Below, piece by piece: positions 1 through 64,000 of a DNA stretch of 64,000 bases. Positions within the stretch are counted from its first letter, which is position 1, and every line of letters starts with the position of its first letter. The position numbers and the translations under genes are program-made. The DNA is from Nocardioides rotundus (lineage in GTDB: Bacteria; Actinomycetota; Actinomycetes; Propionibacteriales; Nocardioidaceae). The DNA lies in contig NZ_CP082922.1 in assembly GCF_019931675.1 (NCBI RefSeq), forward strand, positions 1,813,001 through 1,877,000, in the 5' to 3' direction. A model generated the notes under the pieces. That model searched no databases. It was not told where the DNA came from and saw only the letters and a list, made by a program, of their open reading frames with translations.

Positions 1-1
1 G

Positions 2-613
2 AGGTTCACCGCGCACGTCTACGCCAACGACGACGACTTCACGCCGCTGCAGGTGACCAGGCCGTGGGTGATGCCCGCACCCTGGGTAGTGCGGCCAACC
101 GACCTCGAAGTGAGCCGCCTCAAGGCACAACCTGATGACGGCAGCTTCGAACGTCTGGGAGAGCAAGACGCTGAGACCTGGCAGGCCCGTCCACCCCTGG
201 ATCCTCCTGCAGACGTCGATGAGTGGATCATGCTCGCCGAACTCGCTCGCGCACACCGCGCACTCGACGGCCCCTTCCACACCTGCATCGGCGGCCAACT
301 GCTGCTCACCCGCATCTGGCAAGGCGCCCAGACCACCGAACGAGTCGGGACGTTCAACGACACCGGCGAGGAGCTCCTCAAGCTCGTCCAGTGGACCCGC
401 CACCCACTCGCTCAGGAGCAACCCTGCTGGTGCGGCTCCGGCCACCGCTTCGTCGAGTGCGCCCTCCGCGACGAGTGGGGCGAACCCTGCCTGTGCAAGA
501 GCGGCCTGACGTTCCGCGACTGCTGCCGCATTCCCGCGGACGAGACCGTCCCACACGTCCATGACCCGACCGCCGTCCAGCAGCGGCCGCTGCCCGAGAA
601 GGAGCAGGCATGA
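2..613 (+). CDS. SEC-C motif protein (5' partial)
   Basis: The frame is open to the left edge of the window, so the true start is outside; the GTG at 53 is only the first internal candidate. The C-terminal part has two Cys-rich motifs about 20 residues apart, CWCGSGHRFVEC and CLCKSGLTFRDCC. The first fits the SEC-C zinc-binding motif (CxCxSG...C) known from the SecA C-terminus and many stand-alone proteins; the second is a degenerate copy. The middle segment is helical and has no motif I recognise. The stop overlaps the next start (ATGA at 610-613), so the two genes are probably translationally coupled. Function is unknown; zinc-dependent protein or nucleic-acid contact is a family-based guess. 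Confidence 0.75.
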   Translation, partial: RFTAHVYANDDDFTPLQVTRPWVMPAPWVVRPTDLEVSRLKAQPDDGSFERLGEQDAETWQARPPLDPPADVDEWIMLAELARAHRALDGPFHTCIGGQLLLTRIWQGAQTTERVGTFNDTGEELLKLVQWTRHPLAQEQPCWCGSGHRFVECALRDEWGEPCLCKSGLTFRDCCRIPADETVPHVHDPTAVQQRPLPEKEQA

Positions 614-1194
614 CCGAGACGACCGACCAGGCCCTCACCGATGACGCCGACTGGAGCATCGACGACCTCCTCGACGAGTTCCGCCCCGCTGAGACTGTCG
701 CCCGGTTCGTCCTGCGCCACGACCTTGCCGCCGCCAGGGGCGACATCGCCGCGGAGCTGGGCACCCTCCTCACACCATTCGGAACCCCCCGACCTGGCCG
801 CGAGGACGATGTGCGCCGGCTGGCTGCCCGCCTCGTCGACGTCGACCAGCAACTCGAGCAGAGCCGACGAGCCATCCGGTTCCGGGGCCTGAACGCCGCC
901 GACCTGGAACAGTTCGAACGCAAGCACCACCCGGACCACCAGCCCGACGCGGAGGGCCGCACCTTCCTGCTCCAGCTCGCCGCCGAGACCGCGATCGCGC
1001 CTCCCCTGACCGTGGCGGACCTGCAGAAGCTGCAGAACGCGTTGCCCGCTGCGGCGATCTCGGAGATCTTCGACAAGGCCCGGGCGGCGTCGTACGGCGT
1101 CGACGACGCCACGCGGCTGCCCGCCGCGGTACTGCGGCTGGCCGCGGGATCGGAGCCCGACGAGGAGCAGGAGTCGGCTAACTCGGACGAGTGA
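610..1194 (+). CDS. Acidic hypothetical protein, possibly phage tail-assembly-chaperone-like
   Basis: The 194-residue protein starts at an ATG overlapping the previous stop by 4 bp. The N-terminal 60 residues are acidic and helical, the middle (FRGLNAADLEQFERKHHPD) and following helices are regular, and the tail is very acidic (DEEQESANSDE). The layout (a short ADLEQFERKHHPD-type segment, then FLLQLAAETAIAPPLTVADL) recalls tail-assembly chaperones of actinophages, but this is a weak pattern match. There is no membrane segment or signal peptide. The 3' end overlaps the convergent HIRAN gene by 17 bp. Confidence 0.65.
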   Translation: MTETTDQALTDDADWSIDDLLDEFRPAETVARFVLRHDLAAARGDIAAELGTLLTPFGTPRPGREDDVRRLAARLVDVDQQLEQSRRAIRFRGLNAADLEQFERKHHPDHQPDAEGRTFLLQLAAETAIAPPLTVADLQKLQNALPAAAISEIFDKARAASYGVDDATRLPAAVLRLAAGSEPDEEQESANSDE

Positions 1195-2053
1195 TCTGCT
1201 CCCACAAGTCCGGCGTCGTCACCAGCACATGCGGATTCGTCGACCGCCCGATCCCGGGGCCCGGCCCGTGCATGGTGACCGCCACCAGCTCGGTGCCGCC
1301 GTCAAGGAGCTTCGCTAGACGCTTCGCCTTCCCACGCATCACGTACGCCCACGGCGTGGTGCTGCTCGGCTCGCACAGCTTGATGGCGTTGGGGTCGTGT
1401 GGGTTCGTCGGCTCCCGCACCAGGTCGACGGCGTTCCCCGGACGCAGGTCCGCCGCCGCGAACGCCGGCTGATGGTGTTCCTGGCCGCCACGTGCAGTGA
1501 CGATGTGGATCCCTGTCCGCCAGATCCCGGTGCTTCGCGGGTTGATGATCTGTCCGGTCCTGGTTGACACGAGCACGAGCCGGTCGGCGTCCGGTAGTTC
1601 GATCAGCCGCAGCGCGACGGAGCCGTCGGCGTCGGGCTCGAAGAGCGCGGGTTCCTCCGCCTTGGGTGCGTAGTCGCGGCGGCCGATCTGGAGACCGGCA
1701 GGCTCGTCGTCCTCATCGAGTTCAGCTGCCCACGCCAGTTCCTCGCGCTCCAGCTCAGCAGCAGCCTCGCGGTCGAGCTTCTCGACGAGGGCTTCGGCCT
1801 CGGCGTCGATCTGGGCGTTGAGCCGAGCCAGCTCGGCCTCGTAGTCGAAAGGCTCCGCGTCAGGGGCCGGCTTGGGTTCCGCTACGGGAGCCGGGTCGTC
1901 GAAGAGGGACGACGTCTGTTGCTGCTCCGGTGCAGGGTCTTCGCCCTGGGGTGTGGTGTCGCCGCTTGGGATCGGTTCCGAACGAAGCACCTGGACCACG
2001 ACGAACCCGAGCACCGCGACGACGACCAGGACCACCGCCACCGTTCCCCACAT
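1178..2053 (-). CDS. Membrane-anchored HIRAN-like domain protein
   Basis: The 291-residue protein begins with one hydrophobic helix (about residues 3-23, VAVVLVVVAVLGFVVVQV). A Pro/Gln/Glu-rich linker and a charged, probably coiled-coil segment (about 70-115) follow. The C-terminal region (about 150-270) contains LVREPTNPHDPNAIKL followed by WAYVMRGKAKRLAKLLDGG, the hallmark pattern of the HIRAN fold, which in HLTF-type proteins binds DNA ends or damaged DNA. A membrane-tethered HIRAN domain is unusual and its role here is unknown. It is the first gene on the minus strand after the HTH-protein operon, in an element of otherwise unknown content. Confidence 0.7.
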   Translation of the reverse strand: MWGTVAVVLVVVAVLGFVVVQVLRSEPIPSGDTTPQGEDPAPEQQQTSSLFDDPAPVAEPKPAPDAEPFDYEAELARLNAQIDAEAEALVEKLDREAAAELEREELAWAAELDEDDEPAGLQIGRRDYAPKAEEPALFEPDADGSVALRLIELPDADRLVLVSTRTGQIINPRSTGIWRTGIHIVTARGGQEHHQPAFAAADLRPGNAVDLVREPTNPHDPNAIKLCEPSSTTPWAYVMRGKAKRLAKLLDGGTELVAVTMHGPGPGIGRSTNPHVLVTTPDLWEQITRPS

Positions 2054-2157
2054 CAGCTGCTCTCCCGTCGTGCCCGATGCGAGTCAGGGTGTCACAGCAA
2101 AGCGCCCCGGGCAGGTGGTCTCGGGAATCCACCGCCCAGGGCGCCGCAACGGCCACG

Positions 2158-2847
2158 CTACGCCGCCCAGGCCTCCTCCCACACCTCCCAACCTGTCAAC
2201 CCGAGCAACCGCACCGCGAGTCGGTCCCCGATCGCCGGCGTCACGTACCCCTGCCGGCGAGCACGCTCGTACGCCTTCTCGTCGGCCGAGTTCCGCTGCC
2301 CACCACACGCAGCGAACCCGCCCCGGCCCTCCACACGCTCCACCAGCGGCCCCGCAGCCAACCGCCGGGCCCTCGGCCGCCCCGAACGCCTTCGACCCGG
2401 GAGAGGGCGATTCCGGGCCGCGTACGCCGCCACCGAGGATCCCTCGACCAGCCACATCCCCGCGGCCTTGAACCCCTCGAGGCGCCCAGCTGCGGCCAGC
2501 CGAGCCACCGTCTCCGGCGTCAACCCCAGCAGCCGGGCGGCGTTGTCGCTCGTCAACAGGTCCCCAGCCGCGATCTGGTCTCGCATCAACGCCGGCAACA
2601 CAGCAGTCCGCGCGTCACGACGCGACCGCGCCGGTACGTAGCCCCGCACCGAGTCCAGCGTCAGGAGCCACGCCATGCCGAGGTTCACCCCGTCGAGCTC
2701 GCCTTTGCGGGCGAGCAGCCGCACCCGCTTCGACGACACCCTCAGCATGGCCGCGGCCTGCCGCACGGTCACCAGTCCGGCAGCCGCGAGCGTTCCCTCG
2801 GCGGTCAGGACGTACGGCACCGGGTCCTCCAGCGTCGCCGCGGTCAC
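2158..2847 (-). CDS. Tandem helix-turn-helix DNA-binding protein
   Basis: The start is taken as the GTG at 2847, which overlaps the upstream stop as GTGA; the same frame stays open further upstream but reads as shadow sequence. The 229-residue product has two successive excisionase/MerR-type HTH modules: VTVRQAAAMLRVSSKRVRLL (about residues 20-60) and LLTSDNAARLLGLTPETVAR (about 85-125). Each ends with the wing pattern typical of HTH_17 domains. The C-terminal third is basic and repeats no known domain. Position at the 3' end of a three-gene overlapping operon in an integrated element suggests a regulator or recombination-directionality factor. Its size exceeds a normal Xis (60-80 residues). 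Confidence 0.75.
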   Translation of the reverse strand: MTAATLEDPVPYVLTAEGTLAAAGLVTVRQAAAMLRVSSKRVRLLARKGELDGVNLGMAWLLTLDSVRGYVPARSRRDARTAVLPALMRDQIAAGDLLTSDNAARLLGLTPETVARLAAAGRLEGFKAAGMWLVEGSSVAAYAARNRPLPGRRRSGRPRARRLAAGPLVERVEGRGGFAACGGQRNSADEKAYERARRQGYVTPAIGDRLAVRLLGLTGWEVWEEAWAA

Positions 2848-3044
2848 GACGCACGCTCCCGCCCACGCGTCGCCGACGCACGAGCCCGCTCGGCCGCGGC
2901 CAGGTAGACCGTCACCGGAACGTGCGCGGCCAGCGCGCCGTGCAGGTGCGCGGAGAACACGGCGTACTCGTCGGCCGACAGCTCCGCCGTCAGGTCGTCG
3001 AAGGCCCGGCTGTTCGCGGCGGCCCGCGCCGCGAACCGAGTCAT
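2844..3044 (-). CDS. Small hypothetical protein (66 aa)
   Basis: This short helical protein (MTRFAARAAANSRAFDDL...) is rich in Ala and Arg. Its start overlaps the upstream stop by 4 bp and its stop overlaps the next start by 4 bp, so it is embedded in a tightly coupled three-gene operon. The tight packing and regular amphipathic composition support a real gene. I recognise no domain. A small DNA- or protein-binding accessory factor of the mobile element is possible but unsupported. Confidence 0.6.
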   Translation of the reverse strand: MTRFAARAAANSRAFDDLTAELSADEYAVFSAHLHGALAAHVPVTVYLAAAERARASATRGRERAS

Positions 3045-3505
3045 GAGCGCCCTCCGATCGGTGTGCCGACCGCCGCCTCGAGGTCGGCGACGCTGTCCCG
3101 TGCCGTGGCCAGCGAGTCAGCGAGCTCGGCTCGGGTGTAGTCGCTGGCCATGGTCGCGCCGGCCACGACGGCCCGAACGAACGGCGCGTCCTGGTCGTCG
3201 AGGTCCAACACGGTCTTCCCGACTTGCAGCACCAGCCTCCACGGCTGCGGCTCGAACACCTCGACGCCCGCGCGGTCGGTCGCCTCGATCCGCACCTCCC
3301 ACAGAAGCGGCGACTCAGCGTCACCCGGCGTCTGCGCGACGCTGGCGATCACGCGACGGTGCCGCATCGCCCCGTCGTCGTCGATCCGGTGGTGCACTCG
3401 CCCGTAGCCCTCGCAGGGCTCGCGGTCGCAGGCGAGGAAGTAGCGGCCCTCGGTTGAGTCCGGGTGCTCAGGCGTGCCGGGCTGGTTGTTCGTACGCTCG
3501 TTCAT
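3041..3505 (-). CDS. Hypothetical protein, first gene of element operon
   Basis: ATG 3505 is chosen over an upstream in-frame start because a strong Shine-Dalgarno (GGAAGGAACC) sits 6-8 nt before it. The 154-residue product begins MNERTNNQPGTPEHPD and has a central beta-rich region (LLWEVRIEATDRAGVEVF, WRLVLQVGKTVLDLDD). A Cys pair occurs near residue 25 (ACDREPCEGYG), and the C-terminus is helical. No family is recognised. It leads the operon whose third gene is the tandem-HTH protein, so the three products probably act together. Confidence 0.65.
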   Translation of the reverse strand: MNERTNNQPGTPEHPDSTEGRYFLACDREPCEGYGRVHHRIDDDGAMRHRRVIASVAQTPGDAESPLLWEVRIEATDRAGVEVFEPQPWRLVLQVGKTVLDLDDQDAPFVRAVVAGATMASDYTRAELADSLATARDSVADLEAAVGTPIGGRS

Positions 3506-3608
3506 GATCTGGTTCCTTCCAATCCAAGGTTTCAGGTCAGGCCCCGTCCGGTGTGTCCGCACCTGGCGGGGCCGCTTCGTTCATGCTCGCCGTCACCACC
3601 GACGGTCT

Positions 3609-3875
3609 TCAGTCGGCATCACCCCGCTTCCTGCGCCTGGCCTTGGCGGAGGCGAGGGCGAGGCGCTGGAAGTAGGCCCGCCGGGCTGCGTCGACCCGCT
3701 TCGCGAGCTCGTCGGGCGCCAGCACCCCGTCGGGGTCGACCTCCCGGGCGAACCGCGCATCCAGGCCGGCCCGGGCGGGGGCGGTGGCCGCGGAGCGGTC
3801 GGGCTCCTTCGCCCACCGGCTGTTCGCCGCGATCTGCGCCCGCAGACGGCGCTCCGACGGCGTCGACCCGCTCAC
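3609..3875 (-). CDS. Conserved small actinobacterial hypothetical protein
   Basis: The start is taken at GTG 3875 (VSGSTPSERRL); upstream codons of the open frame run through att-site sequence and are not protein-like. The 88-residue product has the pattern SERRLRAQIAANSRWAK, then VDPDGVLAPDELAKRVDAARRAYFQRLAL and a basic tail. From memory, this matches a small protein family common in actinobacterial phages and integrative elements; no function is known. It is the last gene before the att site, about 225 bp from it. Confidence 0.7.
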   Translation of the reverse strand: MSGSTPSERRLRAQIAANSRWAKEPDRSAATAPARAGLDARFAREVDPDGVLAPDELAKRVDAARRAYFQRLALASAKARRRKRGDAD

Positions 3876-3960
3876 GGCAACCGCCGCAGGCAGGAGAGCA
3901 AGGTGGCCGCCTCGGCGACGCTGAGTAGTTGTGGTGGCTGCTTCGGCATGGGGTTCCTCT

Positions 3961-3981
3961 CGTGATACCTCGCGTGATACC
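3961..3981. repeat. Two direct repeats of CGTGATACC near the att site
   Basis: CGTGATACC occurs at 3961-3969 and again at 3973-3981, 12 bp apart and about 120 bp inside the tRNA-derived att core. Tyrosine integrases of tRNA-targeting elements use short direct repeats beside the core as arm-type binding sites. The placement fits such a role, but this is inference. The remaining 3876-4099 interval holds no convincing gene. Confidence 0.4.
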
Positions 3982-4099
3982 GCCGCTCGTGTTCCGGGTG
4001 CCTCAGGATGCTGTTTCGCCCTACTGAGCCCGGCGGGAAATCGCGGAATCACGCCTGACAGGCACCGCGATGTACCCAGATGGGCCTCCGGTGACGGAA

Positions 4100-4123
4100 G
4101 TTCAAGTCCCCCCTCGGACACCA
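4100..4123 (+). other. Attachment site: 3' end of a tRNA-Leu gene (T-loop to CCA)
   Basis: The sequence starts GTTCAAGTCC at 4100 and ends CTCGGACACCA at 4123. It has the invariant TTCAA T-loop, the 3' T-stem strand, a full acceptor strand and an encoded CCA. From memory this matches the 3' end of actinobacterial tRNA-Leu. The upstream strand (GTGACGGAA) does not pair with the T-stem and no anticodon arm precedes, so this is not a tRNA gene. It is a duplicated 3' end, the usual att left by a tyrosine integrase. The complete tRNA-Leu should be found at the other end of the element. Confidence 0.75.
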
Positions 4124-4135
4124 TCGCAAGGCATC

Positions 4136-4170
4136 GGACCCCGGATCGCATGAGCGGCCCGGGGTCCTTG
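4136..4170 (+). terminator. Intrinsic terminator, probably native to the tRNA-Leu locus
   Basis: A perfect 9-bp stem pairs GGACCCCGG (4136-4144) with CCGGGGTCC (4159-4167) and is followed by TTG. It lies 13 bp after the tRNA CCA, the normal place for a tRNA terminator, supporting the view that core chromosome resumes here. Confidence 0.6.
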
Positions 4171-4204
4171 CATGTTCGGGGCCGGCCACCCGCTACCCTC
4201 CTTG

Positions 4205-4221
4205 TTGCAAATCGTTCGCAA
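4205..4221 (+). promoter_or_regulatory. Fur/Zur-like palindromic operator candidate
   Basis: TTGCAAATCGTTCGCAA is an imperfect 17-bp dyad with 6 of 8 symmetric positions matching around a central C. It lies 16 bp before the GTG of the permease gene. Its AATCGTT centre resembles actinobacterial Zur boxes, and the downstream operon encodes a metallophore-type importer. Assignment to Zur, Fur or another regulator is inference. Confidence 0.45.
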
Positions 4222-4237
4222 TAAGTGAGGAGGCGGC

Positions 4238-5362
4238 GTGACCCCGAGCGTCGGTACGGCGACCCGGCAGCCCGACGCTCCGACGGACCGCTCCTCCTCC
4301 CCGGGGTCGGATCCGCTCGGTCTGCGGGCCGGACGGCGGAGAGCGGCCGCGTGGCTGGTCGGACTCACGCTCGGGCTGGTCCTCACCATCATCGCCGGCG
4401 TGGGTCTCGGCGCCTCCTCGCTCCCGGTGGGGACGGTCGCGCGGATCCTGGCGAGCCACCTCGGGATCGACCTCGGCGGGGCCTGGAGCGCCCCGGCCGA
4501 CGCGATCGTCTGGCAGGTGCGGCTGCCGCGCGTGCTGCTCAGCGTGCTCGTCGGTGCCGGGCTGGCCGTCTGCGGTGTCGCGCTGCAGGCGATGGTCCGC
4601 AACGTGCTCGCCGACCCCTACCTCCTCGGGGTCAACTCCGGCGCCTCCAGCGGCGCCGCGGCCGCCATCCTCTTCGGCTTCGGCGCCGGATTCGGGGAGT
4701 ACGCCCTGCAGAGCACGGCCTTCCTCGGCGCCCTGGCCGCCTCCCTCCTGGTCTTCCTCGTCGCCCGCAGCGCCGGCCGGGTCACCTCGATCCGGCTGCT
4801 CCTGGCCGGTGTCGCGGTGGGCTATGCGCTCTACGCGCTCACCAGCTTCCTCATCTTCGCCTCCGGCTCCGCCGAGGGCGCCCGGTCGGTGATGTTCTGG
4901 CTGCTCGGCTCGCTGGCGCTGGCCCAGTGGAGCGCGCCGCTGCTCATCGTCGCGGTGGTCGTCGGAGGCTCGGTCGCCCTGCTCACCGTGTGGGGCCGCC
5001 GTCTCGACGCCCTCGCGATCGGTGACGAGACCGCCCACACCATCGGCGTACGCCCCGACCGGGTGCGGCTGCAGCTGCTGCTCGTCGTGGCGCTGTGCAT
5101 CGGCGTGGTCGTCTCCGCCTCCGGCAGCATCGGCTTCGTCGGCCTCGTGGTCCCCCACCTCGCGCGCCGCGCGGTGGGCGGCCGGCACGTGCGGGTGGTC
5201 GCCGTCGCCGCGCTCATGGGCGCGATCCTGCTCGTCTGGGCCGACGTCCTCGCCCGCACGCTCTTCGCCCCGCAGGAGATCCCGATCGGGATCATCACCT
5301 CCCTCGTCGGAGCGCCCTTCCTGCTCGTGCTCATCCGTCGGCTGCACGCCGCTGGCGGCTGA
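4238..5362 (+). CDS. FecCD/BtuC-family ABC importer permease
   Basis: The 374-residue inner-membrane permease of a type II ABC importer has a polar N-terminal 35 residues and then about ten hydrophobic helices. Family signatures are visible: RLPRVLLSVLVGAGLAVCGV, NVLADPYLLGVNSGAS, and SIGFVGLVVPHLARR near the C-terminus. GTG 4238 follows a GAGGAGG Shine-Dalgarno. It heads the operon with a lipoprotein, an ATPase and a methyltransferase. Such systems take up iron or zinc chelates, haem or cobalamin. The Fur/Zur-like dyad just upstream points to a metal chelate, but the substrate cannot be told from sequence. Confidence 0.9.
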   Translation: MTPSVGTATRQPDAPTDRSSSPGSDPLGLRAGRRRAAAWLVGLTLGLVLTIIAGVGLGASSLPVGTVARILASHLGIDLGGAWSAPADAIVWQVRLPRVLLSVLVGAGLAVCGVALQAMVRNVLADPYLLGVNSGASSGAAAAILFGFGAGFGEYALQSTAFLGALAASLLVFLVARSAGRVTSIRLLLAGVAVGYALYALTSFLIFASGSAEGARSVMFWLLGSLALAQWSAPLLIVAVVVGGSVALLTVWGRRLDALAIGDETAHTIGVRPDRVRLQLLLVVALCIGVVVSASGSIGFVGLVVPHLARRAVGGRHVRVVAVAALMGAILLVWADVLARTLFAPQEIPIGIITSLVGAPFLLVLIRRLHAAGG

Positions 5363-5394
5363 GTCCCGTCCTGCCCCATCCCGAGAGGAGCCTC

Positions 5395-6402
5395 GTGCCC
5401 GTCCCCCACTTCCGCTTCCGCATCGCCGCCACCGTCTCCGCCCTCGCCGTCGGGCTCAGTGCCTGCGGCAGCGCCGGCGACGACCGGGCCGAACCCGCCT
5501 CCTCCCCCGCCGCCGGCAGCTATCCGGTGACGGTGCAGAACTGCGGCGCCGAGGTGACCTTCGACCGGGCGCCCGAGCGTGCGGTGCTGCTCAAGAGCGC
5601 CTCAGTGCCGTTCCTCGCCGAGATCGGCGTGCTGGACCGGGTCGTCGCGCGTGCGGGGCAGTACCCCGAGGAGTACTACGACCAGGAGACCCGCGCCGCG
5701 CTCGACCGCATCCCCCTGCTGACCGACGAGCTGGACAGCAGCGGGCACCTGCAGATCTCCAAGGAGTCGGTGATCGGGCAGGAGGCTGACCTGGTGCTCG
5801 GCGAGATCGACAACCTCTCCCGCTCGAGCCTGGACGCCGTCGGCATCCCGCTGCTGGAGGAGCCCGCGCTCTGCGATCGGGGCGCGGGCGAGCCCGGCTT
5901 CGACGCCGTCTACGACCAGCTGGAGCTCTACGGGAAGGTGTTCGGTCGGGAGAAGCAGGCTCGCCAGGCCGCTGCCGACCTGAAGCAGGAGGTCGCACAG
6001 ATCGAGAAGCGGGTCGGCGGCCCCTCCGGTCGCACGGCCGCGGTCCTCTACCCGACGGTCGGCGGCGGTACGACGTACGCCTACGGCACCGGGAGCATGG
6101 CGGACCCCCAGCTGGAGGCGGCCGGCCTGGAGAACGTCTTCGGCGACGTGGACGAGCGGGTCTTCGAGGTCACCTTCGAGGAGCTGCTCGCCCGCGACCC
6201 CGACGTGCTGGTGCTGCTGCACAGCGAGGGCGAGCCCGGTCCGGTCGAGGACGCGATCACCGAGCTCCCCGGAGCCCAGGACCTCACCGCGGTCCGCAAC
6301 GGCGACGTGATGGCGCAGCTGTTCAACTTCACCGAGCCGCCCAGCCCGCTGGCGGTCGAGGGCCTGCGCCGGATCGTGGACCGCTTCGGGGACCAGTCGT
6401 GA
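5395..6402 (+). CDS. Substrate-binding lipoprotein of FecB/BtuF type
   Basis: GTG 5395 is chosen because GAGAGGAG precedes it and the next 22 residues form a lipoprotein signal peptide with lipobox LSAC (Cys at about residue 22). The 335-residue protein has the two-lobed, long-helix organisation of class III binding proteins. It begins with YPVTVQNCGAEVTFDRAPERAV and includes a GVPLLEEPALCD-like hinge region and ENVFGDV...LLARDPDVLVLL in lobe two. It should sit on the outer face of the membrane and deliver ligand to the permease encoded upstream. Its stop overlaps the ATPase start (GTGA). Confidence 0.9.
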   Translation: MPVPHFRFRIAATVSALAVGLSACGSAGDDRAEPASSPAAGSYPVTVQNCGAEVTFDRAPERAVLLKSASVPFLAEIGVLDRVVARAGQYPEEYYDQETRAALDRIPLLTDELDSSGHLQISKESVIGQEADLVLGEIDNLSRSSLDAVGIPLLEEPALCDRGAGEPGFDAVYDQLELYGKVFGREKQARQAAADLKQEVAQIEKRVGGPSGRTAAVLYPTVGGGTTYAYGTGSMADPQLEAAGLENVFGDVDERVFEVTFEELLARDPDVLVLLHSEGEPGPVEDAITELPGAQDLTAVRNGDVMAQLFNFTEPPSPLAVEGLRRIVDRFGDQS

Positions 6403-7196
6403 TCGAGGCGCGGGACCTGTCCTGGTCCTACGGACGGGCGCAGGTGCTGCAGGCGGTGTCCCTCGCCGCCCCACACGGCCGGGTGCTCGGCCTGATCGGG
6501 CCCAACGGCAGCGGGAAGACCACACTGTTGCGTCTGCTCTACGGCGCCCTGACAAGCCCCACCGGCGAGGTGACCCTCGACGGCGACCCGCTCTCCGCGC
6601 TGCCGCCGCGCGAGACCGCGCGCCGGCTGGCCGTGGTGGTGCAGGAGTCCGGCACGGAGAGCTCGATGACCGTCGCGGAGATGGTGCTGCTGGGGCGTGG
6701 ACCGCACCTGTCGACCTTCCAGCGCAGCGGCGCGCACGACCAGTCGGTGGCCGCACTGGCGTTGGAGCGGGTCGGGGCCGCGCACCTGGCGGCCAGGCCC
6801 TTCGCCGGTCTGTCCGGCGGTGAGCGGCAGCGGGTGCTGATCGCCCGGGCCCTGGCCCAGCGGGCCAGCCACCTGCTCCTCGACGAGCCGACCAACCACC
6901 TCGACATCCGCTTCCAGCACGAGGTGCTGGGCCTGGTCGCCGGGCTCGCGCACGAGCTGGAGACGACCACCGTGGTCGTCCTGCACGACCTCAATCTCGC
7001 CGCGCAGTACTGCGACGACCTGGTGCTACTCGGGGGCGGTGGGATCGCCGCGGCCGGTCCGGCCGACGAGGTCCTCGACCCCGGGATCCTCGAGCCCGTG
7101 TACGGCATCGGGATCGAGCGGGTGGAGGCCGGCGGACGCCTGCACCTGCTCTTCCACCCGCACACCCGCCGCCGATCGGAGGACCGGAGCGCATGA
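6399..7196 (+). CDS. ABC importer ATPase (FecE/BtuD type)
   Basis: The 265-residue cytoplasmic ATPase has Walker A GPNGSGKTT (about residue 35), Q-loop VVVQESG, signature LSGGERQRVLIARAL (about 140), Walker B HLLLDEPTNHLD and switch His VVLHDLN. All catalytic motifs are intact. It overlaps the lipoprotein gene by 4 bp and the methyltransferase gene by 4 bp, so the four genes form one translationally coupled operon. It powers the permease encoded at 4238. Confidence 0.92.
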   Translation: MIEARDLSWSYGRAQVLQAVSLAAPHGRVLGLIGPNGSGKTTLLRLLYGALTSPTGEVTLDGDPLSALPPRETARRLAVVVQESGTESSMTVAEMVLLGRGPHLSTFQRSGAHDQSVAALALERVGAAHLAARPFAGLSGGERQRVLIARALAQRASHLLLDEPTNHLDIRFQHEVLGLVAGLAHELETTTVVVLHDLNLAAQYCDDLVLLGGGGIAAAGPADEVLDPGILEPVYGIGIERVEAGGRLHLLFHPHTRRRSEDRSA

Positions 7197-7870
7197 GCCT
7201 GCAGGACGCGATCAACGACTACTGGACCGCCCGCGCGCCGTCGTACGACGCCTATCAGCAGCGTCCGGAGCGCCGCGACCTCGACGTCGAGGCCTGGGGC
7301 CGGGTGTGGTCCGACGCCCTCCCGCCCGCTCCTGCGGACGTGCTCGACGTCGGCACCGGCAGTGGCCAGGTGGCCCGCCTGCTGGCAGGCCTCGGCCACC
7401 GGGTGACCGGGATCGACCTGGCCGACGGGATGCTCGAGCTGGCCCGCGAGCACGCGGCGACCGACCCGCGTCCGCCGCGGTTCCTGCCCGGGGACGCGGT
7501 GGCACCGCCCTTCGCGCCGGCGACGTTCGACGCGGTGGTCGGCCGCTACGTCATGTGGACGCTGCGCGACCCCGCCGAGGCGGTGGCGAGCTGGATCCGG
7601 CTGCTGCGCCCCGGTGGCGTGGTGGCGATGGCGGACAGCACCTGGTTCACCGACGGCCTGGGCGAGCTGTACGGCGAGCGCCCGGACGCCGCGCTCCCCC
7701 TTGCCGACGCGCCCACCATCGACGCGACCGCCGACGTGCTGCGCGAGGCGGGGCTCACCGAGGTGAGCGTGACCCCGCTGGAGGAGATCCTCCGGCTGGA
7801 CCGCACCCACGGCGTCGCGCCCGGCCACGAGGTGCAGCTGCAGTACCTCCTGACCGGCCGCCGGCCGTGA
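7193..7870 (+). CDS. Class I SAM-dependent methyltransferase
   Basis: The 225-residue methyltransferase has motif I VLDVGTGSGQVARLL, then GIDLADGMLELAR, the post-I acidic region, and VVGRYVMWTLRDPAEAV in the motif II/III area, as in Methyltransf_11/25 proteins. It is coupled by a 4-bp overlap to the importer ATPase. Methyltransferases next to metallophore or cobalamin importers sometimes modify the imported ligand, but nothing in the sequence fixes the substrate. The last codons lie in a perfect palindrome shared with the convergent gene. Confidence 0.8.
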   Translation: MSLQDAINDYWTARAPSYDAYQQRPERRDLDVEAWGRVWSDALPPAPADVLDVGTGSGQVARLLAGLGHRVTGIDLADGMLELAREHAATDPRPPRFLPGDAVAPPFAPATFDAVVGRYVMWTLRDPAEAVASWIRLLRPGGVVAMADSTWFTDGLGELYGERPDAALPLADAPTIDATADVLREAGLTEVSVTPLEEILRLDRTHGVAPGHEVQLQYLLTGRRP

Positions 7871-7887
7871 GGTGACCTCACGGCCGG
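7861..7887. terminator. 27-bp perfect palindrome across two convergent stop codons
   Basis: Arms CCGGCCGTGAGGT and ACCTCACGGCCGG (13 bp each) flank a single central G at 7874. The palindrome contains the methyltransferase stop (TGA 7868-7870) and the stop of the minus-strand gene (7878-7880). It would form a strong hairpin in both transcripts and can serve as a bidirectional terminator, although there is no U-tract. Confidence 0.6.
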
Positions 7888-8150
7888 AGCAGCGCCTCCC
7901 AGGCGGGGTCGAAGTCCGGATGCGCCGCGTAGCCGAAGATCAGGATCCGCAGCTCCCGACGCTCCGGCAGCCGCCCGGAGCGGAGCAGGGACAGCAGGTC
8001 GTCGACGACCGCCACCTGCGTGGCCGCACCCGGTCGACGGTGGGCGTCGGGGTGCTCGCTGCGCTCCCAGACGCGGGCCAGGTCCTCGGTCAGCCGCTCC
8101 TCGAGGAACGCGCACAGGGTCTGGGCCCGCTGGTTCAGTGGGCGCCTCAC
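7878..8150 (-). CDS. DUF6221-like small protein
   Basis: The 90-residue start is set at GTG 8150, overlapping the ATPase stop as GTGA. The pattern LCAFLEERLTEDLARVWE ... ATQVAVVDDLLSLL ... AAHPDFDPAWEALLRP matches, from memory, small actinobacterial DUF6221 proteins (N-terminal helical segment, C-terminal HPD...W). It contains no catalytic motif. As the fourth gene of the riboswitch-controlled importer operon it may be a passenger or a small regulator. Confidence 0.6.
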   Translation of the reverse strand: MRRPLNQRAQTLCAFLEERLTEDLARVWERSEHPDAHRRPGAATQVAVVDDLLSLLRSGRLPERRELRILIFGYAAHPDFDPAWEALLRP

Positions 8151-8917
8151 GGGAGCACCCCGTTCCAGCGCACGTGCGGCCGCGCGTGCACCGGGTGCGG
8201 CTCGACGTCGGCGTCCACGCCGTAGACCCGGGCGAGCAGCTCGGAGGTGAGCACCTCGGCCACCGGGCCGTGCGCGACGAGCCGACCGCGGTCCAGCACG
8301 GCGAGGTCGTCGCAGTAGGCCGCCGCGAGCTCCAGGTCGTGCAGGGCGGCCACCACCGTCAGCCCCAGCCTGCGGACCCGGTCCAGGAAGTCCAGCCGGT
8401 GGTGCAGGTCGAGGTGGTTGGTCGGCTCGTCCAGGAGCAGCACCTCCGGCTGCTGGGCCAGCGCGCGGGCGAGGTGGGTGCGCTGCCGCTCCCCGCCGGA
8501 CAGGGTGTGCCACGACCGCTCGGCCAGATGGTCCACCCGCGCCGTGGCGAGCGCGGCGTCGACGATCCGGTCGCCGGCGCAGTCGCCGTGGGAGAACCTC
8601 GATCGGTACGGCGAGCGGCCGAGCTCGACCACCTGGCGCACCCGCAGGCCGAGGCTGGTCGTCGCCTCCTGCTCGACCAGGGCGAGTCGTCGTGCCCGGT
8701 CCCGCGGGGCCATCCGGGTCACGTCATCCTCCCCCAGCCGCACCCGCCCGGTGCACGGGCGGGTCAACCCGGCGAGGACCGTGAGCAGCGTCGTCTTGCC
8801 CGACCCGTTGGGGCCGAGCAGCCCGGTCATCACCCCGGGGCGGAACGCCACGGTGACGTCGTCGAGCACGACGGTGCGGTCGACCGTCCAGCCGACCGAG
8901 GCTGCGCTCAGGCTCAT
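8147..8917 (-). CDS. ABC importer ATPase, riboswitch-controlled corrinoid-type system
   Basis: The start is ATG 8917, overlapping the permease stop (ATGA); the long frame upstream is shadow. The 256-residue ATPase has Walker A GPNGSGKTT, Q-loop LVEQEAT, signature LSGGERQRTHLARAL, Walker B EVLLLDEPTNHLD and switch His AALHDLE. It pairs with the FecCD permease at 8914-9957. Similar operons have been named F420-0 transporters by phylogenetic profiling (my recollection). The cobalamin riboswitch ahead of this operon argues for B12, a corrinoid precursor or cobalt instead. Confidence 0.9.
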   Translation of the reverse strand: MSLSAASVGWTVDRTVVLDDVTVAFRPGVMTGLLGPNGSGKTTLLTVLAGLTRPCTGRVRLGEDDVTRMAPRDRARRLALVEQEATTSLGLRVRQVVELGRSPYRSRFSHGDCAGDRIVDAALATARVDHLAERSWHTLSGGERQRTHLARALAQQPEVLLLDEPTNHLDLHHRLDFLDRVRRLGLTVVAALHDLELAAAYCDDLAVLDRGRLVAHGPVAEVLTSELLARVYGVDADVEPHPVHARPHVRWNGVLP

Positions 8918-9957
8918 GCGCGGCCCCGCATCCGGAACAGCATCCAACAGAAGAACGGGGCGCCGATCGCGGCGGTGACCACGCCCACGGGGATCTCCTG
9001 GCTCTCCACCAGCGACCGGGCCACGGTGTCGGACCACACCAGCAGGGTGGCACCCACCAGGGCGCACAGCGGCAGCAGCACCCGGTGCGCCGGGCCGGTG
9101 ACGCCCCGGACCAGGTGCGGCACGACCAGGCCCACGAAGCCGATCGCGCCGGCGTACGCCACCAGGCAGGCCGTCATCAGCGCGGTCACCACCAGCAGCA
9201 GCCACCGCAGCCGCTCCACCCGCACCCCCAGGGATCGCGCGGCTACCTCGCCGAACGCGAACGCATCGAGCTGCCCCGCCACCGCCACCGCCACGGCGGT
9301 GCCGGCCACGGCCACCGCGGCCACGAGCACGGCCGACTCCCATCGCATGCCGGCGAGCGAGCCGAGCGTCCACGACAGCACCCGTCGGGCGGCGTCCTGG
9401 TCGCCGCTCATCAGCACCACGACGGACACGTAGGCCCCGCACAGCTGGGCGACGATCACTCCGGCGAGGACGGTCCTGGTCGGGGAGAGGGCGCCGCGGG
9501 GGCCCGTGGCGAGGCCGAGCACCAGGACCAGCGCGGCCAGTGCTCCGAGGAACCCGGCCGCGGTCACCGCGGCGGACCCCACCAGGCCGGCCACCGACAC
9601 GCCGAGCACCATCACCGTCACCACCCCGGCTGAGGCGCCCGAGGAGATGCCGAGGAGGTAGGGGTCGGCGAGGTCGTTGCGGGTCAGGGACTGGAGTACG
9701 GCGCCGCACACGGCGAGTCCCCCGCCGACCGCGGCCGCCCCGAGCACGCGAGGCATCCGCAGCTGCCAGACGATCTGGTCGGCGACCACCGTGACCCCGA
9801 AGTCGCCCAGATGCATGCGCCTGAGCACCACGCCGACCACGGAGTCCAGGGGGACGCGCACGGCGCCCACGCCGAGGGACACCGCCATGCTGGCGAGCAT
9901 CAGCGCGACGACGCCCACAGCGACCGTCGAGAGCAGGAGAGGTCGGGACAGGGTCAT
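8914..9957 (-). CDS. FecCD/BtuC-family permease, riboswitch-controlled system
   Basis: The 347-residue permease has about ten membrane segments. Family signatures present are QIVWQLRMPRVLGAAAVGGG, LTRNDLADPYLLGISSGAS and AIGFVGLVVPHLVRG. ATG 9957 overlaps the lipoprotein stop by 4 bp, and its stop overlaps the ATPase start by 4 bp. It forms the channel of the importer whose binding protein is encoded upstream on the same strand, and is only distantly similar to the permease at 4238, so the two systems are not a recent duplication. Confidence 0.92.
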   Translation of the reverse strand: MTLSRPLLLSTVAVGVVALMLASMAVSLGVGAVRVPLDSVVGVVLRRMHLGDFGVTVVADQIVWQLRMPRVLGAAAVGGGLAVCGAVLQSLTRNDLADPYLLGISSGASAGVVTVMVLGVSVAGLVGSAAVTAAGFLGALAALVLVLGLATGPRGALSPTRTVLAGVIVAQLCGAYVSVVVLMSGDQDAARRVLSWTLGSLAGMRWESAVLVAAVAVAGTAVAVAVAGQLDAFAFGEVAARSLGVRVERLRWLLLVVTALMTACLVAYAGAIGFVGLVVPHLVRGVTGPAHRVLLPLCALVGATLLVWSDTVARSLVESQEIPVGVVTAAIGAPFFCWMLFRMRGRA

Positions 9958-10967
9958 CGCTCCAGGTCGAGGTCGTCGAGCTGTCGGGCCACCGATGCGG
10001 CACCGTCGACCAGGCGGACGCCGACGGTCGAGGCGGAGAACGGCACGGTGACGAACCGTCCCTCCCGGACGGCCGTGAGCCGGCTCAGCACGGGGTCTCG
10101 CCGGAGATAGGCGATCTTGTCGCGAGCGCGGTCCCAGTCGGCGTCGGCCAGCACGATCACGTCGGGATCGGCGGCCACGACGTCCTCCCAGCTCCCCTCG
10201 GCCCAGTCGGCGTCGACGTCGGCGAACACGTTCTCCGCGCCGACGGCGTCCAGGACGAGTTGGGGCCCGCCGGCACCGCCCCCGACGAGCGGGGCGCGAC
10301 GTCCGGAGTCGAACCAGAGCGCCTCCAGTCCCCTGCCGCTGCCTTCCTCCCGGACGGCCGCCAGCCGGTCCTCCTGCTCCCGCCGGAGCCGCTCGCCGCG
10401 TTCGGGCACGCCGAACGCTGCGGCCACGGCGTCGACCTCGTCCCAGACCGCGTCGAACGAGGCGCGCGGCTGCCGGGCGGCGTCGTCACAGCCGAACGGC
10501 GAGAGGTAGGCCGGCGTACCCGCCTGCTCCAGCTCGGTGCGGCTGCCTGCCACCTTGGCGTCGAAGGCGCTGGCATAGGACGCATAGACGAAGTCCGGTG
10601 CTGCGGCGAGGAGCTCCTCGCGCTGGGGGTACTCCCGGGCCAGCACGGGCACCGACTCGTAGGCGGCACGCCACCGGGGCGGGACCGCGTCGTCGAGGTA
10701 CGCCGTCCCGACCAGCCGGTCCTCCAGCCCCAGGGCGAGGGCCACCTCGGTCGCTCCCTGGTTGAGCGTGACGGCGCGCTCGGGCGGCGTCGAGATGGTG
10801 GTCGTGTGCCCGCAGCTCTCGATCTCGACGGGATAGCGCCCGCCCGTGGGCGAGCCCGTCGCGGCGGCGTCGCTCGCGACCGGCGCTCCCGCGCACCCGG
10901 TCAGGACGAGCCCGAGGACCGCGCCGCACAGGGCGGCCGGGACGGGGGGCACAGGTCGGCTGCGCAT
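9954..10967 (-). CDS. Substrate-binding lipoprotein, probable corrinoid/B12-type importer
   Basis: ATG 10967 is preferred over the upstream in-frame start because TTTGGAGAACC precedes it and a lipoprotein signal follows with lipobox LTGC (about residues 18-22). The 337-residue class III binding protein has ERAVTLNQGATEVALALG, VGTAYLDDAVPPRW and LAAAPDFVYASY in lobe one, and ENVFADVDADWAEGSWEDVVAADPDVIV in lobe two. The last motif set is typical of the group sometimes labelled F420-0 binding. About 36 nt separate the start from a cobalamin riboswitch, so ligand-dependent control of this first gene governs the whole operon. Confidence 0.9.
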   Translation of the reverse strand: MRSRPVPPVPAALCGAVLGLVLTGCAGAPVASDAAATGSPTGGRYPVEIESCGHTTTISTPPERAVTLNQGATEVALALGLEDRLVGTAYLDDAVPPRWRAAYESVPVLAREYPQREELLAAAPDFVYASYASAFDAKVAGSRTELEQAGTPAYLSPFGCDDAARQPRASFDAVWDEVDAVAAAFGVPERGERLRREQEDRLAAVREEGSGRGLEALWFDSGRRAPLVGGGAGGPQLVLDAVGAENVFADVDADWAEGSWEDVVAADPDVIVLADADWDRARDKIAYLRRDPVLSRLTAVREGRFVTVPFSASTVGVRLVDGAASVARQLDDLDLER

Positions 10968-11002
10968 CTGGTTCTCCAAACCCTCGTGGAACGTGACGCG
11001 CC

Positions 11003-11184
11003 GTGGCCGGTCTCCTGGCTTCCGTGTCAATGCTCGACGGCCGACCTTCCCGGGCTCGCGCCCAGTGGTCCGAAGCAACCCGAGCTGCTCCGCAAGGGCC
11101 GTCTCGCTCGACGGCTACAGTGGCGAGGGCCGCGCCGGCGTTGGACCGGCTTCCCGTGCACCACGGCGGAAGCAAGGTAGCACC
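11003..11184 (-). promoter_or_regulatory. Cobalamin (B12) riboswitch
   Basis: Reading the minus strand, the aptamer shows the conserved landmarks in order. First comes GGTGC...GGGAAGCCGGT, then CGCCGGCGCGGCCC and CGCCACTGTAGCC, then CCACTGGGC...CGGGAAGG. It ends with a complete B12 box AGCCAGGAGACCGGCC (11005-11020 on the plus strand). It ends about 36 nt before the lipoprotein start, so it probably represses translation or transcription of the importer operon when adenosylcobalamin is plentiful. The identification rests on direct motif match. Confidence 0.92.
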
Positions 11185-11229
11185 CGGGACCCGGCCCGAG
11201 TCGAGAGGCGTGACGACTACGCTCCACGC

Positions 11230-11817
11230 GTGAGCGCGCAACCCTTCCGAGTCGGCTTCGTGACCGGCGCGACCCCCGACAAGTGGGCCCGCGTGTGGCG
11301 GGAGCGCTACCCCCGGCGTCCCCTGGAGCTGGTGCCGCTCGCGGAGAGCGAGCAGGAGTCCCGGCTGCGCGACTGGTCGGTGGACATGGCGCTGGTCCGA
11401 CTGCCCGTGGACCGCGACGGCCTGCACCTGATCCCGCTCTACGACGAGGTGCAGGTGGTCGTCGCGGGCCGCGAGCACTTCGTGGCGGCGGGCGAGGAGG
11501 TCGAGCTCGCGGACCTGACCGACGAGCAGCTCGTCGCCCCCCACCGGTCGGGCTGGGAGCCGCAGGTCGAGCAGCTGGACTGGCCCGCGATGAGCGAGAA
11601 GCAGGCGGTGGAGACGGTGGCGGCCGGAACCGGCGTGGTCCTGCTCCCCCAGTCGGTCGCGCGGCTGTTCGCGCCCAAGGACGTGGTGAGCCGCCCGGTG
11701 CCGGAGCTGGAGCCCACCAGGGTCGGGCTCGCGTGGCTGGTGGAGCGCGACGACGACGTCACGCAGGACTTCGTCGGCGTGGTGCGTGGGCGCACCGCCA
11801 ACTCCTCACGCCGATGA
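11230..11817 (+). CDS. LysR-type substrate-binding domain protein lacking an HTH
   Basis: The frame is open further upstream but that part overlaps the riboswitch and reads as shadow; GTG 11230 (VSAQPFRVGFVTGATPDKW) is the sensible start. The 195-residue product begins directly with the effector fold of LysR regulators: FRVGFVTG, then DMALVRLPVDRDGLHLIPLYDE, VVVAGREHFVA and AVETVAAGTGVVLLPQSVARL. It has no N-terminal winged HTH. Such HTH-less proteins are frequent in actinobacteria and their role is unclear. The 3' end overlaps the convergent nucleosidase gene by 12 bp. Confidence 0.8.
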   Translation: MSAQPFRVGFVTGATPDKWARVWRERYPRRPLELVPLAESEQESRLRDWSVDMALVRLPVDRDGLHLIPLYDEVQVVVAGREHFVAAGEEVELADLTDEQLVAPHRSGWEPQVEQLDWPAMSEKQAVETVAAGTGVVLLPQSVARLFAPKDVVSRPVPELEPTRVGLAWLVERDDDVTQDFVGVVRGRTANSSRR

Positions 11818-12363
11818 GGTGAGGTCGGCGACCCAGTCGGCCAGCGCGCGGGCGCTCGCGTCGACCATCGCCGGCCAGTCCTGGGCGGACTCGTCGGCGT
11901 TGTCCGAGACGTGCTTGACCAGCCGCACCGGCACGCCGAAGGAGCGCGCGGCCCAGGCCACGGCGTACCCCTCCATGTCCACCAGGTGTGCCTGCCGCGC
12001 CAGCCGCTCACGGACCCCGGGGTCGGAGACGAAGAGGTCGCCGGAGGCCAGCACCAGCTCCCCCGGCCCGGTCTCCAGCCGCTCCTCCGGGTCGTAGCCC
12101 AACGCCCGGATCGCCTCGGCGTTGATGTCGTGGTTGAGCACCGTGCCGGGCTCGTGCAGCCCGGTGAGGCCGTCGCGCAGCGCCCCCGCGGTGCCGAGGT
12201 TGATCACCGTCAGGCTGTCCAGGTCGTCGTACGCCGCCAGGGCGCGGGTCGTCTCCACGGCGGCCGCGGTCTTCCCGAGCCCGGTGATCACGAGCGGGAG
12301 GTCGGCGGGGACGTGAGCCGCCTCGGCCGCCGTGGCGGCGACCACCAGCCAGCGCCGTGCCAT
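11806..12363 (-). CDS. Nucleoside phosphorylase-family nucleosidase (MTA/SAH-nucleosidase-like)
   Basis: The 185-residue protein has the PNP/UDP fold signatures VITGLGKTAAAVETTRAL, VINLGTAGAL, and LVDMEGYAVAWAARSFGVPVRLVKHVSDNAD, where the DMEG glutamate and following Asp bind ribose and base. It is shorter than E. coli Pfs (232 residues), as is common for actinobacterial nucleosidases. A GTG at 12375 would overlap the guaB1 stop as GTGA and is an alternative start. The likely role is hydrolysis of S-adenosylhomocysteine or methylthioadenosine. Coupling to a purine-salvage gene fits. Confidence 0.8.
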   Translation of the reverse strand: MARRWLVVAATAAEAAHVPADLPLVITGLGKTAAAVETTRALAAYDDLDSLTVINLGTAGALRDGLTGLHEPGTVLNHDINAEAIRALGYDPEERLETGPGELVLASGDLFVSDPGVRERLARQAHLVDMEGYAVAWAARSFGVPVRLVKHVSDNADESAQDWPAMVDASARALADWVADLTSSA

Positions 12364-12371
12364 GGTCGTGC

Positions 12372-15176
<2,805 letters not shown>

Positions 15177-15205
15177 CACCAGCCGCCCCTGCCCCTGCGC
15201 CAGGA

Positions 15206-15247
15206 CGTCATGCGGAGTGGGGAACCGCTTCCCCGGAACGTATGACG
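15206..15247. repeat. 42-bp dispersed palindromic repeat, copy 1
   Basis: The repeat starts CGTCATGCGGAG and ends CGGAACGTATGACG; the core is GGGGAACCGCTTCCCC. The outer CGTCAT/ATGACG arms and the inner GGGGAA/TTCCCC arms make it an imperfect palindrome able to fold on both strands. It lies between the convergent galK and DUF2252 genes, 22 bp before copy 2. Confidence 0.85.
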
Positions 15248-15268
15248 CTATGCCCGGACGGCTCAGGA

Positions 15269-15310
15269 CGTCATGCGGAGTGGGGAACCGCTTCCCCGGG
15301 ACGTATGACG
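15269..15310. repeat. 42-bp dispersed palindromic repeat, copy 2
   Basis: This copy differs from copy 1 at one position (CGGGACG for CGGAACG) and is arranged as a direct repeat, 63 bp start to start. Near-identity of the tandem pair suggests recent duplication or gene conversion. It may act as a bidirectional terminator for galK and the DUF2252 gene. Confidence 0.85.
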
Positions 15311-15336
15311 TTGTTCGGCGCGACGTCGTGCGGGAG

Positions 15337-16679
15337 TCAGGTGGCGCTGACCCGGATCCGGTTCTCCCGGAACGCGTCGACGAACAGCGCATAGTCGCGC
15401 CGCACGCGGTCGGCGTACTCCACCCCGAAGTCCTGCAGCCAGGTGGTGAACTCGCGGCGGCGGCCCTTCAGCGACTCGACGATCGCGGCCTCGACCTGGA
15501 ACTCGACGAGGTCCTGGTCGCTGTCCTCGTCCGACGCGCAGTGGATCTTCGCGGTGGCGCGCCCGAGGTAGTCGACGACCTCGGCCATGTCGTCGGGCTC
15601 GGTCAGGTTGCGCCAGTCCAGGTCGACCTCGTACGGCGAGACCTCGGAGACGACGAACCCCACGCCGTCGATCTCGGTGTGGCCGAGCAGCGGGTCGGTG
15701 TGCACCTGCAGCGCCCGCTGGCTCACCACGGTCCGGTGACCCTCGTTGAGGAAGTAGCCCTCCACCTGCGCCCGGTCGACGAACCGGCTCAGTGCCGGCA
15801 CGTTGGCCTGTTTCATCGAGAGCACCACGTCGTTGTCCAGCGCCTGGTTGTATCCCTCGACGAGGAGGGAGTACGCCGGCAGGCCGGCGCTGCCGATGCC
15901 GAAGCCGCTGCGGCCCACCACGTCGTGCAGGTCGTAGAACAGGTCGCGGTCGAAGCGCTTGTCCTCCGGGATCGTCTCGAGGTAGCCCTCGAAGGCGCGC
16001 ACCGCCTTCCTCCGCTCGGCCTGGGAGAGCCGCCGCACGCCCGGCCGGTCGCGGAACACCCGGCGGCCGTCGACCTGCTCGGTGGACCCGGCCAGCAGGT
16101 CGGCCCGCCGCATCGAGCGGGCCGCGACCAGCGCGGTGTGCACGGCTCCGGTCGTGTTGTCGAAGTGCAGCGCGAAGTCCTCGTCGTTCTGCACGTCGGC
16201 GTAGTGGTCGACCTGGGCGAGGTAGGCACGACGTAGCGCGCGATGAGCCGCCGTACCTCCTTCTCCGGCAGTGCCTTCTGCCAGCCCAGGAGGGCCAGGG
16301 AGGCGACGAACCGCTGGAGGTCCCAGGTGAAGGTGCCGAGATAGGCCTCGTCGAAGTCGTTGACGTCGAAGACCATCAGCCCGTCGGAGTTGAGGTAGGT
16401 GCCGAAGTTCTCCACGTGCAGGTCGCCGTGGATCCAGATCCGGCTCCCCTCGTCGTTGGCGAACGGGTCCTCGCGCGCCGTCATGTCGGCGAAGAACAGG
16501 CTGGCGCTGCCGCGGTAGAACGAGTGCGGGTCGGCGGCCATCTTGCGGAACTTGGTGCGGAAGGCCGCGGGGTTGTGGCGCATCAGCGGACCGAAGGCGT
16601 CGTCGAGCACGTCCACGATCAGGTCGGTGCGGTCGGCATCCTTCAGCTTGGTGGTCCGGGGGCTCACGGTCGGGGTCAT
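15337..16679 (-). pseudogene. DUF2252 family protein, broken by a one-base frameshift
   Basis: Two overlapping frames together encode one DUF2252 protein. The N-terminal part (from ATG 16679) reads MTPTVSPRTTKLKDADR, IWIHGDLHVENFGTYLNSDG and VFDVNDFDEAYLG, kinase-like HGDxHxxN and DxND motifs. The C-terminal part continues from QVDHYADVQNDEDFALHFDN to the stop at 15337. The frame switches between about 16225 and 16235: LIARYV ends one frame and AYLAQVDHY continues in the next, as if one base were lost from a Val-Arg-Ala codon run. Restored length would be about 446 residues, normal for the family. It is either a real pseudogene or a sequencing error. Confidence 0.8.
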
Positions 16680-16715
16680 GGCGTCATCCTCACACCTGCG
16701 GGCCCGAATGCGCTG

Positions 16716-17321
16716 CTATCGCGGCGGTCGCAGGCCGACCGAGCGCAGCTCGAGCTCGGCCAGCCGGGCGATGACCGCCGGGTCCCGGTCGCGCCAGGCA
16801 CCCGCGGGGTCGTCGCTCACCCGGGCGAGCACGTGCATGGGCTGGGTGGCCAGGGCGCGCAGCGCGAACAGGTCCAGGTCGTCGGCCGAGTCGACGAACC
16901 GCTGCCCGGCACTCGCCCGGCGGGCGAACCGCACGCGTCCGGGCAGGTAGAAGGCGGCCACCAGCAGGGTCGGCATGGTCGCGATCGACAGGCGCAGCCA
17001 GAAGGCCAGCGACTCCACCGCGCGCACCTGGTCGCGGCTGGCCTGCGCGAGCTCGTCGGAGGCATCGGTGGCCAGGTCGAACGGCGCGGCGACGCGCTCG
17101 CCGACCAGGGGTACGTCGGCCAGGGAGTCCCGGGCGTCGCCGAGCCCGCCGGAGAGGCGCTCGGCCGCCCGCTCCGCCTGGCGACCCGGGTCGGCGAGCT
17201 CGGTGGTGGCGTCGTGCACCACTCCCGCCACGTAGACCCAGAGCACCAGCCACAGCACGAACAGCAGGTCGCCGGCGACCTGGCGGGTCCGCCGTACCGG
17301 GGTATCGGCATAGAGCTTCAT
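16716..17321 (-). CDS. Two-helix membrane protein of unknown function
   Basis: The start is taken at ATG 17321 (MKLYADTPVRRTRQ); a longer frame upstream to 17402 is less likely. The 201-residue protein has a basic N-terminus, a TM helix (LLFVLWLVLWVYVAGVV, about 20-37), an extracytoplasmic helical stretch with many Glu/Ala residues, a second TM (LSIATMPTLLVAAFYLPG, about 120-138) and a cytoplasmic tail with conserved-looking Arg and Asp. I recognise it only as a type of actinobacterial hypothetical. It is transcribed divergently from the YiaAB-like gene. Confidence 0.7.
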   Translation of the reverse strand: MKLYADTPVRRTRQVAGDLLFVLWLVLWVYVAGVVHDATTELADPGRQAERAAERLSGGLGDARDSLADVPLVGERVAAPFDLATDASDELAQASRDQVRAVESLAFWLRLSIATMPTLLVAAFYLPGRVRFARRASAGQRFVDSADDLDLFALRALATQPMHVLARVSDDPAGAWRDRDPAVIARLAELELRSVGLRPPR

Positions 17322-17440
17322 GGCCACCATCCGACCAGCCGGTCGGTACGCACGTCCACGCGGAACCGGGTGCGCATACTCAGACGAGTCAGGCATCGGC
17401 ACGGGTACGGCGACGCCGCGAACCCGACAGGCTCTTCGCC

Positions 17441-17731
17441 ATGAGCACCGAGAAGAGCACCGTGCGGAACACCACCGCCTACTACGCCCAGGCCGCCATC
17501 TCCTTCGGCGTGGCCCTGATGACCATGCTGGTCGCCGTCTACCTGCTGCCCGCGGACCCGTGGATCAAGGCCTTCCTGGCCCTGGGCACGCTGTTCCTGA
17601 CCACGTCGGCGTTCTCCCTGGCCAAGTGCGTCCGCGACGCGCAGGAGGAGCACTCGCTGCTGGGGCGCCTGGACCAGGCGCGCGTGGACAAGCTGCTGGC
17701 CGAGCACGACCCGTTCCGGGCGGTCGGCTGA
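17441..17731 (+). CDS. YiaA/YiaB family inner-membrane protein
   Basis: The 96-residue protein has the YiaAB two-helix domain: AAISFGVALMTMLVAVYLLP (about 18-37), a short hinge PADPWIKAF, and LALGTLFLTTSAFSLAKCV (about 45-63). The short charged cytoplasmic tail ends DPFRAVG. No biochemical function is established for the family. It is followed by a strong bidirectional hairpin. Confidence 0.85.
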   Translation: MSTEKSTVRNTTAYYAQAAISFGVALMTMLVAVYLLPADPWIKAFLALGTLFLTTSAFSLAKCVRDAQEEHSLLGRLDQARVDKLLAEHDPFRAVG

Positions 17732-17781
17732 TCGTCCTCCCGGGGGATGGGGGGATCCTCCGGGAGGGCTCGGGGTGGGGG

Positions 17782-17814
17782 CCGGCCGACCCGCGCGGGG
17801 GGCGGGTCGGCCGG
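17782..17814. terminator. Bidirectional hairpin terminator
   Basis: A perfect 13-bp stem pairs CCGGCCGACCCGC (17782-17794) with GCGGGTCGGCCGG (17802-17814) around a 7-nt GC-rich loop. It sits between convergent genes ending at 17731 (+) and 17820 (-). No U-tract is present, as is common in high-GC actinobacteria. Confidence 0.7.
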
Positions 17815-17819
17815 TCGCC

Positions 17820-19028
17820 TCACTTCAGCTGAGCGCTGGAGAGCCCCAGCAGCCGACGGGCCACGATGAGCTGCTGGATCTGCTGGGTGCCCTCGAAGAT
17901 GTCGAGGATCTTGGAGTCGCGCGCCCACTTCTCCAGCAGCTCGCCCTCGGCGTAGCCCACGGCCCCGCAGAGCTCGACGCAGGAGAGGGTCACCTCAGTG
18001 CCCACCCGGCCGGCCTTCGCCTTGGCCATCGAGGCCTCCAGCGAGTTGGGCTTGCGGTTGTCGGCCAGCCAGGCGGCCTGCAGGGTGAGCAGTCGGGCCG
18101 CCTCCCACTCGGCCTCCAGGCGGAGGAAGGTCGCCGCAGCGGCGGGCTGCAGCTGGGCCGGCTTGTCGTAGTCGATCTCGACCCCGGCCTGCTCGAGCAG
18201 GTCGCGGGTGAGGTCGAGCGAGGCGCGGGCGCAGCCGACCGCCATCGCGGCGACCAGCGGGCGGGTGTTGTCGAAGGTCGCCATCGCGCCGGCGAAGCCC
18301 TGCTTGACGTCCACCTCGGGCGAGCCGAGCAGATCCTCGGCCGGGACCCGGCAGTCGGTGAACGTGATGACGGCGGTGTCCGAGGCACGGATGCCGAGCT
18401 TGTGCTCCAGTCGCTCGACCTTCATGCCCGGGTTGTCCTTGCGGACCACGAAGGACTTGATCGCGGCCCGGCCGAGGGACTTGTCCAGGGTGGCCCACAC
18501 GACCACGCTGTCGGCGCGCTCGCCGGAGGTGACGAAGATCTTCTCGCCGTTGAGGACGTACTCGTCGCCGTCCTTGACCGCGGTGGTGCGGATGCTGGCG
18601 GAGTCCGAGCCGGTGCCCGGCTCGGTGATCGCCATGGCGGCCCAGGTGCCGTCGTACCGCTCCAGCTGCTCGTCGGTGGCGACCGAGGCGATGGCGGAGT
18701 TGCCGAGCCCCTGGCGGGGCATGGAGAGCAGCAGCCCGGTGTCGCCCCAGCACATCTCGGCGATGGAGAGGACCGAGGCGAGGTTGGCGCCGTTGCGCAC
18801 GCCGGTGTCCTCGCCCTCGGAGCGGCGCACGCCCGCGGCGCCGGCCCCCTCGGAGGCGCCGGACTCCGAGAGCCCGTCGATCATCGCCGCGAGCATGTCC
18901 AGCTCGCGGGGGTACTCGTGCTCGGCCCGGTCGTACTTCCGGGAGATCGGCCGCAGCATGTTCATCGCGACCTGGTGGGCCTGGTCGACCAGTGCCCGGT
19001 GCTTCTTGGGGACTTCGAGGTTGATCAT
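17820..19028 (-). CDS. Acyl-CoA dehydrogenase family protein (FadE-like)
   Basis: The 402-residue flavoenzyme has the ACAD fold signatures MAITEPGTGSDSASIRTTA (FAD/substrate loop, about residue 130), GEKIFVTSGERAD, and ILDIFEGTQQIQQLIVARRLLG near the C-terminus. It should catalyse alpha,beta-desaturation of an acyl-CoA with electrons passed to ETF. It lies 15 bp after the second ACAD gene, on the same strand, so the two are probably co-transcribed and may form a heteromeric enzyme as reported for some mycobacterial FadE pairs. The acyl substrate cannot be inferred. Confidence 0.88.
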   Translation of the reverse strand: MINLEVPKKHRALVDQAHQVAMNMLRPISRKYDRAEHEYPRELDMLAAMIDGLSESGASEGAGAAGVRRSEGEDTGVRNGANLASVLSIAEMCWGDTGLLLSMPRQGLGNSAIASVATDEQLERYDGTWAAMAITEPGTGSDSASIRTTAVKDGDEYVLNGEKIFVTSGERADSVVVWATLDKSLGRAAIKSFVVRKDNPGMKVERLEHKLGIRASDTAVITFTDCRVPAEDLLGSPEVDVKQGFAGAMATFDNTRPLVAAMAVGCARASLDLTRDLLEQAGVEIDYDKPAQLQPAAAATFLRLEAEWEAARLLTLQAAWLADNRKPNSLEASMAKAKAGRVGTEVTLSCVELCGAVGYAEGELLEKWARDSKILDIFEGTQQIQQLIVARRLLGLSSAQLK

Positions 19029-19043
19029 GGTGGGTGGCCCGTC

Positions 19044-20408
19044 TCAGACGAGCACGCCTCCTTCCATCACGCCGATGGCCCGGAGGTCGCGGTACCACCG
19101 CTCCACCGGGTGCTCCTTGACGAAGCCGTGCCCGCCGAGGAGCTGGACGCCGTCGTTGCCGATCTGCATGCCACGCTCGGTGCACAGGCGCCGGGCCAGT
19201 GCCACCTCGCGGGCGAAGTCCTTGCCCTGGGCGGCACGGCCCGCGGCGCGCCAGGTCGCCAGCCGCATGCCCTGCAGCTCGATGCCGATGTTGGCGACCA
19301 TGAAGGCCACGGACTGGCGGTGGCCGATCGGCTCGCCGAAGGCCTCGCGCTCGTTGACGTAGGGGATGACGCGGTCCAGCACCGCCTGGCCGGTGCCCAC
19401 GGCCAGTGCGCACCAGGCGAGACGCGAGAGCCGGACGCACTCGGTGTAGGTGCTGCCGTCGGTCTCGCCCAGGACGGCGGTGGCCGGCACCCGGACGTCC
19501 TTGAGGTGCAGCGTGGTCAGGGCCGCGGCGCGGACGCCCATCGCGGGCTCCGCCTCGATCTCCAGCCCCTCGGTGCCGGACTCGACGAGGAACAGCACGG
19601 GCCGGTCCTCGAGCAGCGCACCGACCACGAAGAGCTCGGCGTCGGCGCCGCGCGGCACCATCGCCTTGACGCCGTTCAGGACGAAGCCGTCCTCGGAGCG
19701 GGTCGCGGTGGTCTGCGGCCGGAGCACGTCGAAGAGCACCTGCGGCTCGGTCAGGGCGAGCGACGCGGCGGGTACGTCGTCGCCGGTGAACGCCGGCAGG
19801 TAGGTCTGCTGCTGCTCGTCGGTGCCCCAGAGGGCGAGCGCGGTGGCGACCGAGCCCGGAGCGAGGCTGGCGACCGCCAGACCCATGTCGCCCTTGGCCA
19901 GGGCCTCCGCGACCAGGACGCCGGCCGTCGCCGACCGCTGCTCGGCGATCCCGCCGAGCTCGTCGGGCACGCCGAGGAGCGGCAGGCCGACCTCCTGGCC
20001 GGCCTTGAGTACCTCCTCCGGCGCCTGGCACGCGTCGTCCGCCTCGGCGGCGGCCGGCCGGAGCACCTCGGTCGCCAGCTCGCCGACCACGTCGGCGAGC
20101 ATCTGCTCGTCCTCGGTCGGGGTGAGGTCGAAGACGCCGGTGGCGGGCGCGGTCGACGTGCGCGTCCCCGGCTTCTGCGAGCTCCCCATCCGGCGGAACG
20201 AGCGGCCGGCGGTCGTGGCGACCCGGAACCCTCCGCGGGTGACGGTGAAGACGGTCTGCTCGGCCTGCTTGCGCAGGCCGACCCGGTCGAGGACGTCGCT
20301 GCGGGCCAGCCGGTTGAGGCCGGCCACCAGGATGCCGATCGGGTCTCGGTTCTCGCTGCGCGACAGCCCGTTCCGGCCGCCGGGGCGCAGAGTCTTGGTC
20401 AGGGACAT
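19044..20408 (-). CDS. Acyl-CoA dehydrogenase family protein with N-terminal extension
   Basis: The 454-residue protein has an approximately 70-residue basic extension (LTKTLRPGGRNGLSRSENRD ...) before the ACAD N-terminal helical domain (DLTPTEDEQMLADVVGELA). It continues with SLALTEPQVLFDVLRPQTTA, the middle beta domain and the C-terminal helical domain (LLGGHGFVKEHPVERWYRD). The usual TEP-GSD loop is altered, so it may be a non-catalytic or divergent partner of the following ACAD. ATG 20408 lies 8 bp from a perfect TetR-like palindrome, suggesting repression relieved by an acyl-CoA. Confidence 0.85.
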   Translation of the reverse strand: MSLTKTLRPGGRNGLSRSENRDPIGILVAGLNRLARSDVLDRVGLRKQAEQTVFTVTRGGFRVATTAGRSFRRMGSSQKPGTRTSTAPATGVFDLTPTEDEQMLADVVGELATEVLRPAAAEADDACQAPEEVLKAGQEVGLPLLGVPDELGGIAEQRSATAGVLVAEALAKGDMGLAVASLAPGSVATALALWGTDEQQQTYLPAFTGDDVPAASLALTEPQVLFDVLRPQTTATRSEDGFVLNGVKAMVPRGADAELFVVGALLEDRPVLFLVESGTEGLEIEAEPAMGVRAAALTTLHLKDVRVPATAVLGETDGSTYTECVRLSRLAWCALAVGTGQAVLDRVIPYVNEREAFGEPIGHRQSVAFMVANIGIELQGMRLATWRAAGRAAQGKDFAREVALARRLCTERGMQIGNDGVQLLGGHGFVKEHPVERWYRDLRAIGVMEGGVLV

Positions 20409-20416
20409 GCGGATAA

Positions 20417-20433
20417 TGTAACTCGCAGTTACA
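20417..20433. promoter_or_regulatory. Perfect palindromic operator (TetR-like)
   Basis: TGTAACTCGCAGTTACA consists of 7-bp inverted arms around CGC. It ends 8 bp upstream of the acyl-CoA dehydrogenase start, in the divergent gap with the deformylase gene. Size and symmetry fit TetR-family lipid regulators, but no tetR gene is adjacent, so the repressor would act in trans. Confidence 0.7.
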
Positions 20434-20485
20434 CCATCCGGCTACGATGCCGTCCTGTGGGTCGAGTCACCCTACGATGCAGGGC

Positions 20486-21106
20486 ATGACCGAGCAGGCC
20501 CCCGAGACGCCGCACGACCCGCTCCCCGAGGGCGGTCGCGTCCGCCCGATGACCCGGTGGGGTGAGCCGGTCATGCACCGGGCCCAGCGGCCGGTGACGT
20601 CGTACGACGACGAGCTCCGCTCCCTGGTCGCCGACATGACGGCGACCATGTACGCCGCCGAGGGGGTCGGGCTGGCCGCCTGCCAGATCGGGGTCGACCT
20701 GGCCGTCTTCGTCTTCGACTGCCCCGACGAGGACGGCCGCCGGTTCGCGGGCGTCGTCTGCAACCCCGAGCTGACGCTGCCCGAGGGCGTTGACCGGCGG
20801 CTGGACGACGACCTCGAGGGCTGCCTCTCCTACCCCGGCGCGTTCGTCGAGTGCGCCCGACCGGACCGCGCGAGCGTCACCGGCACCGGACTCTCCGGGC
20901 AGCGAGTGGAGTTCTCCGGCAATGGATTGCTGGCACGCTGCCTGCAGCACGAGACCGACCACACGCAGGGCACCGTCTTCGGCGACCGGATCTCGACCAA
21001 GGCGTTCAAGCGGCTGCGCAAGGAGCACGACCGTGCGGCGGAGGACTACCCGCCCCAGTGGCCGGCCGAGCATGCCGGGCCCGAGGCGGTCACCGGCGAG
21101 CTGTGA
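20486..21106 (+). CDS. def: Peptide deformylase
   Basis: ATG 20486 (MTEQAPETPHDPLPEGG) is chosen; an ATG at 20477 is equally in frame. The 206-residue metalloenzyme contains motif 1 GVGLAACQIG (about residue 63), motif 2 EGCLS (about 110) and motif 3 QHETDH (about 155), which supply the metal-binding Cys and two His plus the catalytic Glu. It removes the formyl group from the N-terminal Met of new proteins. It is divergent from the acyl-CoA dehydrogenases and overlaps the convergent rRNA/tRNA methyltransferase gene by 17 bp. Confidence 0.93.
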   Translation: MTEQAPETPHDPLPEGGRVRPMTRWGEPVMHRAQRPVTSYDDELRSLVADMTATMYAAEGVGLAACQIGVDLAVFVFDCPDEDGRRFAGVVCNPELTLPEGVDRRLDDDLEGCLSYPGAFVECARPDRASVTGTGLSGQRVEFSGNGLLARCLQHETDHTQGTVFGDRISTKAFKRLRKEHDRAAEDYPPQWPAEHAGPEAVTGEL

Positions 21107-21893
21107 CGTAGCAGGCCACCGCCGCGGCGGCCGCGACGTTGAGCGAGTCGACGCCGCCGTGCATCGGGATGATCGCCCGACGGTCCGCGGCGGCCTGCCA
21201 GCGCGCCGAGAGGCCGTGACCCTCCGACCCGAGGACCAGGGCCACCCGGTCCAGGCCGGCGACCGCCTCCTCCACCGGGACCGCGTCGGCGGCGAGGGTG
21301 AGCGCGACGGTGGTGAAGCCGCGCTGGGAGAGGTCCGGCAGGGCGTCGTACCACTCCGGCAGCCGGGTCCACGGCACGGAGAACACCGCGCCCATCGCGA
21401 CCTTGACCGCGCGCCGGTAGAGCGGGTCCGCGCACCGCGGGGAGAGCAGCACCGCGTCGAAGCCGAGGGCGGCGGCGCAGCGCAGGATGGCGCCGACGTT
21501 GGTGTGGTCGACGACGTCCTCCAGCACCAGCACGCTCCGCGCGCCGGCGAGCACCTCGTCGACCGAGGGCAGCGGCGTGCGCTCCAGCGACGCGAGGGCG
21601 CCGCGGTGCACGTGGAAGCCGGTGACCTGCTCGGCCAGCGCCTCGCTGACCACGAAGCAGGGAGCGTCGGAGGCGTCGAGCACGTCGGCCAGCCCGGCCA
21701 GCCAGCGCTCGGCCATGAGGAAGGAGCGCGGGCGATGGCCGGCCTCGACGGCGCGCCGGACCACCTTCTCCCCCTCGGCGAGGAAGAGCCCGTGCTCGGC
21801 CTCCAGGTGCTTGCGCAGCTCGACGTCGCGCAGGTCGCGGTAGTCCCCCAGCCGAGGGTCCGCCGGGTCGTCGACCCGGACCAGCTCAGCCAC
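21090..21893 (-). CDS. TrmH/SpoU-family RNA 2'-O-methyltransferase
   Basis: The 267-residue protein has an N-terminal substrate-binding domain (about 1-105, with LRKHLEAEHGLFLAEGEKVV) and a C-terminal SPOUT domain. SPOUT motifs are VLVLEDVVDHTNVGAILRCA (motif 1), LVLGSEGHGLS (motif 2) and IPMHGGVDSLNVAAAAAVA (motif 3), forming the SAM-binding trefoil knot. The target nucleotide in rRNA or tRNA is unknown. GTG 21893 overlaps the end of the uroporphyrinogen methyltransferase gene by 8 bp, so the two are co-transcribed. Confidence 0.9.
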   Translation of the reverse strand: MAELVRVDDPADPRLGDYRDLRDVELRKHLEAEHGLFLAEGEKVVRRAVEAGHRPRSFLMAERWLAGLADVLDASDAPCFVVSEALAEQVTGFHVHRGALASLERTPLPSVDEVLAGARSVLVLEDVVDHTNVGAILRCAAALGFDAVLLSPRCADPLYRRAVKVAMGAVFSVPWTRLPEWYDALPDLSQRGFTTVALTLAADAVPVEEAVAGLDRVALVLGSEGHGLSARWQAAADRRAIIPMHGGVDSLNVAAAAAVACYVTARR

Positions 21894-23118
21894 GCGCGTA
21901 GTGCTCCGGGCGGGCCAGCGCCACCACGTCGCCGACGACGATGATGGCGGGCGGGCGGACCTGCTCGGCGACCAGGTCGTCGCCCAGGGCGGCCAGGGTC
22001 GAGAGCACGGTGCGCTCCCCCGGCATCGTGCCCTCCACGATCACCGCGACGGGGGTGTCCGGCGCGCGCCCGCCCTCGACGAGCGCGGCGGCGATCGCCG
22101 GGGCGTTCTCCACCGCCATCATCAGCACGACCGTGCCACGCAGGCGGGCCAACGCCTCCCAGTCGACCAGCGACTCGGGATGACCCGGCGGCAGGTGGCC
22201 GCTGACCACGCAGAACTCGTGCGTCATGCCGCGGTGGGTCACCGGGATCCCGGCGCGGGCGGGTACGGCGATCGCCGAGGACAGCCCCGGCACGACCTCG
22301 ACCGGCACCCCGGCCTCGGCGCACGCCAGCAGCTCCTCGAAGCCGCGGCCGAAGACGAAGTTGTCGCCGCCCTTGAAGCGCACCACCCGCTTGCCCTCGC
22401 GAGCCCGGTCCACCAGGACCCGGTTGATCTCCTCCTGCAGGGCCGAGCGGCCGCGCGGCAGCTTCGCCACGTCCACCAGCTCCACATGCGCCCCCAGCTC
22501 GTCGAGCAGCTCGCGCGGCGCCAGCCGGTCGGCCACCACCACGTCGGCGCTCGCCAGCGCGTGCCGCGCGGCGGCGCTCACCAGGTCCGGATCGCCGGGG
22601 CCGCCGCCCACCAGGACGACGCCGGGCTGGCTCTCGTGGGCCGAGGAGACGTCGATCTCGCCCGAGCCGATCGCCGCCATGACCGCGTCCCGCAGGCCCG
22701 CCGACCGCCGGGGCTCTCGGTTGCCGAGGACGGCCACCGTCATGCCGCCGTACCGGCCGACCGCCGGGGTCCAGGCCGAGCCCTCGCGACCGTCGTCGGA
22801 GCGGACGCAGAAGATCCGCCGCTCCTCGGCTGCGGCGCTGACCCGCTCGTTGGCGTCGGGGTCGTCGGTCGCGGCGACGACGTACCACGCACCATCGAGG
22901 TCGCCCTCCTCGAAGCCGCGCGCCGCCCAGGTGATCTCCGAGGTCATGCCCTCGATCGCGGGGGTGACCTCGGGCGAGACCAGCAGGACGTCAGCGCCGG
23001 CCGCGATCAGGGCCGGCACGCGGCGCTGGGCGACGTGACCGCCGCCCACGACCACCACGCGGCGTCCGGCGAGGCGCAGTCCGACGGGGTACGGCGCGGG
23101 GTCGGTCTGCTCGGTCAC
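21886..23118 (-). CDS. cobA: Uroporphyrinogen-III C-methyltransferase with CysG_N-type domain
   Basis: The 410-residue fusion has two parts. Residues about 10-150 form a Rossmann precorrin-2 dehydrogenase-like domain ([19 protein letters not shown]). Residues about 165-405 form the SAM-dependent uroporphyrinogen-III methyltransferase domain, with [38 protein letters not shown] and [15 protein letters not shown]. It makes precorrin-2, the branch point to sirohaem and cobalamin. This is the same cofactor family implied by the B12 riboswitch 12 kb upstream, but the gene itself has no riboswitch. Confidence 0.9.
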
Positions 23119-23168
23119 GGCACCAGTCTGGTGGTCCGCGCTCAGGGGTCCGGACTAGGGTCCACGTC

Positions 23169-23690
23169 ATGAGCATCGAGCGACCCGTCAAGCCCGACCC
23201 CTACGACCTGCTCCCTGCCACCGCCTCCTTCACCGTGACCAGCGAGGACGTCGCCGACGGCCAGCCGCTGGGCCCGGGCCAGGTGGCCTCCGAGGGCAAC
23301 ATCAGCCCGCAGCTGTCCTGGTCCGGCGCGCCGGAGGGGACGAAGTCCTACGTCGTCACCTGCTTCGACCCCGACGCGCCGACGCCGTCCGGCTTCTGGC
23401 ACTGGGTGCTGGTGGACCTGCCCGCCGACGTCACCTCGCTGGACACCGGCGCGGCCGCCGGCGATCTCCCCGGGAAGGCGTTCCACGTGCGCAACGACGG
23501 GAGCGAGAAGGGCTTCATGGGCGCCGCTCCGCCACCGGGCGACCAGGTGCACCGCTACTACTTCGTGGTGCACGCGGTGTCGGAGGAGTCGCTGGGGGTG
23601 GACGACGACGCCTCCGCGGCGGTCGTCTCCTTCAACCTCGCCTTCAAGACCCTCGGCCGGGCGATCCTGACCGGCACCTACCAGCACTGA
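23169..23690 (+). CDS. YbhB/YbcL family phosphatidylethanolamine-binding-like protein
   Basis: The 173-residue protein has the PEBP/RKIP-like fold: [39 protein letters not shown] (the DPDAP and HW ligand-pocket motifs), [19 protein letters not shown] and [10 protein letters not shown]. It has no signal peptide. Bacterial members have no settled function. It is divergent from cobA with a 50-bp gap and convergent with the sortase gene. Confidence 0.9.
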
Positions 23691-23705
23691 TTCCGCGGCT
23701 CGTCG

Positions 23706-24413
23706 TCAGCGCCGTACCCGCTCGGCGGTGACGACCACGTTGCTGAGGTACTGGGTGCCGTCCCAGTCCTCGCAGGTCAGCAGGATCAGCCGTCCGGGCA
23801 CCTCCTGGGAGAAGATCGCCTGCGCGCGGTCCGCCAGCCGCCCCTTGGTCAGCACCTCCACGTCGGTGACCCGGTAGGCCAGCGGGCCGCGCCGGGTGCC
23901 GACGCGCACCCGGTCGCCCGGGGCCACCCGCTCCAGCTCGTTCAGCGGCGCGGCGCCGTCGTGCACGGTGTGGCCGGCGATGAGTGCGCTACCGCGCGCC
24001 GCGCCCGGCAGCGCGCCCTCGGCCCACCAGCCGAGGCGACCCGGGTCCGCCGGCGGGATGAGCACGCCGTCGGGCGCGTCGACCGGCTCGACCGGAGCGG
24101 AGACGCCCAGGCTCGGCAGGTCCACCCGGGTGGGCTCCGCGGGCCGCGGTGCCGGGCGCGGCGTCTCCCGCGGCGCCGGGACGTCCCGCACCGGGAGTGC
24201 GCGCGGCCCGGTGCCCGTCGAGGCGCCGCTCGCCGATGCGCCGGTCGGCCGGGCGGTCACCTCGGTGTCGGAGGTGGCGCGCAGCTGCTGCCCGCACGCC
24301 ACGACGAGCAGTGCCGCGCCCGTGGTCAGGAGTACGGCGGTCAGCCGGGGGCGTGGGACGGGGCGGCCGCGATGGCGCCCCGGGCGCACGGATCCTGGTC
24401 GATCTGGTGACAT
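23706..24413 (-). CDS. Sortase family transpeptidase (class E/F-like)
   Basis: The start is ambiguous: ATG 24413 is used, ATG 24428 is possible. The approximately 235-residue protein has a basic N-terminus, one membrane anchor (LTAVLLTTGAALLVVACG), a Pro/Ala-rich linker and a C-terminal sortase barrel (about 100-235). Catalytic His is in ALIAGHTVHDG and Cys in LILLTCEDWDG. The Arg normally found about 8-10 residues after the Cys is not evident; the segment reads GTQYLSNVVV. It may attach secreted proteins to peptidoglycan. The neighbouring secreted proteins are plausible partners. Confidence 0.82.
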   Translation of the reverse strand: MSPDRPGSVRPGRHRGRPVPRPRLTAVLLTTGAALLVVACGQQLRATSDTEVTARPTGASASGASTGTGPRALPVRDVPAPRETPRPAPRPAEPTRVDLPSLGVSAPVEPVDAPDGVLIPPADPGRLGWWAEGALPGAARGSALIAGHTVHDGAAPLNELERVAPGDRVRVGTRRGPLAYRVTDVEVLTKGRLADRAQAIFSQEVPGRLILLTCEDWDGTQYLSNVVVTAERVRR

Positions 24414-24494
24414 ATACCAAAGTCTCATGGTCTACTAGTACTCAAGTCTGGTGGCCGTCGTCCTCCCCCGGCCACGCTCGAACGGAGTTCCCTC

Positions 24495-25013
24495 ATGTCA
24501 CGCCTTCCCCGCCTCGTGGCGACGCTCGCCCTGGCCGTCCTCGCCACCCTCCTGCCCGGCCTCGCCACCTCACCGGCGAGCGCCTCCCTCGCCCCACTCG
24601 CCCCGGTCGACCCGGACGCCGACCCGCAGAAGAACCTCGACGAGTTCGAGACCCGCGTGGTCCACCTGATCAACAAGCGGCGCGTCGCCCGCGACCGGGT
24701 GCCGGTGCGCCGCATCCAGAGCTGCCAGGACACCGGCGCCGAGCGGTGGGCCCAGAAGCTGACCACCGTGGACACCAAGGCCCATCGCGACATGGGCAAG
24801 GTCCTGCGCGACTGCCGGCTGCAGTGGGTCGGCGAGGTCATCGCCTGGGGTGGGGGCGACCCCACCCCGCGGCAGATCGTGGACGCGTGGATGGCCTCCG
24901 AGGGCCACCGCACGGTGATCATGAAGGGCCGCGCGCGGGTCGCCGGGATCGGCGTCCGGCGCGCTGACGACGGCGAGCTCAACATCGTCTTGACCTTCGG
25001 CCAGCGCCGCTGA
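24495..25013 (+). CDS. Secreted CAP (SCP-like) domain protein
   Basis: The 172-residue protein starts with a Sec signal peptide (MSRLPRLVATLALAVLATLL...ASPASA, cleavage near residue 33). It is followed by a compact CAP domain: NLDEFETRVVHLINKRRVAR, SCQDTGAERWAQKL, VGEVIAWGGG, IVDAWMASEGHRTVIM and AGIGVRRADDGELNIVLTFG. The HR/HxxxM and GEV(I) positions match bacterial CAP proteins. It would be exported. It lies between the divergent sortase and a convergent surface protein, suggesting an envelope-related set. Confidence 0.88.
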   Translation: MSRLPRLVATLALAVLATLLPGLATSPASASLAPLAPVDPDADPQKNLDEFETRVVHLINKRRVARDRVPVRRIQSCQDTGAERWAQKLTTVDTKAHRDMGKVLRDCRLQWVGEVIAWGGGDPTPRQIVDAWMASEGHRTVIMKGRARVAGIGVRRADDGELNIVLTFGQRR

Positions 25014-25014
25014 C

Positions 25015-25047
25015 CCGGTGGCCCGGCACGAACGGCCGGGCCACCGG
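25015..25047. terminator. Bidirectional hairpin terminator
   Basis: A perfect 13-bp stem pairs CCGGTGGCCCGGC (25015-25027) with GCCGGGCCACCGG (25035-25047) around loop ACGAACG. It starts directly after the CAP-gene stop and lies before the end of the convergent surface-protein gene. Confidence 0.75.
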
Positions 25048-25066
25048 TCCTGCGAGCACGGGCGCG

Positions 25067-25909
25067 TCAGCCCCGGCGCCGCCGCAGCAGCACGGCACCG
25101 CCGCTGAGCGCGGCCAGGCCGGCCGCGCCGGCGAGCGCCGTGAGCGCGAGCGCGTTGTCCGGCTCGGCCGTGGCACCCGCGGCCACCTCCGTGGGCACGG
25201 CCGCCGCCTCCTCGGGAGCCGCGGACGGCGGCTGTGTCGCCGCGGGCGCCGGGCTCTCCTCGGAGTCCTCGGTCCCCAGGACCGACGGGCTCTCGCTCGG
25301 CTGCTCGGTCGGCTCCGGGGTCTCGGTCTCCTCGGTGGGCAGGACCGTGGGCGACTCCGTGGGCGACGGCTCCGCCGTCGGCGTGGGCTCCGGGGTGGGG
25401 GCGTCGCAGCCCTGCACCCAGAAGACCTTGGACTTCACGTCCGACCCCTGGGAGCCGGTGGTGTTGACCGTCAGCTTCACGTGGTAGCCCTGCTGGGGCT
25501 GAGGCGAGCCGTCGAAGGACAGCGTGTAGGCCTGCGAGCCGTCCGGGTCGCCGCCGGCCCCGCCCGCGGGGTCGTCCTGGAGGGTGACCGTGCCCGGTCC
25601 GTCGACCGAGAGGCTGCCGTCCGTCGTCGACGCCTGCAGCGCGAACGTCACCGTCGAGGTCGCGGCGTCGTCGAAGTTGAACCAGTCGATGGTGAAGGTG
25701 CAGCCGACGTGCGGGTCGTTGTCCGGCACGGACTCGATGTCGGTGCCGTCGACCTTGACGGTGCCGTTGTTGCCGGGTGGGTCGGCCATTGCGGCGGGCG
25801 CGAGGCCCAGGCCGGCACCGGCGAACACGACAGCGGACCCGGCGACGGCGATCCCCCGGACACGCCGCCGCGGAACCGGACCCGGCAGGTGGGTCTGGAT
25901 GCGATACAT
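25067..25909 (-). CDS. Secreted Pro/Glu/Thr-rich surface protein with C-terminal membrane anchor
   Basis: ATG 25909 is set by a strong GGAGGAGGAG Shine-Dalgarno; the frame upstream is shadow. The 280-residue protein has a signal peptide with an Arg cluster (PRRRVRGIAVAGSAVVFAG ... AMA). A beta-rich domain follows (about 35-165, one disulfide probably between the Cys in VGCTFTIDW and VQGCDAP). Then comes a long P/T/E/S low-complexity stalk (about 170-240), a hydrophobic helix and RRRRG. This is the layout of a sortase substrate, but no LPXTG-like motif is seen; the helix is preceded by EPDNALALTALAG. It may be membrane-anchored or use a non-canonical signal. Confidence 0.8.
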   Translation of the reverse strand: MYRIQTHLPGPVPRRRVRGIAVAGSAVVFAGAGLGLAPAAMADPPGNNGTVKVDGTDIESVPDNDPHVGCTFTIDWFNFDDAATSTVTFALQASTTDGSLSVDGPGTVTLQDDPAGGAGGDPDGSQAYTLSFDGSPQPQQGYHVKLTVNTTGSQGSDVKSKVFWVQGCDAPTPEPTPTAEPSPTESPTVLPTEETETPEPTEQPSESPSVLGTEDSEESPAPAATQPPSAAPEEAAAVPTEVAAGATAEPDNALALTALAGAAGLAALSGGAVLLRRRRG

Positions 25910-25927
25910 GGTCGAGCTCCTCCTCCC

Positions 25928-26050
25928 GGTGCGCGCGCGACGCGCACCGTTGCCGGCCGCCCGCACCTCCCCCCAGGAGGAGCCAGGTGGGAGCTGCCCG
26001 TCACACCCCCGTGACGGTTCAGACAGCTCGCGCACACCCCCCAAGGTGTG
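25928..26050 (-). other. Structured 5' leader of the surface-protein gene
   Basis: The 318-bp gap 25910-26227 contains no gene. Next to the surface-protein start it holds three perfect small hairpins: GGTGCGCG/CGCGCACC (25928-25948), CGTCAC/GTGACG (25999-26016) and CACACC/GGTGTG (26033-26050). Consecutive hairpins in a leader suggest post-transcriptional control. I could not match it to the c-di-AMP riboswitch or any other known class. Beyond 26050 nothing further is seen. Confidence 0.4.
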
Positions 26051-26227
26051 GCCCGTGCCCTGATAAGACACCCGAGACCACGCTGCGTGACAGCGGAATC
26101 GTCCTGACCTTCGGCTAGATGACGGCCGTCGCAGGTCGCGGTGGACGCGTCCAAGGGCGGGTTGCGCCGTTCTTCGGTCGCCGGCGACCGTCTTGACCCC
26201 ACGGCGCCGAGCGGGTATCCCCGGGGC

Positions 26228-26953
26228 ATGCCGCCCTCCGTCGCGCCCCGGCCGCGCATCGGCCTGAGCACCTACCGCGAGGCCGCCACCTGGGGGGTGT
26301 GGCGCCGGCAGCCGGCCGACGTCCTGCATGCGGAGTACTCCGACGTGGTGGTCACCGCGGGCGGCGTACCCCTGCTGCTGCCGCCGGCGCTCCCGTTGCC
26401 GGGGGCGGCCGCCGACGTGGTCGCGGGGCTGCACGGGCTGGTGATCTCCGGTGGCGCGGACATCGACCCCGAGAGGTACGGCGCGCGCCCCCACCAGCGC
26501 ATTCAGGGCTGGCGCCCGGACCGGGACGCGTGGGAGACCGCGCTGCTCGACGCCGCCGACGCGGCCGGGCTCCCGGTGCTCGGCGTGTGCCGCGGCATGC
26601 AGCTGATGGCGGTGCATGCAGGCGGGGCCCTCGACCAGCACACCCCGGACGTGGTGGGGCACGAGCAGCACTCCCCCGGCGGCGACCGCTTCGGCGACAC
26701 CGAGGTCGTCGTCGACCCCGCCAGCCGGGTGGCCGGCCTGGTCGGCGAGCGGCTGCAGGTGCGGTGCCACCACCACCAGTCGGTCGCCCGTGCCCCGGGC
26801 CTGGAGATCGTCGCGCGCGCCGACGACGGCACCGTTGAGGCGATCGAGCGGGCCGGCGACCGCTTCTGGGTGGGCGCTCAGTGGCACCCGGAGATGGCGG
26901 CGGAGCGGGAGCTCTTCGGCGGCCTGGTGGAGGCCGCCGCGGGGCGTGCCTGA
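26228..26953 (+). CDS. Class I glutamine amidotransferase-like hydrolase (peptidase C26)
   Basis: The 241-residue protein starts at ATG 26228 and resembles gamma-glutamyl-GABA hydrolase PuuD. It has GLVISGGADIDPERYG, the nucleophile elbow PVLGVCRGMQLM (Cys near residue 122), VRCHHHQSVAR, and WVGAQWHPEM supplying catalytic His and Glu. PuuD-type enzymes hydrolyse gamma-glutamyl amides in polyamine catabolism. No other puu genes are here, so the substrate is uncertain. It is followed after 12 bp by an alpha/beta hydrolase gene. Confidence 0.87.
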   Translation: MPPSVAPRPRIGLSTYREAATWGVWRRQPADVLHAEYSDVVVTAGGVPLLLPPALPLPGAAADVVAGLHGLVISGGADIDPERYGARPHQRIQGWRPDRDAWETALLDAADAAGLPVLGVCRGMQLMAVHAGGALDQHTPDVVGHEQHSPGGDRFGDTEVVVDPASRVAGLVGERLQVRCHHHQSVARAPGLEIVARADDGTVEAIERAGDRFWVGAQWHPEMAAERELFGGLVEAAAGRA

Positions 26954-26965
26954 GAGGATCCCGGC

Positions 26966-27922
26966 ATGGTGAGCGACTGGCGTCCCGACGTCCTCGGCGA
27001 GCCCTACGCGGTCGAGACGATCGTCCTCGCGCCGGACGACGAGGGCCCCGTCGAGGCCAATCTCGTGCACCGTCCGGCCGAGGGCGAGGTCAGGGGCGCG
27101 GTCCTGCACGTGCACGGGTTCGCCGACTACTTCTTCCACACCGAGTACGCCGAGTGGTGGACCGCCCGGGGCTATGAGTTCTACGCCCTGGACCTGCGCA
27201 AGTACGGCCGCTCGCTGCGCTCGCACCAGACGCCCAACTACGTCGACGACCTCACGACCTACTACGAGGAGCTGGACGCAGCCTGGCGGCGGATCCACGA
27301 GCGCGACGGGCACGAGCAGGTGGTGCTCTCCGCGCACTCCACCGGCGGCCTGGTCGTCTCGCTCTGGGCGGACGACCGAGCCCTGCCGCTCGCCGGCACC
27401 GTGCTCAACGCCCCCTGGCTCGACCTGCGCGGACCCTGGCTGATCCGCAACGCCGTCACGGGGCAGCTCATCTCCCAGATCGGCGCTCGCCGCCCCCGGG
27501 CCGAGATCCGCAGGACGGTGGACCAGGTCTACGGCCGCTCCCTGCACCGTCAGCACCGCGGTGAGTGGGACTACGACCTGGCCTGGAAGCCCCTGGACTC
27601 CTGGCCCATCTACTACGGCTGGCTGCGGGCGGTCCGGCGCGGCCACCAGCGGGTCCACCGGGGCCTGGACCTGCAGGGACCGATCCTGGTGCTCACCTCG
27701 GGCGGGTCCGCGTGGCCGAGCAGCCCCGACGACGAGGTGGCGGACGGCTTCGACATCGTCCTCGACGTCGCCCAGATCCGGCAGTGGGCGCCCCAGCTGG
27801 GTGCGCACGTCACCGTGGTGTCCATCCCGGGCGCGCGCCACGACGTGGTGCTGTCCCTGCCCGGACCCCGGGCCGAGGTCTACGACGAGCTCGCCCGCTG
27901 GGTGCTCGCCTACCTGCCCTGA
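26966..27922 (+). CDS. Alpha/beta hydrolase (lysophospholipase/monoacylglycerol-lipase-like)
   Basis: The 318-residue serine hydrolase has oxyanion motif VLHVHGFADYFFH (about residue 48), GYEFYALDLRKYGRS, and nucleophile elbow LSAHSTGGLV (Ser near 125). The acid is in LVLTSGGSAWPSSPDDE and His in PGARHDVVLSL. It has no signal peptide, so it is cytoplasmic. The Hydrolase_4 pattern fits lipases acting on monoacylglycerol or lysophospholipid. It is probably co-transcribed with the C26 hydrolase. The 3' end faces the TauE gene across 7 bp. Confidence 0.87.
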   Translation: MVSDWRPDVLGEPYAVETIVLAPDDEGPVEANLVHRPAEGEVRGAVLHVHGFADYFFHTEYAEWWTARGYEFYALDLRKYGRSLRSHQTPNYVDDLTTYYEELDAAWRRIHERDGHEQVVLSAHSTGGLVVSLWADDRALPLAGTVLNAPWLDLRGPWLIRNAVTGQLISQIGARRPRAEIRRTVDQVYGRSLHRQHRGEWDYDLAWKPLDSWPIYYGWLRAVRRGHQRVHRGLDLQGPILVLTSGGSAWPSSPDDEVADGFDIVLDVAQIRQWAPQLGAHVTVVSIPGARHDVVLSLPGPRAEVYDELARWVLAYLP

Positions 27923-27929
27923 CCGGCGC

Positions 27930-28694
27930 TCAGCCGGCCACGAAGCTGATGATCGCGGCCAGCCCGACGGTGATGATCAGCAGTCGCAGGAACGGGTCGG
28001 GGAGCCGGCGGCCGACGGTCGCACCGAGCTGGCCGCCGATGACCGCCCCGGCGGCGATCAGCCCGGCGATCACCCAGTCCACGTCGGCGACCACGATGAA
28101 GAGCACCGCCGCGATCCCGTTGACCGCGAGGGCCAGTACGTTCTTCACCGCGTTGAGCCGCTGCAGGGTCTCGGGCACGCCGATGCCGAGGATCGCCATG
28201 AGGAGCACGCCCTGCGCGGCGCCGAAGTAGCCGCCGTACACGCCGGCGAGGAGCACCAGCGGCCACACCCACCACGCGCCGTGGTAGCCGACGCCGCCGG
28301 TGGCGTCGTGCCTGCGTGCCACCCAGGCGCTGAGCGGCTTCTGGACCGCGACCAGCAGACAGCCGAGGCCGATGAGGACGGGGACGATGGCCTCGAAGGC
28401 CGAGGCGGGCAGGGCGAAGAGAAGGAGGCCGCCCGCGAGCCCGCCGATCAGCGAGGCCACCACCAGGCGGCGCAGCCGGGGCCACTGACCCGAGAGCTCC
28501 CGGCGGTAGCCGATCGCGCCGGACAGCGACCCCGGCGCGAGGCCGACGTTGTTGGAGACGTTCGCGGTGATCGGCGGGACACCGAACGCGAGGAGGGTCG
28601 GGAACGTGATCAGCGTTCCCGACCCCACCACGGTGTTGATCGTGCCCGCGGCCATCCCGGCGATCAGGATGGCCACGGCCTCGTACCACGTCAC
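27930..28694 (-). CDS. TauE/SafE family membrane exporter
   Basis: The 254-residue protein has about seven to eight TM helices in two repeats. Signatures are GTINTVVGSGTLITFPTLLA and PPITANVSNNVGLAPGS in repeat one, and GVYGGYFGAAQGVLLMAILG and LNAVKNVLALAVN in repeat two. Family members export sulfite, sulfoacetate or related organosulfur anions, and the substrate here is unknown. GTG 28694 overlaps the SPFH gene stop as GTGA, so the TauE gene is third in the NfeD-SPFH-TauE run. Confidence 0.88.
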   Translation of the reverse strand: MTWYEAVAILIAGMAAGTINTVVGSGTLITFPTLLAFGVPPITANVSNNVGLAPGSLSGAIGYRRELSGQWPRLRRLVVASLIGGLAGGLLLFALPASAFEAIVPVLIGLGCLLVAVQKPLSAWVARRHDATGGVGYHGAWWVWPLVLLAGVYGGYFGAAQGVLLMAILGIGVPETLQRLNAVKNVLALAVNGIAAVLFIVVADVDWVIAGLIAAGAVIGGQLGATVGRRLPDPFLRLLIITVGLAAIISFVAG

Positions 28695-29899
28695 TGAGGA
28701 GCCGCTCCCGGCGCCGGCGGCGGAGGAGGTACGTCGCTCGCCCCGTCATCGGGCAGCGGCGGAGGCGGCGTCTCCGCGGGCGACGCGGCGTGCCCGCTGC
28801 CCGCGTCGGCGGGCGCGGAGCCGGAGCCGGAGCCGGACTTCGAGCCGGCCGGGTTCGCCGCGGCGTCGGCCGCCGCGATGGCCTCCTCGACCGCCTTGTT
28901 GGTGCTCGTCAGCTCGGTGTCGGAGGTCTTCGCCAGCTGCGGCTCGCTCGGGCCCATGTCCACCCGCTTGCGCGGCGTCGCGTCCTTGGGGATGCCGGCG
29001 ATCTCGTGGATGGAGGAGCCCAGCCCCTCCATCGCCTTGGTGATCTCCGAGGGGATGACCCACACCTTGTTGGCGTCGCCCTCGGCGATCTTCGGCATCA
29101 TCTGGAGGTACTGGTAGGCCAGCAGCGACTGGTCGGGCTGGCCGTCGTGGATCGCCTGGAACACGGTCTGGATGGCCTGGCCCTCACCCTGCGCCCGGAG
29201 GATCGCGGCCTCCCGGTCGGCCTGGGCGCGTAGGATCTGCGACTCCCGCTCACCCTCGGCGTTGAGGATCGCGGACTGCTTGTTGCCCTCCGCGGTGAGG
29301 ATCGCGGACTGCCGCTCACCCTCGGCGGAGAGGATCAGCGCGCGCTTGTCGCGGTCGGCGCGCATCTGCTTCTCCATCGCGTCCTTGATCGACGGCGGCG
29401 GGTCGATGCCCTTGATCTCCACCCGGTTGACGCGGATGCCCCACTTGCCGGTCGCCTCGTCCAGCACGCCGCGCAGGCCGTTGTTGATCTCCTCGCGGCT
29501 GGTGAGCGTCTGCTCGAGGTCCATGCCGCCGACGATGTTGCGCAGCGTGGTCATGGTCAGCTGCTCGACCGCCTGGATGTAGTTGGCGATCTCGTAGGTC
29601 GCGGCCACCGGGTCGGTGACCTGGAAGTAGATGACCGTGTCGATCGAGACGACCAGGTTGTCCTCGGTGATCACCGGCTGCGGCGGGAAGCTCACCACCT
29701 GCTCGCGCAGGTCGATGAGATAGCGCGGGTTGTCGATGAACGGGACGATGATGTTGAGCCCGGCGGGGAGTGTCCCCTTGTACTTGCCGAAGCGCTCCAC
29801 GATGGCGGCGCGTGCCTGGGGCACGATCCGGACCGTCTTGACCAGGAGCAGCACGACGAAGGCCAGGAGCAGCAACAGCAGCACCAGCACGATCGTCAC
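28691..29899 (-). CDS. SPFH/band-7 (stomatin-like) membrane protein
   Basis: The 402-residue protein has an N-terminal TM helix (VLVLLLLLLAFVVLLLVKTV) and an SPFH domain (RAAIVERFGKYKGTLPAGLN, VVSIDTVIYFQVTDPVAATY). A long alpha-helical flotillin-like region with repeating ILSAEGERQSAIL/NAEGERESQIL units follows (about 190-250), then a Pro/Ser/Ala-rich tail (about 345-402). It follows an NfeD gene on the same strand, the classic stomatin-NfeD pair that organises membrane microdomains or membrane-protein quality control. GTG 29899 has GGAGGGAGA upstream. Confidence 0.9.
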   Translation of the reverse strand: MTIVLVLLLLLLAFVVLLLVKTVRIVPQARAAIVERFGKYKGTLPAGLNIIVPFIDNPRYLIDLREQVVSFPPQPVITEDNLVVSIDTVIYFQVTDPVAATYEIANYIQAVEQLTMTTLRNIVGGMDLEQTLTSREEINNGLRGVLDEATGKWGIRVNRVEIKGIDPPPSIKDAMEKQMRADRDKRALILSAEGERQSAILTAEGNKQSAILNAEGERESQILRAQADREAAILRAQGEGQAIQTVFQAIHDGQPDQSLLAYQYLQMMPKIAEGDANKVWVIPSEITKAMEGLGSSIHEIAGIPKDATPRKRVDMGPSEPQLAKTSDTELTSTNKAVEEAIAAADAAANPAGSKSGSGSGSAPADAGSGHAASPAETPPPPLPDDGASDVPPPPPAPGAAPQ

Positions 29900-29953
29900 G
29901 ATCGATCTCCCTCCTTGTGTTGGTGGTGGTGTGGTTCGCCCCCGGCGACCAGC

Positions 29954-30409
29954 TCAGCCCTCGAGCGTCGGAACCGGGTGGACGTAGGCGGTCGCGCCGC
30001 GGATCTCGAGCACCTCGACCGGGGTGTCGGCCTCGATGACCAGCGTCTCGTCGTAGGGCAGCGCGCTCCAGATCTCCCCGGAGAGCCGCACCCGGCCGGG
30101 CTCCAGCCCGGTGATCCGCTCGGTGACGGTGCCCTGGGTGCCGACCAGCTTCCCGTGACCGATCTCCAGGTCCGGGCCGCCGTGCATCCGCCGGGCCATG
30201 GACGGCCGGACGAAGGCGAGCATGGCGAGCGCGGTGCCGGCGGCGACGAGAGCCTGGACGGCGAACGGGAGGCCGATGATCGCCATCACCATGCCGGCGA
30301 CGGCGCCGGCGGCGAGCATGATGAGGATCAGGTCGAGGCTGAGCATCTCCAGGCCGGCGAGCACGATGGCCACACCCAGCCACCCTTGCCAGTCTTGGAA
30401 CCAGTCCAT
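29954..30409 (-). CDS. NfeD-like membrane protein
   Basis: The 151-residue protein has TM helices in LGVAIVLAGLEMLSLDLILI, MLAAGAVAGMVMAIIGLPF and VQALVAAGTALAMLAFV. A soluble OB-fold (about 90-150, KLVGTQGTVTERITGLEPG ... GATAYVHPV) completes the short NfeD type lacking the ClpP-like protease domain. It probably forms a complex with the SPFH protein encoded 55 bp downstream. Confidence 0.88.
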   Translation of the reverse strand: MDWFQDWQGWLGVAIVLAGLEMLSLDLILIMLAAGAVAGMVMAIIGLPFAVQALVAAGTALAMLAFVRPSMARRMHGGPDLEIGHGKLVGTQGTVTERITGLEPGRVRLSGEIWSALPYDETLVIEADTPVEVLEIRGATAYVHPVPTLEG

Positions 30410-30443
30410 GGATCGACCCTATCCCCCGTCCGATGCGTGCAGC

Positions 30444-31244
30444 CTAGGCCAGATGGCGCGCCGGTCGACGCCGGGCCGTCCACCGTCCCTCGTCGTAGGT
30501 GACGCTCAGCGGCATCCCGAAGGCCGTGCCGAGGTTCTCCTCGGTGACCACGTCGCCGATCAGGCCCTGGGCGACGACGCCGCCCTCGCGCAGCAGCAGG
30601 GCGTGGCCGAATCCCGGCGGGATCTCCTCGACGTGGTGGGAGACCAGCACCGTGGCGGGCGAGTCCGGGTCCATCGCGACCCGGGACAGCGTCGCGACCA
30701 GGTCCTCCCGGCCGCCGAGGTCCAGGCCGGCGGCGGGCTCGTCCATCAGCAGCAGCTCGGGGTCGGTCATCAGCGCACGGGCGATCTGCACGCGCTTGCG
30801 CTCGCCCTCGCTGAGGGTGCCGAACGTGCGGTCGGCCAGGTGGTCGGCCCGCACCTCCTGCAGCAGCTCGCGGGCGCGCTCGTGGTCCAGGTCGTCGTAC
30901 TCCTCGCGCCAGCGGCCCATCACGGCGTACGACGCGGACACGACCACGTCGGTGACCTTCTCGAAGCGCGGGATCCGCTCGGCGACGGCGGCGCTGGTGA
31001 GGCCGATCCGGGGCCGGAGCTCGAAGACGTCGACGGTCCCGAGCACCTCCTCCAGCACGGCGGCGACGCCGTCGGAGGGGTGCATCTGGGCCGAGGCGAG
31101 CTGGAGCAGGGTGGTCTTCCCTGCGCCGTTCGGGCCGAGGATCACCCAGCGCTCGTCCTCCTCGACCGTCCAGTCCAGGGAGTCGATCAGCGTGGCGCCG
31201 CCCCGCCGCACGGAGACCCCGGCGAACTCGATGACTGCGGCCAT
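30444..31244 (-). CDS. Stand-alone ABC transporter ATPase
   Basis: The 266-residue ATPase has Walker A GPNGAGKTT, signature LSEGERKRVQIARAL, Walker B LLLMDEPAAGLD and switch His VLVSHHVEEIP; the LSEGE variant of LSGGQ is noted. No permease gene is adjacent. The sequence resembles the soluble ABC ATPases found next to serB in actinobacteria (iron/ModF-like group), so the partner is uncertain. It is divergent from the hypothetical gene at 31323. Confidence 0.85.
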   Translation of the reverse strand: MAAVIEFAGVSVRRGGATLIDSLDWTVEEDERWVILGPNGAGKTTLLQLASAQMHPSDGVAAVLEEVLGTVDVFELRPRIGLTSAAVAERIPRFEKVTDVVVSASYAVMGRWREEYDDLDHERARELLQEVRADHLADRTFGTLSEGERKRVQIARALMTDPELLLMDEPAAGLDLGGREDLVATLSRVAMDPDSPATVLVSHHVEEIPPGFGHALLLREGGVVAQGLIGDVVTEENLGTAFGMPLSVTYDEGRWTARRRPARHLA

Positions 31245-31322
31245 GGCGTCACCCTATCCAGGCGGCTCGCGGGTCCGGACAGGCGTCCCGGCACCGGTCG
31301 GGCGTGGCTATTCTCGACCGCC

Positions 31323-32015
31323 GTGAGCGCCGAACTTCCCGACGCCGCCCGCCTCTGCTGGTGGGGTACGGCGTGGCTGCAGGACCGGGTGGCCCCCGAC
31401 GACCTGCTCGACGAGGTCCCCGGGACCCCTCCCCTCCTGGGGCAGCTCACGGCGTGGCGCCGTGCCGGATGCCGGGGGCTGGCGCTGGCCCTCCCGGTCG
31501 AGGGCGACCCCCTGGGACTCGGCGGCCCGCCGGCCTTCAATGCGGCCGCGCTCGAGGCGGGCGAGGCGGTCCTGGCGCTGGGGGTGGAGGGCGGCCTGGT
31601 CGACGCTCACGGCGAGGGGGTCTGGCAGGTCGAGGAGGCGCGGCGCGGCAGCGTGCCCGACCTGCCGGAGGCTGACCGGGCGCTGCGCCGCGAGCTGCTG
31701 CGGGCCGCCGAGAGCCTCGCCGAGCTCGACGTCGCCCGGTGGCGCCCCGAGGTCGCCGACGAGCTGATCGACCTGCGCCGGCCGGCCGACCTCGCCCATC
31801 CGCCGGGCGTCCCGGCCGCCGCGGTGGGGTTGGCCGCGCGCTCGCTGCGCGCCCTCGCCATCGTCGACCTGGCGCTCGACGACGACGGCGCCGCGGTGTC
31901 GGCGTACGAGATCGACCGGCGCCGGGACGCGCTGCGCGGTCTCGAGCGCGCCGGCCGCGGCGCCCTGGTGGCGGCCTGCTCCCCCGATGCCTGGCCGCCG
32001 GGCGATAGGTTCTGA
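31323..32015 (+). CDS. Conserved hypothetical actinobacterial protein upstream of serB
   Basis: The 230-residue protein starts at GTG 31323; the frame extends upstream but there it is antisense to the ABC ATPase. Leu/Ala/Asp-rich helices dominate: LCWWGTAWLQDRVAPDDLLDEV, WRRAGCRGLALALPVEGDP, ALRRELLRAAESLAELDVARW and a C-terminal ALRGLERAGRGALVAACSPDAW. It has no TM or known motif. Five bases separate it from serB, suggesting co-transcription. Function is unknown. Confidence 0.72.
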   Translation: MSAELPDAARLCWWGTAWLQDRVAPDDLLDEVPGTPPLLGQLTAWRRAGCRGLALALPVEGDPLGLGGPPAFNAAALEAGEAVLALGVEGGLVDAHGEGVWQVEEARRGSVPDLPEADRALRRELLRAAESLAELDVARWRPEVADELIDLRRPADLAHPPGVPAAAVGLAARSLRALAIVDLALDDDGAAVSAYEIDRRRDALRGLERAGRGALVAACSPDAWPPGDRF

Positions 32016-32020
32016 TCGCC

Positions 32021-33250
32021 ATGACGCCCGAGGACCACGACGCCAGCGAGCCGACCACCCTGCTGATCACGCTGAGCGGGCGGGACCGCCCCGGCGTGAC
32101 CTCCGCTGTCTTCGACAGCCTCAGTGCCGTGGGCACCGAGGTCGTCGACGTCGAGCAGATCGTGCTGCGCGGCCGCCTGGTCCTCGGCGTGCTGGTCACC
32201 GCTCCCCGGCAGTGGAAGCGGCTGCGTGACGACGTGGTCCGGGTCGCGGAGAGCCTCGGCATGGCCGTCGAGGTGGAGCGGGGCCACGGCGACAGTGGCC
32301 AGCGCCGGGAGGGGCGGTCCCACGTCACCGTCATCGGCGCCCCGCTCACCGCGACCGCGTTCTCCGCGATCGCCGGCCGGATCGCCGACTCCGGCGCGAA
32401 CATCGACCGGATCCAGCGGATGGCGCGCTACCCCATCACCGCGATCGAGCTGATGGTGTCCGGGGTGGCCCCCGAGCGGCTGCGGGCCAGCCTCGCGCCC
32501 GAGGCGTCCTCGCTCGGCGTGGACCTGGCGGTGCAGCCGGCGAACCTGCTGCGGCGCGGCACCCGGCTGATCGTGATGGACGTCGACTCGACCCTGATCC
32601 AGGGCGAGGTGATCGAGATGCTCGCGGCACACGCGGGCTATGAGGAGCAGGTCCGGGAGATCACCGAGCGGGCGATGCGCGGCGAGCTCGACTTCGAGCA
32701 GTCGCTGCGCGCCCGGGTGGCGCTGCTGGAAGGCCTGGAGGAGTCGGTCTTCGACGAGGTGTACGACGCCATCGAGCTGGCGCCCGGCGCCCGGACCCTG
32801 GTCCGCACGCTGCGGCGGCTCGGCTATCGCTTCGCCATTGTCTCCGGCGGCTTCACCCAGATCACCGACCGGCTGGCCGAGGACCTCGGCATCCACCGCT
32901 CGCGCGCCAACCGGCTGGAGGTGGTCGACGGGCGGCTCACCGGCCGGATCGTCGGCGATGTCGTCGACCGCGCGGCGAAGGCCACCGCCCTGCGGGAGTT
33001 CGCCGCCGACCTGGGCGTCGAGGACGCCTCGGTCATCGCCATCGGCGACGGCGCGAACGACCTGGACATGCTCGCGGCGGCCGGCCTCGGCATCGCCTAC
33101 AACGCCAAGCCGGTCGTCCAGGAGTCCGCAGACACCGCGGTCAACGTCCCCTACCTGGACGCCATCCTCTACCTGCTCGGGATCTCCCGCGAGGAGGTCG
33201 AGGCGGCCGACCAGGAGGCCGGCTACACGACGCCGGCCCCGCCGGTCTGA
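32021..33250 (+). CDS. serB: Phosphoserine phosphatase with N-terminal ACT domains
   Basis: The 409-residue HAD-family enzyme has two N-terminal ACT modules (about 10-90, TTLLITLSGRDRPGVTSAVF; about 100-175, HVTVIGAPLTATAFSAI). The catalytic HAD domain follows: IVMDVDSTLIQGEVIEML (DxDST nucleophile), ALLEGLEESVFDEV, FAIVSGGFTQI, and VIAIGDGANDLDML (Mg-binding Asp). It removes phosphate from 3-phosphoserine in serine synthesis. The tandem ACT architecture is typical of mycobacterial SerB2-like proteins, where serine feedback is known. Confidence 0.93.
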   Translation: MTPEDHDASEPTTLLITLSGRDRPGVTSAVFDSLSAVGTEVVDVEQIVLRGRLVLGVLVTAPRQWKRLRDDVVRVAESLGMAVEVERGHGDSGQRREGRSHVTVIGAPLTATAFSAIAGRIADSGANIDRIQRMARYPITAIELMVSGVAPERLRASLAPEASSLGVDLAVQPANLLRRGTRLIVMDVDSTLIQGEVIEMLAAHAGYEEQVREITERAMRGELDFEQSLRARVALLEGLEESVFDEVYDAIELAPGARTLVRTLRRLGYRFAIVSGGFTQITDRLAEDLGIHRSRANRLEVVDGRLTGRIVGDVVDRAAKATALREFAADLGVEDASVIAIGDGANDLDMLAAAGLGIAYNAKPVVQESADTAVNVPYLDAILYLLGISREEVEAADQEAGYTTPAPPV

Positions 33251-33315
33251 CCGGCCGTCATCCGCGCTGCCGACGACGAGGCACCCGCGTGAACAATCGA
33301 CCACGACCGGCGCCG

Positions 33316-33350
33316 ATGCACCCGTTCGGTGGCGATGTGGGTGCATTTCT
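33316..33350 (+). terminator. Candidate terminator after serB
   Basis: ATGCACCC (33316-33323) pairs perfectly with GGGTGCAT (33339-33346), followed by TTCT. It lies in the 162-bp convergent gap between serB and the dehydrogenase gene; the rest of that gap shows nothing I recognise. Confidence 0.5.
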
Positions 33351-33412
33351 GCACACCACCCAGCCATCCTCCCCGGGGCCCGGCGCCGTCAGCTGCACCT
33401 CGTGAGCCGCCC

Positions 33413-34348
33413 TCAGGACGCGGGGCGGTCCGTGCGGCGCTCGGGCGAGAGCACGGTGATGACCGAGGAGTCGTCGTCGGCACCCTTGCCCTGCCCCTGA
33501 CCGAGCAGGAAGAGCTGCTCGGCCGCGGCCGCGACCGGCGCGGCGAGCCCGGCACCGCGGGCGGCGGTCCCGACGATCCCGAGGTCCTTGACGAAGATGT
33601 CGAGCCGGCTGCGCACCTCCGCCCCGCCGTCGTCGTAGGCCTGCAGCGCCCGCGGGCCGCGGTCCCCCAGCATGAAGGACGCGGCAGCGCCCGCCATCAG
33701 GGTGTCGAGAGCCGCTTGCGGGTCCAGGCCCAGGGCGTCGGCGAGCGCCAGCGCCTCCGCCGCCGCGGCGATGTGCACGCCGCAGAGCAGCTGGTTGACC
33801 GTCTTCATCGCCTGACCCGCTCCGGGGGCGTCGCCCATCCGGGTCAGGGTGCCCGACAGCGCCTCGAGGACCGGCAGGGCGCGGCTCCAGCCCTCGTCGG
33901 TCGCGCCCACGGTGACCAGGAGGTCGCCCGCGCCGGCGCGGGCCGGGCCGCCCGAGACAGGGGCGTCGACCAGGAGCGTCGACGTCTCCTCGGCGAGCCG
34001 GGTGGCCACCGCCTCCACGTCCGGGACGCCGATCGTGGAGGTCAGCACGATCGCGGCACCCGGCTGCAGTGCGCCCGCGATGCCCGCGGCTCCCCAGAGG
34101 AGGTCGTCCAGCTGGCCGCGGTCACGGACGGCGACCACGACGACGTCCGCGCCGTCGACCGCATCGACGGCCGTCGCGCAGCCGGTGGCGCCCCGCTCCT
34201 CCGCCTCGGCCCGGCGCTCGGGGTGGATGTCGAAGGCGCGCACCGGGAAGTCGGAGCTGAGCCGTGAGGCCATCGGCAGGCCCATGGCGCCCAGGCCCAG
34301 CACGGCGACCGTGGGTGCCTCCGTCGTCGATCCGTCGGCAGCGTTCAT
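33413..34348 (-). CDS. 3-hydroxyisobutyrate dehydrogenase-family oxidoreductase (L-threonate dehydrogenase-like)
   Basis: The 311-residue enzyme has the Rossmann motif VAVLGLGAMGLPMASRL (about 14-30), substrate motif VDAPVSGGPARAGAGDLLV (about 140) and catalytic Lys in GAGQAMKTVNQLLCG (about 190). It follows a four-carbon acid sugar kinase gene on the same strand, 26 bp apart. In characterised pathways an LtnD-type dehydrogenase oxidises L-threonate or D-erythronate at C2, and the kinase phosphorylates the 3-oxo product. The pairing supports that role. An adjacent aldolase (OtnC) and isomerase (OtnI) are missing. Confidence 0.85.
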   Translation of the reverse strand: MNAADGSTTEAPTVAVLGLGAMGLPMASRLSSDFPVRAFDIHPERRAEAEERGATGCATAVDAVDGADVVVVAVRDRGQLDDLLWGAAGIAGALQPGAAIVLTSTIGVPDVEAVATRLAEETSTLLVDAPVSGGPARAGAGDLLVTVGATDEGWSRALPVLEALSGTLTRMGDAPGAGQAMKTVNQLLCGVHIAAAAEALALADALGLDPQAALDTLMAGAAASFMLGDRGPRALQAYDDGGAEVRSRLDIFVKDLGIVGTAARGAGLAAPVAAAAEQLFLLGQGQGKGADDDSSVITVLSPERRTDRPAS

Positions 34349-34373
34349 CGGTGGTTCCTCCTGGTGGGTGCCG

Positions 34374-35801
34374 TCATAGCGAGAGCTTGTCGACCACGTC
34401 GGCCAGGGAGTCCTCCTGGCCCACGTTGCCGGCGAACACGATGTAGGGGATCCCCCGTGCGGGACCGTCGACCGGGTCCCACAGGGAAACGATGCCGGGC
34501 AGCATCGGCCCGCGCACGATCGCCCGGTCGATCTCCAGCCCGTGCGCCGCGACGTCGGAGGAGGTGATGCCGCCCTTGGCCACGACGAACCGCGGGATGC
34601 GCTGCGCGACGGTCCGCCGCACCGCGCGGGTGAGCGCGGCGCTGACCCGGCGGGCGATCGCGAGCGACTCCTGGGCGTCGGCCCCCGTGACCAGGGTGCG
34701 GCTGGTGCGCAGGATCACCGTCCCCCTCTCCAGAGCGGCGGCGGCCGCGTCGGCCAGCTCGTCCACGTGCTCCTCGGGACGCTGGAGCACCTCGTGGACG
34801 TCGACCTCCAGCTCGTACGGCGCCCGGCGCTCGCGCAGCACGTCGAGCTGGCGGGTGGTCATCGAGACGTGGGAGCCGATCACGACCAGTCCGCCGACCG
34901 CGTCGGCGGCCGGCCCGCCCGCGCGGATCTCGGCCAGGTCGGCCGGCTCCAGCGGCGGATGCACGTCCTGGCCGATCAGCGCCCGGACGAACGGCGGGCC
35001 CACGCGGTAGACGAAGCGGCTGCCGGCGCGCTCGGCCGTCCGGATGGCCAGGGCCAGCCGCCGCAGGTCGGACTCGTCGACGATGTCGCACACGACCGGC
35101 TGCGCGTCCCGGGCCCCGCCGAGGATCGCGGCCGCCGCGTCGGGGTCGGTGCGCAGGGTCGTGAGGTCGACGTACGCCGTCTCGGCCGTCAGGTCGGTGC
35201 CGGCGGCCCGCTCGGCGACCCAGTCGGGCAGGTGGGAGCTGGTGTAGCCGAAGGTGGCGTCCCGGGCGTACTCCGTCTCGCCGACGGGCGTGTAGCCGGC
35301 CTCGGGCGAGCCGGCGTAGTGCGTGCCGTCCACCGTGATGCGCCCCGCGTCGGGGAACGCGGGCACCACGACGATGCCGTCCACCCGCTGCCCCGCCGTC
35401 CGCGCCTCGTCGGCCAGCACCAGCGGCTCCAGCGGGAAGTGCCCTCGCAGCGTGGAGTCCGACCGCGAGACCAGGTCGATCGTCCGGCCGGTCGTCGCTG
35501 CGGCCTCGAAGGCGGCGCGGGCGACCCGGACGTTGATCCGCTCGGCCTCGTCGGGGTCCAGGGAGCGGCTGTTGGTGAGCACGTAGACCGCAGGAGCCCC
35601 CTGCTGCAGTGCCCAGGTGAGGGCCTCGAGCGTGCCGTCGGTCAGGACGGGCAGGTCCGCGACCGACTGCGTCCCGGTCGGGTCGTCGTCCAGGACGACC
35701 AGGGTGCGGTCGAGGGGCAGCTCGTCGCGCACGGTCGCGGCAGGGACCTCGACCGATGCGGGATGACGGTCGGTCAGCTCCTCCAGGCTCCTTGCGGGCA
35801 C
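34374..35801 (-). CDS. Four-carbon acid sugar kinase (OtnK/DUF1537 family)
   Basis: GTG 35801 (MPARSLEELTDRHP) follows GAAGGAGCC. The 475-residue kinase has the N-terminal DUF1537 sugar-acid-binding domain, with VVLDDDPTGTQSVADLPV and LVSRSDSTLRGHFPLE. The C-terminal nucleotide-binding domain has GGLVVIGSHVSMTTRQ and FVVAKGGITSSDVA. Family members phosphorylate 3-oxo-tetronates, tetronates or related C4 acids. It is the first gene of a two-gene operon with the dehydrogenase. Confidence 0.88.
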   Translation of the reverse strand: MPARSLEELTDRHPASVEVPAATVRDELPLDRTLVVLDDDPTGTQSVADLPVLTDGTLEALTWALQQGAPAVYVLTNSRSLDPDEAERINVRVARAAFEAAATTGRTIDLVSRSDSTLRGHFPLEPLVLADEARTAGQRVDGIVVVPAFPDAGRITVDGTHYAGSPEAGYTPVGETEYARDATFGYTSSHLPDWVAERAAGTDLTAETAYVDLTTLRTDPDAAAAILGGARDAQPVVCDIVDESDLRRLALAIRTAERAGSRFVYRVGPPFVRALIGQDVHPPLEPADLAEIRAGGPAADAVGGLVVIGSHVSMTTRQLDVLRERRAPYELEVDVHEVLQRPEEHVDELADAAAAALERGTVILRTSRTLVTGADAQESLAIARRVSAALTRAVRRTVAQRIPRFVVAKGGITSSDVAAHGLEIDRAIVRGPMLPGIVSLWDPVDGPARGIPYIVFAGNVGQEDSLADVVDKLSL

Positions 35802-35871
35802 GGGCGGCTCCTTCGTCGGTTCCCGGCCCGGTCGTGACCGTGCCGGAGGTGATCGGCGGCGTGGGTGAACG

Positions 35872-36654
35872 CTAGCGCCCGGCTGCTCGCCGCGTCGCCG
35901 CCGGTGGTGTGCCGACGACCACGGCGCCGCCGACGGTCTCGTCCACCACCAGTCGCGCGTCCAGCCCGGCGTAGACCACCGCCTCCAGCACCGGACCAGG
36001 GTGGCCCGGTCCGGTCTCGAGAGCGAGGACCCCTCCCGGCGCGAGCCATGCGGGTGCCTCCTCGGCGATCCGCCGTTGCACTCGGGCCCCGTCGGCGCCG
36101 CCGTCCAGCGCACGTCGAGGCTCGTGCTCCCTCGCCTCCGGTGGCATCAGCCGGATCTCGTCGCTCGGCACATGCGGTGCGTTCGCGACCAGCACGTCGA
36201 CCCTGCCGCGCAGGTCGCTCGGCAGCGCGGAGTACAGGTCGCCCTCATGGACCCGCGCCTGCGGGGCGTTGAGCCGGGCCCAGGCCAGCGCCGTCGCCGA
36301 CAGGTCGGCGGCGTGCGCCTCGCGGGCGGGTACGACGGCCGCGACCGGCGCCGCTCCGCAGCACAGCTCGACCAGGACCCCGTCCGTCGGCATCCGCTCG
36401 GCCGCCGCGCGAGCCAGCAGCTCGGTGCGGCGCCGCGGGACGAAGACCCCGGGTCCGACCCGAAGGCGACGGCCGGCGAAGAGCACCCAGCCGAGCACGG
36501 TCTCCAGCGGCTCGCCGGTCACCCGTCGGGCGACCCGGGCGTGCAGCTCGTCGGCGGACCAGCCCTCGCCGAGCAGCAGACCGGCCTCCTCCTCGGCGAA
36601 CACGCAGCCGGCCGCGCGCAGCCGCCGGGCGAGCGCGTCGATGTCGGGGGTCAT
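35872..36654 (-). CDS. Putative protein N5-glutamine methyltransferase (PrmC-related)
   Basis: ATG 36654 overlaps the phosphatase stop as ATGA. The 260-residue protein has an N-terminal helical PrmC-like domain (about 1-75), then FVPRRRTELLARAA, SAM motif I LVELCCGAAPVAAVV, and the active-site region VDVLVANAPHVPSDE. PrmC enzymes carry NPPY at this last position; here it is NAPH. Actinobacterial PrmC-related proteins often show NAPY, so the His is the odd feature and activity on release factors is doubtful. A typical prmC would be expected elsewhere near prfA. Confidence 0.8.
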   Translation of the reverse strand: MTPDIDALARRLRAAGCVFAEEEAGLLLGEGWSADELHARVARRVTGEPLETVLGWVLFAGRRLRVGPGVFVPRRRTELLARAAAERMPTDGVLVELCCGAAPVAAVVPAREAHAADLSATALAWARLNAPQARVHEGDLYSALPSDLRGRVDVLVANAPHVPSDEIRLMPPEAREHEPRRALDGGADGARVQRRIAEEAPAWLAPGGVLALETGPGHPGPVLEAVVYAGLDARLVVDETVGGAVVVGTPPAATRRAAGR

Positions 36655-37160
36655 CCGCGCCCGACGTACACCTCGGTCGCGCGTGCGCCCTGGGTGGTCA
36701 GGTCGGCCCAGGGCCCGTCCAGCTCGAAGACGGCCATCGCTCCGGGGCGGAAGTCCGGGTGCGCGAGCAGGGTGCTCGTCGAGCCGTCGTCCAGGGTCAT
36801 CGCCAGCACCGACATGGTGGGGTTGTGACCCACCACGACCAGGGTCCGGACGTCGTCGTCGACGAGGTGGATCAGGTCCAGTACGGCCTCCGGGCCGGCG
36901 GAGTAGATGCCGGGCTCGGCGCTCCCGGTGGACGGGTCGTAGTCCCCTCCGGCGCACACGCCCGCCCACGTCTCCTGGGCCCGCCTCGCCTCGGAGACCA
37001 GGGCCAGGTCGGGCCGCAGCCCCTGCGCGGCCAGCCAGCGGCCGGCGTCCCGGGCGGCGCTGGCGCCGGCGTCGGTCAGGGGTCGCTCACGGTCACTGCT
37101 CGCCGACGACGCGGCGGCGGCGTGCCGCATCACGACGAGTCGTCGTCCTTGATCTGCCAC
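36651..37160 (-). CDS. SixA-type phosphohistidine phosphatase
   Basis: Start GTG 37160 (VADQGRRLVVMRHAAA) is chosen because sequence upstream is antisense to fabI. The 169-residue histidine phosphatase has catalytic RHA near residue 11 (SixA-type variant of RHG), LTDAGASAARDAGRWLAAQG, LVSEARRAQETW, and the second catalytic His in LVVVGHNPTMS. SixA enzymes dephosphorylate phosphohistidine on signalling or PTS proteins; the target here is not known. It overlaps the PrmC-related gene by 4 bp. Confidence 0.87.
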   Translation of the reverse strand: MADQGRRLVVMRHAAAASSASSDRERPLTDAGASAARDAGRWLAAQGLRPDLALVSEARRAQETWAGVCAGGDYDPSTGSAEPGIYSAGPEAVLDLIHLVDDDVRTLVVVGHNPTMSVLAMTLDDGSTSTLLAHPDFRPGAMAVFELDGPWADLTTQGARATEVYVGRG

Positions 37161-37191
37161 GGGGTGAGTGTGGCATCCCGCGTCGTCGAGG

Positions 37192-37962
37192 TCAGGCACC
37201 CATCGCGTGGAAGCCGCCGTCCACGTGCACGATCTCACCGGTCGTGGCCGGGAAGAGGTCGCTGAGCAGCGCGCAGATCGCCCGTGCGGTCGGGTCCGCG
37301 TCGGTCTCGTCCCACCCGAGTGGGGCCCGGGTGGACCACATCGACTCCAGGTCCTCGAAGCCGGGGATCGCCTTGGCGGCCAGCGTCTTGAGCGGGCCGG
37401 CCGAGACGAGGTTGCAGCGGATGCCGTCGGGGCCCAGGTCGCGGGCGAGGTAGCGCGAGGTGTTCTCCAGCGCGGCCTTCGCCACGCCCATCCAGTCGTA
37501 GGCCGGCCACGCGACGGTGGCGTCGAAGGTCAGCCCGACGATCGAGGAGCCCTCCCCCATCAGCGGGCGGCAGGCCACGGCGAGCGAGCGCAGGGAGTAC
37601 GCCGAGACCTGGACGGCCTGCGCGACGTCGTCCCACGGCCCCTCCAGGAACTTCCCGCCCAGGAGAGTCTCCGGGTTGCCGTAGGCGATGGAGTGGACCA
37701 CACCGTCGAGGCCGTCGACGTGCTCGCGGACGGCCGCCTCGAGCCCAGCAAGGTGGTCCTCGTCAGTCACGTCGAGCTCGAGGACGGGTGCCTCCTTCGG
37801 CAGCCGCTTGGCGATCCGCCGGGTGATGCCGAGCGCGCGTCCGAAGTTGGAGATGAGCACCTCGGCGCCCTGCTCCTGCGCGAACCGGGCGGCTGCGAAG
37901 CCGATGGACTTGTCCATCGTCACGCCCGCGACCAGGATCCGCTTGCCGTCCAGGATGCCCAT
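37192..37962 (-). CDS. fabI: NADH-dependent enoyl-ACP reductase (FabI/InhA type)
   Basis: The 256-residue divergent SDR has GILDGKRILVAGVTMDKSIG (nucleotide binding), VVHSIAYGNPETLLGG and the catalytic YDWMGVAKAALE (Tyr-x6-Lys). ISAGPLKTLAAKAI appears as VSAGPLKTLAAKAI, and the C-terminus is VDGGFHAMGA, as in InhA. It performs the last reduction of each FAS-II elongation cycle. It is co-oriented with fabG 44 bp upstream, the same arrangement as mycobacterial fabG1-inhA, and is probably a single operon. Confidence 0.93.
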   Translation of the reverse strand: MGILDGKRILVAGVTMDKSIGFAAARFAQEQGAEVLISNFGRALGITRRIAKRLPKEAPVLELDVTDEDHLAGLEAAVREHVDGLDGVVHSIAYGNPETLLGGKFLEGPWDDVAQAVQVSAYSLRSLAVACRPLMGEGSSIVGLTFDATVAWPAYDWMGVAKAALENTSRYLARDLGPDGIRCNLVSAGPLKTLAAKAIPGFEDLESMWSTRAPLGWDETDADPTARAICALLSDLFPATTGEIVHVDGGFHAMGA

Positions 37963-38006
37963 CGGTGTGCCTTCCTCGTGGAGTTCTTGTCGTGGTGTGT
38001 GGACCC

Positions 38007-38732
38007 TCAGTGGCCCATGCCCAGGCCGCCGTCGACCGGGATCACGGCGCCGGTGACGTAGGCCGCCCCCGGCGAGGCGAGCCAGGTGACCGCGGCTGCG
38101 ATCTCGTCCGGGCTGGCGTAGCGGCCGAGCGGGACCTGGGTCTTGATCGCGGACTTCTGCTCGTCGGTCAGCGCATCGGTCATGTCGGTCTCGACGAAGC
38201 CGGGAGCGACGACGTTGGCGGTGATCGAGCGTGACCCGAGCTCACGTGCCACGGAGCGGGCCATGCCGACCAGCGCCGACTTCGAGGCCGCGTAGTTGAC
38301 CTGGCCGGCGGAGCCGAGCAGCCCCACAACGGAGGAGATGAGCACGATTCGTCCACGACGCAGGCGCAGCATGCCCTTCGCCGCCCGGCGTACCACCTTG
38401 AACGTGCCGCTGAGGTTGGTGTCGATGACGGAGTCCCAGTCCTCGTCGCTCATCCGCAGCAGCAGCGTGTCCTGGGTGATGCCGGCGTTGGCCACCAGCA
38501 CCTCCACCGGGCCGTTCGCTGCCTCGACCTCCTCGAAGGCGCGCAGCACCGACTCGCCGTCGGTGATGTCGCAGCGCACGTCCAGGGCGCCCTCGGGGCC
38601 GCCGCCGGAGCGGGTGGTGACGGCCACCTTGTCGCCCTGGGCGATGAAGGCCTCGGCGATCGCGCGGCCGATGCCGCGGTTGCCCCCGGTGACGAGGACG
38701 GAACGGGGCTCGGGTGTCTGCTGGTCGGTCAC
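38007..38732 (-). CDS. fabG: 3-oxoacyl-ACP reductase
   Basis: GTG 38732 (VTDQQTPEPRSVLVTGGNRGIG) is preferred over a TTG two codons upstream. The 241-residue SDR has TGGNRGIG, LVANAGIT, catalytic Ser (VLISSVVGLLGSAGQ), YAASK and VAPGFVETDMT. It reduces 3-oxoacyl-ACP with NADPH in FAS-II. It directly precedes fabI, matching the fabG1-inhA operon of mycobacteria. This supports a type II elongation system in this organism. Confidence 0.92.
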   Translation of the reverse strand: MTDQQTPEPRSVLVTGGNRGIGRAIAEAFIAQGDKVAVTTRSGGGPEGALDVRCDITDGESVLRAFEEVEAANGPVEVLVANAGITQDTLLLRMSDEDWDSVIDTNLSGTFKVVRRAAKGMLRLRRGRIVLISSVVGLLGSAGQVNYAASKSALVGMARSVARELGSRSITANVVAPGFVETDMTDALTDEQKSAIKTQVPLGRYASPDEIAAAVTWLASPGAAYVTGAVIPVDGGLGMGH

Positions 38733-38779
38733 AGGCAACGACGCTAGTGATTACCGATGGGTAGACCGAGTCGGGGCCA

Positions 38780-39004
38780 TCAGTCCAGCGGGGCGTCGTC
38801 CTCAAGGCGGAAGCCGATCTTCAGCCCGACCTGGAAGTGCTCGACCTGACCGTCCTTGGCCTGGCCACGGATCTGGGTGACCTCGAACCAGTCGATGTGG
38901 CGCAGGGTGTCCCCCGCTCGCTCGATCCCGTTGCGGACGGCCTGCTCGATGCTCTCGGGGGACGTTCCGACGATCTCGGTGATGCGGTAGGTGCGGTTGG
39001 ACAT
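38780..39004 (-). CDS. Dodecin family flavin-binding protein
   Basis: The 74-residue protein shows the dodecin pattern: YRITEIVGTSPESIEQAVRNGIERA, then WFEVTQIRGQAKDGQVEHFQVGLKIGFRLE, with the stacking Trp in DWFEV. Dodecins form 12-subunit spheres that bind FMN, riboflavin or CoA as storage or sequestration. It stands alone 48 bp upstream of fabG on the same strand. Confidence 0.92.
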   Translation of the reverse strand: MSNRTYRITEIVGTSPESIEQAVRNGIERAGDTLRHIDWFEVTQIRGQAKDGQVEHFQVGLKIGFRLEDDAPLD

Positions 39005-39080
39005 GCGATGCCTCCAGACTCGGGGCGGGATCCTCGGCCGGACCCCGGTGCCGCGATGCTAGCGGCGTAGGGTGGAGACC

Positions 39081-39404
39081 ATGGCCAGCTCCTCCCGGCG
39101 TTCGGGTCGCGACGACTCCGAGCCCGTCCGGATCACCTCGGCGCATGCGAGCGCCGATGAGGACCGGCACGCCCGGGAGCGGAGGTACCTCTTCTCCATG
39201 GCCCTGCGGGTCGCCTGCTTCGTCGGAGCGGTCGCGGTGGGGCCCGGCTGGCTGCGCTGGGTGCTGGTCGCGGGTGCAGTGTTCCTTCCCTGGTTCGCGG
39301 TCGTCGCCGCGAACGCCGCCGCTCCGCGCGATGACGGCTTCCGCCTGCGCGACGTCCCGGAGTCCCACCCCGAGCTGGGCCCGGGCAACCACCGGGCGCT
39401 GTAG
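39081..39404 (+). CDS. DUF3099 family membrane protein
   Basis: ATG 39081 is used. The 107-residue protein has the conserved N-terminal segment VRITSAHASADEDRHARERRY. Two TM helices follow (ALRVACFVGAVAVGPGWLRW and VLVAGAVFLPWFAVVAANAA) and a polar tail. The pattern matches actinobacterial DUF3099; function is unknown. It is divergent from the dodecin gene. Confidence 0.85.
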   Translation: MASSSRRSGRDDSEPVRITSAHASADEDRHARERRYLFSMALRVACFVGAVAVGPGWLRWVLVAGAVFLPWFAVVAANAAAPRDDGFRLRDVPESHPELGPGNHRAL

Positions 39405-39605
39405 ACCGGCAGCTCGCTCGGCGGGCTTGCCTTTCGCTCCGCGCGTCCTCCACACTGGCGGTGAGGCGGACACCAGTCCCGCTTCACGCGCGTACGGACA
39501 GTGCACCCCCGTGACTGCCCGTCCGCGTCGATGGTGGGCCGGTCGGCCGTCCCCCGTGGTCGGCCGGCCCGCCTTCGTCACCCAGCCCCGTTCTAGGCTG
39601 GCCGG

Positions 39606-39836
39606 GTGAGCGACCTTCCGGAGATCTGCTCGGCCAAGGGCTGCCAGGCGCCCGCCGAGTGGGCGCTGCTGTGGAACAACCCGAAGCTGCACACGCCGGA
39701 CCGGCGCAAGACGTGGCTGGCGTGCACCGAGCACCGTGAGCAGCTCTCGGCGTTCCTCCAGGCCCGGGGGTTCCTGCGCGACGTCGTCCCTCACGGATCC
39801 GCCCCGGGTTCCGCGGAGTCCCCCGAGCGGGGGTAG
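39606..39836 (+). CDS. Small Cys-containing actinobacterial protein
   Basis: The 76-residue protein starts at GTG 39606. It contains ICSAKGCQAPAEWALLWNNPKLH, then RRKTWLACTEHREQLSAFLQARGFL, a CxxxxC...CxxH arrangement that suggests a small zinc site. From memory the pattern is common in actinobacterial genomes as a hypothetical protein. The 201-bp gap upstream (39405-39605) holds only a GC-rich inverted repeat (GGGCCGG...CCGGCCC) that may terminate the DUF3099 gene. Confidence 0.8.
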   Translation: MSDLPEICSAKGCQAPAEWALLWNNPKLHTPDRRKTWLACTEHREQLSAFLQARGFLRDVVPHGSAPGSAESPERG

Positions 39837-39912
39837 CCCAGCCTCGCCCGGGCCGTGGCACGACGTGGCCTGGCTACCCCCTGATCGCGCCTCGCGCCCG
39901 GCCCGCCCACAA

Positions 39913-39954
39913 CGTCATCCGGAGCGGGGAACCGCTTCTCCGGAGCGCATGACG
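39913..39954. repeat. 42-bp dispersed palindromic repeat, copy 3
   Basis: The repeat starts CGTCATCCGGAG and ends CGGAGCGCATGACG, with core GGGGAACCGCTTCTCC. It has the same length and outer CGTCAT/ATGACG arms as copies 1, 2 and 4. It lies between convergent genes ending at 39836 (+) and 39994 (-). Confidence 0.85.
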
Positions 39955-39993
39955 TCCCGTGGGACGGCGGGAGGGAGGGGCGAGTACGGCGGT

Positions 39994-40992
39994 TCAGCCG
40001 CCGATGGCGGACATCGGGCGGTCGGGCTGCAGGAACGTCGGGTCGTCGATCCCGTGACCGGCCCGCTTGCCGCGCATCGCGATGATCCAGCGGTCGGCGA
40101 GCTCCTCGTCGGAGGCACCGGAGCGCAGCGCGGCCCGCAGGTCGGACTCCTCGCGCGCGAAGAGGCAGTTGCGCACCTGGCCGTCCGCGGTGAGGCGGAC
40201 CCGGTCGCAGTCGCCGCAGAAGGGGCGGGTCACCGACGCGATGACCCCCACGGTCCCGGGACCGCCGTCGACGGTGAAGAGCTCGGCGGGGGCGCTGCCG
40301 CGCGGCTCGGCGGCGGGCGCGAGGTCGAACTCGGCGTCCAGACGGGTGAAGATCTCGTCCGCGGTGATCATCTCCTCGCGGTTCCACCGGTGCTGCGCGT
40401 CCAGCGGCATCTGCTCGATGAACCGCAGCTGGTAGCCGTGCTCCAGGCACCAGCGCAGCAGCTCGGGCGCCTGGTCGTCGTTGCTGCCGCGCAGCAGCAC
40501 GGCGTTGATCTTGATCGGGTCGAGCCCGGCGGCGCCGGCGGCCTCCAGGCCGGCGATCACGTCGTGCAGCCGGTCCCGCCGGGTGATCTCCGCGAACGTG
40601 TCGCGGCGCACGGTGTCCAGGGAGACGTTGATCCGGTCCAGGCCGGCGTCGGCCAGCGCCTGCGCCGTACGCGAGAGCCCCAGCGCGTTGGTGGTCAGCG
40701 ACACCTCCACGTTCGGCGCGTCCTCCTTCACCTGCGCCACGATCCCGGTCAGCCCGCGGCGGATCAGCGGCTCGCCGCCGGTGAAGCGGACCTCCCGGAT
40801 GCCGAGCAGGTCGACACCGATCCGGACCAGGCGCACCACCTCGTCGTCGGTCAGGACCTGCTCGGTCGGCAGCCAGTCCAGCCCCTCGGCGGGCATGCAG
40901 TAGTTGCACCGCAGGTTGCAGCGATCGGTGAGGGACACACGGAGGTCGGTCGCCACCCGGCCGTAGCGGTCCTCGAGCGCTCGCGTCGTCAT
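39994..40992 (-). CDS. moaA: GTP 3',8-cyclase
   Basis: The 332-residue radical SAM enzyme has N-terminal cluster motif CNLRCNYCMP (about residue 25), GGEPLIRRGL and INVSLDTVRRDTF. The C-terminal second cluster is FCGDCDRVRLTADGQVRNCLF, and the protein ends with the required Gly-Gly tail (MSAIGG). It converts GTP to 3',8-cH2GTP with MoaC in molybdenum-cofactor synthesis. No other moa genes are adjacent. Confidence 0.94.
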   Translation of the reverse strand: MTTRALEDRYGRVATDLRVSLTDRCNLRCNYCMPAEGLDWLPTEQVLTDDEVVRLVRIGVDLLGIREVRFTGGEPLIRRGLTGIVAQVKEDAPNVEVSLTTNALGLSRTAQALADAGLDRINVSLDTVRRDTFAEITRRDRLHDVIAGLEAAGAAGLDPIKINAVLLRGSNDDQAPELLRWCLEHGYQLRFIEQMPLDAQHRWNREEMITADEIFTRLDAEFDLAPAAEPRGSAPAELFTVDGGPGTVGVIASVTRPFCGDCDRVRLTADGQVRNCLFAREESDLRAALRSGASDEELADRWIIAMRGKRAGHGIDDPTFLQPDRPMSAIGG

Positions 40993-41047
40993 GATGCGAG
41001 TCTAGGCCGCGCACGGTTGGTCGTGCGTTGCCGGATAGCCTCGAAGC

Positions 41048-41920
41048 GTGCGTTCCCTCCGCTTCCTGCTCAGCCGCAGGTGGGTGCTGTTCTTCCTGGC
41101 CGTGGTGGTGCTGGCGTACGGCGCCTGGTGGCTCGGCGAATGGCAGTTCGGCCGGCTCGCCGATCGCCGCCAGGACAACCGGATCGTCGAGCGCAACGAG
41201 CAGGCCGCTCCGGCGCCGGTCGGGGACGTCCTCGGCGTCGGCCGGCCCGTCTCGGAGGAGGACGAGTGGCGCAGCGTCACCGCCACGGGCACCTACGCGG
41301 TCGAGGACACCGTCATCGTGCGCTACCAGACCCGCGAGGGCACCTCGGGCGTGGACGTGGTCGTCCCGCTCGTCACCGGCGACGGCACCGCTCTCCTGGT
41401 CGACCGCGGCTGGATGATGACCGACAACGCCGGATCGGCCGAGGTCGACGTACCCGACCCGCCGTCGGGCCAGGTCACCGTGACCGGATGGGTGCGCGCG
41501 GACGAGAGCGCCGAGGAGGCCAGCGCGGCCGTGACCGACGGCTCGACCCGGGCGATCTCCAGCCGGCGGATCGGCGAGGCGATCGATCGCGAGGTGTACG
41601 GCGGCTTCGTCGACCTCGCCAAGGAGGACCCGGCGCCCGAGAAGCCGCTGATGCGCACCGAGCTCCCCGACCTCGGGGAGGGCCCGCACTTCTTCTACGG
41701 CCTGCAGTGGTGGTTCTTCGGGCTGCTGGCCGTCGGCGGCTTCCTCTACCTCGCCTATGACGAGTGGCGGCACCCGGAGAAGGCGCGCCGGGCGCGGGAG
41801 CAGCGTCAGAGCGAGCGCAGCATCCCGCCGTCGACGGGCACCATCGCCCCCGACACGAACGAGGCGGCCGGCGACAGCAGGAAGGCCGCGACCCGGCCGA
41901 ACTCCTCCGGCTCGCCGTAG
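41048..41920 (+). CDS. SURF1 family protein
   Basis: The 290-residue membrane protein starts at GTG 41048. TM1 is VLFFLAVVVLAYGAWWLGEWQF (about 13-34). An extracytoplasmic domain follows with GRPVSEEDEWRSVTATGTY and VDRGWMMTDNAG. TM2 is GLQWWFFGLLAVGGFLYLAY (about 218-237), then a basic tail. SURF1 proteins help haem insertion and assembly of cytochrome c oxidase. The last 38 residues overlap the convergent SDR gene by 115 bp and are low-complexity, so the natural functional end may be near residue 250. Confidence 0.88.
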   Translation: MRSLRFLLSRRWVLFFLAVVVLAYGAWWLGEWQFGRLADRRQDNRIVERNEQAAPAPVGDVLGVGRPVSEEDEWRSVTATGTYAVEDTVIVRYQTREGTSGVDVVVPLVTGDGTALLVDRGWMMTDNAGSAEVDVPDPPSGQVTVTGWVRADESAEEASAAVTDGSTRAISSRRIGEAIDREVYGGFVDLAKEDPAPEKPLMRTELPDLGEGPHFFYGLQWWFFGLLAVGGFLYLAYDEWRHPEKARRAREQRQSERSIPPSTGTIAPDTNEAAGDSRKAATRPNSSGSP

Positions 41921-42564
41921 CGGCGCAGCGGGATCGTCGCGATCGAGCGCCGCCGCGCCGCCTCGGCATCGCCGGTCGCCTCGTCGAGCTCCTCCACCCG
42001 CTCGGTGGAGACGCGGCCCGGCATCAGCCCGTTGACCCGGACGCCGTCCGGCCCGAGCTCGTCGGCCAGCTGCTTGGCGACCATGGCCAGCCCCGGGCGG
42101 AGGCCGTTGGAGACGGCCATCTCCGGGAGCGGGCTGCGCACGCTGGTCGAGAGAACCAGGCCCAGCGCCCCGCCCTCGCCGAGCTCCCGCCCGATCTCGC
42201 GGGCCAGCCGGATGGCGCCCAGGAAGACGCTGTCAAAGGCGGCCGCCCACTGCTCGTCGGTCGTGTCCAGCACCCGCCCCGGCGGTGGCCCGCCGACGCT
42301 GATGAGCGCTCCGTCGACCCGGCCGAAGGCCTCCCGAGCCGTGCTGAGCAGGAGGGCCGGAGTCCCGGGGTCGGCGTTGTCGGCCACGACGCCGAGCGCA
42401 CGCTCCTCCCCCAGGTCGCTCACGGCGGCATCCAGGTGGCCGGCGTCCCGGCCGGAGAGCACCACGCGGGCGCCCTCGGCGACGAGCGCGTCGGCGGTGG
42501 CCCGTCCCAGGCCGCGCGCCCCGCCGGTCACGACGTACACCCGGTCGGTCAGCTGCAGGTCCAT
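41806..42564 (-). CDS. SDR family oxidoreductase
   Basis: The 252-residue protein has NAD(P)-binding YVVTGGARGLGRATADAL and the NxAG-equivalent GALISVGGPPPG. The usual catalytic Tyr-x3-Lys region reads VSNGLRPGLAMVAKQLADEL, without an obvious Tyr four residues before the Lys. The C-terminus SFVSGAMVPVDGGMLRSL is typical. The missing Tyr suggests altered or absent dehydrogenase activity. The substrate is unknown. Confidence 0.85.
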   Translation of the reverse strand: MDLQLTDRVYVVTGGARGLGRATADALVAEGARVVLSGRDAGHLDAAVSDLGEERALGVVADNADPGTPALLLSTAREAFGRVDGALISVGGPPPGRVLDTTDEQWAAAFDSVFLGAIRLAREIGRELGEGGALGLVLSTSVRSPLPEMAVSNGLRPGLAMVAKQLADELGPDGVRVNGLMPGRVSTERVEELDEATGDAEAARRRSIATIPLRRYGEPEEFGRVAAFLLSPAASFVSGAMVPVDGGMLRSL

Positions 42565-42580
42565 GGAGCGAACCTAGCCG

Positions 42581-44491
42581 TCAGCCGACCGGGTCGGGAG
42601 TGCCGGCCTCCTCCTCGAAGTACTGCGTGCGGTGGAGCTGGGCGTAGAGCCGGCCCGCCGCCAGCAGCTCGTGGTGGGTGCCGGACTCGACGACCCGCCC
42701 GTCCTCGACCACCAGGATCCGGTCGGCCTCGCGGACGGTGGAGAGCCGGTGCGCGATGACCAGGGACGTGCGCCCCTCCAGCGCGGCGTCGAGGGCCCGC
42801 TGCACGGCCGCCTCGGACTCGGAGTCCAGGTGCGCCGTGGCCTCGTCCAGCACCACGATCGGCGGCGCCTTGAGCAGCAGCCGGGCGATGGCCAGGCGCT
42901 GCCGCTCACCGCCGGAGAGCCGGTAGCCGCGGTCCCCCACCACCGTGTCGAGGCCGTCGGGCAGCGTCCGCACGAGCCCGGCGATCCGGGCCGACTCCAG
43001 CGCCGCCCAGATGTCCTCCTCCGTGGCGTCCGGGCGGGCGTAGAGCAGGTTCGCCCGGATCGTGTCGTGGAACATGTGCGCGTCCTGGGTGACGTAGCCG
43101 ACGTTGGCCTCCAGGGAGTCCAGCGTCAGGTCCCGGACGTCCCACATGCCGGTGTCGTCGCCGATGCGTACGGCGCCGGCGTCGACGTCGTACAACCGCG
43201 CCACGAGGTGCGTGATGGTGCTCTTGCCGGCACCCGAAGGGCCCACGAGCGCGATCATCTGGCCGGGCTCGGCGGCGAAGCCGATGTCGTGCAGGACCTG
43301 ACCGCCCTCCCGGCTGTCGGGGCCTGCGACGACCTCCAGGGAGGCCAGGGAGACGTCGTCGCCGGCGGGGTAGCCGAAGGCGACGTGGTCGAACTCCAGC
43401 CGCGACGCGTCCTTCGGCAGCGCCACGGCGTCCTCGCGCTCCTGCACCAGCGACGGCAGGTCGAGGACCTCGAAGACCCGCTCGAAGCTGACCAGGGCGG
43501 TCATGACGTCCACCCGGACGTTGGACAGCCCCTGCAGGGGGCCGAGCAGGCGCAGCAGCAGGGTGGCGAGGGCCAGCAGGGTCCCGACGGTGAGGGTGTC
43601 CTGGATGGCGAGGTGGCCGCCGACGCCGTACACCAGCGCCGTGGCCAGCGCCGGGACGGCCATCATGGTGGCGACGAAGACGCGCTGCAGCAGTGCGATC
43701 CGCACGCCGAGGTCCCGCACCACGGCCGCTTTGCGGGCGAACACCTGGTCCTCCTCCTCGCGGCGGCCGAAGAGCTTGAGCAGCAGGGCGCCGCCGACGT
43801 TGAAGCGCTCGGTCATGGCGCTGCCGAGGTCGGCGTTGCCGTTCATCTGGTCGCGCGTCATCCCGGCCAGGCGCGCCCCCACCCAGCGCGAGGCGAGCAG
43901 CAGGATCGGGAACATCGCCAGGCACAGCAGGGTGACCTGCCAGCTCAGGGCGACCATCGCGATGCCGACGACGATCACCGAGATCACGTTGGAGACCACG
44001 CCGGACAGGGTCGAGGTGAAGGCGCGCTGGGCGCCGATGACGTCGTTGTTGAGCCGCGAGACCAGGGCACCGGTCTGGGTGCGGGTGAAGAAGGCGAGCG
44101 ACTGGCGCTGGACGTGTCCGAAGACGCGGGTGCGCAGGTCGAAGATCAGCCCCTCGCCGATCCGGGAGGAGAGGTAGCCGAGCCCGACGGTGAGCAGGGC
44201 GTCGAAGAGCGCCACCACGGCCATCGCGATCGCCAGGAGGGTCACCAGGCCGCCATTGCCCTGGAGGATGCCGTCGTCGACGATCCGCTGCACCAGGAGC
44301 GGTGAGACCACGACGAGGGCCGAGTCGACGATGGTGAGCGCCAGGAAGACGGCGATCACCCGCTTGTGGGGTACGGCGAAGCCGAGGACCCGCCGTACCG
44401 TGCCACGGGCCAGCCGGCTGTCGGCGACGCTGCGGTCGGCACGGAGATTGCGGAACGCGGGGCCGAAGCCCATCCCCTGCATGCCTGCCAT
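42581..44491 (-). CDS. ABC exporter, fused permease-ATPase half-transporter
   Basis: The 636-residue type IV exporter subunit has an N-terminal six-helix TMD (about 50-345, VIAVFLALTIVDSALVVVSPLL ...). The NBD (about 370-625) has Walker A GPSGAGKSTITH, Q-loop VGYVTQDAHMF, signature LSGGERQRLAIARLL, Walker B IVVLDEATAHLD and switch His LVIAHRLSTV. It probably works as a homodimer exporting lipid or drug-like substrates (MsbA/LmrA type). It is co-oriented with an enoyl-CoA hydratase gene 20 bp upstream. Confidence 0.92.
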   Translation of the reverse strand: MAGMQGMGFGPAFRNLRADRSVADSRLARGTVRRVLGFAVPHKRVIAVFLALTIVDSALVVVSPLLVQRIVDDGILQGNGGLVTLLAIAMAVVALFDALLTVGLGYLSSRIGEGLIFDLRTRVFGHVQRQSLAFFTRTQTGALVSRLNNDVIGAQRAFTSTLSGVVSNVISVIVVGIAMVALSWQVTLLCLAMFPILLLASRWVGARLAGMTRDQMNGNADLGSAMTERFNVGGALLLKLFGRREEEDQVFARKAAVVRDLGVRIALLQRVFVATMMAVPALATALVYGVGGHLAIQDTLTVGTLLALATLLLRLLGPLQGLSNVRVDVMTALVSFERVFEVLDLPSLVQEREDAVALPKDASRLEFDHVAFGYPAGDDVSLASLEVVAGPDSREGGQVLHDIGFAAEPGQMIALVGPSGAGKSTITHLVARLYDVDAGAVRIGDDTGMWDVRDLTLDSLEANVGYVTQDAHMFHDTIRANLLYARPDATEEDIWAALESARIAGLVRTLPDGLDTVVGDRGYRLSGGERQRLAIARLLLKAPPIVVLDEATAHLDSESEAAVQRALDAALEGRTSLVIAHRLSTVREADRILVVEDGRVVESGTHHELLAAGRLYAQLHRTQYFEEEAGTPDPVG

Positions 44492-44511
44492 CGCTCTCCC
44501 CTCTCCTCGTG

Positions 44512-45297
44512 TCAGCCGCCCATCAGGGCCGCCAGCTCGCGGAACCGGCGCACCTGCGCCTCCCGCTCTCGTCGTCGCTGCTCGTCCAGGTCACGGTCGC
44601 CGGCGCCGCTCAGCAGCTCCTTGATCTCCCGGGCCACGCCCGGGAGCGGGGCGGTCAGGGCGGCGACCAGCTCGTCCACCGCGGTGCCCAGGCGATCGGC
44701 GGGGACGGCGTCGAGGACCAGCCCGATCCGCTTCGCCTCGTCCGCGTCCACCATCCGTGCGGTGGCACAGATCTCCAGGGCCCGCGACAGTCCAACCGCC
44801 TCGACCAGCGGTTTTGTTCCCGTGAGGTCGGGGACGAGGCCCAGCGCGGCCTCCTTCATGGAGAACTGCGCGTCGTCGGTGGAGATCCGCAGGTCGCAGG
44901 ACAGCGCGAGCTGGAAGCCGGCCCCGATGGCGTAGCCCTGCACCACGGCGATGGAGACGAAGCGGGGGTCCCGCAGGAAGGTGAAGCCGCGCTGGTACTC
45001 CTCGATCGTCGCCGACATCTCCTCGTCGGTGTGGCCCAACAGCCCCGCGACGGTCTCCTGGTCGCTGCCGGTCGGGTCGAGCATCGCGCGGTCCAGCCCG
45101 GCGGAGAAGCTGTGCCCCTCCCCGCGGACCAGCACGACCCGGATCTCGTCGTCGATCCGGCCCCCCAGCGCCGCCAGGGCCCGCCACATGGTCGGCGTCT
45201 GCGCGTTCCGCTTCTCCGGTCGATCCAGGGTGATCGTGGCGATCGGCCCCTCGGTCTCATAGCGCAGCCCCGCCGCGCTCAGCGTCTCCTGATCCAT
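44512..45297 (-). CDS. Enoyl-CoA hydratase/isomerase family protein
   Basis: The 261-residue crotonase-fold protein has oxyanion-hole segments EGHSFSAGLDRAMLDPT (about residue 62) and VQGYAIGAGFQLALSCDLRIS (about 115), and AALGLVPDLTGTKPLVEAVG. The first catalytic Glu position of classical hydratases is not clear; the segment reads FSMKEAALGLVPDLTG, where Glu in KEAALG may serve. It could be hydratase, isomerase or another crotonase. The 170-bp gap upstream to the ABC-F gene end contains no gene. Confidence 0.87.
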   Translation of the reverse strand: MDQETLSAAGLRYETEGPIATITLDRPEKRNAQTPTMWRALAALGGRIDDEIRVVLVRGEGHSFSAGLDRAMLDPTGSDQETVAGLLGHTDEEMSATIEEYQRGFTFLRDPRFVSIAVVQGYAIGAGFQLALSCDLRISTDDAQFSMKEAALGLVPDLTGTKPLVEAVGLSRALEICATARMVDADEAKRIGLVLDAVPADRLGTAVDELVAALTAPLPGVAREIKELLSGAGDRDLDEQRRREREAQVRRFRELAALMGG

Positions 45298-45467
45298 GCC
45301 GCGGAGTCTGACACCTCAAGTCCACTCGACCTCAAGCACCCGCTCACCCCCTTGACACCGATCCGTCCTGCTCCGTCCTGCCGGTGGACGCCGGGGAGCA
45401 GTACGCAGGTCACTCGGCCGTGAAACCTGCAACGTGCTCCCAGACCGCTGCGCCCGGGTACGGCGAG

Positions 45468-47066
45468 CTAGGCGAGGGAGACCAGGTCGGCGTACTCCTC
45501 GTTCCAGAGATCCTCGACCCCATCGGGGAGGATCAGCACCCGGTCCGGCTCGAGCGCACGGACCGCGCCCTCGTCGTGGGTGACCAGCACGATCGCGCCG
45601 GCGTAGGAGCGGATCGCGGCCAGCACCTCCTCGCGGGAGGCGGGGTCGAGGTTGTTGGTGGGCTCGTCGAGGAGCAGCACGTTCGCGCTGGAGACGACCA
45701 GGATCGCCAGCGCCAGCCGGGTCTTCTCACCGCCGGAGAGCACGGCGGCCGGCTTGGCCGCGTCGTCGCCGGAGAACAGGAACGACCCGAGCACCGACCG
45801 CGCCTCGGTGTCGGTGAGCTGCGGCGCCGCCGTACGCAGGTTCTCCAACACCGAGCGCCCGGTGTCCAGCGTCTCGTGCTCCTGGGCGTAGTACCCGATC
45901 TTGAGCCCATGGCCCGGCACGACCTCGCCGGTGTCGGCCGGGTCCACGCCGGCCAGGATCCGCAGCAGGGTCGTCTTGCCGGCACCGTTGAGGCCGAGTA
46001 CGACGACCCGCGAGCCGCGGTCGATGGCCAGGTCGACGTCGGTGAACACTTCCAGTGAGCCGTAGGACTTCGACAGCCCCTCCGCGGTGAGCGGGGTCTT
46101 GCCGCTGGGCGCCGGGTCGGGGAAGGCGATCTTGGCGACCCGGTCCGAGGCCCGCTCGGCCTCGACCCCGGCCATCAGCCGCTCCGCCCGCTTGAGCATG
46201 CTCTGCGCCGCCGACGCCTTGGTGGCCTTGGCGCGCATCCGGTTCGCCTGGTCGGTGAGCGTCTTGGCCTTGTTCTCCGCGTTCGTCCGCTCGCGGTGCC
46301 GGCGCCGCTCGTCGGTCTCGCGCTGGTTGAGGTAGCGCTTCCACCCCATGTTGTAGGCGTCGATGGTCGCCCGGTTCGCGTCGAGGTGGAGCACCTTGTT
46401 GACGGTGGCCTCGAGCAGGCCGGTGTCGTGGCTGATCACCACGAGCCCGCCCTGGTGGGCCTTGAGGAAGTCGCGCAACCACACGATCGAGTCGGCGTCC
46501 AGGTGGTTCGTGGGCTCGTCGAGCAGCAGCGTCTCGGCGCCGGAGAACAGGATGCGCGCCAGCTCGACCCGCCGTCGCTGACCGCCGGACAGGGTGCGCA
46601 GGGGCTGGCCGAGGATCCGGTCCTCGATGCCCAGGCTGTGCGCGATCCGCGCGGCCTCGGACTCCGCGGCGTAGCCGCCGCCGGCATGCAGGTCGGCGTC
46701 GGCCCGGGAGTAGCGGCGCATGGCCCGCTCGCGGGTCTCGGGGTCGTCGCTGGCCATCTCCTCCTCGGCCTCGCGGAGACGGCGTACGACGTCGTCGAGG
46801 CCGCGCGCGGACAGGATCCGCTCCCGGGTGATCTGCTCCGGGTCCCCGGAGCGGGGGTCCTGCGGGAGGTAGCCCACCTCCCCGGAGCTGTGCACCGCCC
46901 CGGCGGCCGGTTGAGCCTCTCCGGCGAGGATCTTCGTGAGCGTCGTCTTGCCCGCGCCGTTGCGCCCGACCAGGCCGATCTTGTCGCCGCTCGCGATCCG
47001 GAAGCTGACGTCCTCCATGAGCAACCGGGAGCCGGCGCGGACCTCGAGCTGCTGAGCGGTGATCAC
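45468..47066 (-). CDS. ABC-F family ATPase
   Basis: The 532-residue soluble protein has two ABC domains. The first has Walker A GRNGAGKTT, signature LSGGQRRRVELARIL and LLLDEPTNHLD; the second has GLNGAGKTT, LSGGEKTRLALAILV and VLLLDEPTNNLD. The intervening linker (about 240-310) is Arg/Lys-rich and coiled (P-site tRNA interaction motif region). There is no membrane segment. ABC-F proteins bind the ribosomal E site and relieve stalling or protect against antibiotics; the housekeeping EttA/Uup-like class is most likely. GTG 47066 is used. Confidence 0.92.
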   Translation of the reverse strand: MITAQQLEVRAGSRLLMEDVSFRIASGDKIGLVGRNGAGKTTLTKILAGEAQPAAGAVHSSGEVGYLPQDPRSGDPEQITRERILSARGLDDVVRRLREAEEEMASDDPETRERAMRRYSRADADLHAGGGYAAESEAARIAHSLGIEDRILGQPLRTLSGGQRRRVELARILFSGAETLLLDEPTNHLDADSIVWLRDFLKAHQGGLVVISHDTGLLEATVNKVLHLDANRATIDAYNMGWKRYLNQRETDERRRHRERTNAENKAKTLTDQANRMRAKATKASAAQSMLKRAERLMAGVEAERASDRVAKIAFPDPAPSGKTPLTAEGLSKSYGSLEVFTDVDLAIDRGSRVVVLGLNGAGKTTLLRILAGVDPADTGEVVPGHGLKIGYYAQEHETLDTGRSVLENLRTAAPQLTDTEARSVLGSFLFSGDDAAKPAAVLSGGEKTRLALAILVVSSANVLLLDEPTNNLDPASREEVLAAIRSYAGAIVLVTHDEGAVRALEPDRVLILPDGVEDLWNEEYADLVSLA

Positions 47067-47208
47067 GAGGTCGGCAGGCTACCGGTCCGGCCCGGTGCGA
47101 CACCAAACACCGACGACGGTGGGGATCCTGTGCGTCGAGGAGTGGCGCGGTTAGGGTGTCGGGTGGCCGTCACGGCCGTCGTCAGCGCACCGCAGGAGAG
47201 GACCGACG

Positions 47209-48183
47209 ATGCGATTCAACCCCAAGGCACGGCTCGACACCGGCCGCGTGTCCGATGGCGGCGGCGGTGGAGGCGGCGGCATGGGTGGCGGCGGCATGCG
47301 GCTGCCCATCCCCGGCGGCACCCGGGCCGGCGGCGGCATCGGCGGCCTGATCATCATCGTGCTGCTGATCGTGCTGATGAACTGCATGGGGGGCGGTCTC
47401 CCGGGCGGTGGCGCGGGGCCCACCACCCAGGGGCAGGCGCAGAACCAGCCGCAAGGCAACGACACCAGCCGCACCGGCGGCCAGGCCGACCGCTACGCCA
47501 ACTGCCAGACCGGCGCGGACGCGCAGGAGGACCCGGACTGCACGCGGATCGCGGTGGAGAACTCGCTCTACGACTACTGGTCGGGCTACCTCCCCGAGGC
47601 CGCGGGCGTCCAGTTCCAGCCCGCCACCATGCAGACGTTCTCCGGCGGCACCCAGACCGGCTGCGGCCAGGCCACCTCCCAGGTGGGCCCGTTCTACTGC
47701 CCCGCCGACCAGGGCATCTACCTCGACACCACGTTCTTCGAGCAGGTGCTGCGCGACCAGCTGCAGGGCCCGTCCGGAGCGTTCGTCGAGCCCTACGTCC
47801 TCGGCCACGAGTACGGCCACCACATCCAGAACCTGATGGGCACGATGAACAAGGTGCGCACCCAGCAGGGTCCGAAGTCGGACGCCGTCCGCCTGGAGCT
47901 CCAGGCCGACTGCTACGCCGGCCTGTGGACGCGCGCGGCGGAGACGACCCAGGACGCCCAGGGCCAGGTGCTGATCCAGGACATCACCGACCAGGACATC
48001 ACCCAGGCGATCGAGGCGGCCGGGGCCGTCGGCGACGACCGGATCCAGGAGAAGACGCAAGGCCAGGTCACCCCGGAGAGCTGGACCCACGGGTCGGCCC
48101 AGCAGCGGGTCGACTGGTTCCAGCGCGGCTACTCCAGCGGCGACCTCGGCCAGTGCGACACCTTCGCTCCGAACGCCCTCTGA
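47209..48183 (+). CDS. Neutral zinc metallopeptidase (YpfJ family)
   Basis: The 324-residue protein has a Gly-rich N-terminus and one TM helix (GGLIIIVLLIVLMNCMGGG, about 44-62). An extracytoplasmic domain carries the zinc site in YVLGHEYGHHIQNLMG (about 202) and the third ligand Glu in LELQADCYAGLWTRAA (about 228). The C-terminal TPESWTHGSAQQRVDWFQRGY motif is typical of the family. Members are putative membrane-anchored proteases of unknown substrate. It is divergent from the ABC-F gene. Confidence 0.92.
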   Translation: MRFNPKARLDTGRVSDGGGGGGGGMGGGGMRLPIPGGTRAGGGIGGLIIIVLLIVLMNCMGGGLPGGGAGPTTQGQAQNQPQGNDTSRTGGQADRYANCQTGADAQEDPDCTRIAVENSLYDYWSGYLPEAAGVQFQPATMQTFSGGTQTGCGQATSQVGPFYCPADQGIYLDTTFFEQVLRDQLQGPSGAFVEPYVLGHEYGHHIQNLMGTMNKVRTQQGPKSDAVRLELQADCYAGLWTRAAETTQDAQGQVLIQDITDQDITQAIEAAGAVGDDRIQEKTQGQVTPESWTHGSAQQRVDWFQRGYSSGDLGQCDTFAPNAL

Positions 48184-48187
48184 CCGC

Positions 48188-49081
48188 CTAGGCGAGCAGC
48201 GCCTCGATCTGCGGGAACTGCCGCTGCAGGGCGAGGAGGTACGGCGCCACGCTGGGATGCCGGAACTTCCCGGCGAGCGCCCCGTCCCCGTCGGCTGCCC
48301 GGGCCAAGGCCCACTCCGCCCGCGTCAGCACGGTGTAGGCCGCGGTGATCCGGGCCCCGCTCGCGGCCTCGTCGGCGGTCGCCAGCCCCGCGGGCAGCCC
48401 GTCGAGGTAGGCCTCCAGCAGCGGCTCGAACTCCTCCCGGGCGGACAGTGACCAGTAGCCCAGGTCCGCGCCGACCGGCCCGGTCCCCAGGGTGCCCCAG
48501 TCCAGGGCGAGGATGCCCTCGCCCGCCGGGCCGACCAGGTTGCCCGGCACCGGGTCGCCGTGCTGGCTGACCTGCGGCAGGGCGTCCAGCCGCGCGAGCT
48601 GCTCGGCGCGGTGGGACCACAGATGCTCGGCGACGTCGGCGACGCTGGTCCGGGCCAGGGTGCGCCAGCCGCCGCGGTAGGCCACGCGCGCCAGCCGGGA
48701 CCGGAGTTGGCTGCGGGCCAGCCAGGGTCGACCCCCGAGGTCGGTGCCCGCGAATCGGCCGAGCGACCGGGCGACGTATAGGCCCGACAGCGGCTCGCGC
48801 TCGTGGAACGGCAGGGTCAGGGTGACGCCCGCGTCGTCCTCCTCCACCCCCACGGGGTCACCGCGCAGGCCGTCGCTGCGCTCGACGACGCCGGACAGCG
48901 CGACGTCGGCCTCGCGTCGCCACCAGCCGGGGCTCTCGGGGTCGCTCAGCTCGGCGGGATCACCCGGCAGCGGCGCGGTGAGGCGCTTGACGACCACCCC
49001 GGGGCCGGCGCGCCACACGCCCTGGGTGGCGGTCCCGTAGCCGCCGGGCAGGCGCTCCCAGTCCGGCTCGGGCTGCCACAT
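48188..49081 (-). CDS. Aminoglycoside-phosphotransferase-fold kinase
   Basis: ATG 49081 (MWQPEPDWERLPGGYG) is chosen; the rest of the upstream frame is shadow. The 297-residue APH-fold protein has an ATP-binding VVVKRL segment, catalytic SQHGDPVPGNLVG (HGDxxxxN) near 190 and Mg-binding ILALDWGTLGTGPVG. Substrates of these orphan kinases are unknown (choline-like, homoserine-like or antibiotic). It is co-oriented with acVLRF1 12 bp upstream and convergent with the zinc peptidase across 4 bp. Confidence 0.85.
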   Translation of the reverse strand: MWQPEPDWERLPGGYGTATQGVWRAGPGVVVKRLTAPLPGDPAELSDPESPGWWRREADVALSGVVERSDGLRGDPVGVEEDDAGVTLTLPFHEREPLSGLYVARSLGRFAGTDLGGRPWLARSQLRSRLARVAYRGGWRTLARTSVADVAEHLWSHRAEQLARLDALPQVSQHGDPVPGNLVGPAGEGILALDWGTLGTGPVGADLGYWSLSAREEFEPLLEAYLDGLPAGLATADEAASGARITAAYTVLTRAEWALARAADGDGALAGKFRHPSVAPYLLALQRQFPQIEALLA

Positions 49082-49092
49082 AACACCGGACG

Positions 49093-49710
49093 CTAGTCGA
49101 TCTGCGTGTCGTGGACCGTGAAGCGGGCCGACACGGCGCGCGCGACCACGTCGTCGAGGACCGCTCGGCGCGGGTCGGGAACGGCCATCCACGGGGGTAC
49201 GACGGCCACCCGGGCCAGCCGAGCGTCGGCCAGCACCTCCTCCACCGCGGCCCGGTCGCCCCCTGTCACGACGAGGAGGCGGCCGGCGCCCAGGATCTCG
49301 GCCGCATGGTCCGCCGCGGCCCGGTAGGCCTCCCGCGCCTGGTTGCCCCGGCGCCGGGCGAAGCGCTGCTGGCTCTGACCGCCCGCCTTGGTGCGGCCCT
49401 GCACGTGGCGCCGGCCCACCTTGTGCGCGGCCATCCCGTCGCCGGCCATCCGCGCGACGGCGAAGCCGCCCTTGCGCACCAGCAGCACTCCCCAGTCGTC
49501 CAGCGGGCGTACGGCGGCCGCGAACGCGTCGGCTGCCGGCGGGCCGGCGTACTCCTGACCCAGCGGCGGGCGTGCGGTGAAGCGGGACCCGTCCGGAGCG
49601 CTCCCGCGGAGCTCGCCGCCCTCGGCGGAGAGCTCGACTCCCCCGTGCCGGTCGGCGAAGTTCGCCACCCACCGCTCGACCCGGGAGGCGGGGACGTCGA
49701 CCTCGCGCAC
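49093..49710 (-). CDS. acVLRF1-type release factor / peptidyl-tRNA hydrolase
   Basis: The 205-residue protein matches the actinobacterial Vms1-like release-factor-1 pattern. It has an N-terminal RWVANFADRHGG domain and a loop KAGGQSQQRFARRRGNQ (about 108-124) containing a GGQ-like tripeptide and the basic QQRFxRRR helix. The remainder has an alpha/beta eRF1 domain-2 fold (AEILGAGRLLVVTGG). Vms1/ANKZF1 relatives cleave peptidyl-tRNA on stalled large subunits. In this window it lies beside a NYN-domain gene and an ABC-F gene, which together suggest translation-quality functions, though that grouping is only inference. Confidence 0.85.
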   Translation of the reverse strand: MREVDVPASRVERWVANFADRHGGVELSAEGGELRGSAPDGSRFTARPPLGQEYAGPPAADAFAAAVRPLDDWGVLLVRKGGFAVARMAGDGMAAHKVGRRHVQGRTKAGGQSQQRFARRRGNQAREAYRAAADHAAEILGAGRLLVVTGGDRAAVEEVLADARLARVAVVPPWMAVPDPRRAVLDDVVARAVSARFTVHDTQID

Positions 49711-49714
49711 GACG

Positions 49715-50272
49715 CTAGATGAACTCGAGTGGGTCGAACTCGTCGATCGGGATCACCCGGACGCGCGGCAGCCGGCTGGTGAACGCGCCGACGTCGTACT
49801 CCAGGTCGAGGAACTCCACGCCCGGCACCTGGCGCAGCCCCGCGTTGACGAACTCGGTGAAGCCGATGATCCCGACCCGGCGACGGCCGTCGGCGAGCTC
49901 GCGCACCTGCGGCACGAAGTCGCCGTCGTGGCTGACCAGCACCACGTCGGCGTCGTCCCGCTCGGCGAGCGCGTCGGCGGTGCGCTGGATGCCGATGTCC
50001 ACGACCTTGCCGGGGCCGCTCAGCGGCACGGGGCGGTAGCCGATCGCCAGCAGCGCCTGGACGAAGCTGGCGGGCAGGTCACTGCCGACGGCCAGGAAGA
50101 ACAGGCCCTTGACCGGCTGGTCCCACAGCTCCTCGACCCGCTCGAGCAGCGCGTTCCACCGGGGCCGCTGCTCGGGCTGGGGCCGGTGGCCCAGGATCGA
50201 CGTACCCAACGTGGCGTCGATGTTCTCGCCGTCCACCAGGAGGTACGTCGATCGCTCCGCCGCTGCATCCAT
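49715..50272 (-). CDS. NYN domain (LabA/DUF88-like) putative RNase
   Basis: The 185-residue protein has the PIN-like NYN fold: TYLLVDGENIDATLG (metal-binding Asp, about residue 14), LFFLAVGSDLPASFVQAL, DIGIQRTADALAERDDADVVLVSHDGDFVPQV with the conserved Asp triad, and VGIIGFTEFVNAG. NYN proteins are predicted endoribonucleases. It is co-oriented with acVLRF1 (4-bp gap), which may be functionally meaningful. Confidence 0.87.
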   Translation of the reverse strand: MDAAAERSTYLLVDGENIDATLGTSILGHRPQPEQRPRWNALLERVEELWDQPVKGLFFLAVGSDLPASFVQALLAIGYRPVPLSGPGKVVDIGIQRTADALAERDDADVVLVSHDGDFVPQVRELADGRRRVGIIGFTEFVNAGLRQVPGVEFLDLEYDVGAFTSRLPRVRVIPIDEFDPLEFI

Positions 50273-50290
50273 GGCCGGACCCTATCGCCG

Positions 50291-51139
50291 TCAGGCCGTG
50301 TGGAGGACGGTGAAGCGCTCGCACACGACCGGCATGTCGCGCGCGAAGCCGCGGTCGTGGGCGGCGAACTCGCCGAAGAACCGCTCGTGCTCGGACCGCC
50401 AGTGGGCCAGCGATCCGTCGCCCTCGCCCTCCAGCCGGGCGTGCTCCTCGGTGACCTGGTCGAACGGCACCACGTCGACCCGCGTCGTCGCCAGCAGCGC
50501 CCGCGGCCGCCCCTCGGAGTCCAGGACGATCCCGAGACCGCCGACCTCCGGCAGCGGCTCCCCCTCGGCCTCGTAGTCCCACAGCGCCGAGGCGGTCGCC
50601 GTCTTCGCGCCATCCAGGACGAGCCGCAGCAGCTCGTCGGCCTGCTCGGGTGTGCCGCCGAAGGACCACGACGGAGGGGGTACGACGGCCAGCGTCGACC
50701 CGGGCACGTAGCCGGGCACCCCGTCGAAGCGCGCGTGGCGCACCGCCTCGCGCCAGAAGGCCTCGATCTCCTCGCTCCGCGGCGTCCCCTCCGGCACCAG
50801 CGTCGCCAGGACGGCCGCCTCGCTGAGCAGCTCTCCGGCCCGTTCCGGATGGGTCGCGTCGATCTGGGCCGCGGCCTCCTCGCGCTCGGCGACCTCGCGG
50901 CGTAGGATCTCTGCGACCTCGTCGTCGCTGAGCTGTCGTCGGGCGGCCTCGGACGCTCCGACGCCCAGGGGCGCGGCCTCGATGGCGCCGGCGGCCGGCA
51001 TCGTCTCCGGCGGGATGGCCTCGGCGTTGTCGAGCGCGGCCAGCGCCGACCTCAGCGCGCTCGTGGCGGTGGCGTCCCGCTCCTTGCGGGCGCGCAGGAG
51101 CGCGGTCCGCAGGCGCTCGCGCAGTGGCTGGTCGGTCAT
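50291..51139 (-). CDS. Fusion of a GatB/YqeY-like N-terminal domain and an ASCH domain
   Basis: ATG 51139 (MTDQPLRERLRTALLRARKERD) follows GGGGGAGA. Residues about 1-125 resemble the helical YqeY/GatB domain: LRTALLRARKERDATATSALRSALAALDNAEAI, then LSDDEVAEILRREVAEREEAAAQ. The terminal YqeY tail is missing. Residues about 140-282 are an ASCH domain (LVLDGAKTATASALWDYEAEGEPLPEVGG, VVPFDQVTEEHARLEGEGD, HWRSEHERFF), a fold used in RNA-binding and nucleoside amidohydrolases. The combination suggests an RNA-linked role. Confidence 0.82.
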   Translation of the reverse strand: MTDQPLRERLRTALLRARKERDATATSALRSALAALDNAEAIPPETMPAAGAIEAAPLGVGASEAARRQLSDDEVAEILRREVAEREEAAAQIDATHPERAGELLSEAAVLATLVPEGTPRSEEIEAFWREAVRHARFDGVPGYVPGSTLAVVPPPSWSFGGTPEQADELLRLVLDGAKTATASALWDYEAEGEPLPEVGGLGIVLDSEGRPRALLATTRVDVVPFDQVTEEHARLEGEGDGSLAHWRSEHERFFGEFAAHDRGFARDMPVVCERFTVLHTA

Positions 51140-51312
51140 CGTCTCCCCCTCGTCCGTCCGGTGCCGCGACCCTAGCGGGCCGGCCGGACCGTGAAGCCGG
51201 TGAGTCATCAGATGGCTCAGCGGCTTCACGGTCGCCGCCGGCGGCGACCGGCGCTAGCCTCGACCGGCATGACCCCGGGAACAGCCGCGACTGGTTGAAC
51301 GTTGAAGCAGCC

Positions 51313-51564
51313 ATGAAGAAGATCGGATTCCTCAACTTCGGACACTGGTCGGAGGCGCCGGGCTCGCAGGTCCGCACCGCGTCCGACGCCCTGCTCCAGT
51401 CGATCGACCTCTCGGTCGCCGCGGAGGAGCTCGGCGCGGACGGGGCGTACTTCCGCGTCCACCACTTCGCCCGCCAGCTGGCCTCCCCCTTCCCGCTGCT
51501 CGCCGCCATCGGGGCGAAGACCAGCCGGATCGAGATCGGCACCGGCGTCATCGACATGCGCTAG
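51313..51564 (+). pseudogene. Luciferase-like flavin oxidoreductase, N-terminal fragment
   Basis: ATG 51313 starts MKKIGFLNFGHWSEAPGSQV, the beta-1 strand of a bacterial luciferase-like TIM barrel. The 83-residue fragment runs to IGTGVIDMR and hits TAG at 51562, inside the left att site. The missing remainder resumes in frame at 60169. Joining the two gives about 340 residues, normal for the LLM family. The gene is thus interrupted by the integrative element. The short fragment is unlikely to be active. Confidence 0.88.
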
Positions 51565-51588
51565 CGCATGTCGGAGTTATAACACTCG
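51556..51588. other. Left attachment site of the integrative element
   Basis: Core ATGCGCTA (51556-51563) corresponds to ATGTGCTA at the right end (60163-60170). The GCTA at 51560-51563 is identical in both sites and is the likely crossover zone. The following 25 bp (51564-51588) are the element-side arm and are an imperfect inverted repeat of the arm at 60144-60168, as expected for a serine-integrase attP split between two ends. Confidence 0.8.
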
Positions 51589-51600
51589 ACGACCTCCCTC

Positions 51601-53502
51601 CTACTTCCTCGTCCGGGCAGCGCGGAGACCGTTGAGGATCACTATCACCTCGGCGATCTCGTGCACCAGCACCACCGCGGCCAGCCCCAGCACGCCGAAC
51701 AGGGCCAGCGGCAACAGGGCGGTGATGATCAGCAGCGACAGGATGATGTTCTGATTGATGATGTGCCGACCGCGACGGGCGTGGTCGAACGCCCGCGGGA
51801 GGAGCCGCAGGTCGTGGCCGGTGAAGGCGACGTCGGCGGACTCGATCGCGGCGTCGGAGCCGGTCGCGCCCATCGCGATGCCGATGTCCGCGGCGGCCAG
51901 GGCGGGGGCGTCGTTGATGCCGTCGCCGATCATCGCGACCGAGCCGTGCCTGCCCAGTCCGCTGATCGCGGCCGCCTTGTCCTCCGGGCGCAGCTCGGCG
52001 CGCACGTCCTCGATCCCGGCCTGCGCGGCCAGCGCCCGGGCGGTGCGGGCGTTGTCGCCGGTGAGCATGGTCATCCCGACGCCCTGGGCGGCGAGGGTGC
52101 GGACCACCTCGGGGACTTCGGGTCGCAGCTCGTCGCGGACGCCGATCGCGGCGACCGGGACGTCGTCGCGGTGCACGATCACGACGGTCATGCCCTGCTC
52201 CTCCAGGCCGGCGACCTGGTCCTTGAGCGTCCCGGCGTCCAGCCAGCGGGGGCTGCCGACGGTGACCCGGGCCCCGTCGAGGGTGCCCTCGATGCCGTGC
52301 CCGGCCTGCTCGGTGACCTCCAGGGCGGCGGGGGCTCCGGGTGCGGCGGCGGTGATCGCGGCGGCCAGCGGGTGGGTGCTGTGCTGCTCCAGGGATGCCG
52401 CCCAGGCCAGGGCCTGCGCCTCGGTCACGCCGTCGGCGGTGAGGACGGCGGTGACGGCGGGCTCGTTGCGGGTGAGGGTGCCGGTCTTGTCGACGGCGAC
52501 GTGGCGGATCACGCCGAACCGCTCGAACACGGCACCGGACTTGATGATCACGCCGAATCTGCTCGCCGAGCCGATCGCGGCGACGACGGTCAGCGGGACG
52601 GAGATCGCCAGCGCGCACGGCGACGCGGCGACGAGCACCACGAGGGCTCGGGTGATCCACAGCTCCGGGTCGCCCAGCAGCGAGCCGATGATCGCGACGA
52701 GGGCGGCGAGGATCAGCACGCCGGGCACGAGCGGCCGGGCGATGCGGTCGGCCAGGCGGGCACGGTCGCCCTTCTCGGCCTGCGCCTGCTCCACCAGCTC
52801 CACGATCGTGGTCAGCGAGTTGTCGGTGCCCGCTGCGGTCGTCTCGACCTCCAGGGCACCGGCGGTGTTGATCGCCCCGGCCGACACCGCGTCGCCGGGC
52901 TCGACCTCCACCGGGATCGACTCCCCGGTGATCGCCGAGGTGTCCAGGCTCGACCGGCCCGTCCGGACGATCCCGTCGGTCGCGATCCGCTCACCCGGAC
53001 GCACGAGCATCAGCTGACCAACGGCCAGATCCTTCGCGGCGACCTCCACGGGCGCGCCGTCCTGCCGGATGGTCGCGGTCTCCGGGACCAGCTTGAGCAG
53101 CGCCCGCAGCCCGCCGCGGGCGCGGTCCATGGCCTTGTCCTCCAGCGCTTCGGCGATGGAGTACAGGAACGCCAGCGCCGCGGCCTCCTCGACGTAGCCG
53201 AGGATGACCGCGCCGACCGCGCTGATCGTCATCAGCAGCCCGATGCCCAGCTTGCCCGTGAACAGCTTGCGGATCGCGCCGGGCGTGAACGTCGACGCAC
53301 CCAGCAGCAGGCCGATCCAGAACGCCACCAGCGCCGGGATCTCCGCACCCGTCCATTCCAGGACCAGGCCCGTGCCGAACGCTACGCCGGAGAACACCGG
53401 GACCATGATCCCGCGGTCACGCCACCACGGACGCTCCCGCTCCTCCTCGGCCTCCTCGCCGACCCGGGTCTCCGGCTCGTCGCAGCCGCACGCCGCGCTC
53501 AC
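51601..53502 (-). CDS. P1B-type heavy-metal-translocating ATPase (CtpG/Cd-Pb exporter-like)
   Basis: Start GTG 53502 overlaps the cmtR-like stop as GTGA. The 633-residue protein lacks an HMA domain but has a Cys-containing, acidic N-terminus (SAACGCDEPE). TM segments flank the actuator (TGES), and the TM6 metal site is ASPCALAIS. Phosphorylation site is DKTGT, ATP-binding HP is in STHPLAAA, hinge is GDGINDAPAL, and TM8 has HEIAEVIVILNGLR. SPC is usual for P1B-4 ATPases (Co/Zn/Fe), while the genetic link to a CmtR-type sensor points to Cd/Pb. It exports toxic metal ions from the cytoplasm. Confidence 0.9.
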   Translation of the reverse strand: MSAACGCDEPETRVGEEAEEERERPWWRDRGIMVPVFSGVAFGTGLVLEWTGAEIPALVAFWIGLLLGASTFTPGAIRKLFTGKLGIGLLMTISAVGAVILGYVEEAAALAFLYSIAEALEDKAMDRARGGLRALLKLVPETATIRQDGAPVEVAAKDLAVGQLMLVRPGERIATDGIVRTGRSSLDTSAITGESIPVEVEPGDAVSAGAINTAGALEVETTAAGTDNSLTTIVELVEQAQAEKGDRARLADRIARPLVPGVLILAALVAIIGSLLGDPELWITRALVVLVAASPCALAISVPLTVVAAIGSASRFGVIIKSGAVFERFGVIRHVAVDKTGTLTRNEPAVTAVLTADGVTEAQALAWAASLEQHSTHPLAAAITAAAPGAPAALEVTEQAGHGIEGTLDGARVTVGSPRWLDAGTLKDQVAGLEEQGMTVVIVHRDDVPVAAIGVRDELRPEVPEVVRTLAAQGVGMTMLTGDNARTARALAAQAGIEDVRAELRPEDKAAAISGLGRHGSVAMIGDGINDAPALAAADIGIAMGATGSDAAIESADVAFTGHDLRLLPRAFDHARRGRHIINQNIILSLLIITALLPLALFGVLGLAAVVLVHEIAEVIVILNGLRAARTRK

Positions 53503-53858
53503 GCGCCCGCTCCCGTCCCACAGCAGCCCGGCACCGTGCACTCGGCGTCCACGCACGGCGCGTGCTCGTCCACGGCCAGCGTCACGTCCACCAGCGCCGT
53601 GAGCGCCGCCGCGAGGTGCGGGTCGGCGATCTCGTAGCGCGTCTGCCGACCCTCGGGCTCGGCGACTACGATCCCGCAGTCGCGAAGACAGGTCAGGTGG
53701 TTCGACACGTTGGAGCGCGTCAGCTCCAGCTCGCGCGAGAGCACGGCCGGGTAGCTCGGCCCGTCCAACAGGGTCATCAGGATCCGGGAGCGCGTCGGGT
53801 CCGCCATGGCCCGGCCGAGCCGGTTCACGACGTCGAGGCGAGAAGCAATGGTCAGCAT
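53499..53858 (-). CDS. CmtR-like ArsR/SmtB-family metal-sensing repressor
   Basis: The 119-residue winged-helix protein has ADPTRSRILMTLLDGPSY and recognition helix LTRSNVSNHLTCLRDCGIVV, whose two Cys match CmtR Cys57 and Cys61. EGRQTRYEIAD forms the wing, and the C-terminal Cys cluster HAPCVDAECTVPGCCG includes the Cys equivalent to CmtR Cys102. CmtR of Mycobacterium tuberculosis senses Cd(II) and Pb(II) and releases DNA on binding. The gene overlaps the P-ATPase gene and is preceded by a leaderless-type promoter, so autoregulation is likely. Confidence 0.92.
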   Translation of the reverse strand: MLTIASRLDVVNRLGRAMADPTRSRILMTLLDGPSYPAVLSRELELTRSNVSNHLTCLRDCGIVVAEPEGRQTRYEIADPHLAAALTALVDVTLAVDEHAPCVDAECTVPGCCGTGAGA

Positions 53859-53894
53859 GCACTGAACTATACAGCAGGCACTGACCTATTGTCA
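53859..53894 (-). promoter_or_regulatory. Leaderless promoter and operator of the cmtR-like operon
   Basis: On the minus strand a -35 TGACAA (53889-53894) is separated by 17 bp from -10 TATAGT (53866-53871). The ATG at 53858 is only 7 nt past the -10, so transcription probably begins at the start codon. Two direct repeats ACTGAACTA and ACTGACCTA (plus-strand 53861-53869 and 53880-53888) overlap the promoter and are candidates for the repressor site. Confidence 0.6.
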
Positions 53895-53947
53895 CTCTGT
53901 GGAGTTCTGCCGCACGCGCTCCGCGCGCTTGCCCTCGGGAGCTGGGG

Positions 53948-54850
53948 TCACCTCCGCCAGCGGGGCCATGTCGGCATCCCGCGGCCCCTCCACGTCTCCG
54001 CCAGGCCGACGATCCAGCGGGCGGACGCGAAGAGGGCGTAGCCGGCACTGGCGAGACCAGCGCTGACCACGAGCCAGCGCCCGATGCCGAGCCACACGCT
54101 CCCGTCCACGTCCAGCGCCCACTGAGCACCCGTGATCAGGCCCGCTACGGCCATCCAGACGCCCGCGACCAGCATCGCGAGCGGCACGAGCGCGAGGAGC
54201 ATCGCGGCGGCGGCGCTCCAGAGCTGGCGTGCCTCGACCTTCGCCGTCGCGGCGATGACCCTTTCGGCCCGCTCGTTCGCGGCGTCGAGGTTCGCCGTCA
54301 TCGTGGCCGAGGCCTCCCCGGCGACCTGTTCGACGGCCTTCTGCACGCGCTCCTCGGTGCGCTTCTCGATCCGCTGCACGGCACCGCCGACCCTGCTCAC
54401 GAGCGCCCTGCTCTCGTCGGCCTGTGCCTTGAGCGCTTCACATGCTGCGGTCGTAACTGTGTGATTCCTCTGCGCTTCGACGATCAAGCTCTGCGAGGCG
54501 CTCTTCAGCTTCTCGCCGTCGAGACTCTGCGCGAATTCGCCGAGCGTGCTCGCGATCTCGCTCTGCCTGCTCGCGATACTCGCGATCCTCTCGGACACGT
54601 CGCTGGAGGGCGAGGAGGTCGACGGCGGGGCCGTGATCCGCTCCAGCCGCCTCGTCGTCTCCTCGTCCATGACCTTCACGAACCCCGCGAGCTTCTTCTG
54701 CTGCTCGGCCAGCCGGTCGAGCCTCGCATTCTGCGCCTCGACGGCGGCGAGGATCGAGGTCAACGCCTCCATCGTCTCCGGACTGCCGAGCTGCTGCCGC
54801 TGCTCGTCCTGCGCGTTCTGCTGCTTCAATCGATCGAGCGCTGCGCTCAT
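53948..54850 (-). CDS. Coiled-coil membrane protein, MobB-like, overlapping the relaxase gene
   Basis: The 300-residue protein begins MSAALDRLKQQNAQDEQRQQ and has about 190 residues of Gln/Glu/Ala-rich coiled coil. Two TM helices follow (MLLALVPLAMLVAGVWMAVAG and WLVVSAGLASAGYALFASA) and a basic tail. Its first 413 bp lie inside the relaxase gene in another frame, like mobB within mobA in RSF1010. MobB proteins of that type stabilise the relaxase at the membrane and transfer channel. Homology is not demonstrable by eye; architecture and position support the comparison. Confidence 0.7.
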   Translation of the reverse strand: MSAALDRLKQQNAQDEQRQQLGSPETMEALTSILAAVEAQNARLDRLAEQQKKLAGFVKVMDEETTRRLERITAPPSTSSPSSDVSERIASIASRQSEIASTLGEFAQSLDGEKLKSASQSLIVEAQRNHTVTTAACEALKAQADESRALVSRVGGAVQRIEKRTEERVQKAVEQVAGEASATMTANLDAANERAERVIAATAKVEARQLWSAAAAMLLALVPLAMLVAGVWMAVAGLITGAQWALDVDGSVWLGIGRWLVVSAGLASAGYALFASARWIVGLAETWRGRGMPTWPRWRR

Positions 54851-55721
54851 GGTCCTGCTCCTTCTGCTGCTGGTGGTAGTCGAAGAACGCCTGCGCGCCC
54901 TCCGGGGTGAAGTCCGCAGAGAGGGCGCTCGTGCGCTTGCGGCGCTCGGCGCGCCCGGACTCGCCGCGGCGGTCCTCGATGTAGAGCGTCCACGTCTCCT
55001 TGCCGACGTTCTTGCCCCGCTTGCTGACGGCGGTGTGCAGGCGCATCCGCGGCACCCGCTCGTCGTCGCCGAGCCGCTGGTTCTGCTCCTCGATCACCGC
55101 TTCGAGACCGGCCTTATCCACCGCGCGGGGATCGGCCAGGGCTGCTCTCATACGGTCGCCCATCTCACGGTCGAGCCCACCCTCAGCGAAGTCCTCGCGG
55201 CGCAGCTCCCAGTCCTTCGGCGCGTGCTCCAGCCGCTTCACGACCGAGAGGCCGTGCTCGCGCATCAGCTCGTCGTTCGCCGACTGCACGCCCCGCTGGT
55301 TCCCGGCCTTGCGGTCGTGGAACGTGCGGTAGTCGCTGAGCGCCTTCCCGGTCCGGTTGTTGTGGTTGATGACCAAGATGTGGTTGTGCGGCTTGCGGCC
55401 ACGTCCATCCACATGCGTCAAGACGAGGCAGTCCGAATCCGGGTGCATCCTCTTCGCCAGCAGGTAGCCCAGATCATTCACCCGCTGCACGTCCTCCGGG
55501 CTCTTCGGGTCGAACTCCTCATCGCTGAAGCTCTGCCTGTAGTGCAGCGCCTCGACGTCGCGCTTCGTGTGCTGCGTGAGCGCGCGGGCGCGCGCCGAGA
55601 ACGCTCCCGGGCCTCCCGGCACGTCGCACGTGACCGCGACCCCGCGCTCGTCCTCCTTGCCCCGGATGTAGCGCTCCGTGTCCGCGGCGCTCGTGCTCGG
55701 GCTGTAGTGCGTGGTGCTCAT
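54438..55721 (-). CDS. MobA-type relaxase (MOB_P-like)
   Basis: The 427-residue nickase has N-terminal MSTTHYSPSTSAADTERYI with candidate catalytic Tyr. The metal-binding histidine motif is LVLTHVDGRGRKPHNHILVINH (HxD...HNH, about residue 105), followed by KALSDYRTFHDRKAGNQRG. From about residue 290 the sequence becomes a charged Arg/Glu/Ala low-complexity helix that overlaps the coiled-coil gene in another frame. It should nick oriT and pilot the strand. ATG 55721 overlaps the mobC stop by 4 bp. Confidence 0.85.
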   Translation of the reverse strand: MSTTHYSPSTSAADTERYIRGKEDERGVAVTCDVPGGPGAFSARARALTQHTKRDVEALHYRQSFSDEEFDPKSPEDVQRVNDLGYLLAKRMHPDSDCLVLTHVDGRGRKPHNHILVINHNNRTGKALSDYRTFHDRKAGNQRGVQSANDELMREHGLSVVKRLEHAPKDWELRREDFAEGGLDREMGDRMRAALADPRAVDKAGLEAVIEEQNQRLGDDERVPRMRLHTAVSKRGKNVGKETWTLYIEDRRGESGRAERRKRTSALSADFTPEGAQAFFDYHQQQKEQDHERSARSIEAAERAGRAAAAARQSGDDGGVDLDPRRRRGAECEARPAGRAAEEARGVREGHGRGDDEAAGADHGPAVDLLALQRRVREDREYREQAERDREHARRIRAESRRREAEERLAELDRRSAEESHSYDRSM

Positions 55722-56308
55722 GAGACCGTCCGATCACCGAGCAGGGCGCGGACCTCGCGCAGCAGCTCGATCAGCTCGGGCACCTCCGCCGACAGCGCCA
55801 CCGCCTCACCGGCCCGTGCACGGCGGTCCAGGTCGTTGACGTTGATCGCCAGCGGGCGCACCTGCGCGGCCAGCTCCCGGGCGTCCGCCGAGGCCTGCGC
55901 GCGCGTCTCGACCCCGAGCAGGCGTGCGGCCACGGCGGCGTCCAGCTCCTCGCTCCGAGAGGCGTGCAGGGCATCGCGCACGACGCTCCGCACCCACGTG
56001 CTCGGAGCCAGCCCGAGCCGCTTCGCACGAGTGCGCAGCGCCCCGAGCGTGGCGTCATCGAAGCGGGTATCGAGCCGCCCGCCGCTGCCACGACGACGCT
56101 TCGCGCCGCCGTGACTCTGCCGCACAACCTCCGCATCAGCCCGACCGGTGCTCACCGGGGAGTCGGCCTGCTGCTCCACCTGTACGCCAGAGTGGCAAGC
56201 AGTAGCCCCGTCGGACACATCGCTGGCGCTCGTGCCCTCCGTGGCTGCTTGCGAGGGGGCTCCGCCCCCTTCGATCCCCTGGAAGTGTCCATCGAGCTCG
56301 GTGCTCAT
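55718..56308 (-). CDS. mobC: MobC-family mobilization accessory protein
   Basis: ATG 56308 overlaps the rep stop as ATGA. The 196-residue protein has an approximately 75-residue polar N-terminus and a ribbon-helix-helix type segment (GGRLDTRFDDATLGALRTRAKRLGLAPSTWVRS). The C-terminal helical MobC domain reads LAAQVRPLAINVNDLDRRARAG and ELIELLREVRALLG. MobC proteins bind oriT and help the relaxase. It directly precedes the relaxase gene with 4-bp overlap. Confidence 0.85.
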   Translation of the reverse strand: MSTELDGHFQGIEGGGAPSQAATEGTSASDVSDGATACHSGVQVEQQADSPVSTGRADAEVVRQSHGGAKRRRGSGGRLDTRFDDATLGALRTRAKRLGLAPSTWVRSVVRDALHASRSEELDAAVAARLLGVETRAQASADARELAAQVRPLAINVNDLDRRARAGEAVALSAEVPELIELLREVRALLGDRTVS

Positions 56309-57717
56309 GCCGCACCTCCGATCAGCGCCATCGGCACGTCTGGGCTGCGCACCGCGAGACCGCCCAGCAGCTCGGCGACCGCGCCGTCCGCGTCGTGTTC
56401 CGCCGAGGTCTCGGGACCGTAGGTCAGTTCCCGCGACCCGGCGTTCTGGTGGTACGCGTTGCCGTACATGCCGGGCGTGTGCGCGGCGGCCGGAACGCTG
56501 CACTGGTGCCACTCGTAAGGCTCGATCTTCCCGATGTGCTGCACGAGGTACCGGTTGATGTCATCGGCGCGGAAGACCTTCACCACGGACGCCAGGCGAC
56601 GGATGAACTGGTCCAGCGCCTCGTCCACGTTGCCCTTCTGTCGGGCGTAGTAGAAGAACTCGACGGGTTCGATGGTGGCCGTGATGACGATGAGCCGCGG
56701 GGCCACCTCCCCCTTGTTCCTGTAGCGAGCCTTCGCCGGAGAAGCGTTGAACGGATCGAGCAGCAGCAACCAGTCGTTCGCGTCCATCGCCGAGGCCCGC
56801 AGATCGTCGAGCAGCAGCACTTCCTCCCCGCGCCAGTCATCGAGCGGGTTCCCCGTCGCGGCCCGGTAGACCTGCCACCGCACGCCGTGGGCGTTCACCG
56901 AGTCGAGCGCTGCCGTGATGAAGTCCGTGGCGAACCGCGTCTTGCCGATCCCGGCATCCCCGTGGACGAACACCACGTGCGTCGAGAACTCCCCGGCGCG
57001 GAGCTTCGCCGCCGCCCGGTACGCGCGGCGCTGGCCGTAGGCCGACAGAGCGTCGTCGATCTCCCGCTGATGCCGGGAGTAGATGTCGAACAGCTCATCG
57101 GTGAGCATGATCTGATCGCGCGTGACCTCTCCCTGGAGCACGCGCTCACGCATGTCCTCGAAATTCTCGGCGACGACCTTCTTCTTCACGTGCGCGCGAC
57201 CCTTGAGCCACGTCTCCCGGCGCTGGGCATCGATGCCGAGGTAGTCCGGCCCGCGCACCGTGGCGACCTCCGACGGCGCGTACTGGTGCTTGTCCGCGTA
57301 CTTCACGTGCGTCAGATACGACAGCATGTTGTCGAAGGCGTACCGCCCGCGACCGGGCTTCTCGACGTACTGAGGCTCGACGCCGATGCCGAACGCGAGC
57401 CGATCCAGCGGGGCGCTTTTCGCGCGGCTGGCGAACTTGATGACCGCGTGCAGGTGCTCGGGCTTCGGCTCGACCACGAGCGCCTTCTCCGTGTCGCTCC
57501 AGACCTCGCGCTCGTCCTTGTCGTGCACGATGCCGTAGGCCTCGATGACCTCGCAGCCGATGGCCTCGAGCCGCTGCACCACGTAGGCGAGGATCGTCTC
57601 GGCTCCCTGCCGGAGCAGCGCGGCACCGTTCGCGTCCTCGGCGGCCCAGGTCCAGTACGACGGATCGAGGTACTGCGTGAGCCCGATGCTCGTCGGGTTG
57701 TTCTCCTGCTTAGCCAC
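56305..57717 (-). CDS. HUH replication initiator with SF3 helicase domain (bacterial CRESS-like Rep)
   Basis: Start GTG 57717 (MAKQENNPTSIGLTQYLDP) is inferred; upstream frame to 57885 is implausible. The 470-residue protein has a Rep_2-like nuclease domain with AYGIVHDKDEREVW, HUH motif PEHLHAVIKFA (about residue 85) and catalytic-Tyr region LSYLTHVKYADKHQY (about 130). The helicase domain has Walker A VHGDAGIGKTRFA (about 255), Walker B VLLLDDLRAS and motif C LIVITATIEPVEFFYY. This nuclease-SF3 fusion is the architecture of CRESS-DNA virus Reps and of bacterial pCRESS plasmids. It probably starts rolling-circle replication of the excised element. Confidence 0.85.
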   Translation of the reverse strand: MAKQENNPTSIGLTQYLDPSYWTWAAEDANGAALLRQGAETILAYVVQRLEAIGCEVIEAYGIVHDKDEREVWSDTEKALVVEPKPEHLHAVIKFASRAKSAPLDRLAFGIGVEPQYVEKPGRGRYAFDNMLSYLTHVKYADKHQYAPSEVATVRGPDYLGIDAQRRETWLKGRAHVKKKVVAENFEDMRERVLQGEVTRDQIMLTDELFDIYSRHQREIDDALSAYGQRRAYRAAAKLRAGEFSTHVVFVHGDAGIGKTRFATDFITAALDSVNAHGVRWQVYRAATGNPLDDWRGEEVLLLDDLRASAMDANDWLLLLDPFNASPAKARYRNKGEVAPRLIVITATIEPVEFFYYARQKGNVDEALDQFIRRLASVVKVFRADDINRYLVQHIGKIEPYEWHQCSVPAAAHTPGMYGNAYHQNAGSRELTYGPETSAEHDADGAVAELLGGLAVRSPDVPMALIGGAA

Positions 57718-58045
57718 GGCGACTACCCCCACCGTGGGAGGCGCGACGACTCTCAGAGGGAGTCCGGCGCCTAAATGACCCCCTATTGACCCCCAAATGA
57801 GACCCCAAATGATCCCGCGTGGCCGCGTGACGGAGCGAGCGCAGAAACGCCTTCTGACCAGGCGTGTTGTTGCAAGGCGCGGCAATCGACAAGCCCTTGC
57901 CGCGCCCGTAGGAACGAATGAGGGTCTCAGAACTCTTGGAGTTCACGACGACGGGCATCCCGCCTTCGGCGGGTGCCAGGCCAGGCCCTCCGGGCGGGGT
58001 CAGGTCGGCGGGAGCGGTGCTGGGGTTGCGGGCGTCGGTTCGCAT
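57710..58045 (-). CDS. Small basic hypothetical protein, coupled to rep
   Basis: Start ATG 58045 shares a TGATG junction with the upstream stop; the end overlaps rep by 8 bp. The 111-residue product has a Pro/Ala-rich N-terminus (MRTDARNPSTAPADLTPPGG), then VVVNSKSSETLIRSYGRGKGLSIAAPCNNTPGQKAFLRSL and a basic Ser/Arg-rich tail. No family recognised. The repeated coupling pattern suggests it is translated. It may be DNA-binding or a replication accessory. Confidence 0.55.
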   Translation of the reverse strand: MRTDARNPSTAPADLTPPGGPGLAPAEGGMPVVVNSKSSETLIRSYGRGKGLSIAAPCNNTPGQKAFLRSLRHAATRDHLGSHLGVNRGSFRRRTPSESRRASHGGGSRRG

Positions 58046-58293
58046 CAGCGACCACCGCCCTTGCGGTAGCGCTTGATGACGGCCTGATGGGTGACGCCGA
58101 GGGCGTCGCCGATCCTGACCCAGGTCACCCCGTCGGCGCGAGCATCGGCGACGGCGATCTCGACGGCCTCCTCCAGCACGGAGCGAAGCACGCCGAGGTC
58201 GTAGAGGCGGGCCTCCGCGTCGGCGAGAGCGGGATCGCCCAGACGCCAGTGGAACGCCTCGACGTGATCGAGGGCGGCAGCATTCGCAGTCAT
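58045..58293 (-). CDS. Small HTH protein
   Basis: The 82-residue protein is helical in the N-terminal 45 residues (FHWRLGDPALADAEARLYDLGVLRSVLEEAVEIA). It ends with a HTH-like motif DGVTWVRIGDALGVTHQAVIKRYRKGGG, resembling resolvase/sigma-type HTH. ATG 58293 overlaps the upstream stop in a TGATG junction. Probable DNA-binding regulator of the rep-mob operon. Confidence 0.7.
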   Translation of the reverse strand: MTANAAALDHVEAFHWRLGDPALADAEARLYDLGVLRSVLEEAVEIAVADARADGVTWVRIGDALGVTHQAVIKRYRKGGGR

Positions 58294-58505
58294 CAGCGAC
58301 CACCGCCCATCACGGAGGCGACGGCGGCGCGCTGACGCGGGGTCAGCGGCGTGTTGGCCAGGCGCTCACCGGCACGGCGACCGGCGGCACGGGCGGCGGC
58401 GATGACGGGATCGAGCCCATCAGACTGCGGAACGGGGGTCGAGTCCTGGGCGATCCCAGGACGGTCCAGCGCGGAAGCGCGGGGAGCGTCGATAACGACA
58501 GACAT
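58293..58505 (-). CDS. Small hypothetical protein heading the rep-mob operon
   Basis: The 70-residue protein starts at ATG 58505 after GAGGTC. The pattern is MSVVIDAPRASALDRPG, then DPVIAAARAAGRRAGERLANTPLTPRQRAAVASVMGGGR. Helices suggest a small DNA- or protein-binding protein; related short proteins with TPxQRAxVA segments occur in actinobacterial plasmids, as far as I recall. It is the first gene of the minus-strand run 58505-53948. The operon promoter should lie in the 182-bp gap 58506-58687. Confidence 0.6.
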   Translation of the reverse strand: MSVVIDAPRASALDRPGIAQDSTPVPQSDGLDPVIAAARAAGRRAGERLANTPLTPRQRAAVASVMGGGR

Positions 58506-58646
58506 CGGAAGACCTCAGACATGAGTGTGCTTCCGGTTCCCCGCCACCGTAGTTGGGCTGTTTGACCGGCTACTCATCCGGGAGCAGAACCCCGCGCTTC
58601 AAAGTCGCGGCCCCGGTGGGATCTTCTTGTCTGTAACCATTCTCCC

Positions 58647-58684
58647 ATGACTCGACTCACCATTGCAATGACGAGTCGAGCCAT
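58647..58684. other. Stem-loop (11 of 12 bp) between rep operon and integrase: origin or terminator candidate
   Basis: Arm 58647-58658 (ATGACTCGACTC) pairs with 58673-58684 (GAGTCGAGCCAT) with one mismatch, around a 14-nt loop ACCATTGCAATGAC containing the palindrome ATTGCAAT. It lies just past the integrase stop and upstream of the rep operon. It could terminate int or be the Rep nick-site hairpin, since CRESS-type origins are stem-loops with the nick in the loop. No canonical nonanucleotide is present. Confidence 0.45.
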
Positions 58685-58687
58685 GAG

Positions 58688-60124
58688 TCAGTCGCGTCTC
58701 GGCTCTATCCGAATGAGATCGGGGTCGAACTTCACGTGACCAGGAACGATGGGCTCGATGGTCACCGTCACCAGTTCGTCCACGAGCATCCGGCGACGGT
58801 CCACGTCCAACTCCTTCCACTTCGACTCGACCACCTCGCGGCGCTCCGCGGTGCCGACCGGCTCGTCAACGTCCGCGAGCAGCTTCGCCGCCACCGACAC
58901 CGATCGGTCGAGCAGCTCCGCGTCGATCTCGTCGATGCGAGCCTTCACGTCGTTGATCGCCGCGGTGATCTCCAGCACGGGCTGGTGGATGTCGCGCAGC
59001 AGCGGGCTCAGCTCCTTGACGCGCTCGACCAGGGCGTTCCGCTCGGTCAGCAGCTCTTCGCGGTCCGGCCCAGCGTCTTCCTGCGGCATCACGAGGTCGT
59101 GCACGTCCGCCGAGGACAGTCGGGTGAGCACCGCCTCGGTGACCATCGCGTCGACGGGCTCGCGCTGGCGGGTGAGGTGGAACTGCTCACCGCAGCGGTA
59201 CGTCGGCTGCTTGCGGCTGTTCGTCCCCGAGACGAGCGTCGCGCCGCACTTCCCGCACAGCCCGATCGTGGACAGGAGGTACTTCGGTTGGTTGCCCTGC
59301 CTCGCCGACCTCCGCACGTTGTCCTCCAGCTTCGCCACCGCAGCCCGCCATGTCTGTTCGCTGACGATGGGCGGGAACCCCTCGCCCTGCACCGGGTACA
59401 ACTCGCCCGAGTCGTAGTGCTTGATGTAGCCAGCGTAGAGCGGATTCGCCAGCAGGTACCGCACGGCATCGACGGAGAACTCCGACCCGCGCGCGGTGAG
59501 GTGTCCGGCCTTGTTCAGGTCCTCGCGGATGCGACGGATTGACAGCGACGGCTCGCCGAGGAACGCGTCGAAGGCCCGCCGAACCGCGTTGGCCTCTTCC
59601 TCGATCAGCTCGCCCTCCCGCGTCCAGCCGAACGCCTTCCAGGTGGACGCCGGTATGCCCTCGGCACGTCGGCGCTCGTTCGACCGGATCTGACGCTCGG
59701 CCTTGCGACGTGCCTCGAACCGGGCGAGAGCGGCGAGCATCGTCGCCCGGAACTCGCCGTCCGCCGTCGAGAGGTCGATCTCGCCGTCCACCGTGACGAC
59801 CCGCAAACCGAGGTCGATCAGCGTGTTCAAGTCCTTCGTGCTGCGCAGCAAGCGGTCCATGTCCACGGCGACGACCATCGAGAACCGACCCGCCCGGGCG
59901 TCGTTCAGCATCTCGGCCCACCGAGTGCCAGCGCGGCGCTTCTTCGTCGCCGACACCGCGTTGTCGTCGTAGACCTCGACGACCTCCCAGTCCTTCGCCT
60001 CGGCCAGCGCCCTGATCTTCCGCAACTGGGTCTCGACAGTCCACCGGTCGCCCTTGCGGTCCAACGAGGCGCGGACGTACGCCGCCACCTCGTTCGTCTT
60101 CCTCAGCGATACCAGTTCGACCAT
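58688..60124 (-). CDS. int: Large serine recombinase (integrase)
   Basis: The 478-residue protein has an N-terminal resolvase domain (AAYVRASLDRKGDRWTVETQ with catalytic Ser near residue 20, VVAVDMDRLLRSTKDLNTLI, GEFRATMLAALARFEARRKAERQIR). The recombinase domain follows (FGWTREGELIEEEANAVRRAFDAFL), then a zinc-ribbon with Cys pairs GLCGKCGATLVSG and YRCGEQFH, and a C-terminal coiled coil. It sits 20 bp inside the right att arm, typical for serine integrases. It catalyses att-site recombination; excision would need a directionality factor, for which the small proteins are candidates. Confidence 0.93.
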   Translation of the reverse strand: MVELVSLRKTNEVAAYVRASLDRKGDRWTVETQLRKIRALAEAKDWEVVEVYDDNAVSATKKRRAGTRWAEMLNDARAGRFSMVVAVDMDRLLRSTKDLNTLIDLGLRVVTVDGEIDLSTADGEFRATMLAALARFEARRKAERQIRSNERRRAEGIPASTWKAFGWTREGELIEEEANAVRRAFDAFLGEPSLSIRRIREDLNKAGHLTARGSEFSVDAVRYLLANPLYAGYIKHYDSGELYPVQGEGFPPIVSEQTWRAAVAKLEDNVRRSARQGNQPKYLLSTIGLCGKCGATLVSGTNSRKQPTYRCGEQFHLTRQREPVDAMVTEAVLTRLSSADVHDLVMPQEDAGPDREELLTERNALVERVKELSPLLRDIHQPVLEITAAINDVKARIDEIDAELLDRSVSVAAKLLADVDEPVGTAERREVVESKWKELDVDRRRMLVDELVTVTIEPIVPGHVKFDPDLIRIEPRRD

Positions 60125-60143
60125 GCAACCAAGCTTACGTCAA

Positions 60144-60170
60144 CGAGTGTTGCAACCTCGATATGTGCTA
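60144..60170. other. Right attachment site of the integrative element
   Basis: The arm 60144-60168 matches the reverse complement of 51564-51588 at 19 of 25 positions. The core ATGTGCTA ends at 60170, where the oxidoreductase frame resumes (TAC GAG AAC). The integrase gene ends 20 bp inside this boundary on the minus strand. Confidence 0.8.
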
Positions 60171-60942
60171 CGAGAACCCGCTCTACATGGCCGAGGACGC
60201 GGGCGCGGCCGACCTGATCGCGGGCGGCCGGCTGCAGCTCGGCATCAGCCGTGGCTCACCGGAGCAGGTCGTCGATGGCTGGCGCTACTTCGGCTACCAG
60301 CCCGCCGAGGGCGAGGACCACGCCGCGATGGCGCGGCGGCACACCGAAGTCTTCCTGGAGGTGCTGCAGGGCAAGGGCTTCGCCGAGCCGAGCCCGCGGC
60401 CGATGTTCCCCAACCCGCCGGGCCTGCTGCGTCCCGAGCCGCACTCCCCCGGCCTCCGCGAGCGGATCTGGTGGGGTGCCGTCTCCGACGCCACCGCCAA
60501 GTGGACCGCGGAGAAGGGGATGAACCTGATGAGCTCGACGCTGAAGGCGGACGAGACCGGCGAGCCGTTCCACGTCCAGCAGCGCAAGCAGATCGAGGTC
60601 TTCCGCGACGCCTGGGCCGAGGCCGGCCACGACTTCGAGCCGCGGGTCTCGGTGAGCCGCTCGATCATGCCGATAGTCAACGAGATGGACCGCGCCTACT
60701 TCGGCCGCGAGGGCGAGAGCAGCGACCAGGTGGGCTTCATCGAGCAGAACCTCAAGGCGGTCTTCGGCCGGACCTACGCCGCGGAGCCGGACGTGCTGGT
60801 CAAGCAGCTCGCCGAGGACGAGGCGATCGCCGCGGCGGACACGCTGCTGTTGACCGTGCCGAACCAACTGGGCGTGGACTACAACGCCCACATCCTCGAG
60901 GCGGTCCTCACCGACGTCGCCCCCGCGCTCGGCTGGCGCTGA
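60163..60942 (+). pseudogene. Luciferase-like flavin oxidoreductase, C-terminal fragment
   Basis: The frame continues from the att core as MCYENPLYMAEDAGAADLIAGG, then LQLGISRGSPEQVVDGWRYFGY, DATAKWTAEKGMNLMSSTLKADE, and ends DVAPALGWR. These are barrel strands and insertion loops of LLM flavin-dependent monooxygenases. Native sequence would read MRYENP; the element changes Arg to Cys at the junction. The ATG at 60163 allows a separate start but there is no clear RBS, and without the N-terminal strands it should not fold as an enzyme. Confidence 0.88.
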
Positions 60943-60988
60943 CGGCGAGGCGAGTACGGCGCAGCCCGGCCGGCGTACCGTGTCCGTC

Positions 60989-61372
60989 ATGGACACCGCC
61001 GACCGGGCTGCCCGCGTCCTGGTGCTCGGCCTCGATCCGCGGCGGGTCGACGGTCCGTGGGACCCCGAGCCCGTCGTACGGGCCATCGATGAGGGGCGCG
61101 CGGAGTGTGCCGCGCACGGCCTCCCGGTGGACTACTGCCTGGTCGGGCTGGACGGCAGCGACGACGTACCCGCGGTGATCACCGACGCGGTGCGCAGCCG
61201 TCCGTGGGAGTGCGTGGTGATCGGCGGCGGCATCCGGCACGACGACGCGCTCTTCGAGCGGGTGCTGAACCTGGTGCACGCGCATGCCCCGGGCGCCGCG
61301 ATCGCGCTCAGCGGCACCCCGACCGAGGTGTACGCCGCCGCCGCGCGCCACCTCACCGAGGCCTCTCAGTAG
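60989..61372 (+). CDS. Conserved small alpha/beta protein of unknown function
   Basis: The 127-residue protein starts at ATG 60989. It has alternating strands and helices: VLVLGLDPRRVDGPWDPEPVVRAI, DYCLVGLDGSDDVPAVITDAV, WECVVIGGGIRHDDALFERVLNLVHAHAPGAAIALSG. This is a response-regulator-like or Rossmann-like fold without a clear phosphoacceptor or GxGxxG motif. From memory, such proteins are common orphans in actinobacteria and proteobacteria. It lies 46 bp after the interrupted oxidoreductase and may have been its operon partner. Confidence 0.75.
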   Translation: MDTADRAARVLVLGLDPRRVDGPWDPEPVVRAIDEGRAECAAHGLPVDYCLVGLDGSDDVPAVITDAVRSRPWECVVIGGGIRHDDALFERVLNLVHAHAPGAAIALSGTPTEVYAAAARHLTEASQ

Positions 61373-61382
61373 CGCTCGTCGT

Positions 61383-61449
61383 TGGTCGAGCCCGTCGAGC
61401 CCGTCGAGACCAGCGGGGCCCCTTGTCGGTGGTCGAGCCCGTCGAGACC
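61383..61449. repeat. Short repeats of GGTCGAGCCCGTCGAGACC
   Basis: The 19-bp unit is intact at 61431-61449. A variant with one extra CCCGTCGAG unit lies at 61384-61411. The unit is a near-palindrome (GGTCGAG...CGAGACC). Similar GGTCGAGCC-type repeats are frequent in Nocardioides intergenic regions (recollection). It lies between two convergent genes, next to the fourth 42-bp repeat. Confidence 0.6.
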
Positions 61450-61458
61450 GCGTCACAA

Positions 61459-61500
61459 CGTCATGCGAACCGGGGAAGGGGTTCCCCGGAGCGTATGACG
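61459..61500. repeat. 42-bp dispersed palindromic repeat, copy 4
   Basis: The repeat starts CGTCATGCGAAC and ends CGGAGCGTATGACG with core GGGGAAGGGGTTCCCC, more palindromic in the centre than copies 1-3. Length is again 42 bp and the outer arms are conserved. It lies between the convergent genes ending at 61372 (+) and 61552 (-). Confidence 0.83.
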
Positions 61501-61551
61501 TCCCGCGCGGCGGCGCGAGCGCCAGCAGCAGGGATACGGCGGCGCGGCGCC

Positions 61552-61926
61552 TCAGACGTTGAACCCCAGCGCCCGCAGCTGCTCGCGGCCGTCCTCGGTG
61601 ATCTTGTCCGGGCCCCACGGCGGCATCCAGACCCAGTTGAGGACGACGTCGCTGACCAGGCCCTCCAGGGCCGTGCGGGTCTGGTCCTCGATCACGTCGG
61701 TCAGCGGGCAGGCGGCCGAGGTGAGGGTCATGTCCAGCACCGCACTCGAGTCCTCCTCGATGTGCACGCCGTAGAGCAGGCCCAGGTCGACGACGTTGAT
61801 CCCCAGCTCGGGGTCGACGACGTCCTTCATCGCCTCGGTCACGTCGTCCTCGGAGACGGTGCTCGTCGCGGCGCCGGTGGCCTCCGGCACCTCGGGCAGG
61901 TCGTCGTGGGTGGTGTTCTCGGTCAT
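61552..61926 (-). CDS. sufT: SufT/PaaD-like metal-sulfur cluster assembly factor
   Basis: The 124-residue DUF59 (MIP18) protein has AMKDVVDPELGINVVDLGLLYGV, SSAVLDMTLTSAACPLTDVIEDQ (the conserved Cys of the family) and WMPPWGPDKITEDGREQLRALG. SufT-type proteins help Fe-S maturation. It is the last gene of the suf operon (sufC-sufS-sufU-sufT order here), one base after sufU. Confidence 0.92.
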   Translation of the reverse strand: MTENTTHDDLPEVPEATGAATSTVSEDDVTEAMKDVVDPELGINVVDLGLLYGVHIEEDSSAVLDMTLTSAACPLTDVIEDQTRTALEGLVSDVVLNWVWMPPWGPDKITEDGREQLRALGFNV

Positions 61927-61927
61927 C

Positions 61928-62404
61928 TCAGTCCTCCTGGTTGCTCATCGCGGCGGCGGGAGTGGCCGACGCCGCGGTGGACACCGCGTCCTTCCAGGCC
62001 ATCCACCCCAGCAGCGCGCACTTGATCCGCGCCGGGAACTTGGCGACGCCGGCGAACGCGATCCCGTCCTCCAGCACGTCCTCGTCCGGCTCCACCTGGC
62101 CCTTGCCCTGCATCAGCTCGGTGAACGTGTCCAGCACGCTCATCGCCTCGTCGACCTGCTTGCCGATCAGCAGATCGGTCATCACCGAGGTGGACGCCTG
62201 CGAGATCGAGCAACCGACGGCGTCGTAGGACACGTCGGCCACGGTGTCGCCCTCCAGGTGCACGCGCAGCGTCACCTCGTCGCCGCACGTCGGGTTGACG
62301 TGGTGCACCTCGGCCTCGAACGGCTCGCGAAGCCCCTTGTTGAGGGGGTTCTTGTAGTGGTCGAGGATGATCTCCTGGTAGAGCGCATCCAGATCCTGGC
62401 TCAT
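61928..62404 (-). CDS. sufU: SufU zinc-dependent sulfurtransferase
   Basis: ATG 62404 (MSQDLDALYQEIILDHYKNP) is used; the frame upstream is antisense to sufS. The 158-residue IscU/NifU-like protein has the three conserved Cys in NPTCGDEVTLRV, VGCSISQAS and IKCALLGWMAW, with Asp in CGDE completing the zinc site. It accepts sulfur from SufS. The protein has an extended Ala-rich C-terminus. Confidence 0.93.
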   Translation of the reverse strand: MSQDLDALYQEIILDHYKNPLNKGLREPFEAEVHHVNPTCGDEVTLRVHLEGDTVADVSYDAVGCSISQASTSVMTDLLIGKQVDEAMSVLDTFTELMQGKGQVEPDEDVLEDGIAFAGVAKFPARIKCALLGWMAWKDAVSTAASATPAAAMSNQED

Positions 62405-62406
62405 TC

Positions 62407-63690
62407 TCACCCCACCTTGAAGTAGTCGCGGGTGGCGTTCAGCGCCTCGATGAAGGCGTCGATCTCCGCCGGGGTCGTGTACAGGTACGACGACATCCGG
62501 GTGGACGCCTGCACCCCGAACCGCTGGTGGGCCGGCTTGGCGCAGTGGTGTCCGGCGCGTACGGCGACCCCGCGGGAGTCGAGCACCTGGGCCACGTCGT
62601 GCGGGTGCACCCCGTCGAGCTCGAAGGAGATCGCGCCGCCGCGCAGCGCCGCGTCGGTTGGCCCGAGGATGGTCACGCCCGGCACGGTGGAGAGGCCCTC
62701 CAGGGCGTAGCCGGTGATCGCCTCCTCGTGCGCCCGGACCTTGTCCAGCCCGAGCTCGCGCAGGTAGTCCACCGCCGCCCCCAGGCCAACGGCCTCGACG
62801 ATCGGCGGCGTCCCGGCCTCGAACCGGTGCGGGATGCCGGCGTAGGTGGACCGGTCCATGGTCACCGTGGCGATCATCTCGCCCCCGCCGAGGAACGGCG
62901 GCAGCTGCTCCAGCAGGGTACGGCGACCCCACAGGACCCCGATCCCGGTCGGCCCGACCACCTTGTGGCCGGTGAAGACCACCACGTCGGGCCGGTCGGA
63001 CTCCGGCATCGCGGCCAGGTCGATCGGCAGCTGCGGCGCGGCCTGGGACGCGTCGACCACCACGATGGCGCCGACCTCGTGCGCGCGACGGGTCAGCTCG
63101 GCGACCGGGTTGACCGTGCCGAGCATGTTCGACACCCAGGTGAACGCGACGACCTTGGTGCGCTCGGTGATCAGCTCGTCGATGTTCGACAGGTCCAGCT
63201 GCCCGTCGTCGGTGACGCCGAACCAGCGCAGCGTGGCACCCGTGCGCTCGGTGAGCAGCTGCCAGGGCACGATGTTGGAGTGGTGCTCCATCTCGGTGAT
63301 GACGACCTCGTCGCCTGCACCGACCCGCAGGTCGCCCTCGGCCCACGCCAGCGTGTTCGCCACCAGGTTGAGCGCCTCGGAGGCGTTCTTGGTGAAGATC
63401 ACCTCGTCGCGGTCCGGCGCCCCGAGGAAGGCCGCGACCTTGTCGCGCGCCTCCTCGAAGGCGGCCGTCGACTCCGCACCGAGCTGGTGCATCGCCCGGG
63501 CGATGTTGGCGTTGTGCTTCTCCAGGTGGTCGACCATCGTGTCGATGACCACCTGCGGCTTCTGCGAGGTGTTCGCCGAGTCCAGGTAGACCAGCGGACG
63601 CCCGCCCTCGAGGGTGCGGCCCAGGATCGGGAAGTCCTTGCGGACCACGTCGAGCCCGGGCAGCAGCCCCTGCAGGTCGGTGGTGGTCAT
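62407..63690 (-). CDS. sufS: Cysteine desulfurase SufS
   Basis: The 427-residue PLP-dependent class V aminotransferase has VYLDSANTSQKPQVVID, VVITEMEHHSNIVPWQ, VDASQAAPQLPIDL, catalytic Lys in VFTGHKVVGPTGIGVLWG (about residue 233) and the persulfide Cys in VRAGHHCAKPAHQRFG (about 370). It releases sulfur from cysteine for Fe-S cluster assembly. It is 2 bp after sufC and 2 bp before sufU. Confidence 0.95.
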   Translation of the reverse strand: MTTTDLQGLLPGLDVVRKDFPILGRTLEGGRPLVYLDSANTSQKPQVVIDTMVDHLEKHNANIARAMHQLGAESTAAFEEARDKVAAFLGAPDRDEVIFTKNASEALNLVANTLAWAEGDLRVGAGDEVVITEMEHHSNIVPWQLLTERTGATLRWFGVTDDGQLDLSNIDELITERTKVVAFTWVSNMLGTVNPVAELTRRAHEVGAIVVVDASQAAPQLPIDLAAMPESDRPDVVVFTGHKVVGPTGIGVLWGRRTLLEQLPPFLGGGEMIATVTMDRSTYAGIPHRFEAGTPPIVEAVGLGAAVDYLRELGLDKVRAHEEAITGYALEGLSTVPGVTILGPTDAALRGGAISFELDGVHPHDVAQVLDSRGVAVRAGHHCAKPAHQRFGVQASTRMSSYLYTTPAEIDAFIEALNATRDYFKVG

Positions 63691-63692
63691 GG

Positions 63693-64000
63693 TCAGACCG
63701 CTGCCTTCACGTACTTGTCGTAGCCCTCGGCCTCGAGCTGGTCGGCCAGCTCCGGACCGCCCTGCTCGGCGATCCTGCCGTTGACGAACACGTGCACGAA
63801 GTCCGGCTTGATGTAGCGCAGGATCCGCGTGTAGTGGGTGATCAGCAGGACGCCCTTGTCGCCGTCCTCGGTGAAGCGGTTGACCCCCTCGGAGACGACG
63901 CGCAGGGCGTCGATGTCCAGGCCGGAGTCGGTCTCGTCGAGCACCGCGACCTTGGGGTCGAGCAGCTCCAGCTGGGCGATCTCGTGCCGCTTCTTCTCAC
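63693..64000 (-). CDS. sufC: Fe-S cluster assembly ATPase SufC (5' end outside window)
   Basis: The gene is cut by the window edge. The visible C-terminal 101 residues begin [22 protein letters not shown], the end of the ABC signature and Walker B. They continue [21 protein letters not shown], switch His [19 protein letters not shown], and end YDKYVKAAV. This is diagnostic for SufC, the ATPase of the SufBCD scaffold. sufB and sufD should lie further right. Confidence 0.93.

Follow-up and report, generated by a model that had tools for sequence, protein, structure and literature searches.

An integrative, mobilizable element shared across Actinomycetota that probably copies itself by a CRESS-virus-like Rep

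The analyzed window, a stretch of 64,000 nucleotides from Nocardioides rotundus (contig NZ_CP082922.1, positions 1,813,001 to 1,877,000 of the forward strand), contains an integrated element that splits a gene, which we take to encode an LLM-class flavin oxidoreductase. The protein joined across the junction matches one unbroken frame in 36 of the 39 other genomes of the genus, and the remaining three (G131, G200, and G694) gave weak matches. The features are as follows, in window coordinates.

51313..51561, plus strand: 5' part of the LLM gene (protein ends ...IDMR), from the uninterrupted orthologue in congeners
51562..60170, unstranded: whole integrated element, about 8.6 kb, between two TA crossover dinucleotides
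51562..51563, unstranded: TA crossover dinucleotide at the cargo end (cgacatgcgcTAgcgcatgtcgg)
51601..53523 (start approximate), minus strand: cadmium-type P1B ATPase (cargo); TIGR01512 and TIGR01525 above cut-off
53499..53858, minus strand: CmtR Cd/Pb-sensing repressor (cargo); NF047906 above cut-off
53948..54850, minus strand: coiled-coil/membrane-like protein; start uncertain, reading overlaps the relaxase
54438..55721, minus strand: MOBP relaxase; PF03432, 48.2 bits, cut-off 24.6
55718..56317, minus strand: MobC-like accessory protein (weak); NikA-like match, E 0.035, under cut-off
56305..57717, minus strand: Rep (HUH nuclease, Y134 in YLTH, plus SF3 helicase), from Pfam, profile, model, and alignment
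57770..57814, minus strand: iteron-like repeats of GGGGTCATTT type, between hairpin and rep
57875..57907, minus strand: proposed replication origin (dso); 10-bp perfect stem, loop GGGCTTGTCGA, nonamer at 57888-57896
58045..58293, minus strand: orf82, small helix-turn-helix protein; PHROG 686 HTH, E 1.4e-6
58293..58505, minus strand: orf70; codon pattern as in a true gene, frame broken in 2 of 18 copies
58506..58687, minus strand: conserved non-coding stretch of 182 bp, with a 40-bp imperfect palindrome at 58646-58685
58688..60124, minus strand: large serine recombinase (integrase); PF00239, PF07508, PHROG 95 integrase
60169..60170, unstranded: TA crossover dinucleotide at the integrase end (gatatgtgcTAcgagaac)
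60171..60942, plus strand: 3' part of the LLM gene (YENPLYM...), from the uninterrupted orthologue in congeners

A sequence-only reading of the window had placed the Rep beside a serine integrase, MobA, MobC, and metal resistance. The integrase, the MobA protein (the MOBP relaxase), and the metal resistance genes (CmtR and the cadmium-type P-type ATPase) were all recovered above cut-offs, and the MobC assignment held weakly, by its position in a rep-mobC-relaxase order as in plasmid pQA504 and by the NikA-like match below cut-off. With its own integrase and defined chromosomal attachment sites, the element has the characters of an integrative mobilizable element (IME). No T4SS families were found among the nine element proteins scanned, in which its own relaxase PF03432 was present. 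The host genome encodes three VirD4-type coupling proteins above cut-off (C1:501446-502762, 3876478-3877776, and 2041290-2042585), which are possible helpers; AAA_10 (VirB4-type) had no match in the host genome, and a full helper system is unsupported. Among the small genes, orf82 has the codon pattern of a gene and is intact in 18 of 18 copies, a profile search found no family for orf70, and the coiled-coil/membrane-like frame at 53948..54850 is disrupted in 7 of 18 copies. The palindrome at 58646-58685, just behind the integrase gene, is a candidate terminator, single-strand origin, or oriT.

The rep frame was found on the minus strand where it had been predicted, at 56305..57717, and codes for 470 aa from a GTG start at 57717. 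The GTG at 57732, in the same frame, is a second possible start, and the relative L050 has GTA at the codon equivalent to 57717. All three motifs quoted in the sequence-only reading (PEHLHAVIKF, YLTHVKYADKHQY, and GDAGIGKT) are present in the protein. Residues 58-159 match Rep_OBD (PF01719, 31.7 bits, Pfam curated cut-off 24.6), and residues 249-347 match RNA_helicase (PF00910, 35.2 bits, Pfam curated cut-off 21.5). The proposed fusion of an HUH domain to an SF3 helicase was confirmed by Pfam, profile, and structure model, for which a VIA re-alignment of Foldseek matches was used. An AAA_16 match on Rep stayed under the Pfam cut-off. In six of six aligned Reps (window, G008, Lactococcus, Staphylococcus, and two phytoplasma plasmids), H88, H90, Y134, H137, G258-K259, and D304-D305 are identical. 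Motif III carries the YLxH signature as YLTH at 134-137, with Y134 and H137 invariant. The suggested CRESS/pCRESS-like layout agrees with this motif and with the domain order and fold, which are those of CRESS virus Reps according to the model and structural matches. The kinship of Rep to pCPa and phytoplasma Reps is significant, and in the tree, built without labelled pCRESS1-3 or 9 Reps, pQA504 and Staphylococcus p4 lie on long branches. Neither PHROGs nor NCBIfam contained a family that matched Rep significantly (best E 0.29 and 0.17). Weak Rep matches were also seen in a genome of the same genus (G131, locus L009; 29%, E 1.1e-4) and at L057, L058, and L006.

Given the domain order and fold shared with CRESS viruses, the element might be an integrated CRESS-DNA virus. 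This is extremely improbable, as no capsid match was found among the nine element proteins scanned (six also against PHROGs), and mobilization genes and metal cargo are present. A viral origin was also looked for in sequence collections and rejected: with the patterns used, the viral contig collection held no Rep relative and no exact hairpin core. The phage collection gave three weak matches to Rep (E 1e-3 to 6e-3), covering the helicase part only.

It is very unlikely that Rep is an inert remnant and that the element is now purely a chromosomal insertion. The rep frame is broken in L041, L044, and L049, but it is open in the window and the remaining loci checked. Moreover, when the window is compared with 17 other copies, the rep differences (0.041, 0.034, and 0.194 at codon positions 1, 2, and 3) form a pattern of purifying selection, similar to that of the integrase in the same comparison (0.058, 0.029, and 0.193). 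We hold with good confidence that the best explanation is an integrative, mobilizable element with a bacterial pCRESS (YLxH)-type replication module. Its defined ends, integrase, and MOBP relaxase bear out the earlier interpretation as an integrative, mobilizable element with a CRESS-type replicon, and to judge from its genes, the element probably copies itself by a CRESS-virus-like Rep.

Upstream of rep lies a hairpin in which the loop GGGCTTGTCGA, 11 nt in length, is placed between the arms of a 10-bp perfect inverted repeat. The best conserved rep-upstream bin among 18 backbones is 57864-57913, with 40 of 50 positions invariant. The iteron-like region contains CCCCAAATGA twice on the plus strand, 12 bp apart, and TRF found no tandem array among these repeats. 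The motif GGCTTGTCRAT occurs once in the window against 0.01 expected; a search of the own genome with the 19-base hairpin core, allowing up to 2 mismatches, returned one match, which was exact, and the backward control also returned one.

Hairpins with the loop GGGCTTGTC are also located upstream of rep in Pisciglobus, Enterococcus, Streptococcus, pQA504, the Actinomyces loci L046 and L048, L045, and G008, and six of seven phytoplasma plasmids have GGGCTTGTC in a hairpin of 8-13 bp upstream of rep. We searched 55 upstream regions (window, L007, L008, L010-L055, and L060-L065) for the pattern GG[GT]CT[TC]GT[CT] with at least 6 paired bases. The hairpin is present in 50 of the 55, whereas none of 2,750 dinucleotide shuffles gave a match; counting the Staphylococcus variant (GGGCTCGTT) the number of regions is 51, of which the Staphylococcus row is no independent success because the pattern was widened after that hairpin had been seen, and most are close copies of one element, so that independent stems number about ten. 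Outside the 55, a 9-bp hairpin with GGTCTTGTC precedes the 28-30% Rep of L056, on the rep strand.

Stem sequences mostly differ between carriers, and the stem of G008 is the same as that of the window. Stem base pairs were counted by script, and the stems lie in different registers. In the window register, pairs altered on both sides with pairing kept number seven in L053, six in L054, and one each in L045 and L048, and broken pairs number two in L046, one (at the end) in L043, two in L044, one in L053, one in L048, and three in L054; L046 has no compensated change. The hairpin accompanies Rep together with a MOBP relaxase (window and pQA504), Mob_Pre (G008), or no annotated relaxase (phytoplasma plasmids), and with a serine integrase, a tyrosine integrase, or none. 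A stem-loop with a conserved loop, a variable stem, and iterons nearby, as expected of an origin, is present, and the hairpin is missing from 4 of the 55 regions: L011 (pCPa, after which the pCPa-like cluster is named), L065 (pRGI00478), L025 (rearranged), and L020 (181 bp only). We read the GGGCTTGTC hairpin as the double-strand origin, with the putative Rep nick site. Viral nonanucleotides are nicked after the seventh base, and by analogy the nick may fall after the seventh base of the nonamer.

Flanked by orf82 and rep on the same strand, the hairpin has a folding z-score of only -2.5 and might be a transcription terminator or a rep regulatory site, with the true origin elsewhere. We find this quite doubtful, since it is the loop rather than the stem that is conserved over three phyla, the stems change with complementarity kept, and the window hairpin has no T-run behind it. 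Another explanation is that Rep is a transfer relaxase and not a replication initiator, and that the hairpin is an oriT. In the Bacilli loci L053 and L055, a related Rep lies upstream of a tyrosine integrase (PF00589), with no relaxase in the one other ORF scanned in each, and by eye L054 has a similar layout. The accessible text of PMC5357655 classes such proteins as relaxases from their co-occurrence with integrases and mostly a coupling protein. However, a separate relaxase, of two families, stands beside Rep in the window, G008, and pQA504, while the hairpin goes with Rep, and in six phytoplasma plasmids the hairpin persists although the annotation lists no relaxase. A relaxase in place of an initiator is therefore unlikely in our judgment, and the two roles could coexist in one protein.

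If Rep is a replication initiator, as we prefer, recombination at TA between the two ends, carried out by the serine integrase, would release the element as a circle. Rep would bind the iteron-like repeats upstream of rep, the hairpin would be extruded, and Tyr134 would nick inside the GGGCTTGTC loop and stay on the 5' end, after which the SF3 domain would unwind the circle for rolling-circle copying. The MOBP relaxase and the MobC-like protein would then allow transfer via the conjugation system of another element. In the new host, the integrase would insert the element into the LLM gene, in either direction owing to the palindromic TA. Replication after transfer would help explain how one element could occur in many families of Actinomycetota.

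Scanned once with a profile built from three Reps, a collection of 84,980 species yielded 43 loci. The backbone DNA of the window element aligns in 37 of them (L013-L044, L047, and L049-L052), a lower bound because the scan rests on two short peptide patterns. Identity to the window is about 83-93% over the main stretches and 75.8% in L043, and the contigs of L014, L016, and L020 carry only part of the element. These 37 copies span 22 genera, 11 families, and 6 orders of Actinomycetota (NCBI rank). The remaining six loci (L045, L046, L048, and L053-L055) have related Reps in other settings. Elements of Tessaracoccus and Gulosibacter are 99.95% identical over 8.6 kb, and those of Janibacter and Corynebacterium 99.91% over 8.9 kb. 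Three groups have identities of 99.7-99.95%, namely Gordonia, Tessaracoccus, Gulosibacter, and Microbacterium; Janibacter, Corynebacterium, and Glutamicibacter; and Actinomyces, Arachnia, Propionibacterium, and Brevibacterium. Such near-identical copies between orders lend indirect support to excision and helper-dependent transfer. Assembly contamination is unlikely because the flanking LLM sequence differs from host to host on both sides. The window copy forms a separate branch, with rep DNA at most 93% identical to any other copy. Of the genomes sampled, 3 among 294 from the family and 4 among 396 from the phylum have any Rep match (the own genome counts in each sample), and apart from the own genome G008 alone has a close Rep. 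No free plasmid form of the element was found, the best of 25 plasmid records with a match reaching 36.9%.

With respect to the LLM halves, 18 of the 37 copies are directed as in the window and 15 are inverted. L025 and L036 (Actinomyces oris) are rearranged copies: the LLM gene next to the element is contiguous, the integrase is truncated, and the LLM 3' half is present a second time; the contigs of L014 and L016 are too short for a direction call. Both LLM halves were found in 30 of the 33 directed copies and one half in L020, L042, and L050. The cargo-end junction is TA followed by element GCGCA in 33 of 33 directed copies, and the host sequence before this TA is that of the LLM 5' half or the reverse-complemented 3' half. 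All 32 directed copies that are readable at the integrase end have TA at that junction too (L020 stops before the integrase). Identical rep genes occur in opposite directions (L022/L024; L017/L018 and L051). On the rep tree, no fewer than 11 direction changes are required when L025 and L036 are scored as inverted. TA is its own reverse complement, and a palindromic central dinucleotide abolishes the directionality of serine integrases, as known from phage integrase work. We propose that insertion occurs in both directions because the TA crossover is palindromic.

The cargo slot lies between the attachment end and the coiled-coil gene. It holds a cadmium ATPase in 21 of 38 elements (window included) and a mercuric reductase in 14 of 38. 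The latter was called in L047 by TIGR02053 above cut-off and in the others by tblastn, with only the last 90 residues present in L013. The remaining three elements are L014, which is cut off, L035, with a transporter-like ORF, and L043, with an acetyltransferase-like ORF (both assigned by eye). The merA proteins of L044 and L042 are identical to that of L047, and the Reps of L044 and L042 are 77% and 89% identical to that of the window. Identical merA with diverged Reps indicates that cargo and backbone recombine, giving mosaic copies. Separately, L039 (Brevibacterium sp. S22) is a composite in which a second, diverged relaxase/coiled-coil-like stretch and cadmium cargo adjoin the element.

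Taken together, it seems likely that the GGGCTTGTC hairpin is a common rolling-circle origin in a large part of the YLxH branch, and that the serine integrase of this promiscuous element is direction-blind through the palindromic TA. If so, the GGGCTTGTC origin would be common to integrated elements of Actinomycetota and Bacilli and to phytoplasma plasmids, and would be the bacterial counterpart of the viral nonanucleotide. It would define where Reps of a group believed to lie close to the ancestry of eukaryotic CRESS-DNA viruses make their nick, and origin recognition of these Reps would be testable in bacteria. In addition, the element would be a vehicle that appears to have been carrying resistance to cadmium and to mercury from one order of Actinomycetota to another recently, with a natural serine integrase that inserts both ways.

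The closest plasmid Rep is that of Lactococcus pQA504 (NC_017497.1; 36.9% over 81%). Similar to the window, pQA504 has the order rep-mobC-MOBP relaxase and a GGGCTTGTC hairpin upstream of rep, but it is a circular plasmid of 3,978 bp with no integrase or cargo annotated. The phytoplasma plasmids (pAYWB-II, EcOYNIM, and others) have a related Rep (hhalign probability 99.8) and share the GGGCTTGTC hairpin, pCPa being without it; they are free, most with an SSB gene, and no mobilization or integration genes are annotated. EcOYNIM (L061) has two replication proteins by annotation. In the G008 element (L008; host in the same family), Rep is 77-78% identical and the hairpin is identical to that of the window, whereas a tyrosine integrase and Mob_Pre (just above cut-off) take the place of the serine integrase and MOBP relaxase. 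A close Rep inside a different mobile element suggests that the rep module moves between element types.

For streptococcal elements we refer to PMC5357655, presumably Coluzzi et al. (2017), and PMC5704250, presumably Guedon et al. (2017). In the accessible parts of PMC5357655 (2017), streptococcal IMEs with Rel_PF01719-PF00910, regarded as putative relaxases, share both Pfam domains and the integrative, mobilizable character of the window element. They differ in having a tyrosine integrase and no second relaxase, compared with a serine integrase and a MOBP relaxase here. The review PMC5704250, in its accessible parts, likewise lists IMEs with PF01719-PF00910 in streptococci, and one canonical IME of Actinobacteria at that time. 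In the accessible main text of Kazlauskas et al. (2019; PMC6668415), nine pCRESS groups are described, mostly integrated site-specifically. Like the Rep of the window, the Reps of its YLxH supergroup (pCRESS4-8 and pCPa-like) join HUH to SF3 and carry YLxH in motif III. Outside pCRESS7 and 9, 97.5% of members are integrated site-specifically, and no viral structural proteins are encoded; both points agree with the window element. The same text describes no Actinomycetota element like this one, no two-way insertion, no metal cargo, and no origin motif.

As to origins, the available text of PMC8780604 (2021) discusses nonanucleotide binding and names no pCRESS origin, and that of PMC3154185 (2011) sought the viral nonanucleotide in one phytoplasma plasmid and reported only a variant. 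Searched with origin terms, the main texts of PMC6668415 and PMC8780604 give, in their accessible parts, no pCRESS origin motif. Our literature search found no rolling-circle plasmid origin of GGGCTTGTC type, the matches being on unrelated subjects by title or abstract, and no both-way insertion at TA in an LLM gene. It also found no published description of the Actinomycetota element; the search covered few subscription papers, and a description may exist elsewhere. As far as the literature searched goes, the element itself, its reach across orders, the two-way insertion, the cargo slot, and the GGGCTTGTC hairpin are new here. As a category, the element is known, from the integrated pCRESS plasmids (2019) and the streptococcal PF01719-PF00910 IMEs (2017).
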